Of a stretch of 33,693 nucleotides of DNA, positions 1 to 33,693 are shown in pieces (within the stretch, counting starts at the first letter, position 1; every line of letters begins with the position of its first letter). The stretch comes from Gemmatimonadota bacterium (GTDB lineage Bacteria > Latescibacterota > UBA2968 > UBA8231). A program made the translations under genes and the position numbers. Under the pieces are notes generated by a model. The model made no database searches. It was not told where the DNA came from and saw nothing but the letters and a program-made list of their open reading frames with translations. The stretch is from the NCBI GenBank assembly GCA_002724215.1, contig PBOD01000089.1, positions 30,661 to 64,353 on the forward strand, read 5' to 3'.

Positions 1-1949
1 CCTCCGCGCAAACGCAGCAGACCGAATCGCGCATCGCTCGCCGTTTCGCGGCCCCCGGCATCGAATGCTATGGCTACGGCATCCGTCTGCCGCATCCATA
101 TATAATCGCGATCGCTGCCGACCTCCACCATCACCGCCTGTCCGCCGCGGGCGGCCAAAGTGCTGATGCGCGGCTCTAGGTCGTTGCGGGGCCGGGGAAA
201 GAGTACGGCGAGAAACTCCGCCCCTGCACCTTCCTCCATTACCCGCAGCGTGGTATGCGTCAACTCTTCGCGATATCCAAACGAGTGCACCGTGTCACGC
301 TCTGCAAAAACCCGCCCCTCTCGCTCCGGCAGATAGGCCAGTAGTTCGGCCCCAGGGCGAGTCCAGCGCGCGAGGCCGCCATCGCGCTGGTATGTGCCGC
401 CGCTGGTACCGCCGCCATTGCCGTGCAGGCGCCACTCAAAGTGATTCTCCCCCGTCGCGGACAGTTCATCGGCCACGGCGAAGTAGCGCTTGCCGATAAA
501 CATCACACGCCTTCTGACGTCCGCATCCTGGTATTGAGCCGCGACCTCGGCGTAGTCCATAAAATCGCTGCTGTAGAAGCGCTGTAAGAAGGCGTCGTTG
601 CCGCCTCCGATGGCTACATCGCCCGCCATAAATAGCGGCGGCCCCTCGCCATTGACCAGCACCACATTGTGGTTGCGCCCCGCATTGACCTTGTGGTGGT
701 TGGGAAAGTTTATATAACCCGCATCGAGCGCCAGCATCTCGCCGCCGGCGTAGAGGATAAAGCTAGTTTCATCGGGGTGCTCGTGACCCAGGCCGTGGGC
801 GCGAACCCTGCCGTGCTCGCCGCGCAGCAGCATATAGGTGGCATCCTCGGTCCAGTCGCTGCGCATCACCGCATCGCCGGCCCCCGGCATAAAGACCGTC
901 GGCCCCCAATCGGGCGGGCGGGCGGGAATCTGGTCGTCGTAGAAGGCGATGGCGTCCATTTCGGCAAATTTGCTCACATAGAGGCCTGACTCGTTGTGCT
1001 CCCAGTCCCAGCGGTGGACAGCGCCCAGAGCATCGACGGCGGCGAGGTAATTGCCGTAGAAATCGTCGACGTGCCCGTCCTCAATATTGGGCCTGCGCCC
1101 GTTGGGCAGGCGCAAATTCACCATCCATAGATGCAGACGCCGCACTTTGGCATCGGCGAATAGGTCGATGCCGCTGATCCTGCGCAAGGCCAGCAGATAC
1201 GGCAGATACAGGTCGGCGGCATAGCGGGCGTAGAATGGGCCTTCGGCGAAACCGCCGTCTTCCCCTTCGATCTGATAGTCGAGGGTCCGGGTCACCACCT
1301 CAAAAGCGCGTCCCGCCCAGTCGGCCGGGTCGCTGCCGCCATAGCCCTCGTGGCCGCTCAGCGCCCACGCCGCCAGGCCCAGACCGCCGTAGACCCGCAG
1401 GTGCCAGTTGTCTAGGTGCGGCGTGTCGTGCAACCTGTATTCGAGGATGCCGAGATCGACCTTGATTCCGCGATACAGCCGGTGTGCTTCTTCGGCCAAA
1501 ATCCCGCGGATTTCCGCCAGTGCCTCCGGGTGCTCGGCCAGGTACGGGTGCAGCATATCGTAGGCCGTCGCGTAGAGTGCCACCACGTCGCCCTCCAAGT
1601 GCGGCTCTCCCATATCGCCGCCCCGGGGTGGAAAGACCACCTCGCGCAGTAGCTGCGTCGCCGCGCGAGCGTGGCTCTCGTCGCCTGCGCCCATGGCATA
1701 GACAAAGGCCAGGGTTTTGGCCAGCCGCGCCTTAGCCCGGTCGTTGGCATCGGCTTTGAGCGGGGCGTCCGCCCGATCCAGCAGCGTCTGCCACCAACTG
1801 GCATAGGGTTCGCGCTGAATGCGGTCCTGCAGCAGGGCAATATCAGCCTCGGTGTAGAGCAGGCTGGGATGTTGCTCCGGCCCGAGCAATTGTCCCTGGG
1901 CAGGCATCAAATACAAAAGGCAACACGCCGCTCCAATCAACCACCGCAT
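1..1949 (-). CDS. Heparinase II/III-like polysaccharide lyase, exported (3' end beyond the window)
   Basis: The frame is open from an ATG at 1949 to the left edge, about 649 codons without a stop. It starts with a short signal peptide (MRWLIGAACCLLYLMPAQGQ), so the product is probably exported. Residues about 25-350 look like the alpha/alpha toroid of heparinase II/III and alginate-lyase-like proteins, with an NWHLR motif (His183) and a Tyr-rich FYARYAADLY stretch (Tyr240, Tyr243). The part from about 370 has the heparinase II/III beta-sandwich signature GHEHPDETSF (residues 388-397), followed by LDAGYINF and a GRNHNVVLVNG segment. The family cleaves acidic polysaccharides by beta-elimination; the substrate cannot be told. 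The start codon lies one base past the stop of the upstream lipase-like gene, so the two are probably cotranslated. The C-terminus is not seen. The family is fairly sure; activity is inferred. Confidence 0.8.
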   Translation of the reverse strand, partial: MRWLIGAACCLLYLMPAQGQLLGPEQHPSLLYTEADIALLQDRIQREPYASWWQTLLDRADAPLKADANDRAKARLAKTLAFVYAMGAGDESHARAATQLLREVVFPPRGGDMGEPHLEGDVVALYATAYDMLHPYLAEHPEALAEIRGILAEEAHRLYRGIKVDLGILEYRLHDTPHLDNWHLRVYGGLGLAAWALSGHEGYGGSDPADWAGRAFEVVTRTLDYQIEGEDGGFAEGPFYARYAADLYLPYLLALRRISGIDLFADAKVRRLHLWMVNLRLPNGRRPNIEDGHVDDFYGNYLAAVDALGAVHRWDWEHNESGLYVSKFAEMDAIAFYDDQIPARPPDWGPTVFMPGAGDAVMRSDWTEDATYMLLRGEHGRVRAHGLGHEHPDETSFILYAGGEMLALDAGYINFPNHHKVNAGRNHNVVLVNGEGPPLFMAGDVAIGGGNDAFLQRFYSSDFMDYAEVAAQYQDADVRRRVMFIGKRYFAVADELSATGENHFEWRLHGNGGGTSGGTYQRDGGLARWTRPGAELLAYLPEREGRVFAERDTVHSFGYREELTHTTLRVMEEGAGAEFLAVLFPRPRNDLEPRISTLAARGGQAVMVEVGSDRDYIWMRQTDAVAIAFDAGGRETASDARFGLLRLRG

Positions 1950-1950
1950 T

Positions 1951-2949
1951 TCAGTTCTCGAGAATTCTCTTGCCCCGCCTCAGGCCGACGGGTTTGGGCA
2001 ATTGTGCACGCAGTTGCTCGTCGAGGGCATCGTATAGAAACCGCTGATACATGCCCATCTCGTGGTTGCGCCGGTCCTTCAACTCGAAGAGGCTGGCGTC
2101 GAGAGATTCCAGACGGCCCGGATTGGCCTCTACTCCCCCTTCGCTCGCGATAAACATCAGAGCCCCGAAGTGGACATAGGGACTGAGCGTATCGGTCACC
2201 AATCGCGTCGTCGCCACATAGGGGGGGGTCAGTCGCGGCACGATGTCGTTGCGATACACCACTCGATAGAGAGGGCCACCGTCGTCGAACACCTCGAGCG
2301 CCTCCTCGAATGCGGCGGCGAAGCCGGAATCGCCCACCCTGGGCTGGCCAAAAGTATACACTCCCTGGATCGGAATCCCCTCGTCGGCGACCAAGCGATA
2401 GGCCGCCAAAACCGCCAGTGAGCCACCCAGGCCGTGCCCTGCGAGCCACACGGGCTGATTGCGCCCGTGCACGGCAGCAAGCTGAGCGTGGAAATCGTCC
2501 CAAATCGCGTCGATGCCCTTAGCACCCCCACTGTGTATTCTGCCCCCTCCCCCCAACCACTCCGCACTGTCCGTGAGTCCGAGCTGGAGAAATTTCCACA
2601 TCTTGGCGATACTGCGGTGCGGGGGCGGGTCGAATACGGCCAAGACCATTTTTTCGCCCGCCGCCACCACGACCCGGGGCAACCCATCCCCGCCATCGAT
2701 CTCCACCACCTGGTCAAAAAAATTGCCGGCCATGGACTCCTCATGCCCGTGCCGGGCCACCGTTTGAACGGCATGGGCACATAGATAGGCATTGCTTGGG
2801 TTATAAGTACCGGTTCTGGGCTCGTAGACGTCCCATATCTCGGGAGCAACCCGGGCAGCAACTGCATCCTGCTCCGCTCTGTAGTCTCTGGCCTGGACCG
2901 GACTCATCACCAACGAAACCGCTACGAGGCCCAAAATTGCAGATTTCAT
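1951..2949 (-). CDS. Class 3 lipase-like alpha/beta hydrolase, exported, nucleophile Ser replaced by Gly
   Basis: This 332-residue protein has an N-terminal signal peptide (hydrophobic 4-17, likely cut after SPVQA). The fold is that of class 3 (fungal-type) lipases: an elbow WLAGHGLGGSLA at 168-179, then YTFGQPRVGD, the acid region RNDIVPRLTPP and a late histidine in YVHFG. In active members the elbow reads GHSLGG; here codon 173 is GGC (Gly) where AGC/TCC (Ser) is expected, while the Asp and His regions are kept. The protein may be a non-catalytic binding or scaffold form, or this may be a single-base error. AGGTGA lies six bases before the ATG. It is the first gene of a coupled pair with the heparinase II/III-like lyase. 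The family assignment is firm; the function is open. Confidence 0.8.
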   Translation of the reverse strand: MKSAILGLVAVSLVMSPVQARDYRAEQDAVAARVAPEIWDVYEPRTGTYNPSNAYLCAHAVQTVARHGHEESMAGNFFDQVVEIDGGDGLPRVVVAAGEKMVLAVFDPPPHRSIAKMWKFLQLGLTDSAEWLGGGGRIHSGGAKGIDAIWDDFHAQLAAVHGRNQPVWLAGHGLGGSLAVLAAYRLVADEGIPIQGVYTFGQPRVGDSGFAAAFEEALEVFDDGGPLYRVVYRNDIVPRLTPPYVATTRLVTDTLSPYVHFGALMFIASEGGVEANPGRLESLDASLFELKDRRNHEMGMYQRFLYDALDEQLRAQLPKPVGLRRGKRILEN

Positions 2950-2979
2950 CGTCTGTCACCTGGCGAGCTGCGTGTAACC

Positions 2980-2985
2980 ATTATA
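2980..2985 (-). promoter_or_regulatory. Possible -10 element for the lipase-lyase pair
   Basis: Read on the minus strand this is TATAAT, 31-36 bases before the lipase-like ATG. I see no good -35 hexamer at the usual spacing, so this is a weak call based on one matching element in an AT-rich patch. Confidence 0.3.
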
Positions 2986-3461
2986 TAATCGCTCTCTCAT
3001 TCGGCCGCCCTTGCCGAGCGCCATAATTGCTCTCCATCTCGCCGCCAGCCAATCGGCGCGCCTGTAAAGGGAATTACCTGGGCCGATCGGCACCACGACC
3101 ATCGGAGACCTGCGGACAATTACTCCGCGCACGGTGCCACGGGGCAGCATGCATGCCGCCTGCAGTTGCACGGGGGCGCCATGAATATAGATAAAAAGCA
3201 GCCTAAGGGCGAGACAATGGCGTAGAAAGCGCGATAGCCCAGCGACGATATTTTCGCAATGGTATGGGGGAGACTCACAGCTCCCGAATGCGCCAACCCG
3301 CCGCCGGGCCGCGCACCTGCCAGACATATCCTTGCACGGTCACGGCAAGTCACCGGCAGAGGATAGAAACGCATCGCACTTGCGAGGAATACATCAGGCC
3401 ATGAGGAGGGATTGAGGTCGGGGTAACCACGGTAGCCGCGCAAGCACAAGCATCAACCTGG

Positions 3462-3494
3462 GTATAAATTGTGCAATATATGCACAATTTATAC
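3462..3494. repeat. Perfect 14-bp inverted repeat, probable operator or strong hairpin
   Basis: The arms GTATAAATTGTGCA (3462-3475) and TGCACAATTTATAC (3481-3494) are exact reverse complements, separated by ATATA. The site is 95 bases before the SnoaL-like start. The symmetry and AT-rich outer arms fit a dimeric repressor site (for example TetR, GntR or MarR type), but no regulator gene is nearby. There is no T-run after it, so it does not look like an intrinsic terminator. That it is an operator is inference. Confidence 0.5.
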
Positions 3495-3588
3495 ATTGGA
3501 ATCACAATGCCTTAAGGTTAACTTTTTCCAAGCGATTATATGCAGTCAACGAAAACTGTTTGGGCCTTAGCACGAGGAGGGAAAACCC

Positions 3589-3993
3589 ATGAGCGATGAA
3601 AGTATAGCGGTTGTAAAGCGAATTTATGAAGGCTTTGACACGGGCGATATGGAAAAGATCCTGGAATGCGTCGCCGAAGAAATCGCTATGGATCACCGGG
3701 GCATCGGCAGCCCGGACTATCCTATGAATAAAGTGTTTCGCGGCAAGAGCGGCATGCGCGAATTCGTGAATTTGATTTTCGATACCGAGGAGGTTCTCGA
3801 CCACGAGGTGCGCGAATTCTTCGCCAGCGGCGACAAGGTCGCCGTCACCGGGTTTTTCAGAGCCCGCGTAAAGGCCACCAACAAAGAATTTTCATCAGAC
3901 TGGGCACAGGTTTGGACGATAAAGCAGGGCTTAGCCACGGAGTGGAAACTGTACTTCGACTTTACTGCCGAGGCTCTAGCATATCGACCGTGA
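3589..3993 (+). CDS. SnoaL-like / NTF2-fold protein
   Basis: The 134-residue product has the size and pattern of the SnoaL/ketosteroid-isomerase-like NTF2 fold: an N-terminal helix with VKRIYEGFDTGDMEKILECV, then a FRGKSGMREFV helix, and paired strands around VREFFASGDKVAVTGFFRARVKATNKEF ending in a W-x-F strand. Members are small isomerases, cyclases or hydrolases with a conical pocket, or simple ligand binders. No reaction can be assigned. GAGGAGGGAAAACCC gives a strong ribosome site before the ATG. The next gene starts about 95 bases downstream on the same strand. Base composition is less GC-rich than in the sugar clusters, which may hint at separate ancestry. Confidence 0.75.
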   Translation: MSDESIAVVKRIYEGFDTGDMEKILECVAEEIAMDHRGIGSPDYPMNKVFRGKSGMREFVNLIFDTEEVLDHEVREFFASGDKVAVTGFFRARVKATNKEFSSDWAQVWTIKQGLATEWKLYFDFTAEALAYRP

Positions 3994-4087
3994 GTATCGG
4001 CGATGTCGCCATGAGCCCCACGGCCCCGAGCAACATCGCCAATATCTGGACCTCGTTGCTCATCCTATCTATACGAAAGGATTCAAG

Positions 4088-4435
4088 ATGATTATTGTCA
4101 GTTTTTTCGCGACGTTGAAAAGCGAGGTGGATGCAGTAGAGTTTGAAACGTGGGTAAGGGAGGAATGGTCGCCAAAGCTGAATGGCAAAGACGGCCCGAA
4201 GGGAATGACGGGACAGATTGCCAAGGGCGACCGTGGACCGGCCAAAGGTCACTACTTGGGGGCGGTGTACTTCGACTCCGCTAGTACCCGTGACTGGTAT
4301 TTTCCCGTCGAAGGCGAAGGACTCTCCGCAGCAGGACGCCAGGAAATCGAGGCCTGCGGATTTGCCGAGGCATTCGATAAGTTCTGGGAATTTGCCGACG
4401 CCGAATGGCGGGGCGATGGCCTCGTTATCAGCTAG
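4088..4435 (+). CDS. Small protein of unknown function, possibly a dimeric alpha/beta barrel
   Basis: 115 residues, starting at an ATG preceded by GAAAGGA at good spacing. The sequence begins with a beta strand (MIIVSFFATL), has a helix around VEFETWVREEW, a YLGAVYFDS strand and a helix AGRQEIEACGFAEAFDKFWEFADAEW. That order resembles the EthD/Dabb ferredoxin-like barrel, but I do not recognise a definite family and see no conserved catalytic motif. It follows the SnoaL-like gene on the same strand, and such barrels and NTF2-like proteins often occur together in small-molecule metabolism. It is real coding by its ribosome site and composition; its function is unknown. Confidence 0.65.
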   Translation: MIIVSFFATLKSEVDAVEFETWVREEWSPKLNGKDGPKGMTGQIAKGDRGPAKGHYLGAVYFDSASTRDWYFPVEGEGLSAAGRQEIEACGFAEAFDKFWEFADAEWRGDGLVIS

Positions 4436-4458
4436 CTAAAGGAGGCAACAACACAGGA

Positions 4459-4590
4459 GTGATGGCCGATGCGACATTTTCTCGCTCCTGCAATCCGCTC
4501 ATACATCGGCTGTGAGGCTGCCTGCAAATTCGCCAGACGCCAAGTGAATGGGTCGCCGACTCGTTTTACCCACCGCACCACTGGAGCTGA
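4459..4590 (+). pseudogene. Tiny reading frame with an internal in-frame TGA, probably a degenerate third cistron
   Basis: A strong AAAGGAGG (4438-4445) follows the stop of the previous gene. GTG at 4459 or ATG at 4462 opens a frame that reads 17 residues from the ATG and meets TGA at 4513-4515. The same frame then continues for 24 codons (…RQTPSEWVADSFYPPHHWS) to a second TGA at 4588-4590. The second half looks like an ordinary protein C-terminus. The simplest reading is a decayed or internally deleted gene behind an intact ribosome site. Readthrough or recoding of the first TGA is possible but unsupported. Confidence 0.3.
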
Positions 4591-4618
4591 AAAATATTGC
4601 TTGATTCGAAACGTCGCC

Positions 4619-5782
4619 TCAGTGCGCCCCGTTACTATTGTTGAGACGCTTACTAAATTGCAGGGCGTTTTTCATCACGCTGATCATATAATCGTGCCAC
4701 CTGCGCACTAGGTCGGCATGCTCTTCTCGGGTCTCGACACCGCACCATGCCTTTACTTTTGGCCAGGTGGCGGATTCGTAGGGCCATTTACCCAATATCA
4801 TGCCGCCCCAACGGACGGTTGTCGCGGCGTAATACCCGAAACGAACCAGGTCACTATCGCAGTCGTAGCCAGCATCCTGGACGCCAGCGATATACGCATC
4901 GAGGATATCGCGTTCGAACTGCCCTTCTTTTCCCGCCGTGCCCGATGAGGGGACCAGAAGGGCAAAATTCACCAGGCAAGACAGATCGGCTCCGATGATC
5001 TCGATACCAGTAAATGCCCAGTCGATCAACACAAGTTGGTTGCTTTGACCCCGAAGCATGTTTTTGTGAAATACGTCGAGATGGCACAGCGTCTTTGGAA
5101 GTGTGTCGTAGCGATCGGGAAGATCACGTGCTTCACGCGCCAGATCTAGACGCGTCTTGACGACCTCTTGAGGCGAGGCTTTGCGCACGTATTCACAGGC
5201 GTCGAAGTCCTCGCGATATCTACTCCAGGTCTCATCGATATTCGACCGGTTTCCCCAGTTCTTTATCCAGTCCCTGCTCGTCCAGTGGCCGAACTTCGCA
5301 GCCTCATCGGTATGGGCAGCGTAGTGTCCGTTAAAATGACCTATTCTGCGCGCGCTTTCGAGCAACTCGTCGTAGCTAAAATCCTGCAGATTTGCGCCTT
5401 GCACATGTTCCAGCACCAACCAGATCTGCTCGTCGCCTTCGGCGATTTTGTAACAAGACGGAGCCGTGATGCCGCCTGGAAGATCGCGATTACCGGCCAG
5501 TAGGTCCCCGTACACTTCCGCCTCCCGGCGCCAGTACCACAGAGAATGCGAGTCCAGATGTTCTTCGTTATATGGCAACCTCTTGCAGACGAGTGATATC
5601 GGGCGATTTGTCCCGCGAATTGAGGCATCTATTTCAACGAAGAATACATCGCCTTGACCAAAGCCGACATCACTCGCTGTGGCTGTCCATCCGTCGATCT
5701 CTACAGACGAATCATCGAAATAGGAAATCGCAGCGGACTTTACCAATTCACCACTCAGGGCGATTGCGGTTTCGTCATCCAT
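4619..5782 (-). CDS. Aminoglycoside-phosphotransferase-fold kinase (APH family)
   Basis: The 387-residue protein has the small-molecule kinase fold of the APH/choline-kinase group. The N-lobe lysine lies in VCKRLPYN (Lys68). The catalytic loop is LCHLDVFHKNML with His234, Asp236 and Asn241, and the metal-binding aspartate is in LIDWAF (Asp254). All key residues are kept, so an active ATP-dependent kinase is likely. The substrate is unknown; this branch is usually not linked to drug resistance. The gene stands alone on the minus strand, convergent with the small genes to its left and separated by about 250 bases from the amidase. Its GC content is below that of the sugar clusters. Confidence 0.8.
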   Translation of the reverse strand: MDDETAIALSGELVKSAAISYFDDSSVEIDGWTATASDVGFGQGDVFFVEIDASIRGTNRPISLVCKRLPYNEEHLDSHSLWYWRREAEVYGDLLAGNRDLPGGITAPSCYKIAEGDEQIWLVLEHVQGANLQDFSYDELLESARRIGHFNGHYAAHTDEAAKFGHWTSRDWIKNWGNRSNIDETWSRYREDFDACEYVRKASPQEVVKTRLDLAREARDLPDRYDTLPKTLCHLDVFHKNMLRGQSNQLVLIDWAFTGIEIIGADLSCLVNFALLVPSSGTAGKEGQFERDILDAYIAGVQDAGYDCDSDLVRFGYYAATTVRWGGMILGKWPYESATWPKVKAWCGVETREEHADLVRRWHDYMISVMKNALQFSKRLNNSNGAH

Positions 5783-6030
5783 AGTTGTTGTCTTGAAGAA
5801 ATATCATATGAGACTTGCAGCTATCGCATGCCACACAAGTGATTTATAGGGTTCTCTTCGATCTGTGCCCGACCGCAATACGCAGACGCTCTCGCCTCAT
5901 CCTCCTGCCTTCGCAGGCAATTAGCAGAGCAGATCTGCACATCGACCGACGGCGCACCCCGATCACCTTGTGGCTCCAGCAATCAACACCGTCGAGCGGC
6001 ATCGCCACTGCGGACTTAGGCAAACCCGTG

Positions 6031-7431
6031 CTAAACGGGCGGATGCCGCATGTGCCATTCGGTGATCTCCTCATATGCGTGACCGATTCGGCATAGCATA
6101 GCTTCGCTGAGATGCTTGCCCATGAACTGAATCGTCAGGGGGAATCCCTCGCGCGAAACACCGCACGGCAACGAGATGGCAGGAATGCCCGCAAAATCTG
6201 CAGGGACGGTAAATTGCATTTGAATATTGTCGAACAACTCCTGCAAATCGTCGGCATTGCCGTACTGTTGTTCCCGCTCAAGTGCAAAGGTCTTGCCGCC
6301 TGCCGGACTCGCCAAGGCATCGACCGTGGCCAGCGCGGCCGTAAAAGCACTGCTGAAATCATTGCGCAACTGGGTGGCAGCCGCATATTCCGCATCGCTG
6401 ACAGAGGATCCCATTTCAAGGATACCGCGAAAAAACGCGCCGTACTCATCAGCCCTGAGCGGAAAGTTCGCCCGGTGGGCAGTGCAGGCCTCCTTGGCGC
6501 AGATCTTGAACCAGGCATCACTCAGTTCATCGGTAAACGCCGGCAGATCGATTTCGCGGACCACGGCGCCCTCCCGTTCTAAATCGGCGAGGGCCTGCCC
6601 GATGGCCGCAACAAGCTCTGGATCGACCATCTCGGTGGCATAGTGCTGATCGTAGCCGATCACAACACCGCGCACTCCTTTAGCCAGTTCTCCAGCCATG
6701 GATAGAACAGGGTCTGGCAGAGAAGAGGATTCCCGCTCGTCAAATCCCGCAATGGCTTCAAATACTATCGCAGCGTCAGCACTGCGCCGGGTCATCGGCC
6801 CCACGTGATCAAGCGAGTCGGCTAGCGCGAGCACCCCGTGACGACTCACCCGGCCATACGTCGGCTTGAGTCCGACAATTCCATTGGCCAAGGAGGGGAA
6901 ACGGATAGAGCCTCCGGTATCCGATCCGAGCGATGCATAGCAGAGCCCTGCCGCCGTTGCCACGCCCGAACCGCTAGACGAAGCGCCGGGCCACCAGTCC
7001 GCATTCCAGGGGTTTACGGGTATGGCAAAGTCGCGGTGATAACCGCCAAACGCGCCTTCCGTGAGATTCAGTTTTCCCAACAACACCGCCCCCGCTTCCC
7101 GCAGCCGTGCCACTACGGTTGCATCGAACTCTGGTGCAAAATCGGCCAGCACGGCAAGTCCTCCCATCGTTGGCACGCCTTTGGTATAGCACAGATCCTT
7201 TACTGCGACCGGTACGCCGTGCAAGGGGCCGCGGTAGTTCCCGGCGAGAATCTCGCGCTCAGCCGTGGCGGCCGCCTCGGCGGCACTTTCGGCCATGACC
7301 GTGGCATAACTGTGCAACGAATCGTCGAGAGACGCGATTCGATCCAAGAGCAGTTGCGTCAGTTCAACTGGAGAAAGCGCCCTGGCTTCGATCAATCCCG
7401 CGACTTCAGTGATAGAAGAGTAGTGAATCAA
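6031..7431 (-). CDS. Amidase-signature family hydrolase (GatA/AtzF-like)
   Basis: The amidase-signature Ser-cisSer-Lys triad is visible: Lys78 in PVAVKDLCYTKG, the Ser cluster GASSSGSG (cis-Ser about 151) and the nucleophile in GSDTGGSIRFPS (Ser175), numbering from the TTG at 7431. I chose TTG because GAAGGGAG lies seven bases before it and family members begin close to the ITEVAGLIEARALSPVEL helix; an in-frame ATG at 7548 would add 39 low-complexity, basic residues. The product is then 466 residues, usual for the family. It would hydrolyse an amide of unknown nature. No gatB or gatC lies nearby, so it is unlikely to be the tRNA-dependent amidotransferase subunit. It is monocistronic. Confidence 0.85.
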   Translation of the reverse strand: MIHYSSITEVAGLIEARALSPVELTQLLLDRIASLDDSLHSYATVMAESAAEAAATAEREILAGNYRGPLHGVPVAVKDLCYTKGVPTMGGLAVLADFAPEFDATVVARLREAGAVLLGKLNLTEGAFGGYHRDFAIPVNPWNADWWPGASSSGSGVATAAGLCYASLGSDTGGSIRFPSLANGIVGLKPTYGRVSRHGVLALADSLDHVGPMTRRSADAAIVFEAIAGFDERESSSLPDPVLSMAGELAKGVRGVVIGYDQHYATEMVDPELVAAIGQALADLEREGAVVREIDLPAFTDELSDAWFKICAKEACTAHRANFPLRADEYGAFFRGILEMGSSVSDAEYAAATQLRNDFSSAFTAALATVDALASPAGGKTFALEREQQYGNADDLQELFDNIQMQFTVPADFAGIPAISLPCGVSREGFPLTIQFMGKHLSEAMLCRIGHAYEEITEWHMRHPPV

Positions 7432-7540
7432 TGCAGTGCTCCCTTCAACTGATTTCAATCCGCGATATCGCCCTGTGCTTTGCGCCGATCCTTTGCGGTC
7501 TGCGCAGTAATCGTGACGCGGCTTCGTTTGCTTGTTCCGC

Positions 7541-7572
7541 TTGTACATTTTGGCCCATCACGATATGTACAA
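7541..7572. promoter_or_regulatory. Inverted repeat upstream of the amidase
   Basis: TTGTACA (7541-7547) and TGTACAA (7566-7572) form an inverted pair 18 bases apart. A second pair, CACGATATG (7559-7567) and CATATCGTG (7605-7613), overlaps it. They lie about 110-180 bases before the amidase start, in its promoter region. They could be regulator sites; that is inferred from symmetry and position only. Confidence 0.3.
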
Positions 7573-7917
7573 ACTTATCACGACTGTATTCTGCTACCAA
7601 GGTTCATATCGTGCGTATTCCACACTATTTCAACTCACCCCGATCTTTTTCGATCATGGGGCGGCAACGGGTCCTCACTAGGCCATGTGCCAACCCTTAC
7701 CCAACACCACCGCCCCTTTGTCCCAAATGACGCTCTACCCAACCTCGGCGCAGCCAGCCTGCGCCCGAGTTACAGCGGGTTAACTGCGGCAAAGGAAGAC
7801 GCGGATAGGCCGATAATGTGCGATATTCGCACAGACTGGCTATTGGTAACACATCGCAGTCACGTTAAATTATGGTATGTTGAGGTCGGGCATCGGGCAG
7901 AGCGCCCGTCTTAGCAT

Positions 7918-7952
7918 AAAAAAACCGGAACCAAGTGGCAGCTTGGTTCCGG
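7918..7952 (-). terminator. Intrinsic terminator, minus strand
   Basis: CCGGAACCAAG (7925-7935) and CTTGGTTCCGG (7942-7952) form a perfect 11-bp stem with a six-base loop. Read on the minus strand the stem is followed by seven T, the classic rho-independent pattern. It would end a minus-strand transcript from the propeller gene at 8488-9471, although the untranslated stretch would then be over 500 bases long. On the plus strand the same stem would lie in the leader of the small frames at 7974-8145. Confidence 0.65.
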
Positions 7953-7954
7953 CG

Positions 7955-7973
7955 TCGATCCTGGGAGGATCGA
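7955..7973 (+). promoter_or_regulatory. Hairpin sequestering a ribosome site directly before an ATG
   Basis: TCGATCCTGGGAGGATCGA folds into an 8-bp stem with a GGG loop, and ATG follows at 7974 with no gap. The ribosome-binding GGGAGG sits in the loop and 3' arm. Such an arrangement can mask translation initiation. It lies three bases after the 11-bp stem at 7925-7952, so the plus-strand RNA would carry tandem hairpins. Confidence 0.4.
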
Positions 7974-8141
7974 ATGAACCACCCCAAACCGGTCAGGAAA
8001 GGAGGATTCTCTGGTGAAGCTACTCGATTTTCTGCCTGCGCGCAAACCAAGGCCACCCCAGCGCCACTCCTCGAATCCCCCGCAACACTTGATTTATCGC
8101 CCCGCGAGGCGCCTCGCAATTTTGCACATTTTTCCAACTGA
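7974..8141 (+). CDS. Hypothetical 55-residue small protein behind a hairpin
   Basis: ATG at 7974 directly after the hairpin with GGGAGG. The product begins MNHPKPVRKGGFSGEATRF and is rich in Ala, Pro and Thr, with no domain I recognise. It overlaps, in another frame, the frame starting at GTG 8014, so at most one is likely to be the main product, unless the first controls the second as a leader. Coding status is uncertain. Confidence 0.25.
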   Translation: MNHPKPVRKGGFSGEATRFSACAQTKATPAPLLESPATLDLSPREAPRNFAHFSN

Positions 8142-8145
8142 TTGA
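8014..8145 (+). CDS. Hypothetical 43-residue small protein with a strong ribosome site
   Basis: GTG at 8014 is preceded by AAAGGAGG (7998-8005) with an 8-base spacer, one of the best ribosome sites in the window. The product starts MKLLDFLPARKPRPPQRH and is basic and Pro-rich, ending in a short hydrophobic stretch (LAILHIF). I do not recognise it. It is nested out of frame inside the 55-residue frame starting at 7974. It may be a leader peptide, a small basic protein or the remnant of a mobile-element gene. Confidence 0.3.
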   Translation: MKLLDFLPARKPRPPQRHSSNPPQHLIYRPARRLAILHIFPTD

Positions 8146-8200
8146 TAAATATCACCTTTTGAACACAGGACCGCGTAGCGGAGTGTCCCTGTGCATTGTC

Positions 8201-8221
8201 CCGCGATGAGCGGTTTTTTTT
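8201..8221 (+). terminator. Terminator-like hairpin with T-run, plus strand
   Basis: CCGC (8201-8204), a five-base loop and GCGG (8210-8213) are followed by eight T. The stem is short, so efficiency is doubtful. A second CCGC-GTA-GCGG hairpin with partly pairing flanks lies just before it (about 8165-8192). Together with the small frames at 7974-8145 it suggests a short plus-strand transcript of about 250-300 bases. Confidence 0.4.
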
Positions 8222-8487
8222 CGCGACCCATTTGCTCCATCGAATTGACCAAGCTGTACGAGCTATTCTGCACCATGGGCGTGGCGCCGTGGGTCGGGCT
8301 ATAGCGCCGCTCGTCAGATCCCGATCAGCCCCCATTCCCGCACGGGATGGGATTCCACCGCACAGACGATACATGGCCGCGATCCCGCTACCGGGACGGG
8401 TTCGAAAAAAACAGTTCAATCGCCTCGGCCAGGTTGCCAGATGTCGAAGTGCCGCGATAAGGGCGATGGGGGCGATGTCGTGGTCAT

Positions 8488-9471
8488 TCAACCTTCCTTA
8501 CCGCAAACCGCCACCCCGATATGGCGGTAGATCCCATCGCTATCGACCCTGACTGCGCCATCGCCAGCGCCGTAGAGATTGCCCATATCGCGCGCTGAGT
8601 AGTAGAGTAAATAGCGGTCGCCGTCATCGAGAACACAGGGCGTCGAGGTATAGCGGCCGTCGAAGCAGTCAGGATCGCGCGCGGCTGGGAAAGCCGATTC
8701 GCCGAAGTGGTGCGTCCACTGGATCCCATCGGCTGAGGTCGAGGTATAGAGCTCGAAGATCCCGCCCTCGATATGACAACCGTACCACATCGTATGGACG
8801 CCGTCGTTGTCGACGACATGAGGATAGACGATGCTCCGGTGGGTCTCCGTCGCCACTACCGCCGGCTCCTCGTCGCGGGTCCAATTTATCCCATCACTGG
8901 CGGTGAAGCGGTAGATGTGCCGCGCCATGGCGCGGAAGTCATCGTCGACAGCCGGCGAGGAATTCATCCACATGCGATAGCGGCCGGGTCCATCCTTGAG
9001 TACGCAAGGGCGGCGGCCACTGGGATAGAGCGGTTCGGGGCGGATATCCCAGCACAAGCCGTCCGGGCTGGTGGCATAACCGAGCATCTGCCGCACGACG
9101 GGCGGATCGCCTGTGCCGCTGCGCTCGCTCATCACAAACCACATCTTGTACAGGTCCTCGTCCGCATCGAATAGCACGTGCGGCGTCTGCCAGGCCCTGC
9201 CGTGCGGGGTCTCGCCGGTGCGCAGGATCGGGTTGTCGGGATGCGGCGTCCAGCGCAGGCCATCGGTCGACTCGGCGTAGCCCAACTCCATGCGATTGTC
9301 GCGCGTCTGGCTGGCATTGCCCAAAAACCACATCTTGTAGACGCCGTCGACGCGCACTACCGTGGGATTATAGAGCGTGACCCGACACCAGGACTGCGCG
9401 ATGGTCATCGCCGATAGCGCGGGCTGGTCCGCGCGCCGCCAGGACAATCTGTTGAGGAATAAATCAGCCAT
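8488..9471 (-). CDS. Beta-propeller glycosidase-like protein (GH43/GH32/GH130-type fold)
   Basis: The sequence carries four repeats of an S-x-DG-x-x-W turn (STDGLRW, SPDGLCW, ASDGINW, SADGIQW), each after a YKMWF/YRMWM-type strand and often followed by NPIL-like segments. This is the pattern of five-bladed propeller glycosidases and glycoside phosphorylases. About 327 residues fits. There is no signal peptide, so it would be cytoplasmic. The acidic catalytic residues cannot be assigned with certainty, so hydrolase, phosphorylase or non-catalytic function are all open. I chose ATG 9471; a GTG at 9480 in frame is also possible and neither has a clear ribosome site. It is divergent from the sugar isomerase gene. 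Confidence 0.7.
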   Translation of the reverse strand: MADLFLNRLSWRRADQPALSAMTIAQSWCRVTLYNPTVVRVDGVYKMWFLGNASQTRDNRMELGYAESTDGLRWTPHPDNPILRTGETPHGRAWQTPHVLFDADEDLYKMWFVMSERSGTGDPPVVRQMLGYATSPDGLCWDIRPEPLYPSGRRPCVLKDGPGRYRMWMNSSPAVDDDFRAMARHIYRFTASDGINWTRDEEPAVVATETHRSIVYPHVVDNDGVHTMWYGCHIEGGIFELYTSTSADGIQWTHHFGESAFPAARDPDCFDGRYTSTPCVLDDGDRYLLYYSARDMGNLYGAGDGAVRVDSDGIYRHIGVAVCGKEG

Positions 9472-9572
9472 AATACCCACGAGATAGTCTGCGTCGGCGC
9501 GGTGGCCCTTGTCAAATCGATCTCGCGCCCCACATTATATCTTGCGCCCGATCACCAGAATGGGAGGACCTT

Positions 9573-10442
9573 ATGCGCTTCGGAATGTGCGGCGCTTTTT
9601 TGCCGGGCAATATGGACAACTTCACCCCCGAGATTGCCGAACGGGTCAAATCGCTCGGCTTCTCTGGCGTCTTCACCCGCTTTTCCCAGAACGACCCCTT
9701 CGACACCAGCCCCGCCCAATGCCACCGCCTGCGCGACCTGCTCGCCGACCAAGGCCTGCACCTCTACCAAGTCACCGGCTATTGGCAACCGCTGATGTCC
9801 CCCGACGAGAGCTTGCGCCGCGAGGCCGTGCGCACCCTGCAAGCCGCCGTGCGCATCGCCCACCAGCTCGGCGCCCGCGGCATCGACACCGGCCCCGGCT
9901 CGATGAGCCCCGACGGCCCCTGGATGCCCCACGGCGACAATTGGAATCCCGAGGTCAAGGACCAGCTGATCAAATCGCTGCGCGAATGCGCCCAGACGGC
10001 AGAAGACCACGGCATCTACATCAGCCTCGAAGGCCACCAGGTCGTGGTCCTCGACAACGCCGAAACCACCCGCGAGGTCCTCGACGCCGTCGACTCACAC
10101 TGGGTCCGCAGCGACCTCGACCCGGCCAACTGGATCACCCTCAAGACCGTCTTCGACACCGGCACCGCCATCGACGAAATGTTCGACACTCTGGGCGACC
10201 ACATCGTCAGCGGCCACGCCAAGGACATCTCCATCAACCCCTCGCACATCATCCACATGCCCACCAACGCCCCGGGCACCGGCCAGCTCGACTTCGCAAC
10301 CTATATTCGCCGTCTGGAAGCCCTCGATCCCACCTATCCGCTCATCGTCGAGGGCGCCAGCGCCGAGCAGTTGCCCGCCACCAGCCAGTTCCTCCACCAG
10401 ACCGCCGCCGACCTCGGCATCGCAGTGCTCGACAAGCCATGA
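9573..10442 (+). CDS. Sugar phosphate isomerase/epimerase-like TIM barrel (xylose-isomerase-like)
   Basis: The 289-residue protein matches the AP-endonuclease-2/xylose-isomerase-like barrel: MRFGMCGAFLPG at strand 1 and the metal ligands expected for the family at SLEGH (Glu153), SDLDP (Asp181 or Asp183), SGHAKD (His215) and IVEG (Glu260). Relatives include IolE/IolI-type inosose enzymes and ketose 3-epimerases; the substrate is unknown. GGGAGG lies before the ATG. Its TGA overlaps the ATG of the SET-domain gene (ATGA), so the two are translationally coupled. It is divergent from the propeller gene on the left, with about 100 bases between, which suggests shared control. Confidence 0.85.
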   Translation: MRFGMCGAFLPGNMDNFTPEIAERVKSLGFSGVFTRFSQNDPFDTSPAQCHRLRDLLADQGLHLYQVTGYWQPLMSPDESLRREAVRTLQAAVRIAHQLGARGIDTGPGSMSPDGPWMPHGDNWNPEVKDQLIKSLRECAQTAEDHGIYISLEGHQVVVLDNAETTREVLDAVDSHWVRSDLDPANWITLKTVFDTGTAIDEMFDTLGDHIVSGHAKDISINPSHIIHMPTNAPGTGQLDFATYIRRLEALDPTYPLIVEGASAEQLPATSQFLHQTAADLGIAVLDKP

Positions 10443-10822
10443 CCGAAATCAAATCCTCGCCCCACATCGGCCGCAGTGCCCGCGGTGTCTTCGCCCGCCG
10501 CACCTTTCACCCGGGCGATGTCATCGAAATCGCCCCGGTCATCCTCATTCCCAATACCCAAAGAGCGCTAATTAGGCAGACGGTTTTGGAAAACTACGTC
10601 TTCGACTGGGGGGGCGGCTCTACGGCCGTGGCCCTGGGCTACGGCTCGCTCTACAACCACGCCTACGATCCCAACGCCCACTACTGCCAAGATATCGACA
10701 GGAAAACCCTGGAATTTTCCGCCATCCGCGATATCGCCGCGGGTGATGAGATCACCGTTAACTACAACGGCAGCTCCGAATCCTCGCTGCCCATGTGGTT
10801 CGAAGTCAAAGACCGCGACTAA
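10439..10822 (+). CDS. SET-domain protein
   Basis: The 127-residue product is essentially one SET domain. After a GRSARGVFARRTFHPGDVIE opening come the SAM-binding and pseudoknot motifs NHAYDPNA (residues 73-80, the NHxxxPN signature) and AGDEITVNYN (101-110, with the catalytic-type Tyr109). SET domains transfer methyl groups to lysine, though bacterial free-standing ones have few known substrates. Its start overlaps the stop of the sugar isomerase gene by four bases. Its stop overlaps the stop of the converging aldolase gene by two bases. There are no post-SET cysteines. Assignment to the family is strong; the target is unknown. Confidence 0.85.
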   Translation: MTEIKSSPHIGRSARGVFARRTFHPGDVIEIAPVILIPNTQRALIRQTVLENYVFDWGGGSTAVALGYGSLYNHAYDPNAHYCQDIDRKTLEFSAIRDIAAGDEITVNYNGSSESSLPMWFEVKDRD

Positions 10823-11577
10823 GCATCCTTCGTCACCGCGTCCAGTTCCGCCAGCTTTTGCTGCAGGAAATTGATCGGCTCGGCGATACACAAAAAGTGA
10901 AAGCCCTCCGCCACCAGCGTTGGCCCGTCCCCGATCCGCCACATGGTCTTACCGGCTTTGACGCCGGCGGTTTTTATCGCGGCGACCGCGTCGCGCATCT
11001 GGGCGTGGTCCATATCGAAGCACACGCCCAGATCCGCCGATAGATCGTAGGGTCCGATGGCAATCGCAGTGGTCAACTCGTGCGCGGCGATGGTCTCGAC
11101 ATTAGCCAGCCCCGCGCGCGTCTCGATCTGCGGCAGCACGATAAAGTCGTCTTCCACCTCTTCTTGCCAGCGGTCGTAGTGAAAACTCGACACCCAGGCA
11201 TTGCCCGGGCCGCCGGGACGCCGGCGGCCCCGCGGCGGCATATAGATGGCGTCGCGCACCCGGTCCAATTCTTCCGCCGACTCGATCCCCGGCAGCAAAA
11301 ATCCGCACGGCCCGCGGTCGATCGCCTGGCGAATCGTCGCATAGGCGCAATCTATGGGCCGCACGATCACCGGAAAATCTACCATCCGGCCCAGGGCGCA
11401 GACCTCGGCCACCAGTTTGTCGTCGTGGACCCCGTGCTCTTGGTCGATGATCAAATAGTCGAGACCGGAACGCATCAAGCACTCGACCAACCCCGGCCAC
11501 AGCAGATCGGTCGCCAGCGCGCCGGTGGTAATTTGGCCGGCGGCGACTTTATCTTTGAGCAATTTCGCGGCTTTCAT
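10819..11577 (-). CDS. HpcH/HpaI-family aldolase (2-keto-3-deoxy acid aldolase)
   Basis: 252 residues, the usual length for class II HpcH/HpaI aldolases. The signature DQEHG (Asp45, Glu47, His48), the substrate Arg in VIVRP (Arg73), and the metal ligands in LPQIETRAG (Glu152) and IGPYDLS (Asp178) are all present. Such enzymes cleave 2-keto-3-deoxy sugar acids to pyruvate or a related keto acid and an aldehyde. GGAGGAG precedes the ATG. It is the last gene of the minus-strand cluster running from 18633, right after the MFS transporter, which fits the terminal step of a sugar-acid route. The exact substrate is unknown. Confidence 0.9.
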   Translation of the reverse strand: MKAAKLLKDKVAAGQITTGALATDLLWPGLVECLMRSGLDYLIIDQEHGVHDDKLVAEVCALGRMVDFPVIVRPIDCAYATIRQAIDRGPCGFLLPGIESAEELDRVRDAIYMPPRGRRRPGGPGNAWVSSFHYDRWQEEVEDDFIVLPQIETRAGLANVETIAAHELTTAIAIGPYDLSADLGVCFDMDHAQMRDAVAAIKTAGVKAGKTMWRIGDGPTLVAEGFHFLCIAEPINFLQQKLAELDAVTKDA

Positions 11578-11598
11578 ATTTCTCCTCCAGATGTGAAA

Positions 11599-12831
11599 TT
11601 ACGCGCGGCGATCGGGGGGCGGTGTCGCCCCCGGCGCCAGCAGCGCCAGCGCTGCCGCCAATCCCGCGCATCCCCATAGCACTTGCTGGAACCCGCCGAA
11701 AAAATCAAAGGCCGCGCCCATGATAAACGGCCCGACCCCCGACGACGCCACCCCGATCGTCGATACCGAGCCGCGGATCTTGCCCAGGTGCCGGCGCCCG
11801 TAGTAGCGCACCCACATCGTCTCGCCTACCGATACCAACAGACTGCTGCCCAAGGCCGAAAAGATCGGGAAGACCAGCGGCAGCCACACCGGGTCCAGTT
11901 CGTTGAGCGCTACCAGCCCCAGACACTGGGCAACCAGCGCCACCGACAACAGGAGATTCAGTCGGAAGCGATCGGCCAACACGCCGGCTAAAAAGCGCCC
12001 TCCCGCCATCACCACGGCGTAAACCGAAAACATCTTCGCCACCGCCGCCGCATCTAGCCCGCGCCCGGCAAAGATCGACACGATGTGGAATTGCACCCCC
12101 GTGCCACTCATCGACCACGAAGCCATGCAGCAGACCGCGATCCAGTAGCTGCGCGCGCGAAAGACCTCGCGCAGCGTATAGCCCGGATCCTCGACCTGGA
12201 CGGGCGTTTGGCCGTCGCCGACCCAGCCGCCATCGGGCACTTGCCCCATATCCTCGGGCCGGTTGCGGAAGACGAAGACCAACAGCGGGAAGACCAGCAG
12301 CCAGACCAAACCGCCCAAAATTGCATAGGCCCCGCGCCAGCCATAGGCCTCGATCAACGCGATGCTCAGCGCCGGAATGCCGCCGATGGCTACGGCGAGT
12401 CCCACACTAGCCATGCCGCTAGCGGTGCCCAGGCGCTTGTTGAACCACATCGCCAGCGCGTTGCGCGCCATCATGCTCATCGCACCCTGGCCCAACAGTC
12501 GCAAAAAAAAGAACGCCATAAACAGCGTCACCAGCCCCGACACCTGCGTCATACCCAGGCAGGTAATACCGAACAGAAAAACTACTCCAAACAATACGCG
12601 GCGCGGACCGTAGCGGTCCATCAGCGCCCCGACATAGGTCAGCGGCAGCGATGCCAGTATCGTGCCCAGAGCATAGGCTCCGCTCAACTCGCTGTTCGAC
12701 AGCGAGAGCGCCTCGCGCAAATAGGGATTAAAGACGGCGATACCGTAGGTCTGGCCCGGCGAGGTGCAGATGCTGATCAGCGTCACCACCGGTAGCATCA
12801 CCCAGCCGTAAAAGAAGGGCAGGCGGCTCAT
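11599..12831 (-). CDS. MFS transporter (monocarboxylate/oxalate-formate-antiporter-like)
   Basis: The 410-residue protein is strongly hydrophobic throughout, with about 12 membrane segments. It has the loop 2-3 motif GALMDRYGPRR (69-79) of the major facilitator family and an N-terminal FYGWVMLPVVTL helix typical of the monocarboxylate/OFA branch. It probably carries an organic or sugar acid across the inner membrane. It is the only complete transporter in the window. It lies 21 bases before the aldolase gene and about 40 after the binding-protein gene in the same cluster, so the transported acid may be the cluster's substrate. Confidence 0.85.
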   Translation of the reverse strand: MSRLPFFYGWVMLPVVTLISICTSPGQTYGIAVFNPYLREALSLSNSELSGAYALGTILASLPLTYVGALMDRYGPRRVLFGVVFLFGITCLGMTQVSGLVTLFMAFFFLRLLGQGAMSMMARNALAMWFNKRLGTASGMASVGLAVAIGGIPALSIALIEAYGWRGAYAILGGLVWLLVFPLLVFVFRNRPEDMGQVPDGGWVGDGQTPVQVEDPGYTLREVFRARSYWIAVCCMASWSMSGTGVQFHIVSIFAGRGLDAAAVAKMFSVYAVVMAGGRFLAGVLADRFRLNLLLSVALVAQCLGLVALNELDPVWLPLVFPIFSALGSSLLVSVGETMWVRYYGRRHLGKIRGSVSTIGVASSGVGPFIMGAAFDFFGGFQQVLWGCAGLAAALALLAPGATPPPDRRA

Positions 12832-12874
12832 GCAGGCCCCCTGCCCGTGGAATCCGTCGCTATCATCCGCGAGG

Positions 12875-13603
12875 CTACGCCGGCGGCGCCACTGTCAACC
12901 GCCCCTCCACCCCATGCCTGGCAATGAGTTCCGCCACCAGTCCGCTGGCCTTGGCCTCTTCGACGAATTCGCGCAAAAACGCCGCGGCGGCCGGGCGGGC
13001 GGGCTTGGTGCCGATGGCCTGCTGCACTGCAGTAAACTGCCCGTCGAGGATCCGCGCCCCGGGCAACTTCTCGACATCCTGGATCAGTTGCGGCCGCAAC
13101 CCCGCCAGCGCGTCCAGGCCTTGCTCGACGAAGGCGTCGAAAGCCTGTTGGGCACCATCGACCCTAACCAGCTCAGCGTGTTGCGCGTTGCCGCACAGCC
13201 ACAGCCCGTAGGCGCTGCGTTCGTAAACCGCGATGCGCCGGCCCGCGCTGTCTACCGCATCAACCGACTGGATTGCCGAGCCCTCGGGCACCAGGTAGGT
13301 CGCCTCGATCTCGGCATAGGCAGCGGTGAAGGTGATGGTCTGGGCCCGCGAAGGCTCAGCGCCGATATTCCCGATATCCCACACATCCTCGACCGCCGCG
13401 TCGGCCAATTCGCCCGGCGTGGCATAGGTGATGTACTCGACGCCGACGCCCAAGCGGTCGGCTACCGCCCGGGCCATATCTGGCGAGACGCCCACCGGGT
13501 CGCCAGCGGCGGTCTTGTCGGTGACCAGCAGGAAGTTCGAAAGGTTGATGGCGGCGCGCAGCACGCCGGTGGGAGCGAGTTCGTCGCGGATGTGTTCGGT
13601 CAT
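12875..13603 (-). CDS. Family 3 solute-binding-like protein without signal peptide
   Basis: The fold signature of amino-acid-type (SBP_bac_3) binding proteins is clear: LRAAINLSNFLLV, GVSPDMARAVADRLGVGVEYITY and a WDIGNIGAEPSRAQTITFTAAY hinge segment. The N-terminus (MTEHIRDELAPTGVLRAAIN) is hydrophilic with no signal peptide or lipobox, and the ATG has AGAGGAAAACC before it, so the product should stay in the cytoplasm. No ABC permease or ATPase lies nearby. At 242 residues it is near the mature domain length. It may be a cytoplasmic sensor or an enzyme of the same fold. It sits between the dehydrogenase and MFS genes. Confidence 0.75.
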   Translation of the reverse strand: MTEHIRDELAPTGVLRAAINLSNFLLVTDKTAAGDPVGVSPDMARAVADRLGVGVEYITYATPGELADAAVEDVWDIGNIGAEPSRAQTITFTAAYAEIEATYLVPEGSAIQSVDAVDSAGRRIAVYERSAYGLWLCGNAQHAELVRVDGAQQAFDAFVEQGLDALAGLRPQLIQDVEKLPGARILDGQFTAVQQAIGTKPARPAAAAFLREFVEEAKASGLVAELIARHGVEGRLTVAPPA

Positions 13604-13668
13604 GGTTTTCCTCTGTGAAGGGAGAGTCGATACAATAAAATCACCACGCGCACTACGCGGTCAAGAGA

Positions 13669-14550
13669 TTATCCAGACCCCGGCCGCCGCAGTTGGCGAA
13701 TCACCGCGGCGTTGTCGAGATCCCCGTCGCCGGCAGCGACCGCGGCGGCGAGCAATTCGCGGTGCGCCGCGCTCAGCGGCAATTCTTGCCCGGCTTTGCG
13801 GGCGCAGGCGAGGATTAGCTCCACGTCCTTGTGGTGCTGCCGCAGCCGCGCCACCGGCGCGAAGTCGCCGTCGAGCATCTTGCGGCCCTTGCTGTCCATC
13901 GCCGCCGAATAGGCCGGCGAATCTTTCAGCACCGCCAGCAAAGATTCCAGGTCCAGCCCCAACCGCTCGGCAAAGACCAGCCCCTCGGCCAGCGCCAGGC
14001 GGTTGAGGCCCAGCACCAGATTGCTCGCGAGTTTGGCGCGGCTGCCACTGCCGGCCGGCCCCAGATGGTAAACGCGGTCGCTAAAACACGCGAAGAGATC
14101 GCCGTTGTGCGCAAAGGCTTGTGCTGATCCTCCAACCATAAAGGTCCCGCCCCGCTGGCGGATCTGCGCGCTCGATCCGCTGATCGTCGCGTCGAGATAG
14201 GCGATGCCAGCGGCGGAGAGTTCTGCCGCCAGCGCGACAGTGTCTTCCGGATCGCCGGTGGTCGTGTCGATAATATGCGCGGGGCGTCCAGTGGCGGAGA
14301 GCAGTCCGTCGGCCCCCGCCGCCACCTCGCGCACGATCGCAGTGGTCATCAGCGACAAAATCACCCGCTCGCAGTGTTCGGCCACGGCCGCCGGCGTCTC
14401 CACCGCCGTAGCCCCGAGGCCGGAGAGCGCCGCGCTCTTGGCGGGATCGATATCGCAGCAGACCAGGCCATAGCCGCGCTGCAGCAGTTGCGCCCCCAGT
14501 GCCGAACCGACCAGGCCGACGCCGATCAAGCCGATCGCTTCAGCCGCCAT
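13669..14550 (-). CDS. 3-Hydroxyisobutyrate-dehydrogenase-like NAD(P) oxidoreductase
   Basis: The 293-residue product opens with the Rossmann motif IGLIGVGLVGSALG (6-19), then the DATISGSSAQIRQRGGTFMVGG substrate loop (120-141), and the catalytic lysine in GPAGSGSRAKLASN (Lys173). These are the marks of the beta-hydroxyacid dehydrogenase family, which includes tartronate semialdehyde reductase and 6-phosphogluconate-like enzymes. It would interconvert a beta-hydroxy acid and its semialdehyde. I use ATG 14550, where the Rossmann strand starts; it overlaps the 3' end of the preceding gene by 11 bases, implying coupling. The exact substrate is unknown; a semialdehyde from the aldolase in the same cluster would be logical. 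Confidence 0.88.
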   Translation of the reverse strand: MAAEAIGLIGVGLVGSALGAQLLQRGYGLVCCDIDPAKSAALSGLGATAVETPAAVAEHCERVILSLMTTAIVREVAAGADGLLSATGRPAHIIDTTTGDPEDTVALAAELSAAGIAYLDATISGSSAQIRQRGGTFMVGGSAQAFAHNGDLFACFSDRVYHLGPAGSGSRAKLASNLVLGLNRLALAEGLVFAERLGLDLESLLAVLKDSPAYSAAMDSKGRKMLDGDFAPVARLRQHHKDVELILACARKAGQELPLSAAHRELLAAAVAAGDGDLDNAAVIRQLRRPGSG

Positions 14551-15559
14551 CACGCACCTGCTGCAAGGGCACCCGCGCCAGATACAGATCGGCGGCGTCC
14601 TCGACCGTGTACGCCCCGGCGTATGCGTGCGCCGCGCGATGGAAGACCACCCACATCTCGTCGCCCTCGCGCGCCGCGGTAGCATACGAGCTGTCGTGGT
14701 TGCCCGCGAGCGAACTCAGCAGGCAGTAGGGCGCGAGCGCGCCGTTTGCGTATGTGTAGGCCATGGTCCCCTGGTCGAGCGGAGGGACCAGCGCCGACCG
14801 CGGCGCCGAAGCGGCGAGCGGCCGATCGCACGCGAAGACTCGCGAAAAGACGTAGATCACGCCGTCGAAAGTGTAGACCGCCTGCCCGGACAGATGCACC
14901 CCCGCCGACCGCTCGGCCCACCGGTCATAGGGCGGGTCCGCCTCCAGGATCGCACCGCCGACCCGGGTCTGATCGCGCAAAAAGGCCGTCAGGCGACCAT
15001 TATCGGCAAACAGCAGCGAGGTCTCGCTCTCGCCCCGGCCCTCGCGGATCGCGCTGATTTTGTCCCATCCCAGGCCGTCGTCCGATACCGCCAGGTGCAC
15101 GTGCCGGTAATCGTCGGCCCCCGGCCGGTGTACGCCCGCATACAACCGCCCGGCGAATTCGACCGGCTGCCACAGGATATACCCGTCGCGGTAGACCTTC
15201 TGCGGCGCACTCCAGGCCCGCCCATCGGCGCTAGAGCAAGCATAGACGGCAAAGAGCCCATCGGTCAGGGTATTGAAATACAACCACAGCCGATCTCCCA
15301 GAGCCACCAGCTGCGCATCGCGGTCGTCGCCGCCGGTATCGAAGCGCGCGACCTCCTCCCACGATCTCGCATCGGGCGAATCGAGCACCACCAGATCGCC
15401 GTCGCGGGACGTATGCCCAGTACCTTTGCGAAAGGCCAGTACATAACGCCCCCGCCATTGAGCAAACGCGGCGAAAGCATTGTGCCGCCCGTCGGCGACG
15501 ATGCGCTCGACGCTGTGCGGCTCGGCCGGCAGTGCGGCATGCGGATCGACCAGTGTCAC
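14540..15559 (-). CDS. Sialidase-like beta-propeller protein
   Basis: 339 residues with repeated propeller blades: SPDARSWEEV, SSADGRAWSAPQKV and SDDGLGWDKI turns, each after a hydrophobic strand such as RLWLYFN or VHLAV. This resembles the exo-sialidase/BNR and GH43-like propellers. A conserved-looking N-terminal FRKGTGHTSRDGD loop could include catalytic or sugar-binding Arg residues. There is no signal peptide. I use GTG 15559, preceded by AGGGG at six bases, nine bases after the aldo/keto reductase stop. It lies inside the oxidoreductase cluster, so it may act on an imported oligosaccharide; hydrolytic activity is not proven. Confidence 0.65.
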   Translation of the reverse strand: MTLVDPHAALPAEPHSVERIVADGRHNAFAAFAQWRGRYVLAFRKGTGHTSRDGDLVVLDSPDARSWEEVARFDTGGDDRDAQLVALGDRLWLYFNTLTDGLFAVYACSSADGRAWSAPQKVYRDGYILWQPVEFAGRLYAGVHRPGADDYRHVHLAVSDDGLGWDKISAIREGRGESETSLLFADNGRLTAFLRDQTRVGGAILEADPPYDRWAERSAGVHLSGQAVYTFDGVIYVFSRVFACDRPLAASAPRSALVPPLDQGTMAYTYANGALAPYCLLSSLAGNHDSSYATAAREGDEMWVVFHRAAHAYAGAYTVEDAADLYLARVPLQQVRDGG

Positions 15560-15568
15560 AATAGGCCC

Positions 15569-16522
15569 CTAGGCATAATCCGGCTTGTCCAAGCCCACCC
15601 CCGTCAGCGCCCCGAAAACCTCCTGTAAATGCGTCACATCCTCCGCCGGCAAGGGCGGCCGCAGAATCGACTCGACATTGGCCCGCACGTGGTGTGGATT
15701 GCCGGTCCCGAACAGCACCACATCCGCGCCCGGCACGTGCCGGCAGTAGCGATAGGCCGCGTCGATCACGCTCTCGGCCCCGCCCGCACCGACGAGAAAA
15801 CCGAGCGGATCGGCCCCGTCCACCTCCGCCGCCAAACGGCCCTCCGCCACCAGCTTTTGCACCACCTTTTGCAGCCGCCCCTCTGCGCTGAACAACACCC
15901 GTACCGCGAACATGATCAGCACGCCGATGCCCTTGTCGCGGGTTATCGGAAATATCATCCGCTCCGCCGACTGGTTGAGCATGTGGTGGGCGACCATCAC
16001 CACCTCGAAGCAATCCGCTGCGACCGCCCTGACCAGCGTCTCGTGGTCGGGATCGTCCGGCGGCACCTCGGTAATACCGAGGTGCTTAAACTTGCCCTTT
16101 TCCCGCTCGGCCTCCAGCGCCGGCACGATAGTCTCGAGCGCGTAGGCGTAGGCGCCCGGCGACACCCCGTGCAGGTGGAAAATATCGATGCAATCGATCC
16201 CCAGTAATTTCAGCGATCGGTCCAGATCCGCTACCACCTGCTGCGGAGGGAACACCCCGTCTCCATCCTCGACCGTGGCCTTGGTCGATAGCACCAGCCC
16301 GTCGCGGTCCCACCCCCGAATCCCCTCTCCCACCACCGCCTCGGTACCGTAGAGTGCCGCCGTGTCGATAAAGTTGACACCCAACTCCAGCGCCTGCCGC
16401 ACGATCGCCACCGCCTCGGCTGGAGATTTGCCCACACCCAGCCCCAGTCGGCTAAAGCCGCCGCAGCCCAGCCCCGCCACACCGACCCGCAGCCCGGTTT
16501 TCCCCAGCGTCGTAAACTCCAT
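15569..16522 (-). CDS. Aldo/keto reductase
   Basis: A 317-residue member of the aldo/keto reductase family. The catalytic tetrad is intact: Asp53 and Tyr58 in NFIDTAALYG, Lys81 in VLSTKATV and His118 in IFHLHGV. The N-terminus METTLGKTGL-like (MEFTTLGKTGLRV) and the GLGCGGFSRLG strand are typical. It would reduce or oxidise a sugar or other carbonyl compound with NADP(H). Its ATG overlaps the TAA of the preceding Gfo/Idh/MocA gene by one base, so they are translated together. The late region with LFGTGNPHHVRANVESI is the usual cofactor-binding stretch. Confidence 0.9.
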   Translation of the reverse strand: MEFTTLGKTGLRVGVAGLGCGGFSRLGLGVGKSPAEAVAIVRQALELGVNFIDTAALYGTEAVVGEGIRGWDRDGLVLSTKATVEDGDGVFPPQQVVADLDRSLKLLGIDCIDIFHLHGVSPGAYAYALETIVPALEAEREKGKFKHLGITEVPPDDPDHETLVRAVAADCFEVVMVAHHMLNQSAERMIFPITRDKGIGVLIMFAVRVLFSAEGRLQKVVQKLVAEGRLAAEVDGADPLGFLVGAGGAESVIDAAYRYCRHVPGADVVLFGTGNPHHVRANVESILRPPLPAEDVTHLQEVFGALTGVGLDKPDYA

Positions 16523-17517
16523 TACGCCTCCAGCAATCCCGCCGCCCGCAATACCGTCTCCTGCACGGCGAACTCGTGGTCGAGCGAACGGTCGGGTGCC
16601 TTCTCGCCGCGAATATCCGCCACAAAAGCCCGCAAGCTCTCGACATAGCGCGGCCGATTCTCCACCGGCACCTCCTGCCAGCCTGCAACATAGCCGTCGC
16701 GCGCCTCGTCCAAAGCCAGCCGCAAGGCCGGTGGCTCCAGAGGCTCCAGAATCGCACTCCCCTTCGTCCCATAGACCTCTAACCGCCGCGCCGCGCCCGT
16801 ATGGACCTCGCGCGAAGTAGCTTCAACCGTGGCCATCGCCCCATCGTATTCGAAGTGCGCCGCGGTATTGTCGCGATACCACGGAAACGCCGGATCCCCC
16901 GCCTGCGAAAACGCATTCACCCTATCCGGGCGGCCGAGCAGGGTCACCACCGCGTCGATCACATGACATGCCAGAATAAACATGATCCCTCCTTCCCGCT
17001 CTCCTTGAGAATCCCAGCGCTTCCATCCCGCCTCATTAGAAGGCCCCGAACAAATCCGCGCCCGCACCGCAAAGATATCTCCCAGCCGCCCACTCTGCGC
17101 CCAATCGAAAATGAACTGAAACCCCGCATTGTAGCGAAACATGTACCCCAACTGCACCAGCAATTCCCTTTCCCTGGCAATATCCAACACCGCCCCGAAC
17201 GCCTCCAAATCATCCCCCGCCGGCTTGTCGAGCCACACGTGCTTCCCCCGTTCCAACGCCTCCCGCGCAAAACCTAAATTCTCCGACACCTTCCCCTGTG
17301 CTGCAATGCCTACAATACGCTCGTCGTCGAGCATCTCCTCCTTCTTGTCGAACCAGTGGACATGCTCATAAACGGGATTGGCCCCCAGCGTAGCCCTGGT
17401 TTCCTCAGAGGGCTCAAAGACCCCACAAAACTCCACATCCTCATTCTCCTGCAAAACCCGCGCCTTCCCCGTGGCGTGATCGTGCGATATCCCATACTGC
17501 GCTAACTTAACCTTCAT
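16522..17517 (-). CDS. Gfo/Idh/MocA family oxidoreductase
   Basis: 331 residues with the two-domain layout of the family: an N-terminal Rossmann half in which the glycine motif is unusual (YGISHDHATGKA, 8-19, with histidines instead of GxGxxG), the KHVWLDKPAG motif (Lys98, with Asp in place of the common Glu of EKP), and in the C-terminal half ACHVIDAV (His185, Asp188). The enzyme would oxidise or reduce a sugar or inositol-like substrate with NAD(P). AAGGAGGAG lies before the ATG. It is followed at once by the aldo/keto reductase (TAATG). The altered dinucleotide motif leaves cofactor preference unsure. Confidence 0.85.
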   Translation of the reverse strand: MKVKLAQYGISHDHATGKARVLQENEDVEFCGVFEPSEETRATLGANPVYEHVHWFDKKEEMLDDERIVGIAAQGKVSENLGFAREALERGKHVWLDKPAGDDLEAFGAVLDIARERELLVQLGYMFRYNAGFQFIFDWAQSGRLGDIFAVRARICSGPSNEAGWKRWDSQGEREGGIMFILACHVIDAVVTLLGRPDRVNAFSQAGDPAFPWYRDNTAAHFEYDGAMATVEATSREVHTGAARRLEVYGTKGSAILEPLEPPALRLALDEARDGYVAGWQEVPVENRPRYVESLRAFVADIRGEKAPDRSLDHEFAVQETVLRAAGLLEA

Positions 17518-17613
17518 TATACTCCTCCTTACTATGGGACTAAAATTTCAGCAGCCGCCAAGGTCGGGCCGAGGAGGTGCGCCTGCGACCAGACCGTCCA
17601 CCCGCAGCATCGG

Positions 17614-18633
17614 CTAAGCAATAATCCGCAACCCCCGATCTTCCAACGGCAATTCAACCTTCTCTCCCCCCCGCCGATGCGACTCCCGCAACCCAATGGC
17701 AATCTCCAGCGCCTCCCGCCCGTGCTCCCCCGAGCACAACGGCTCCGTCCCCTCGTTCAAATTTGCCACAATTCCCTCAATCGCCGCTTGCTGTGAACTC
17801 TTCGGCCGCTTGGGATTGGGAAACTGCCGCCGCACCGGCTCACGCGTCTCCGCAAACCGACTCCACATCTCAAAATCCGCATGCTCGTTGCGCGCGCTGA
17901 TCCAGCCGTCGCTGCCGATAAAGTCGATATTGAGCCAGCCGCCAGTATTCAAAAAGCCACGCATCCCGTTCTCGTAGTAGATCATCCCCGTCCCTTTCAA
18001 ATCGCCGTCCCCCGCCGCTACCTCGTCGCTGTCCATGTGACCGAATACCCACCGGGCCGGCGCGCCGGCGAAGAGGCGAAAAAGCGCCAGCGTGTGGCTG
18101 TGCCCGCGCGACAGCGTCCAGCTATAATTGGCCACCATCGACGTAAAATCCCCGATCTCGCCCCGCTCGATCGCCTGCAGACAAGCCTGGAACCACGGGC
18201 TCCAATTCTTGTGACAGGCGATCGCCAGTATCGTGCCAGACTTGTGGCAGGCCTCGATCATGGCATCGGCCTCGGCCAGGCTGCGGCACATCGGCTTGGT
18301 CGCGTAGATCGCCTTAACCCCGGTTTCAGCTACCCCGATAACCACCTCGGCGCGCTCCTCGGCCCGCGTCGAGATACTGACGATATCCGGCGCCTCCTTT
18401 TCGATCATCTCGCGGTAGTCAGCGTAGACCGCCTCGACGCCCCAGCGCCGGGTGAAATCCGCCCGCTGCTCGGGCACCAGGTCTGAGGCCGCGACCAGCT
18501 CGACGCCTTTGGCCTCGATAATCGCCGGCGCGTGCGCCCACGGATAGCGGAACTGCGGGCGGTGAACGTGTTCGTCGTCGATGGTGCTGCCGATGCGGCC
18601 GCAGCCGATGACGGCCCCGCGGTAATTGGCCAT
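17614..18633 (-). CDS. Gfo/Idh/MocA family oxidoreductase
   Basis: The 339-residue product has a canonical VIGCGRIGS dinucleotide motif (8-16), the ATKPMCRSLAEA segment with the catalytic-type Lys113-Pro114, and the SRGHSHTLALFRLFAG helix (His180) of the substrate half. It is therefore an NAD(P)-dependent sugar-type dehydrogenase or related enzyme. AAGGAG precedes the ATG. It is about 100 bases upstream of the next oxidoreductase gene and is the first intact gene of the eight-gene minus cluster. Its sequence differs widely from its neighbour, so the two probably act on different substrates or steps rather than being a recent duplication. Confidence 0.88.
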   Translation of the reverse strand: MANYRGAVIGCGRIGSTIDDEHVHRPQFRYPWAHAPAIIEAKGVELVAASDLVPEQRADFTRRWGVEAVYADYREMIEKEAPDIVSISTRAEERAEVVIGVAETGVKAIYATKPMCRSLAEADAMIEACHKSGTILAIACHKNWSPWFQACLQAIERGEIGDFTSMVANYSWTLSRGHSHTLALFRLFAGAPARWVFGHMDSDEVAAGDGDLKGTGMIYYENGMRGFLNTGGWLNIDFIGSDGWISARNEHADFEMWSRFAETREPVRRQFPNPKRPKSSQQAAIEGIVANLNEGTEPLCSGEHGREALEIAIGLRESHRRGGEKVELPLEDRGLRIIA

Positions 18634-18635
18634 GT

Positions 18636-18886
18636 CTAATCTCCTTCCGTAATCGCTTTAACCTTTGCGAAAATAGCCTGCTTTTGCTCCGTGTTGATGC
18701 CGCAGTGACCGCTACCATCTGGACGCCGCTCAAGTCTTCGTAGCGCGTTTCGCGATTCTGCGCCGGCCAGTCGTAGCGGCCGTGCTTCCAGCCGCCGCAG
18801 CCATCGCCCTGCGAGTAATAGCCACACAACGCGTATTCGTCGCAAGCCGCGTCCAGGCTCTCCAGACAACACGAATCCTCCTGCAC
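18636..18886 (-). pseudogene. Frameshifted, N-terminally truncated gene remnant
   Basis: One frame from about 18886 reads a plausible protein piece (…LDAACDEYALCGYYSQGDG, …YDWPAQNRETRYEDLSGVQ), then loses sense near 18690. The neighbouring frame takes over with a plausible C-terminus (INTEQKQAIFAKVKAITEGD) ending at 18636, just before the ribosome site of the next gene. The overlap suggests a one- or two-base change in a former gene whose N-terminal part is also missing. I do not recognise the family. A sequencing error in an intact short gene cannot be excluded. Confidence 0.45.
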
Positions 18887-18902
18887 AGACCTTATATGTC
18901 AC

Positions 18903-19022
18903 ACCATTGGCGACGGGAAAGATAGCGAAATCGCCTCGACGCGCCTATCGCCCTTTGCCCCGCGCCCTCGGGATTTCTATTTTTAGCCCTGGTACGCCCG
19001 ACCGCTAGACAGGAGCCAAACG
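18903..19022. promoter_or_regulatory. Divergent intergenic region
   Basis: 120 bases between the remnant at the head of the minus cluster and the desaturase gene on the plus strand. It should hold promoters for both directions. I could not pick out convincing -35/-10 pairs. AGGAGCC lies before the desaturase ATG. Confidence 0.35.
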
Positions 19023-20108
19023 ATGGACATGCCCCAGACCACCGACCAGAACCTCCCCGACGAAGAAGTCCTCACCGCAGGACCGCAATACAACGAACCG
19101 CAAAAAAAGACCCGCGTAAAGTGGTATCGCTGTAAGATCGGCCGCGATGAACTAGCACAGCTCAACAAGCGCAGCAACTTTCTCGGCTTCGCGCAGACGC
19201 TGGGCTATCTCGGCGTCCTCGCCGTCGCAGCCGGCGCCGTCGTCTACTCATCGCTCCACTGGCCCTGGTATATCACCGTGCTTCTCGCGGTGGTCAATGG
19301 CCATTTCTGGCACTTTCTGATCAACGGTTTTCACGAACTGATCCACGACTCAGTATTCAAAACCCGCTGGCTCAACCGCTTTTTCCTGCGAGTTTTCTCC
19401 TTCCTCGGCTGGTACAACCACCACCACTTCTGGGCCAGCCATACCGAGCACCACAAGTACACCCTGCACCCGCCCGACGACCTCGAAGTCGTACTACCGG
19501 CCCGTATAGATTTCAAGCACATCCGCAAAACCGCCATCGTCAACTGGCGCCATCCCTACGACCAGCTCCGCGGCAAGTGGAAGACCTTTCGCGGCTATGT
19601 CCCCGACGACACCTGGAGCACCATGCTCTTCCCCGAGAGCGATCCCGAGCGCCGCGCCGCCTTCACCCGTTGGGAACGCATTGTCTTCGTCGGGCATCTG
19701 GCCATCGCCGCCGCAGCCGTGGCTGCCGGCTACTGGGGGGTGCTTTTGGCGGTTACCTTCCCCAAGGCCTTTGGCGCCTGGCTGCACTTCTTCTGCAATT
19801 CCGCCCAGCACGTCGGCCTGCAGGACAAAATTCCCGATTTCCGCCTCTGCTGCCGTACCATCTACCTCAATCCCTTCGTCCAGTTCCTCTACTGGCACAT
19901 GAACTACCACACCGAACACCACATGTTCGCCGCGGTGCCCTGCTACCGGCTGGGCAAGCTCCACCGCATGATCGCACACGAAATGCCCTGGTGCCCCAAC
20001 GGCCTGCGCGAAACGTGGAAGCACATCGCGGAAATTCTGGAGCGGCAAGAGCGCGAACCCGACTACCAGTACGTCGCCGAATTGCCTGAGCCGACGACCG
20101 CGCGATAG
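19023..20108 (+). CDS. Membrane fatty acid desaturase-family protein
   Basis: 361 residues with the three histidine boxes of membrane di-iron desaturases: HELIH (104-108), HTEHH (140-144) and HTEHH (296-300), plus the NSAQH stretch (259-263) often seen before the third box. Hydrophobic spans lie at about 57-78, 83-100 and 222-248. It would introduce a double bond, or hydroxylate, a lipid or carotenoid-like substrate in the inner membrane, using O2 and an electron donor not encoded here. GGAG precedes the ATG. It has no metabolic link to the sugar genes around it. The same frame stays open for 48 codons after its TAG. Confidence 0.88.
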   Translation: MDMPQTTDQNLPDEEVLTAGPQYNEPQKKTRVKWYRCKIGRDELAQLNKRSNFLGFAQTLGYLGVLAVAAGAVVYSSLHWPWYITVLLAVVNGHFWHFLINGFHELIHDSVFKTRWLNRFFLRVFSFLGWYNHHHFWASHTEHHKYTLHPPDDLEVVLPARIDFKHIRKTAIVNWRHPYDQLRGKWKTFRGYVPDDTWSTMLFPESDPERRAAFTRWERIVFVGHLAIAAAAVAAGYWGVLLAVTFPKAFGAWLHFFCNSAQHVGLQDKIPDFRLCCRTIYLNPFVQFLYWHMNYHTEHHMFAAVPCYRLGKLHRMIAHEMPWCPNGLRETWKHIAEILERQEREPDYQYVAELPEPTTAR

Positions 20109-20348
20109 TCGCGGCATCAGGCGAGCAGTACCGAAACCACGGCGCGGATTATCGAAGTCAGAGAACCGAACGTCGGCGATATCGCCGATTCCACCTTCGG
20201 TCTGCCACCCAAGAGCGCGTGGCGCGACAAAACCGACGACAGCTCCGATTCCTGATACGGCCCGCGCCGGGGTACGGAGACCGACCGGACATACCAGGGC
20301 ACCGATGCCCAATGAAATCCCAAACGACTTTCGAGAGGAGTCCTTGAT

Positions 20349-21332
20349 ATGTACATCGGAACACAACTCGGCCACCAGACCGACGAAGAAATGCAGGTCC
20401 TGTCCCAACTCGGCGTCCTCAATGTCGATGAGACCCCAGCCACGCCGTGGAAGGAGTGGACGACCGCCATGCTGGTGCAGATGAAGGAGCGCTGGGCCCA
20501 GCACGGCATCAGCATGGAGATGATCCACATTCCCCTGGGCTCGCGCCGGGCCTACGATATGGAGGCCGGCGCTATCTTTCTCAAACCCAGCGACGAGCGC
20601 GACCGCCAGATCGACTGGATGAAGGAGACCGTGCGCATGGCTGGCGAAGCCGGCATCCGCGGCCTCAACTACAACATCACCATCCTCGGCCACCTGCGCA
20701 CCCCCTCGCAGACCGGACGCGGCGGCGCCGTGGTCTCAACCTTCGAGCTGGACAAATTAGATCAATCGCTGCCCGAGTTCGAGGACGGTCCGGCCGATGA
20801 GGACGAGATGTGGGAGCGCATCAATCACTGGCTGCAGGAGATCATCCCGGTGGCCGAGGAATACAAGGTACAGATGGCCTGTCACCCCTCCGACCCCGGT
20901 ATCGGCGTCGGCAATACGTATCGCGGCGTGGCGCGTCCCCTGGGGATGGTCGAGGGCTTCAAAAAGCTCATCGAGCTCTACGACAGCCCCTACAATGGCT
21001 TGAACTTCTGCCAGGGCTGCATGTCCGAGGCATTGGAAAACCCGGCCGAAGAGATTTTCGACGTGATCCGCTATTTCGGCGAGCGCAAGAAAATCTTCAA
21101 CGTCCACTTCCGCAATATCAAGGGCGGGCTGGGCAATTTTGTCGAGGTCTTCCCCGACGAGGGCGATGTCAATATGCTCAGGGCGCTGAAGGTGTACAAA
21201 GAGATCGGCTATGAATACATGATCATGCCCGATCACGTGCCCGGCATCTCTGGACCCGAGCCGGGCAAGGTCGGCTTCGCCTATACATTCGGCTATATTC
21301 ACGCGGCGCTGCAGGCCGTGGAGGAGAGCTGA
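20349..21332 (+). CDS. Mannonate-dehydratase (UxuA)-like enzyme, copy 1
   Basis: The 327-residue barrel protein carries the UxuA metal set His-Cys-His-Asp: ACHPSD (His179), NFCQG (Cys221), NVHFRNIKGG (His253) and MPDHV (Asp295). It also has the family stretch FVEVFPDEGDVNM. UxuA dehydrates D-mannonate to 2-keto-3-deoxygluconate; this shorter, divergent form may use another aldonate. GAGAGGAG lies eight bases before the ATG. It is followed by a BNR propeller gene with almost no gap. A second copy lies at 29701-30672 and shares long identical stretches around the ligands, so the two are paralogs with probably related substrates. Confidence 0.85.
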   Translation: MYIGTQLGHQTDEEMQVLSQLGVLNVDETPATPWKEWTTAMLVQMKERWAQHGISMEMIHIPLGSRRAYDMEAGAIFLKPSDERDRQIDWMKETVRMAGEAGIRGLNYNITILGHLRTPSQTGRGGAVVSTFELDKLDQSLPEFEDGPADEDEMWERINHWLQEIIPVAEEYKVQMACHPSDPGIGVGNTYRGVARPLGMVEGFKKLIELYDSPYNGLNFCQGCMSEALENPAEEIFDVIRYFGERKKIFNVHFRNIKGGLGNFVEVFPDEGDVNMLRALKVYKEIGYEYMIMPDHVPGISGPEPGKVGFAYTFGYIHAALQAVEES

Positions 21333-21387
21333 GATCGATCCTCTGTGCTTATCCACCACCGGTTCCGACCGCGCCACCGGCTACGGT

Positions 21388-22578
21388 TTGAGTCCCAAAC
21401 TCGTCCGGCGCGGCGACCATCTCTTCATCGGCTGGCTCGACGCGCCCGAGGCGGCCGGGGCCCCAGCGCAAATCCGCCTCGGCGTCTGCGATGTCGCCAG
21501 CGGCGCCCTGCTGCAGATCCAAACGCTGGGCGCGGGCATCGACAACCACTGCGGCCCGGCGCTCGCCCTCGACAGCAACAACCGCCTGCACGCAATGATC
21601 GGCGCCCACCACGGCCCCTTCCTCTACCGCTGGTCCGACCATCCGGCAGATCCCGATTCGTGGAGCGCGCCCGAGCCGCTGGGGCCGCGCAACACCTATC
21701 CCAGCCTGGTTGTCGATTTCGAGGGTACGCTACATCTGCTCTATCGGGAAAGCGGCGACTTCTGGCGGCTCGAATACCGCCGCCGCCGCCCCGGCGCCGC
21801 CTGGGAAACACCCGTCCCACTCGCCATCAGCCCGGTCCCCGGCTACAACCACTTCATGCAGTCGCTCAGCGTCGGTCCCACCGGCCACCTGCACGCCGTG
21901 TTCCAATTCCATTTTGGCCCTACCGGCCACGGAGCCGATTGTCGCGGTCGGGCAGTGATCTATCTGCGCTCGGAGGATGGCGGGGATACCTGGACCTACG
22001 ACGACGGCATCCGGCCAGTGCTCCCCATCGAATTCGCATCGGCGCAAACCCTCTGCCGCTACGAGCCGAGCGCCGGCCTCCACAGCCTGCGCGTCGGTCC
22101 ACACACCGTCGATCGCGACGACCGCCTCTGGTTCTACTGCTCGGTGCCCGACGCGATGGGCCTTCTCTACACCAATCACAGCGGCGATTGGGAGCGCCGT
22201 GACCTCTCGGCACTCACCAACGGCCTCGACTATAGCGGCGGCCGCTCGTCGGCTTTCTCGCAAGCCCCCAATGGCGACCTGCACCTGCTGATCTCCTGCT
22301 CGCCGGCAGGGCCGACCGCCTGGTACGATCCCACCCTGGAACTCTACCACCTCCACCTCGATGCCCAGGGTGGCCGCAAAGCCTTCCGTCAACTCTCGAT
22401 CACCGACCCGGACCGCGCCCAATGGCTGCCCGCCATCGAACAATGGGATTGGACCCGACCGCAGGCGTGTTGCAACGACGGTCCCTTCTACGCGATGACC
22501 AGGGGGATCAACGCCGGCGGCATCGGCGGCAACAATACCAATGCCCTGCAGACAGACGTCTGGCTGGGCAGGCTTTAA
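21388..22578 (+). CDS. BNR-repeat beta-propeller protein (start uncertain)
   Basis: About 396 residues with propeller features: an Asp-box SEDGGDTWTY, repeated strand-loop units and conserved-looking RNTYPSLVVD and GYNHFMQSLSVGP segments that recall BNR_4-type proteins, a group including ulvan-lyase and glycosidase relatives. There is no signal peptide. The frame stays open and protein-like upstream of TTG 21388 (STTGSDRATGYG before it), but holds no ATG, GTG or TTG there. A GGAGGAG ribosome site overlaps the stop of the UxuA-like gene and suggests a start near 21334-21345 at a rare codon. It probably works with the UxuA-like enzyme, releasing or binding its sugar. Confidence 0.65.
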   Translation: MSPKLVRRGDHLFIGWLDAPEAAGAPAQIRLGVCDVASGALLQIQTLGAGIDNHCGPALALDSNNRLHAMIGAHHGPFLYRWSDHPADPDSWSAPEPLGPRNTYPSLVVDFEGTLHLLYRESGDFWRLEYRRRRPGAAWETPVPLAISPVPGYNHFMQSLSVGPTGHLHAVFQFHFGPTGHGADCRGRAVIYLRSEDGGDTWTYDDGIRPVLPIEFASAQTLCRYEPSAGLHSLRVGPHTVDRDDRLWFYCSVPDAMGLLYTNHSGDWERRDLSALTNGLDYSGGRSSAFSQAPNGDLHLLISCSPAGPTAWYDPTLELYHLHLDAQGGRKAFRQLSITDPDRAQWLPAIEQWDWTRPQACCNDGPFYAMTRGINAGGIGGNNTNALQTDVWLGRL

Positions 22579-22592
22579 TCCCACGCCCCGCC

Positions 22593-23624
22593 TCAGCGCG
22601 TAAAAAACTCCCTGACGAACGGCCAGGCTCCGTCCTTGTAGTAGCGATGCCCCCCGTCGCCGATATACAATCGGCACTGCTCTTCTACCCCAGCCACCGC
22701 ATAAACCTCGCGCAACTTCCCATAGGCCAATTCCACCTGGTCGATGGGAAATATCGGATCCGTGCGTCCTGAGATCGCGTTAAAGGGCCGCGGTGCAATC
22801 AAACCCGCCACATCGTACATCTCCCCCAGCCGCAAAATCCCCGGCACATAATTGCAGTCGCAGTGGTTGATAGAGCCGATGCTGCCCGCAAAAGTGCAGA
22901 AATAGCAGCCCGGCATCGCCAGCGCGATGCGGGTGTCGCAAGCAGAGGCAAAAACCGTGACCGTGCCGCCGCCCGAATTGCCGGTCATCGCGATACGGCC
23001 CGGATCCACTGGCTGCGTCGCGCACGCCCAGTCGATCAGGCAGCCCATATCCCATACCCGCTCGCCAATCGGCGTGCGCCCGGCCAACAGACCGTGCCGC
23101 AACTGGATCTGGCACGAATGGATCTTATCGGCGGCGCGGTCCTTTTCGGTCCGCGTCTCGCCAAAGGCCCGCGTCGTCGGCGCAATCGCTATATAGCCCT
23201 CGCGCACGGCCTGGACCCCGATATCGCGCTCGCCCTCTGCGATCTCCACCGCCTCCTTGTCGGTCCTGGCGATGCCGACGTAGATATGCGGATGGTTGTG
23301 CCCGTGCGGGATGATCACCAGCGGCACGGGCTCATTTACTGCTAATGGGCGCAGTAAATAAAAAGGCAGCGGCACCGTCGGCTCGACCCAGATATGCCAG
23401 CTCTCGCGGATATAGTCGCCCATATCCTCGGTCGCCCGCAATTCGGCGCTCGGCTGATGGCCGGCAAGATCGGCGGCGAGATTGTCCAGCCCGAGTATCT
23501 GCCGCAACCGCGGACGAAAAGCCGTCTGCCACTCCTCCAACTCAGCCGGCGACCGGGCACCAAAGGAGAATTCGGGCGTGAAAGGGGTATAGGTCGCTGC
23601 GAAATGGCTGGAGGAATCGTACAC
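22593..23624 (-). CDS. Alpha/beta hydrolase, acetylxylan-esterase/dienelactone-hydrolase-like
   Basis: The triad is visible: nucleophile Ser217 in MTGNSGGGT, Asp289 in SGRTDPIFP and His326 in GDGGHRYYK, on an alpha/beta fold with VPLVIIPHGHNHP as the oxyanion strand. Relatives deacetylate xylan or other carbohydrates, or have unknown esterase roles. I use GTG 23624 (343 residues); it follows a weak AGG. A TTG at 23708 would extend into the preceding gene and adds unlikely residues. There is no signal peptide, so it would be intracellular. It is the last gene of the minus run from 28815 and converges with the BNR gene. A role in de-esterifying imported sugar pieces is plausible. Confidence 0.75.
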   Translation of the reverse strand: MYDSSSHFAATYTPFTPEFSFGARSPAELEEWQTAFRPRLRQILGLDNLAADLAGHQPSAELRATEDMGDYIRESWHIWVEPTVPLPFYLLRPLAVNEPVPLVIIPHGHNHPHIYVGIARTDKEAVEIAEGERDIGVQAVREGYIAIAPTTRAFGETRTEKDRAADKIHSCQIQLRHGLLAGRTPIGERVWDMGCLIDWACATQPVDPGRIAMTGNSGGGTVTVFASACDTRIALAMPGCYFCTFAGSIGSINHCDCNYVPGILRLGEMYDVAGLIAPRPFNAISGRTDPIFPIDQVELAYGKLREVYAVAGVEEQCRLYIGDGGHRYYKDGAWPFVREFFTR

Positions 23625-23683
23625 GAGGCACCTGCTTATGGTTATCTGTGGAATACCGGACAACGGCGCTGAGGGGCACTCCT

Positions 23684-24427
23684 TCAGCGCGTTACCCAGT
23701 CCGGCCAATTGATCGTCATCCCGTCGCAGCCACAGGCCAGCGCCCGCCGCACCAGCGCCCGCACTTCCTGCGGTGTGCCCGACAGGCCCCAGACGCGCAC
23801 TTCAGCCGCAATCGACCGGGCTACCGCGACGGCACCGGGGGCGATGGCGTCTGCGCGCGGACAGAGCTGAAACAGCTCCAGGTCGCCAGCGCGTTCACAG
23901 ACCGCCCGATCAAGGGTCGGCACCAGCCAACCGAGGCGGCCTTCGGGACAAACCGCCCTCATGCGCACCAGTTGTTGATACGAAAAAGACGTAAAGATCG
24001 ATTGGTCGAGCGCACCGGCTCGCACGACCGCTGCGTGCACAGCTGCGGCCAGCCCTGCGGCGCGCCCCTTGAGCTCGATGTGAAAGGTGAAATCGCCGCT
24101 GAAGTCAGCGAGCAATTGCTGCAGCGTCATCATCGGCGTGCCGGCGAAGCGATACGGCGAGTACCACGAGCCCATATCCAGCGCCAATAAATCGTCGGAC
24201 GCCAGTTCCTCGACGCGCCGCTCGCCGTGCCCGTAGCGTTCCAGCCCGGTATCGTGACACAACACCACCACGCCATCGGTAGTCAATTGCGCATCGGTTT
24301 CGATCTCGGCGATTCCCATGGCTCGGGCCAGTTCGAACGCCGGCCGCGTATTCTCCGGCGCGTAGGCCGAACTACCCCGGTGTGCAATCACGCGGAAGGC
24401 CGCGGGGACCCGGATCGGAATATCCAT
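23684..24427 (-). CDS. Glycerophosphodiester phosphodiesterase
   Basis: 247 residues with the GDPD signature complete: VIAHRGSSAYAPENT (His16, Arg17, Glu25, Asn26), EIETDAQLTTDG (Glu43, Asp45) and VVLCHDT (His58, Asp59), plus the FHIELKG strand carrying a further metal ligand. It hydrolyses glycerophosphodiesters to glycerol 3-phosphate and an alcohol, or a similar diester. There is no signal peptide. It lies 12 bases after the PhyH-HEAT gene, so they share a transcript. The C-terminal CGCDGMTINWPDW is the usual final strand of the barrel. Its link to the dioxygenase neighbours is unclear. Confidence 0.9.
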   Translation of the reverse strand: MDIPIRVPAAFRVIAHRGSSAYAPENTRPAFELARAMGIAEIETDAQLTTDGVVVLCHDTGLERYGHGERRVEELASDDLLALDMGSWYSPYRFAGTPMMTLQQLLADFSGDFTFHIELKGRAAGLAAAVHAAVVRAGALDQSIFTSFSYQQLVRMRAVCPEGRLGWLVPTLDRAVCERAGDLELFQLCPRADAIAPGAVAVARSIAAEVRVWGLSGTPQEVRALVRRALACGCDGMTINWPDWVTR

Positions 24428-24439
24428 CGCGCCCCGGGC

Positions 24440-26362
24440 TCACACCGCGTGGTCGAACTCCGCCGCCGCACTCGCCGGCACGCCCCCACGCACCAGCGCT
24501 TCCCAGCACTGTACCGGCACTTCCCCCAACAACTCCAGCAGCCCATCGCGCAAATAACCGACAGACGGCGCACCTGGCGTATCCGGCGCCTCCTGCCCCT
24601 CAGGGTGCAGATAAGCCAACCGCCCCAGGGCGTCCATCGCGAAGCCGACGTTGATCACATTCTGGTCGGTTCGCACCACTTCTTTCAGTCGTGCAATCGC
24701 CGGTGCCAGCACGTCGCCGAGGACAGCGCTGCCATGCGAACACAAAATCACCGCCGACCACAGCGCGTTTTCGCGCACCGCCGAGCGCCCCGCCGCAAAA
24801 CGCTCGATACCGTAATCCACCCCACCACCCTCGCACACATCGCACTCGTCGGTCGGCCGCACGAATTTTATGCTGCGCCCCTGCGCCCGGTCCATCGCCG
24901 GCCGATTCTCCTCGCGCTCCAGACTCTCCATCAGCGTCTCCAAGCACGTCGGCACCAGTTCAACACCAACGCCCGTAGCCACCGCCCTGCGCCCCAGACA
25001 GCCCAGCGTCCCCGCAGCCACCGCACGGACATAGACCGAGGAATCCTCCTCGAGCCGGGTTTTTACCGCCTCGAGTACCTCTGCCGTCAACGGGCTGGCA
25101 TCGCCGAGGCCGTAAACCCCCGCCTTGCGCACCCACTTGATCGGGGAGCGCGCAGCCTCCAAGAAAACCTCCGTCGCCTCCTCACCCACCGCGATCAAGC
25201 CGTAGGTCGCCGCGCGCCGCACGCTCTCGCGATCGGTATACAGCGCCTTGCGCAGTTGCTCCACCGCCAGCGCTGTATCCCCGAGCGACGCCAGCTTGTA
25301 CGCCGCGCCGATCCGCTGCGGCTCCCGGTCCTCGCCCTTCTCGTGCAATTGCGCGAATAGGCGCTCCGCTTCCGTCGCGCGCTCGTCGGCCGCCACCTTG
25401 CGCGGCGGCGGCGCCTGCCCCGTCTGCATCCAGTGATGGTGATAGCGCCACACCGTCGTCACATCGTCGCCAGCCCCATTCAAGTCGACGCCGGTCAACG
25501 GATCCACCCCACCCCAATCGACCTCGCCCGGCGCGTCCCCCGCGCCATCCGTGGTCCGGTAGATCCAAAACCGCCACATAAAGCGCGGGTTGTCCTGCCA
25601 GGTGCGCCAATCGTCGCGGCGGTGGTTGCCGCGATGGTAAGTATTGTGCGAATAGAGCACCACACTGCCGGCCTTCAGCGGCCCGGCCTCAAACTGCTGC
25701 ACCAGCGGCCAGCCGGTGTTGGTTACGGCCTCGCGCATGCGGATATCGTGTTGGGTGGTCTGGTTGACGATGTCCTCCGGATCGTAGGGCGAATCCGGCC
25801 CGTTGATCTGCACCCCCTCCATGCCTTCGAGCTGGTAGTTGAAATCCAGGTGGTCGGCACCGGCGAAGTTGTCGTGGTTTTCTTCGTGATTTAGAGCCCA
25901 GTAGTGCGAGTAGGGAATGGTCGCAGTCGGACCCATATCCGCTTTGACCTCCTGTGGATAGTAGAGCATCTCGATCTGCACCGCCTGGTGGTGGCGCTGC
26001 TTGCGGCCGTTGAACGGCCCGTTGTCGTCCTTGTGCCAGTGCTGGTCGCGGCCGCTACTGGCAAAGGTCGCATTGTGCGTAAACGGCACAATCGCCCAGT
26101 GCTCGCCGACGATGCGATTGCAGGCCGCGACCACGCCGGGAGCATTGATAACCGTCAGGACGTCTTCGATCAGTCCCGGCGTGACCCGCCGTCGCGCCGC
26201 GACCGCCTCTTTCTCCCGCGCATGCACCCGCGCATGCACTTCCAGCGGAATCCCCAGATCCTCCGGCGCCAGCGCCACCATGCCCCGATAGGCGAAGTCC
26301 TGCACCAGACGGTCGGCCGCGGTATAGGCTATTGATGCCGTGTTTTCGTTTGCTGCGCTCAA
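24440..26362 (-). CDS. PhyH-type Fe(II)/2-oxoglutarate dioxygenase fused to HEAT repeats
   Basis: About 640 residues. The first 320 resemble phytanoyl-CoA dioxygenases: iron ligands His110 and Asp112 in QHWHKDDNG, the distal His243 in NTYHRGNH and Arg residues after it for 2-oxoglutarate. From about 345 to 590 there are helix-pair repeats of the HEAT type (for example ESVRRAATYGLIAVGEEA and IKWVRKAGVYGLGDAS), with an inserted CDVC. I chose TTG 26362 because GGAGGAAG stands at ideal spacing and the GTG at 26410 overlaps the upstream gene. It would hydroxylate a small molecule or bound protein partner; the repeats may dock a partner. It sits in tandem with a second PhyH gene. Confidence 0.8.
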   Translation of the reverse strand: MSAANENTASIAYTAADRLVQDFAYRGMVALAPEDLGIPLEVHARVHAREKEAVAARRRVTPGLIEDVLTVINAPGVVAACNRIVGEHWAIVPFTHNATFASSGRDQHWHKDDNGPFNGRKQRHHQAVQIEMLYYPQEVKADMGPTATIPYSHYWALNHEENHDNFAGADHLDFNYQLEGMEGVQINGPDSPYDPEDIVNQTTQHDIRMREAVTNTGWPLVQQFEAGPLKAGSVVLYSHNTYHRGNHRRDDWRTWQDNPRFMWRFWIYRTTDGAGDAPGEVDWGGVDPLTGVDLNGAGDDVTTVWRYHHHWMQTGQAPPPRKVAADERATEAERLFAQLHEKGEDREPQRIGAAYKLASLGDTALAVEQLRKALYTDRESVRRAATYGLIAVGEEATEVFLEAARSPIKWVRKAGVYGLGDASPLTAEVLEAVKTRLEEDSSVYVRAVAAGTLGCLGRRAVATGVGVELVPTCLETLMESLEREENRPAMDRAQGRSIKFVRPTDECDVCEGGGVDYGIERFAAGRSAVRENALWSAVILCSHGSAVLGDVLAPAIARLKEVVRTDQNVINVGFAMDALGRLAYLHPEGQEAPDTPGAPSVGYLRDGLLELLGEVPVQCWEALVRGGVPASAAAEFDHAV

Positions 26363-26388
26363 ACTATTCTTCCTCCGTTCGCGGCGAA

Positions 26389-27114
26389 TCAAATCGCCCA
26401 GTGGTGCCACGGGTCTGCCGGTATGGACCGCCGCACGCCGGCATCATCCTCGTGGACCCAGCGGGCGAAGAAGCCCACGCGCGGTGTCGCGTTTACATTA
26501 GTCGAGCCGCTGTGGCATAACCAGCCGTGCCACAAGATCAGATCACCCGCCCGGGCGACAAACTCCCGCGGCGGCTCGGGGCCGTCGTCGGAAAAAATGC
26601 CCCAGCCGCGCTCGTCCCACTCGGGCGTCTCGCGGAAAGTGCCCTCTATGCGGTCTGGATACTGGCGAAAATAGCGGTGTGCGATATGGTGGCTGCTGGG
26701 CCAGTATACATAGGCGCCGCCGCCGGGCTCGACATCGTAGAGATAGGTCGTGGCGCCGACCATCAGCACCGCCTGGCAGCCCTCACCTGGATAGCCATCG
26801 AGATGCCCCGATGCCGGCATCGCCCATGTCTCCGCTGACTTCGGCCAGCGCACGGCCACCCCGCAACCACCGCCGCTGAACCGGCCGCCGCCGACCTGGG
26901 CCGCGATCGCCTGCAATTGCGGCAAGTCACCAAAGATCGGCTCGGGTTTAAAACCCTCGACCTTGTCGGGCCACTGGTCCGGGTCGTCGAGGGTGCAGCC
27001 GAGATGGCTCCAGAACTGGTCGCGCCATTGGGCGACCAGTGCCGCATCGACAAAACCGGGTAGGATCAGATGACCGTCGGCCTTAAAGGCATCGATCTGT
27101 TCGGCGTTGAGCAT
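26389..27114 (-). CDS. Phytanoyl-CoA dioxygenase-family protein
   Basis: 241 residues from ATG 27114, which has GGAG eight bases before it; an upstream in-frame start at 27153 would run into the previous gene. The family pattern is kept: EQIDAFKADGHLILPGFVD at the N-terminus, iron ligands His104 and Asp106 in GHLDGYPG, His201 in WLCHSGSTN and Arg212 in NATPRVGFFARW for 2-oxoglutarate. It is thus a probable Fe(II)/2-oxoglutarate oxygenase in the cytoplasm. The substrate is unknown. It lies four bases after the enolase-superfamily gene and 26 bases before the PhyH-HEAT gene. Confidence 0.88.
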   Translation of the reverse strand: MLNAEQIDAFKADGHLILPGFVDAALVAQWRDQFWSHLGCTLDDPDQWPDKVEGFKPEPIFGDLPQLQAIAAQVGGGRFSGGGCGVAVRWPKSAETWAMPASGHLDGYPGEGCQAVLMVGATTYLYDVEPGGGAYVYWPSSHHIAHRYFRQYPDRIEGTFRETPEWDERGWGIFSDDGPEPPREFVARAGDLILWHGWLCHSGSTNVNATPRVGFFARWVHEDDAGVRRSIPADPWHHWAI

Positions 27115-27118
27115 CAAA

Positions 27119-28375
27119 TCAACTCCACCAGATAGGCAGGTCGTGGCCCGCAAATACCGGATTGGTCTTGTAATACGGCCCGGGATTCCACGGAAACTTC
27201 TCCGCGATATCGTCGATCAGCTCGACGCCGTAGCCGGGCTTGTCGGGTATGGTCAAAACCCCGTCCGCAATCGGGTACGGGTCTTTGAAGATCTCCCACT
27301 TGAGCGGATTGTAGGTCTGGTTCAATTCGCACATATGGCCGCAGGGCACCCCGGCAACCAGATGGATGTTGGGCACGGTCGTCAGTCCGCCGACCCAATT
27401 GTGCGGGCAGTAGTACTGACCGTGCTTATCGATCACCTGGCCGACGTGCCAGCCTTCGGTAATACCGCTCAAGTTGGCATCGACCTGAACGATATTCATC
27501 GCCCCGTTCGCGACGAAGGGCTCGACCTGGTAGCGGTTCCACCAGCTCTCGCCGCCCGATACCATCACCGAAGGCATCGCCTCGTTGATCGCCAGGTGCC
27601 GCTCCAGTGCCGCTGGACTATTGGCCTCGACCGGCTCCTCGTACCAATAGAATTTCAACGCCTCCAGCGCCGGGCACAGCTCGTTGATGATCGTCTCAAA
27701 ATCCCAGGGGAATTTCTCCAGCACCAATCTGAAATCCGGTCCCACCGCCTCGCGCAAGTGCTCCAGCACCGGAATGTACTTGTCCATGGTCATACCGCTG
27801 TACTGCCAACTGGTCCCGTTGCGGAATTTGAAAGTGTCGTAGCCGGCTTCCTTGTAGCGCAGCGCCTCCTCGATCAGCTCTTGCTCGCCATTGTCGTACC
27901 AGGCGTGGCAGACGCCGCCGCTGGCGTAGATCTTTACCCTATTGGATGGGTTTTCATCGTGCGACAACAACTTGTAGACCGGTTGGCCCTTGGCCTTGCC
28001 AATAATATCCCACAGCGCGTTGTTGACCCCCGCCCAGGCGCCCTCGGCCAGCGCGTTGTGCCCCTGGTTGTTGGTCAGAAAATCGACGTCGAAGACATTG
28101 CGACCTGTCAACAGCGGGGTGATGTACGCGTCGGTGTATTCCTTCAATCGATCCGGCCCGCGATAGGGACTACCCTCGGCGATGCCGACGATGCCCTGAT
28201 TGGTGAAAATCTCCACCAGTGCCGCGTCCGACTTCCATACGTAGAGCCCGCCGCAGCGCCACAGATACTCGCCATCGTGGGTATAGGACAGCGGCGTGAC
28301 CTTTATGTCGGAGATGGTGATATCTTCGCGCTCCAGCCCCTCGGCCGGATGGGCGCGATGGGCGCGATCACTCAT
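27119..28375 (-). CDS. Enolase-superfamily (mandelate racemase/MLE-like) sugar-acid dehydratase
   Basis: 418 residues with the capping domain and barrel of the mandelate racemase group. Metal ligands appear at Glu220 (LVLEKFPWDF), Glu246 (YWYEEPV) and Glu276 (SGGESW); the usual first ligand is Asp, here Glu. The base pair Asp299 (VQVDANLSG) and His325 (YCPHNWVGG) fits a His-Asp dyad dehydratase or epimerase. The second-strand motif is FKFRN where KxK or KxH is common. The reaction would be proton abstraction next to a carboxylate of a sugar acid. Its ATG overlaps the TGA of the RidA-family gene (ATGA), so they are coupled. Confidence 0.85.
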   Translation of the reverse strand: MSDRAHRAHPAEGLEREDITISDIKVTPLSYTHDGEYLWRCGGLYVWKSDAALVEIFTNQGIVGIAEGSPYRGPDRLKEYTDAYITPLLTGRNVFDVDFLTNNQGHNALAEGAWAGVNNALWDIIGKAKGQPVYKLLSHDENPSNRVKIYASGGVCHAWYDNGEQELIEEALRYKEAGYDTFKFRNGTSWQYSGMTMDKYIPVLEHLREAVGPDFRLVLEKFPWDFETIINELCPALEALKFYWYEEPVEANSPAALERHLAINEAMPSVMVSGGESWWNRYQVEPFVANGAMNIVQVDANLSGITEGWHVGQVIDKHGQYYCPHNWVGGLTTVPNIHLVAGVPCGHMCELNQTYNPLKWEIFKDPYPIADGVLTIPDKPGYGVELIDDIAEKFPWNPGPYYKTNPVFAGHDLPIWWS

Positions 28376-28815
28376 TGCGCAATCTCAAAGATGCCTTCGA
28401 CCTCGACGGCAACGCCCGTCGGCAGCTGCGCGAAACCCACCGCGCTGCGCGCGTGATAGCCGTCGCCGTCCTTGCCGAAGATTTCGTGCAAGAGGTCGGA
28501 GGCGCCATTGATCACTAAGTGCTGGTCGGTGAAGTCCAGCGCCGAATTGACCATACCCAAAAGCTTGATAACCTTTAGCCCGTCAAGGCTGCCGACCTCC
28601 TGGTGCAGCGACTGCAAAATCGCCACGGCGCACTCCCGAGCCGCCTTGTAACCCTCATCGACGCCGAGATCGTCGCCGAGCTTGCCCTTGATGTCTGACA
28701 CGTGGCCCGAGGCATAGAGCATATTGCCCGAGCGGGCGACCATATTGAGATAGCCTTTTTCCGCGTCGTCGGTGAATTCTAAACCCAGTTCTTTGGCTTT
28801 GGCTTCCGCGCTCAT
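28372..28815 (-). CDS. RidA (YjgF/UK114)-family protein
   Basis: 147 residues with the RidA family features: NMLYASGHVSD near the N-terminus, the YKAARECAVAILQSL helix, and the C-terminal HARSAVGFAQLPTGVAVEVEGI holding the conserved Arg (Arg123) of enamine/imine deaminases. Typical RidA hydrolyses reactive 2-aminoacrylate-type enamines; this one may do so or may act in a sugar-acid route. AAGGAGAG precedes the ATG. It heads the minus run towards 22593 and faces the aldolase operon across 144 bases. It is translationally coupled to the enolase-superfamily gene. Confidence 0.88.
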   Translation of the reverse strand: MSAEAKAKELGLEFTDDAEKGYLNMVARSGNMLYASGHVSDIKGKLGDDLGVDEGYKAARECAVAILQSLHQEVGSLDGLKVIKLLGMVNSALDFTDQHLVINGASDLLHEIFGKDGDGYHARSAVGFAQLPTGVAVEVEGIFEIAQ

Positions 28816-28959
28816 ATCACACTCTCCTTATAAAAAAGTAAGATCCGCAATTTCCCGGTCTTATTAAGCGCCTTTTGCTCCATGCGGTCAAGACGCCTTG
28901 CCGCCCCTGGCTCCCGACCCTATCTTGAGCCGCACCATACCGTATAGTAGGAGTTAAAA
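28816..28959. promoter_or_regulatory. Divergent control region between two sugar-acid operons
   Basis: 144 bases separating RidA (minus) from the aldolase (plus), so it should hold both promoters. GGAGTTAAAA stands before the aldolase ATG. I see TATAGT close to that ribosome site but no well-spaced -35, and no strong palindrome. Confidence 0.4.
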
Positions 28960-29682
28960 ATGGCAAAATCGCTCAGGCAGCGCATGCAGGACGGCGAAGT
29001 CCTCACCGCCATGCGCGGCTCGCTCAGCACCCGCAAAACAGAATTGGCCGCTATGTGGGCGACCGGCCGCTACGACTACATCTGGATCGACAGCCAGCAC
29101 ACCCCCTACAGCGACCAGCTGCTGGTCGATTATTGCCAGGCAGCCGGGGAATTGGGCATCGATGTCCAGCTCCGTATCCCCCATACGCGGCAAGCCCATA
29201 TGGTCGGTCGCTTCCTCGACTTCGGGCTCACCGCCGTGCTGGTCCCCGAGGTCGAAGAGCCCGAAACCGTCGACGACGCCATCGCCTACGCCTACTACGG
29301 GCCGATCGGTCGCCGCAGCTGGGGCGGCCCGACCCGCAAAGGCTTCAGCCAGGGCGTCGATCGCCACGAGTATTCCGCCTGGTGGAACGATACCGTAGTG
29401 CTCGGCATCCAGGTCGAATCGGTCGAGGCGGTGACCAATATCCACAAGCTGGCCAAACCCGGCGTCAGCGTCGTCACCTTCGGCCCCAACGATCTCTCCT
29501 TCAGCCTCGAAGCCCACCCCGGCTTCCCGTTGCAGGACGTCGACGCCTGCATGCGCAATGTCGCCGCGCAGCTCAAAAACACCGGCATCCGCCTGGCCAT
29601 GGGCACGGCAACCCAACCCGAAGAGCGCGACAAATACGTCGACATGGGCTTTACGCTCTTCCAGGACAATATGCCGGACTGA
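28960..29682 (+). CDS. HpcH/HpaI-family aldolase
   Basis: 240 residues of the class II pyruvate-aldolase fold. Visible are IDSQH (Asp44, Gln46, His47; the family usually has Glu at 46), the substrate Arg in LRIPH (Arg72), and the metal ligands Glu153 in LGIQVES and Asp178 in FGPNDLS. It would cleave a 2-keto-3-deoxy sugar acid. It differs widely from the copy at 10819-11577, so it is not a recent duplicate. GGAG precedes the ATG. It is first in a five-gene plus operon with two dehydratase-like genes and two amidohydrolases, which places it as the last step of an acid-sugar pathway. Confidence 0.88.
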   Translation: MAKSLRQRMQDGEVLTAMRGSLSTRKTELAAMWATGRYDYIWIDSQHTPYSDQLLVDYCQAAGELGIDVQLRIPHTRQAHMVGRFLDFGLTAVLVPEVEEPETVDDAIAYAYYGPIGRRSWGGPTRKGFSQGVDRHEYSAWWNDTVVLGIQVESVEAVTNIHKLAKPGVSVVTFGPNDLSFSLEAHPGFPLQDVDACMRNVAAQLKNTGIRLAMGTATQPEERDKYVDMGFTLFQDNMPD

Positions 29683-29700
29683 CCAGAAAGGAATTTGGCT

Positions 29701-30672
29701 ATGTATGTAGGCGTACAGGGCATCGGCACTTCTCAGCACGAGCTGCACTTTCTCCTCCGTCACGGCGTCACCCACATGGACACGCAGGTCGATCCCGACA
29801 ACCTCGACCGCATCGCGCAGCAGCGCGAGGAAGCCGCCGCTGAAGGCGTCGAGCTCGAAATGATGCACATCCCCATGCCGGAGAGCATCACTTTCGCTGA
29901 CGACACGCGACGCGACCGCGACCTCGACACCTTGTGCACCTGGGTAGAAGCCGCGGGCAAAGCCGGCCTGCGCGGACTCAACTACAACTTCACCGTCGTA
30001 GGCTACCAGCGCACCCCCAACCGCTACGGCCGCGGCGGTTCCGTCTACAGCTCCTTCGAATTCACCAAATACGACAACGACGAGCCACATCCCGGCGGCA
30101 GGATCGACCGCGACGAGATTTTCGCGCGCATTGCGTATTTTTTAGAGCGCGTCATACCCGTCGCCGAGGAATACAAAGTGCAAATGGCCAGCCACCTGCC
30201 CGACCCGCCCGCACCCGAGCTCCGCGGCGAGGTGCGCTGGAACTACCCGGTCTTCGATGGCCTTAAACGCTTCTCCGAGCTGACCGACAGCCCCTATCAC
30301 GGCTTCAACTTCTGCTGCGGCGTAGCCGCCGAGGGCCTCGAAGACCCCGGCAGCGAGCTACCGCCGATCGTCGAATACTTCTCCGAGCGCAAGAAGATCT
30401 TCAACGTCCACTTCCGCAATATCAAGGGGGGCCTGGGCGACTTCGTCGAGGTCTGGCCCGACGAGGGCGATGTCGATATGCACGAGCTGGCGCGAATCTT
30501 CCACCGCACCGGCTATCCCTACATGCTGATGCCCGACCACTCGCCGGGACATCCCGACGATCCGCCACATCCGGAAGGCTCGGGCCGAGTGCGGCAAGGC
30601 TGGGCTTTTCAGTTCGGGTATATCCGGGCGTTGATCCAGGCGGTGACCAAGGAAGCTAAAGGCCTCGCCTGA
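29701..30672 (+). CDS. Mannonate-dehydratase (UxuA)-like enzyme, copy 2
   Basis: 323 residues from ATG 29701 (AGAAAGGAA before it; a TTG two codons upstream is possible). The ligand set matches copy 1: His165 in MASHLPD, Cys205 in NFCCG, His237 in NVHFRNIKGG and Asp279 in MPDHS. FVEVWPDEGDVDM is also kept. It should be an aldonate dehydratase of the UxuA fold with a divergent pocket: the loop after His165 and the PGHPDDPPHP segment near the end differ from copy 1. It lies between the aldolase and the galactonate-dehydratase-like gene, as expected for a route making a 2-keto-3-deoxy acid. Confidence 0.85.
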   Translation: MYVGVQGIGTSQHELHFLLRHGVTHMDTQVDPDNLDRIAQQREEAAAEGVELEMMHIPMPESITFADDTRRDRDLDTLCTWVEAAGKAGLRGLNYNFTVVGYQRTPNRYGRGGSVYSSFEFTKYDNDEPHPGGRIDRDEIFARIAYFLERVIPVAEEYKVQMASHLPDPPAPELRGEVRWNYPVFDGLKRFSELTDSPYHGFNFCCGVAAEGLEDPGSELPPIVEYFSERKKIFNVHFRNIKGGLGDFVEVWPDEGDVDMHELARIFHRTGYPYMLMPDHSPGHPDDPPHPEGSGRVRQGWAFQFGYIRALIQAVTKEAKGLA

Positions 30673-30735
30673 CCGGAAATAATGATATAACTAGTGTTAG
30701 CCAAATCTATTTTCTGAGAAAGAGAGGAATCCCGC

Positions 30736-31860
30736 ATGTCCGACAACCAAGGGCCCATCGGTCCCAACGACGATATCAAGGTTAGCAAAATCGAAACCTT
30801 CGTCCTCAAAAACTCCTGGGTCTTCGTCAAGATCTCCACCGATGTCGGCATCGTCGGCTGGGGCGAAATGCTCAAAGACGACGCCAAAGCCTGCGCCGCC
30901 GGCGCATTGGAAGTAGCCAACTACCTCGTCGGCCAGGACCCGCGCAAGGTCGCCTTCCACTGGCAGGCCATCCACCGCGGCGCCTTCTACCGCGGCGGTC
31001 CTATAAAGACCGCCATCTCCTCCGGCATCGACATGGCGCTGTGGGACATCACCGGCAAGTGCCACGGCGTACCCGTCTACAAGCTGCTCGGCGGCCCCAC
31101 CCGCGACAGCGTTCGCTGCTACGGCCACGTCGACGAGAAGACCGGCGTCAACGCCATGAAGGTCGGCCCGAGTCCCTCGCGCAAGGCCTCCAAATACATC
31201 GAGGGTCCGCTCTTCATCGGCGAATGCGTCGAACACTTCAAGGCCCTGCGCGACAAGTACGGCGACGGTGTCGACATCGGCGTCGACTTCCATGGCGCCG
31301 TGCAACCTCCGACGGCTCTCCAGCTGGTCAAGGCACTCGAACCCTACAACCCCTGGTTCTACGAGGAAATCGTCCAAGCCCTCAACATCGACGTGATGGC
31401 CGAAATAGCCGCCAAGACCCATATCCCCATCGCCACCGGTGAACGCATCTTCACCAAGTGGGGCTTCAAGGAGCTCTTAGAAAAACGCGCCGCCACCATC
31501 CTCCAGCCCGACATCTGCTACGCCGGAGGCATCACCGAACTGCGCATCATCGCCGGCCAGGCCGAGGCCTATTACTCGCCACTGGCCCCGCACAACCCGC
31601 AGGGCCCCTGTTCGCTCGCCGCCAGCCTACAAATCGCCGGCTGCATCCCCAATTTCATCGCCCAGGAGCGCGGCGACAACGAATACGAGGAAATCCTCGC
31701 CGAGCCGCTACCACCGGTAAAAAACGGCCATCGACCCTTACCCACCAAGCCCGGCCTCGGCATCACCATCGACGAAGACAAGCTCATGGGCATGGTCGGC
31801 GAGCCCCATCCCTACATGCCGCAATTCGACGAGGACGACGGGTCGGTCGTAGACTGGTAG
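30736..31860 (+). CDS. D-galactonate-dehydratase-like enolase-superfamily enzyme
   Basis: 374 residues. The barrel shows Asp184 and His186 in GVDFHGAV, Glu210 in FYEEI, Glu236 in ATGERIF, Asp259 in LQPDICYAGG and His286 in APHNPQGP. This order and spacing match DgoD-type galactonate dehydratase (three acidic metal ligands, a His acid after the first, and a His-Asp dyad). It would dehydrate an aldonate to its 2-keto-3-deoxy acid, the substrate class of the aldolase two genes upstream. GAGAGGAATCCCGC lies before the ATG. The exact sugar cannot be told. The active-site set is complete. Confidence 0.85.
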   Translation: MSDNQGPIGPNDDIKVSKIETFVLKNSWVFVKISTDVGIVGWGEMLKDDAKACAAGALEVANYLVGQDPRKVAFHWQAIHRGAFYRGGPIKTAISSGIDMALWDITGKCHGVPVYKLLGGPTRDSVRCYGHVDEKTGVNAMKVGPSPSRKASKYIEGPLFIGECVEHFKALRDKYGDGVDIGVDFHGAVQPPTALQLVKALEPYNPWFYEEIVQALNIDVMAEIAAKTHIPIATGERIFTKWGFKELLEKRAATILQPDICYAGGITELRIIAGQAEAYYSPLAPHNPQGPCSLAASLQIAGCIPNFIAQERGDNEYEEILAEPLPPVKNGHRPLPTKPGLGITIDEDKLMGMVGEPHPYMPQFDEDDGSVVDW

Positions 31861-31866
31861 GCCCTC

Positions 31867-32694
31867 ATGCGCATCGACTCCCACGTCCACGTCTGGACCA
31901 TGGGCGAGCCCCCGTGGCCCCACAACGACGACATGTCCTCGACCAGACCCGACTATCCGGGCCTGGTCGAGGATCTCATCCGCTTCATGGATCTCAACCG
32001 CATCGACCGCACGGTCCTGATCCAGTGCATGTACCACGGCTACGACAATAGTTATATGGCCGATTGCCTCAAGCGCTATCCCGAGCGCCTGCACGGGGTA
32101 GCACTGCTCGACCCGAAGAAACCCGACACTCCCACCGAGCTGGAGCGCCTGCACCGCGAACACGGCGTGCAGGGCATGCGACTGTATCCCATCATCGACA
32201 AAGACGCCTCCTGGCTGTCGGACGAGGGGCAGAACGCGCTGTGGGCGACGGCCGAGCGGCTGAATGTGCCCTTTACCTGGTTTGGGCGCTGCCACCAGAT
32301 CCCGCTACTGGAGCCAATGCTGGAGCGCTTCCCGTCGGTCAACGTCATCGTCGATCACCTCGGCGAACCCATCCTCGACCAGGGACTCGATGGCGATTTC
32401 AGGCTGTTGCTCGACGCCGGCGCCCGCCACCAGAACCTCTACATCAAAGCCACGCGCATCGACGGCCTCTCCACTCAGCCCTGGCCGCACGCAGACATCC
32501 ACCCCTACATCAAAGCCGTCTACGAGGCCGTCGGCCCCGAGCGCATGCTCGGCTGCACCGGCTTCCCCGAAAACCCTCAGCGCGGCGAAGCCGTTGGCTT
32601 CCGCGTCGTCGAAGAGGCATTGGATTTTCTCTCGGCAGATGACCAGGCGTGGCTACTTGGCAAAACCGCTGCGGCGCTCTACGTCAAAGAATAG
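31867..32694 (+). CDS. Amidohydrolase-2 family protein, probable lactonase relative, Asp of strand 8 missing
   Basis: 275 residues starting MRIDSHVHVW (His6, His8). The fold follows the amidohydrolase-2/COG3618-type barrel, with IVDHLGEP (His164) at strand 6. Relatives open sugar lactones or split other C-O and C-C bonds. At strand 8 the usual GSDFP or GTDLP reads GCTGFP, so Gly232 stands where the catalytic Asp should be, and a His is also not evident in VPFTWFG at strand 5. It may therefore be inactive or use other residues. It starts six bases after the dehydratase gene and precedes a second amidohydrolase. Confidence 0.8.
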   Translation: MRIDSHVHVWTMGEPPWPHNDDMSSTRPDYPGLVEDLIRFMDLNRIDRTVLIQCMYHGYDNSYMADCLKRYPERLHGVALLDPKKPDTPTELERLHREHGVQGMRLYPIIDKDASWLSDEGQNALWATAERLNVPFTWFGRCHQIPLLEPMLERFPSVNVIVDHLGEPILDQGLDGDFRLLLDAGARHQNLYIKATRIDGLSTQPWPHADIHPYIKAVYEAVGPERMLGCTGFPENPQRGEAVGFRVVEEALDFLSADDQAWLLGKTAAALYVKE

Positions 32695-32703
32695 GAATAC
32701 GCC

Positions 32704-33684
32704 ATGTCCCGCCTGCTGCCCGCAGACGAAGAATTCTTCGCCCGCGAAATAGACGCCTTCCTTCCCGACCGCGTCTTCGACGCCCACACCCACCTTTGGA
32801 AGCAATCCTTCGTGCCCTGGTCGATCGCGGGCGGACCTGCAGATGTCGGCCATGCCGAATATCTGCAATTGATGCAGGATATCCACCCCAACCGCGAGGC
32901 CGGCGCACTCTTCATCCCCTCGGTACAAACCGACGGCTCTGGTTCCTTCACCCCGCCTAACGAATGGGTCGCCGAAGCTTCCGCCCAATCGGACGCCTGC
33001 CGCCATTTGTTTTTCATTCGCCCCGAAGACGACCCCGAATGGGTGCGCCAGGAGGTCAAACGCCTCGGCGCCCACGGCCTCAAGTGCTACCACACCATGG
33101 CCCCAACCCAACCCACCTGGGAAGCCGACATCCCCGCCTATCTGCCCGAGCAGCACGTGCGCATCGCCCACGAGGAAAAGCTCGTCATCACCCTGCACAT
33201 GGTGAAAGCCCGCGCCGTCGCCGACCCCTCCAACCAGCACTGGATCCGCCACTACTGCGAGCAATACCCCGACATGCGGCTGATCTTAGCCCACTCGGCG
33301 CGCGGCTTCCAGCCCGCCCACAACCTCGAGGGCCTGGCCGCCCTTTCAGACCTCGACAATCTCTACTACGACACCAGTGCCAACTGCGAGCCCATCGCCC
33401 ACCAGGCCATCATCCGCCTCTGCGGTCACCACAAGCTGATGTACGGCACCGACCTGCCCGTCAGCCACGGGCGCGGCCGTTCGCTCTCGGCCGCCGACGC
33501 CTTCCTCTGGCTCTACGCCGACTCGCCGGTGTGGGGCGAGAAACACATGGCCATCCAGCCCGTTTTGACCGGTTTCGAACACCTGCGCTCGCTCAAATGG
33601 GCCTGCTGGTCGGAGAAGTTAAGCGACGCGCAAGTCGAGGATATTTTCTGGCACAACGCGGCCGAGTTGTTCGGCGTGCGTTAG
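32704..33684 (+). CDS. Amidohydrolase-2 family protein
   Basis: 326 residues with an intact set: VFDAHTHLW (His28, His30), GLKCYHT (Lys127 region), VITLHM (His165), LAHSARG (His197) and MYGTDLP (Asp250). It is therefore likely a metal-dependent hydrolase, lactonase or decarboxylase of the barrel superfamily. It begins nine bases after the preceding amidohydrolase gene, and TAGGAA precedes its ATG. It closes the five-gene operon as seen; the window ends nine bases after its stop, so further cistrons may follow. As the intact one of the pair, it is the better candidate for lactone opening in the route. Confidence 0.85.
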   Translation: MSRLLPADEEFFAREIDAFLPDRVFDAHTHLWKQSFVPWSIAGGPADVGHAEYLQLMQDIHPNREAGALFIPSVQTDGSGSFTPPNEWVAEASAQSDACRHLFFIRPEDDPEWVRQEVKRLGAHGLKCYHTMAPTQPTWEADIPAYLPEQHVRIAHEEKLVITLHMVKARAVADPSNQHWIRHYCEQYPDMRLILAHSARGFQPAHNLEGLAALSDLDNLYYDTSANCEPIAHQAIIRLCGHHKLMYGTDLPVSHGRGRSLSAADAFLWLYADSPVWGEKHMAIQPVLTGFEHLRSLKWACWSEKLSDAQVEDIFWHNAAELFGVR

Positions 33685-33693
33685 CGGCCCCGG

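Follow-up and report, generated by a model that had tools for sequence, protein, structure and literature searches.

The five genes at positions 28960–33684 of the window, the 33,693-nucleotide stretch analyzed here (G000:C8:30661-64353), are best explained as a run for the catabolism of sugar acids acquired from seawater, organized either as one operon or as two abutting modules. We give this reading a probability of roughly 0.4. A sugar-acid operon with a credible dehydratase and aldolase core is the best account, and two abutting modules are almost as likely. In the proposed scheme, a DgoD-like enzyme would remove water from an aldonic acid to yield a 2-keto-3-deoxy acid, which an HpcH/HpaI aldolase would split into pyruvate and an aldehyde. 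A UxuA-like protein would feed the same aldolase from another entry; it would be a dehydratase or epimerase that depends on a metal and has an altered acid/base (Arg in place of Tyr325). Of two amidohydrolases, the second could hydrolyze an upstream lactone, amide, or ester, and the first, a COG3618 relative, may act without the classical catalytic Asp or serve as a binder rather than a hydrolase. What we observed is the gene order, the family membership, which residues are kept or missing, the predicted folds, and a patchy conservation; the substrates, the sequence of reactions, and joint transcription of the genes are all inferred.

The run comprises five intact open reading frames on the plus strand, in the tight arrangement described by the earlier note, with intergenic gaps of 18, 63, 6, and 9 bp in gene order. 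It begins with an HpcH/HpaI-type (class II) 2-keto-3-deoxy acid aldolase (28960–29682; 240 aa), assigned by Pfam and by alignment to YfaU 2vws and 3qz6, and continues with a UxuA-like metal-dependent TIM barrel (29701–30672; 323 aa), assigned by Pfam, alignment, and predicted structure. A DgoD-like acid-sugar dehydratase of the enolase superfamily follows (30736–31860; 374 aa), identified by a curated profile, alignment, and predicted structure. The last two genes encode Amidohydro_2 proteins recognized by Pfam and alignment, namely the COG3618-like amidohydrolase 1 (31867–32694; 275 aa) and the ACMSD-type amidohydrolase 2 (32704–33684; 326 aa). Pfam matches of all five proteins exceed their cut-offs (HpcH_HpaI 58.7 bits, UxuA 112, MR_MLE_C 199, Amidohydro_2 134 and 60), and the family names proposed earlier stand. 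The ATG at 29701 is a likelier start for the UxuA-like gene than the listed TTG at 29695, since ortholog alignments begin there. At least three of the genes (aldolase, UxuA-like, and DgoD-like) have an AGGA-like ribosome site upstream. Scans inside the run returned no consensus promoter and no terminator-like sites above chance.

On the upstream side lies a divergent minus-strand cluster. Its first gene encodes a RidA/YjgF-family protein (28372–28815), and the next a second enolase-superfamily protein (27119–28375), both assigned by Pfam; the latter is a distant relative of the DgoD-like protein (23% identity). The RidA/YjgF gene does not adjoin the aldolase in the relatives examined. Downstream, the contig extends beyond the window, and the run ends at 33684 because the next gene there is on the minus strand. 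None of the five genes encodes a transporter, a dehydrogenase, or a regulator, an absence that weighs against the preferred reading.

The surrounding genome is a 5.85-Mb bin of 266 contigs, and its best named relatives are metagenome-assembled genomes (MAGs) that are listed under Latescibacterota or Gemmatimonadetes and, judging from bin names, are mostly marine; its own phylum is taken from theirs. It holds 26 UxuA-like, 22 aldolase-like, and 23 amidohydrolase-like family matches, together with 43 matches to the enolase family (109 first-look candidates) and about nine SGL-type lactonase candidates. Though these families are so abundant in the genome, the grouping of the five genes looks like more than chance. 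The earlier note had stressed that the run lacks a kinase. This is correct for the run itself. Elsewhere, however, the genome encodes about nine PfkB-type kinases, so a kinase-free run is not by itself a sign of a non-phosphorylative route, and we rejected the absence as pathway evidence.

The firmest part of the scheme is its core. Catalysis in HpcH/HpaI aldolases depends on a His and an Arg, together with a Glu and an Asp that bind the metal. All four residues are kept in the aldolase of the run, both in its orthologs and in the alignment to YfaU 2vws and 3qz6, and this active site is held in common with YfaU, GarL, and HpaI. The protein nevertheless scores far under every equivalog cut-off among the curated profiles, so its substrate is not assignable. 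The DgoD-like protein, in turn, passes the cut-off of the D-galactonate dehydratase profile NF010624 (360.1 versus 311 bits) and retains six of six active-site residues, comprising the metal ligands and the acid/base His (D184, H186, E210, E236, H286, and E311). Its model (pLDDT 84) finds its best solved match in DgoD itself (3rr1, TM 0.84), with which it shares the fold. In contrast to DgoD, helix alpha-1 of the barrel is absent from the whole subfamily: all 18 aligned sequences lack about 20 residues in the segment that joins the first barrel strand to the second, and the predicted structure passes directly from strand 125–129 to strand 140–143. Alignment and model thus both depict something other than a complete (beta/alpha)7-beta barrel. 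Because the active sites of the aldolase and the DgoD-like enzyme are intact at every catalytic residue checked, dehydration followed by release of pyruvate is plausible for this pair. Here, the earlier proposal of an acid-sugar dehydratase together with a pyruvate-type aldolase is supported, both having intact active sites.

The UxuA-like protein is more ambiguous. Members of the UxuA family, which we take to be COG1312, are represented by solved mannonate dehydratases (PDB 3ban, 1tz9, and 4eac), and the predicted structure (pLDDT 94.9) lies closest to three such enzymes (TM 0.81–0.88, E 1e-17 or better). Its metal ligands H165, C205, H237, and D279 are invariant or nearly so, persisting across orthologs and most paralogs, and correspond to His199, Cys237, His266, and Asp310 of UxuA. 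H280, the counterpart of His311 in Streptococcus suis UxuA, is likewise kept in orthologs and most paralogs; the roles of the metal ligands and of His311 are presumably those given in the structure paper of the S. suis enzyme. An Arg, however, aligns with Tyr325 (positions counted in the 3ban alignment), which we take to be catalytic in S. suis UxuA. Identity to UxuA in the fold alignment is about 19–25%, and neither curated cut-off is reached (50.5 bits versus 199.55 for TIGR00695; 90 versus 191 on the UxuA subfamily model). The label of UxuA-like dehydratase therefore survives as to fold, metal ligands, and His, and fails if it is taken to mean an ordinary mannonate dehydratase.

Two activities are conceivable for this protein, that of a dehydratase using different chemistry and that of an epimerase. 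The second option, in which an epimerase or isomerase would leave the run with a single dehydratase, overlaps with the preferred reading and is unlikely. It draws on the xylose-isomerase-like barrel that the protein shares (PF01261, 40.6 bits), on the missing dehydratase Tyr, and on sugar epimerases being the next fold matches. Those matches, however, trail well behind (E about 1e-9), and UxuA is far closer in both fold and sequence than any epimerase.

The two amidohydrolases, which are not recent duplicates, also differ in how well their catalytic residues are retained. Amidohydrolase 1 can be aligned to COG3618 enzymes of the LigI type and keeps the HxH motif (H6xH8) and the beta-6 His (H164). 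At the beta-8 position, it carries LGCTGFPE where COG3618 relatives have WGTDFP. The missing Asp is one that we take to be the catalytic Asp248 of LigI, on general knowledge and on chains altered at this site in the alignment. It is absent from all 20 sequences of the clade (amidohydrolase 1 and 19 orthologs). Among 20 paralogs at 30–39% identity, about half keep it and the others have Asn, Gly, or a gap. The score against the L-fucono-1,5-lactonase profile is 38.5, with a cut-off of 400. Given the absence of the beta-8 Asp throughout the clade, the alignment does not support this protein as a lactonase like LigI. Amidohydrolase 2 has a complete metal site (H28xH30, H165, H197, and D250) and no close solved relative. 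Since its structural matches are weak, such as gamma-resorcylate decarboxylase, it is a putative hydrolase or decarboxylase, with both options open. Amidohydrolase 1 and the UxuA-like protein each lack a residue essential in characterized relatives, which speaks against the preferred reading.

The same residues bear on the pathway as it was originally drawn, with two lactonases, two dehydratases acting on two acids, and one aldolase splitting the products. Its family content fits, and a COG3618 lactonase, an enolase dehydratase, and an HpcH aldolase are paired in known routes (PMC10444878). The lactonase pair and the dehydratase pair, however, each have one member failing the residue test, which weakens the scheme: of the two amidohydrolases, the first was rejected as a lactone-opening enzyme, and Tyr325 is absent from the UxuA-like protein. 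The gene set is moreover not conserved. As written, the pathway is improbable; taken as a whole, the original reading is partly supported.

Conservation was assessed in all 47 genomes available for the class, comprising the window's genome and 46 others. None of the 46 others has the five genes together, an outcome that the earlier note itself had named as grounds against its pathway; occurrence of the full set in one genome only also counts against the preferred reading. The set is likewise absent from all 80 named loci of a contig scan, which used the UxuA-like protein as its only query and therefore covers the other four genes where a close UxuA-like ortholog accompanies them. Smaller groupings do recur, which favors the preferred reading. 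Orthologs of the aldolase and the UxuA-like protein are adjacent in two genomes (G005 and G006), and the aldolase lies beside another UxuA type, a paralog, in seven genus members (G001, G003, G004, G007, G008, G009, and G010). In some genus members, a gene for a PhyH-HEAT dioxygenase adjoins the aldolase–UxuA-like pair. In the 46 relatives, orthologs of the aldolase and of the DgoD-like protein co-occur (12/12, p = 3e-6, not corrected for kinship).

Such a pattern is compatible with two unrelated modules, in which a conserved aldolase–UxuA-like pair and a trio of DgoD-like and amidohydrolase genes were joined by rearrangement in this lineage and do not form one pathway. This explanation is a real possibility, well short of even odds. 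It accounts for aldolase–UxuA-like pairs occurring without the remaining genes. In G006, for example, about 2.5 kb separates the pair from the DgoD-like gene, which is on the opposite strand, and the contig bearing the pair has no ortholog of either amidohydrolase. Amidohydrolase orthologs elsewhere have their own neighbors, and the widest gap of the run (63 bp, AT-rich) falls between the proposed halves, separating the UxuA-like from the DgoD-like gene. Against this stand the co-occurrence of the aldolase and DgoD-like orthologs and the gaps of 6–18 bp, which suggest a shared transcript. Furthermore, in an independent MAG (L211; JABIQT010000301.1), the UxuA-like and DgoD-like genes are adjacent on one strand, with products 81 and 87% identical to those of the run.

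The amidohydrolases fit least well, and their distribution counts against the preferred reading. Their orthologs occupy unrelated neighborhoods, G035 being the only genome in which both lie near each other (about 5 kb), and neither shows positive co-occurrence with the other three genes among the 46 relatives.

A set unique to one bin of 266 contigs might also be an assembly chimera, with the junctions between modules being artefacts of the MAG. Intact reading frames and gene spacing of 6–63 bp at the junctions oppose this view, and a 432-aa enolase gene that comes after the cluster in the window's genome adjoins the UxuA-like gene in G006. Recurrence of the UxuA-like/DgoD-like junction in L211 led us to judge misassembly very improbable.

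The sugar-acid reading can be extended into a bolder proposal. The aldolase–UxuA-like pair may be a new catabolic unit of marine Latescibacterota, in which an enzyme of UxuA fold, bearing Arg at the Tyr325 position, would feed the aldolase by a reaction other than mannonate dehydration, beside a DgoD subfamily without helix alpha-1 and a COG3618 subfamily working without the Asp. We regard this extension as unlikely. The conserved pair offers a small assayable unit in uncultured marine Latescibacterota, whose genomes each encode dozens of sugar-acid enzymes. Moreover, the three residue-level oddities caution against naming such proteins 'mannonate dehydratase' or 'lactonase' by family alone.

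All five families are already known, the five-gene combination is new, and its function is one we infer. A literature search for Latescibacterota together with these enzyme families found no paper. The layout itself, which the earlier note did not recognize from known pathways, has a precedent in SAR202 group I, for which non-phosphorylative L-fucose and L-rhamnose pathways have been proposed that involve COG3618, COG4948, COG3836, and COG1028, among others (PMC10444878). SAR202 grows better with fucose or rhamnose, and with the lactones and acids of these sugars (PMC10444878). Those routes have a COG3618-type amidohydrolase, an enolase dehydratase, and an HpcH aldolase in common with this run, and both SAR202 and the window's genome represent marine heterotrophs with large paralog sets. 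Unlike the five-gene run, the SAR202 routes also use dehydrogenases, and the SAR202 paper makes no mention of COG1312 (PMC10444878). A bacterial L-fucose route that uses a COG3618 L-fucono-1,5-lactonase (Hobbs 2013, as cited in PMC6336799) likewise combines a COG3618 protein with an acid-sugar dehydratase; in contrast to that lactonase, amidohydrolase 1 falls far below the profile cut-off and lacks the catalytic Asp. Compared with a SAR202-type layout, the UxuA-like gene is the only unusual addition in gene content. At the level of residues, three departures join it: the loss of Tyr325, of the beta-8 Asp, and of helix alpha-1.

Judging from sequence motifs, more than one subfamily of COG3618 proteins in the examined genomes has lost the beta-8 Asp. 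The residue is missing from amidohydrolase 1 of the five-gene run (31867-32694, plus strand) and from the paralogs L306-L308, L294 and L304, and the motifs that lack it among COG3618 paralogs include WGTGYPGHH and WGTNFP.

Relatives of other enzymes of the run lie elsewhere in the window. A second UxuA-like paralog (20349-21332, plus strand), one among 26 in the genome, is 48% identical to the UxuA-like protein of the run; its neighbours are BNR-repeat and fatty-acid desaturase genes. A tandem of three UxuA-like genes occurs in a related genome (G035, contig C37, 147451-150555). A second HpcH/HpaI aldolase (10819-11577, minus strand) adjoins an MFS transporter (11599-12831, minus strand), and the two possibly constitute a separate sugar-acid module. 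A short plus-strand ORF (10439-10822) has the appearance, by eye, of a small SET-domain protein.

The minus strand also encodes a 656-aa PhyH dioxygenase with fused HEAT repeats (24440-26410), a relative of which is found near the counterpart of the run's aldolase, or divergent to it, in several members of the genus.

In the related genome G006, a phnW-phnY-phnA-like aminoethylphosphonate cluster (locus L055, 4581-8375) lies divergent to the aldolase-UxuA-like pair. PhnW and PhnA score above the curated cut-offs, whereas PhnY falls narrowly below. The same gene families likewise stand beside the pair in G005. In the window, by contrast, the position of the G006 cluster is taken by RidA and an enolase-superfamily protein.
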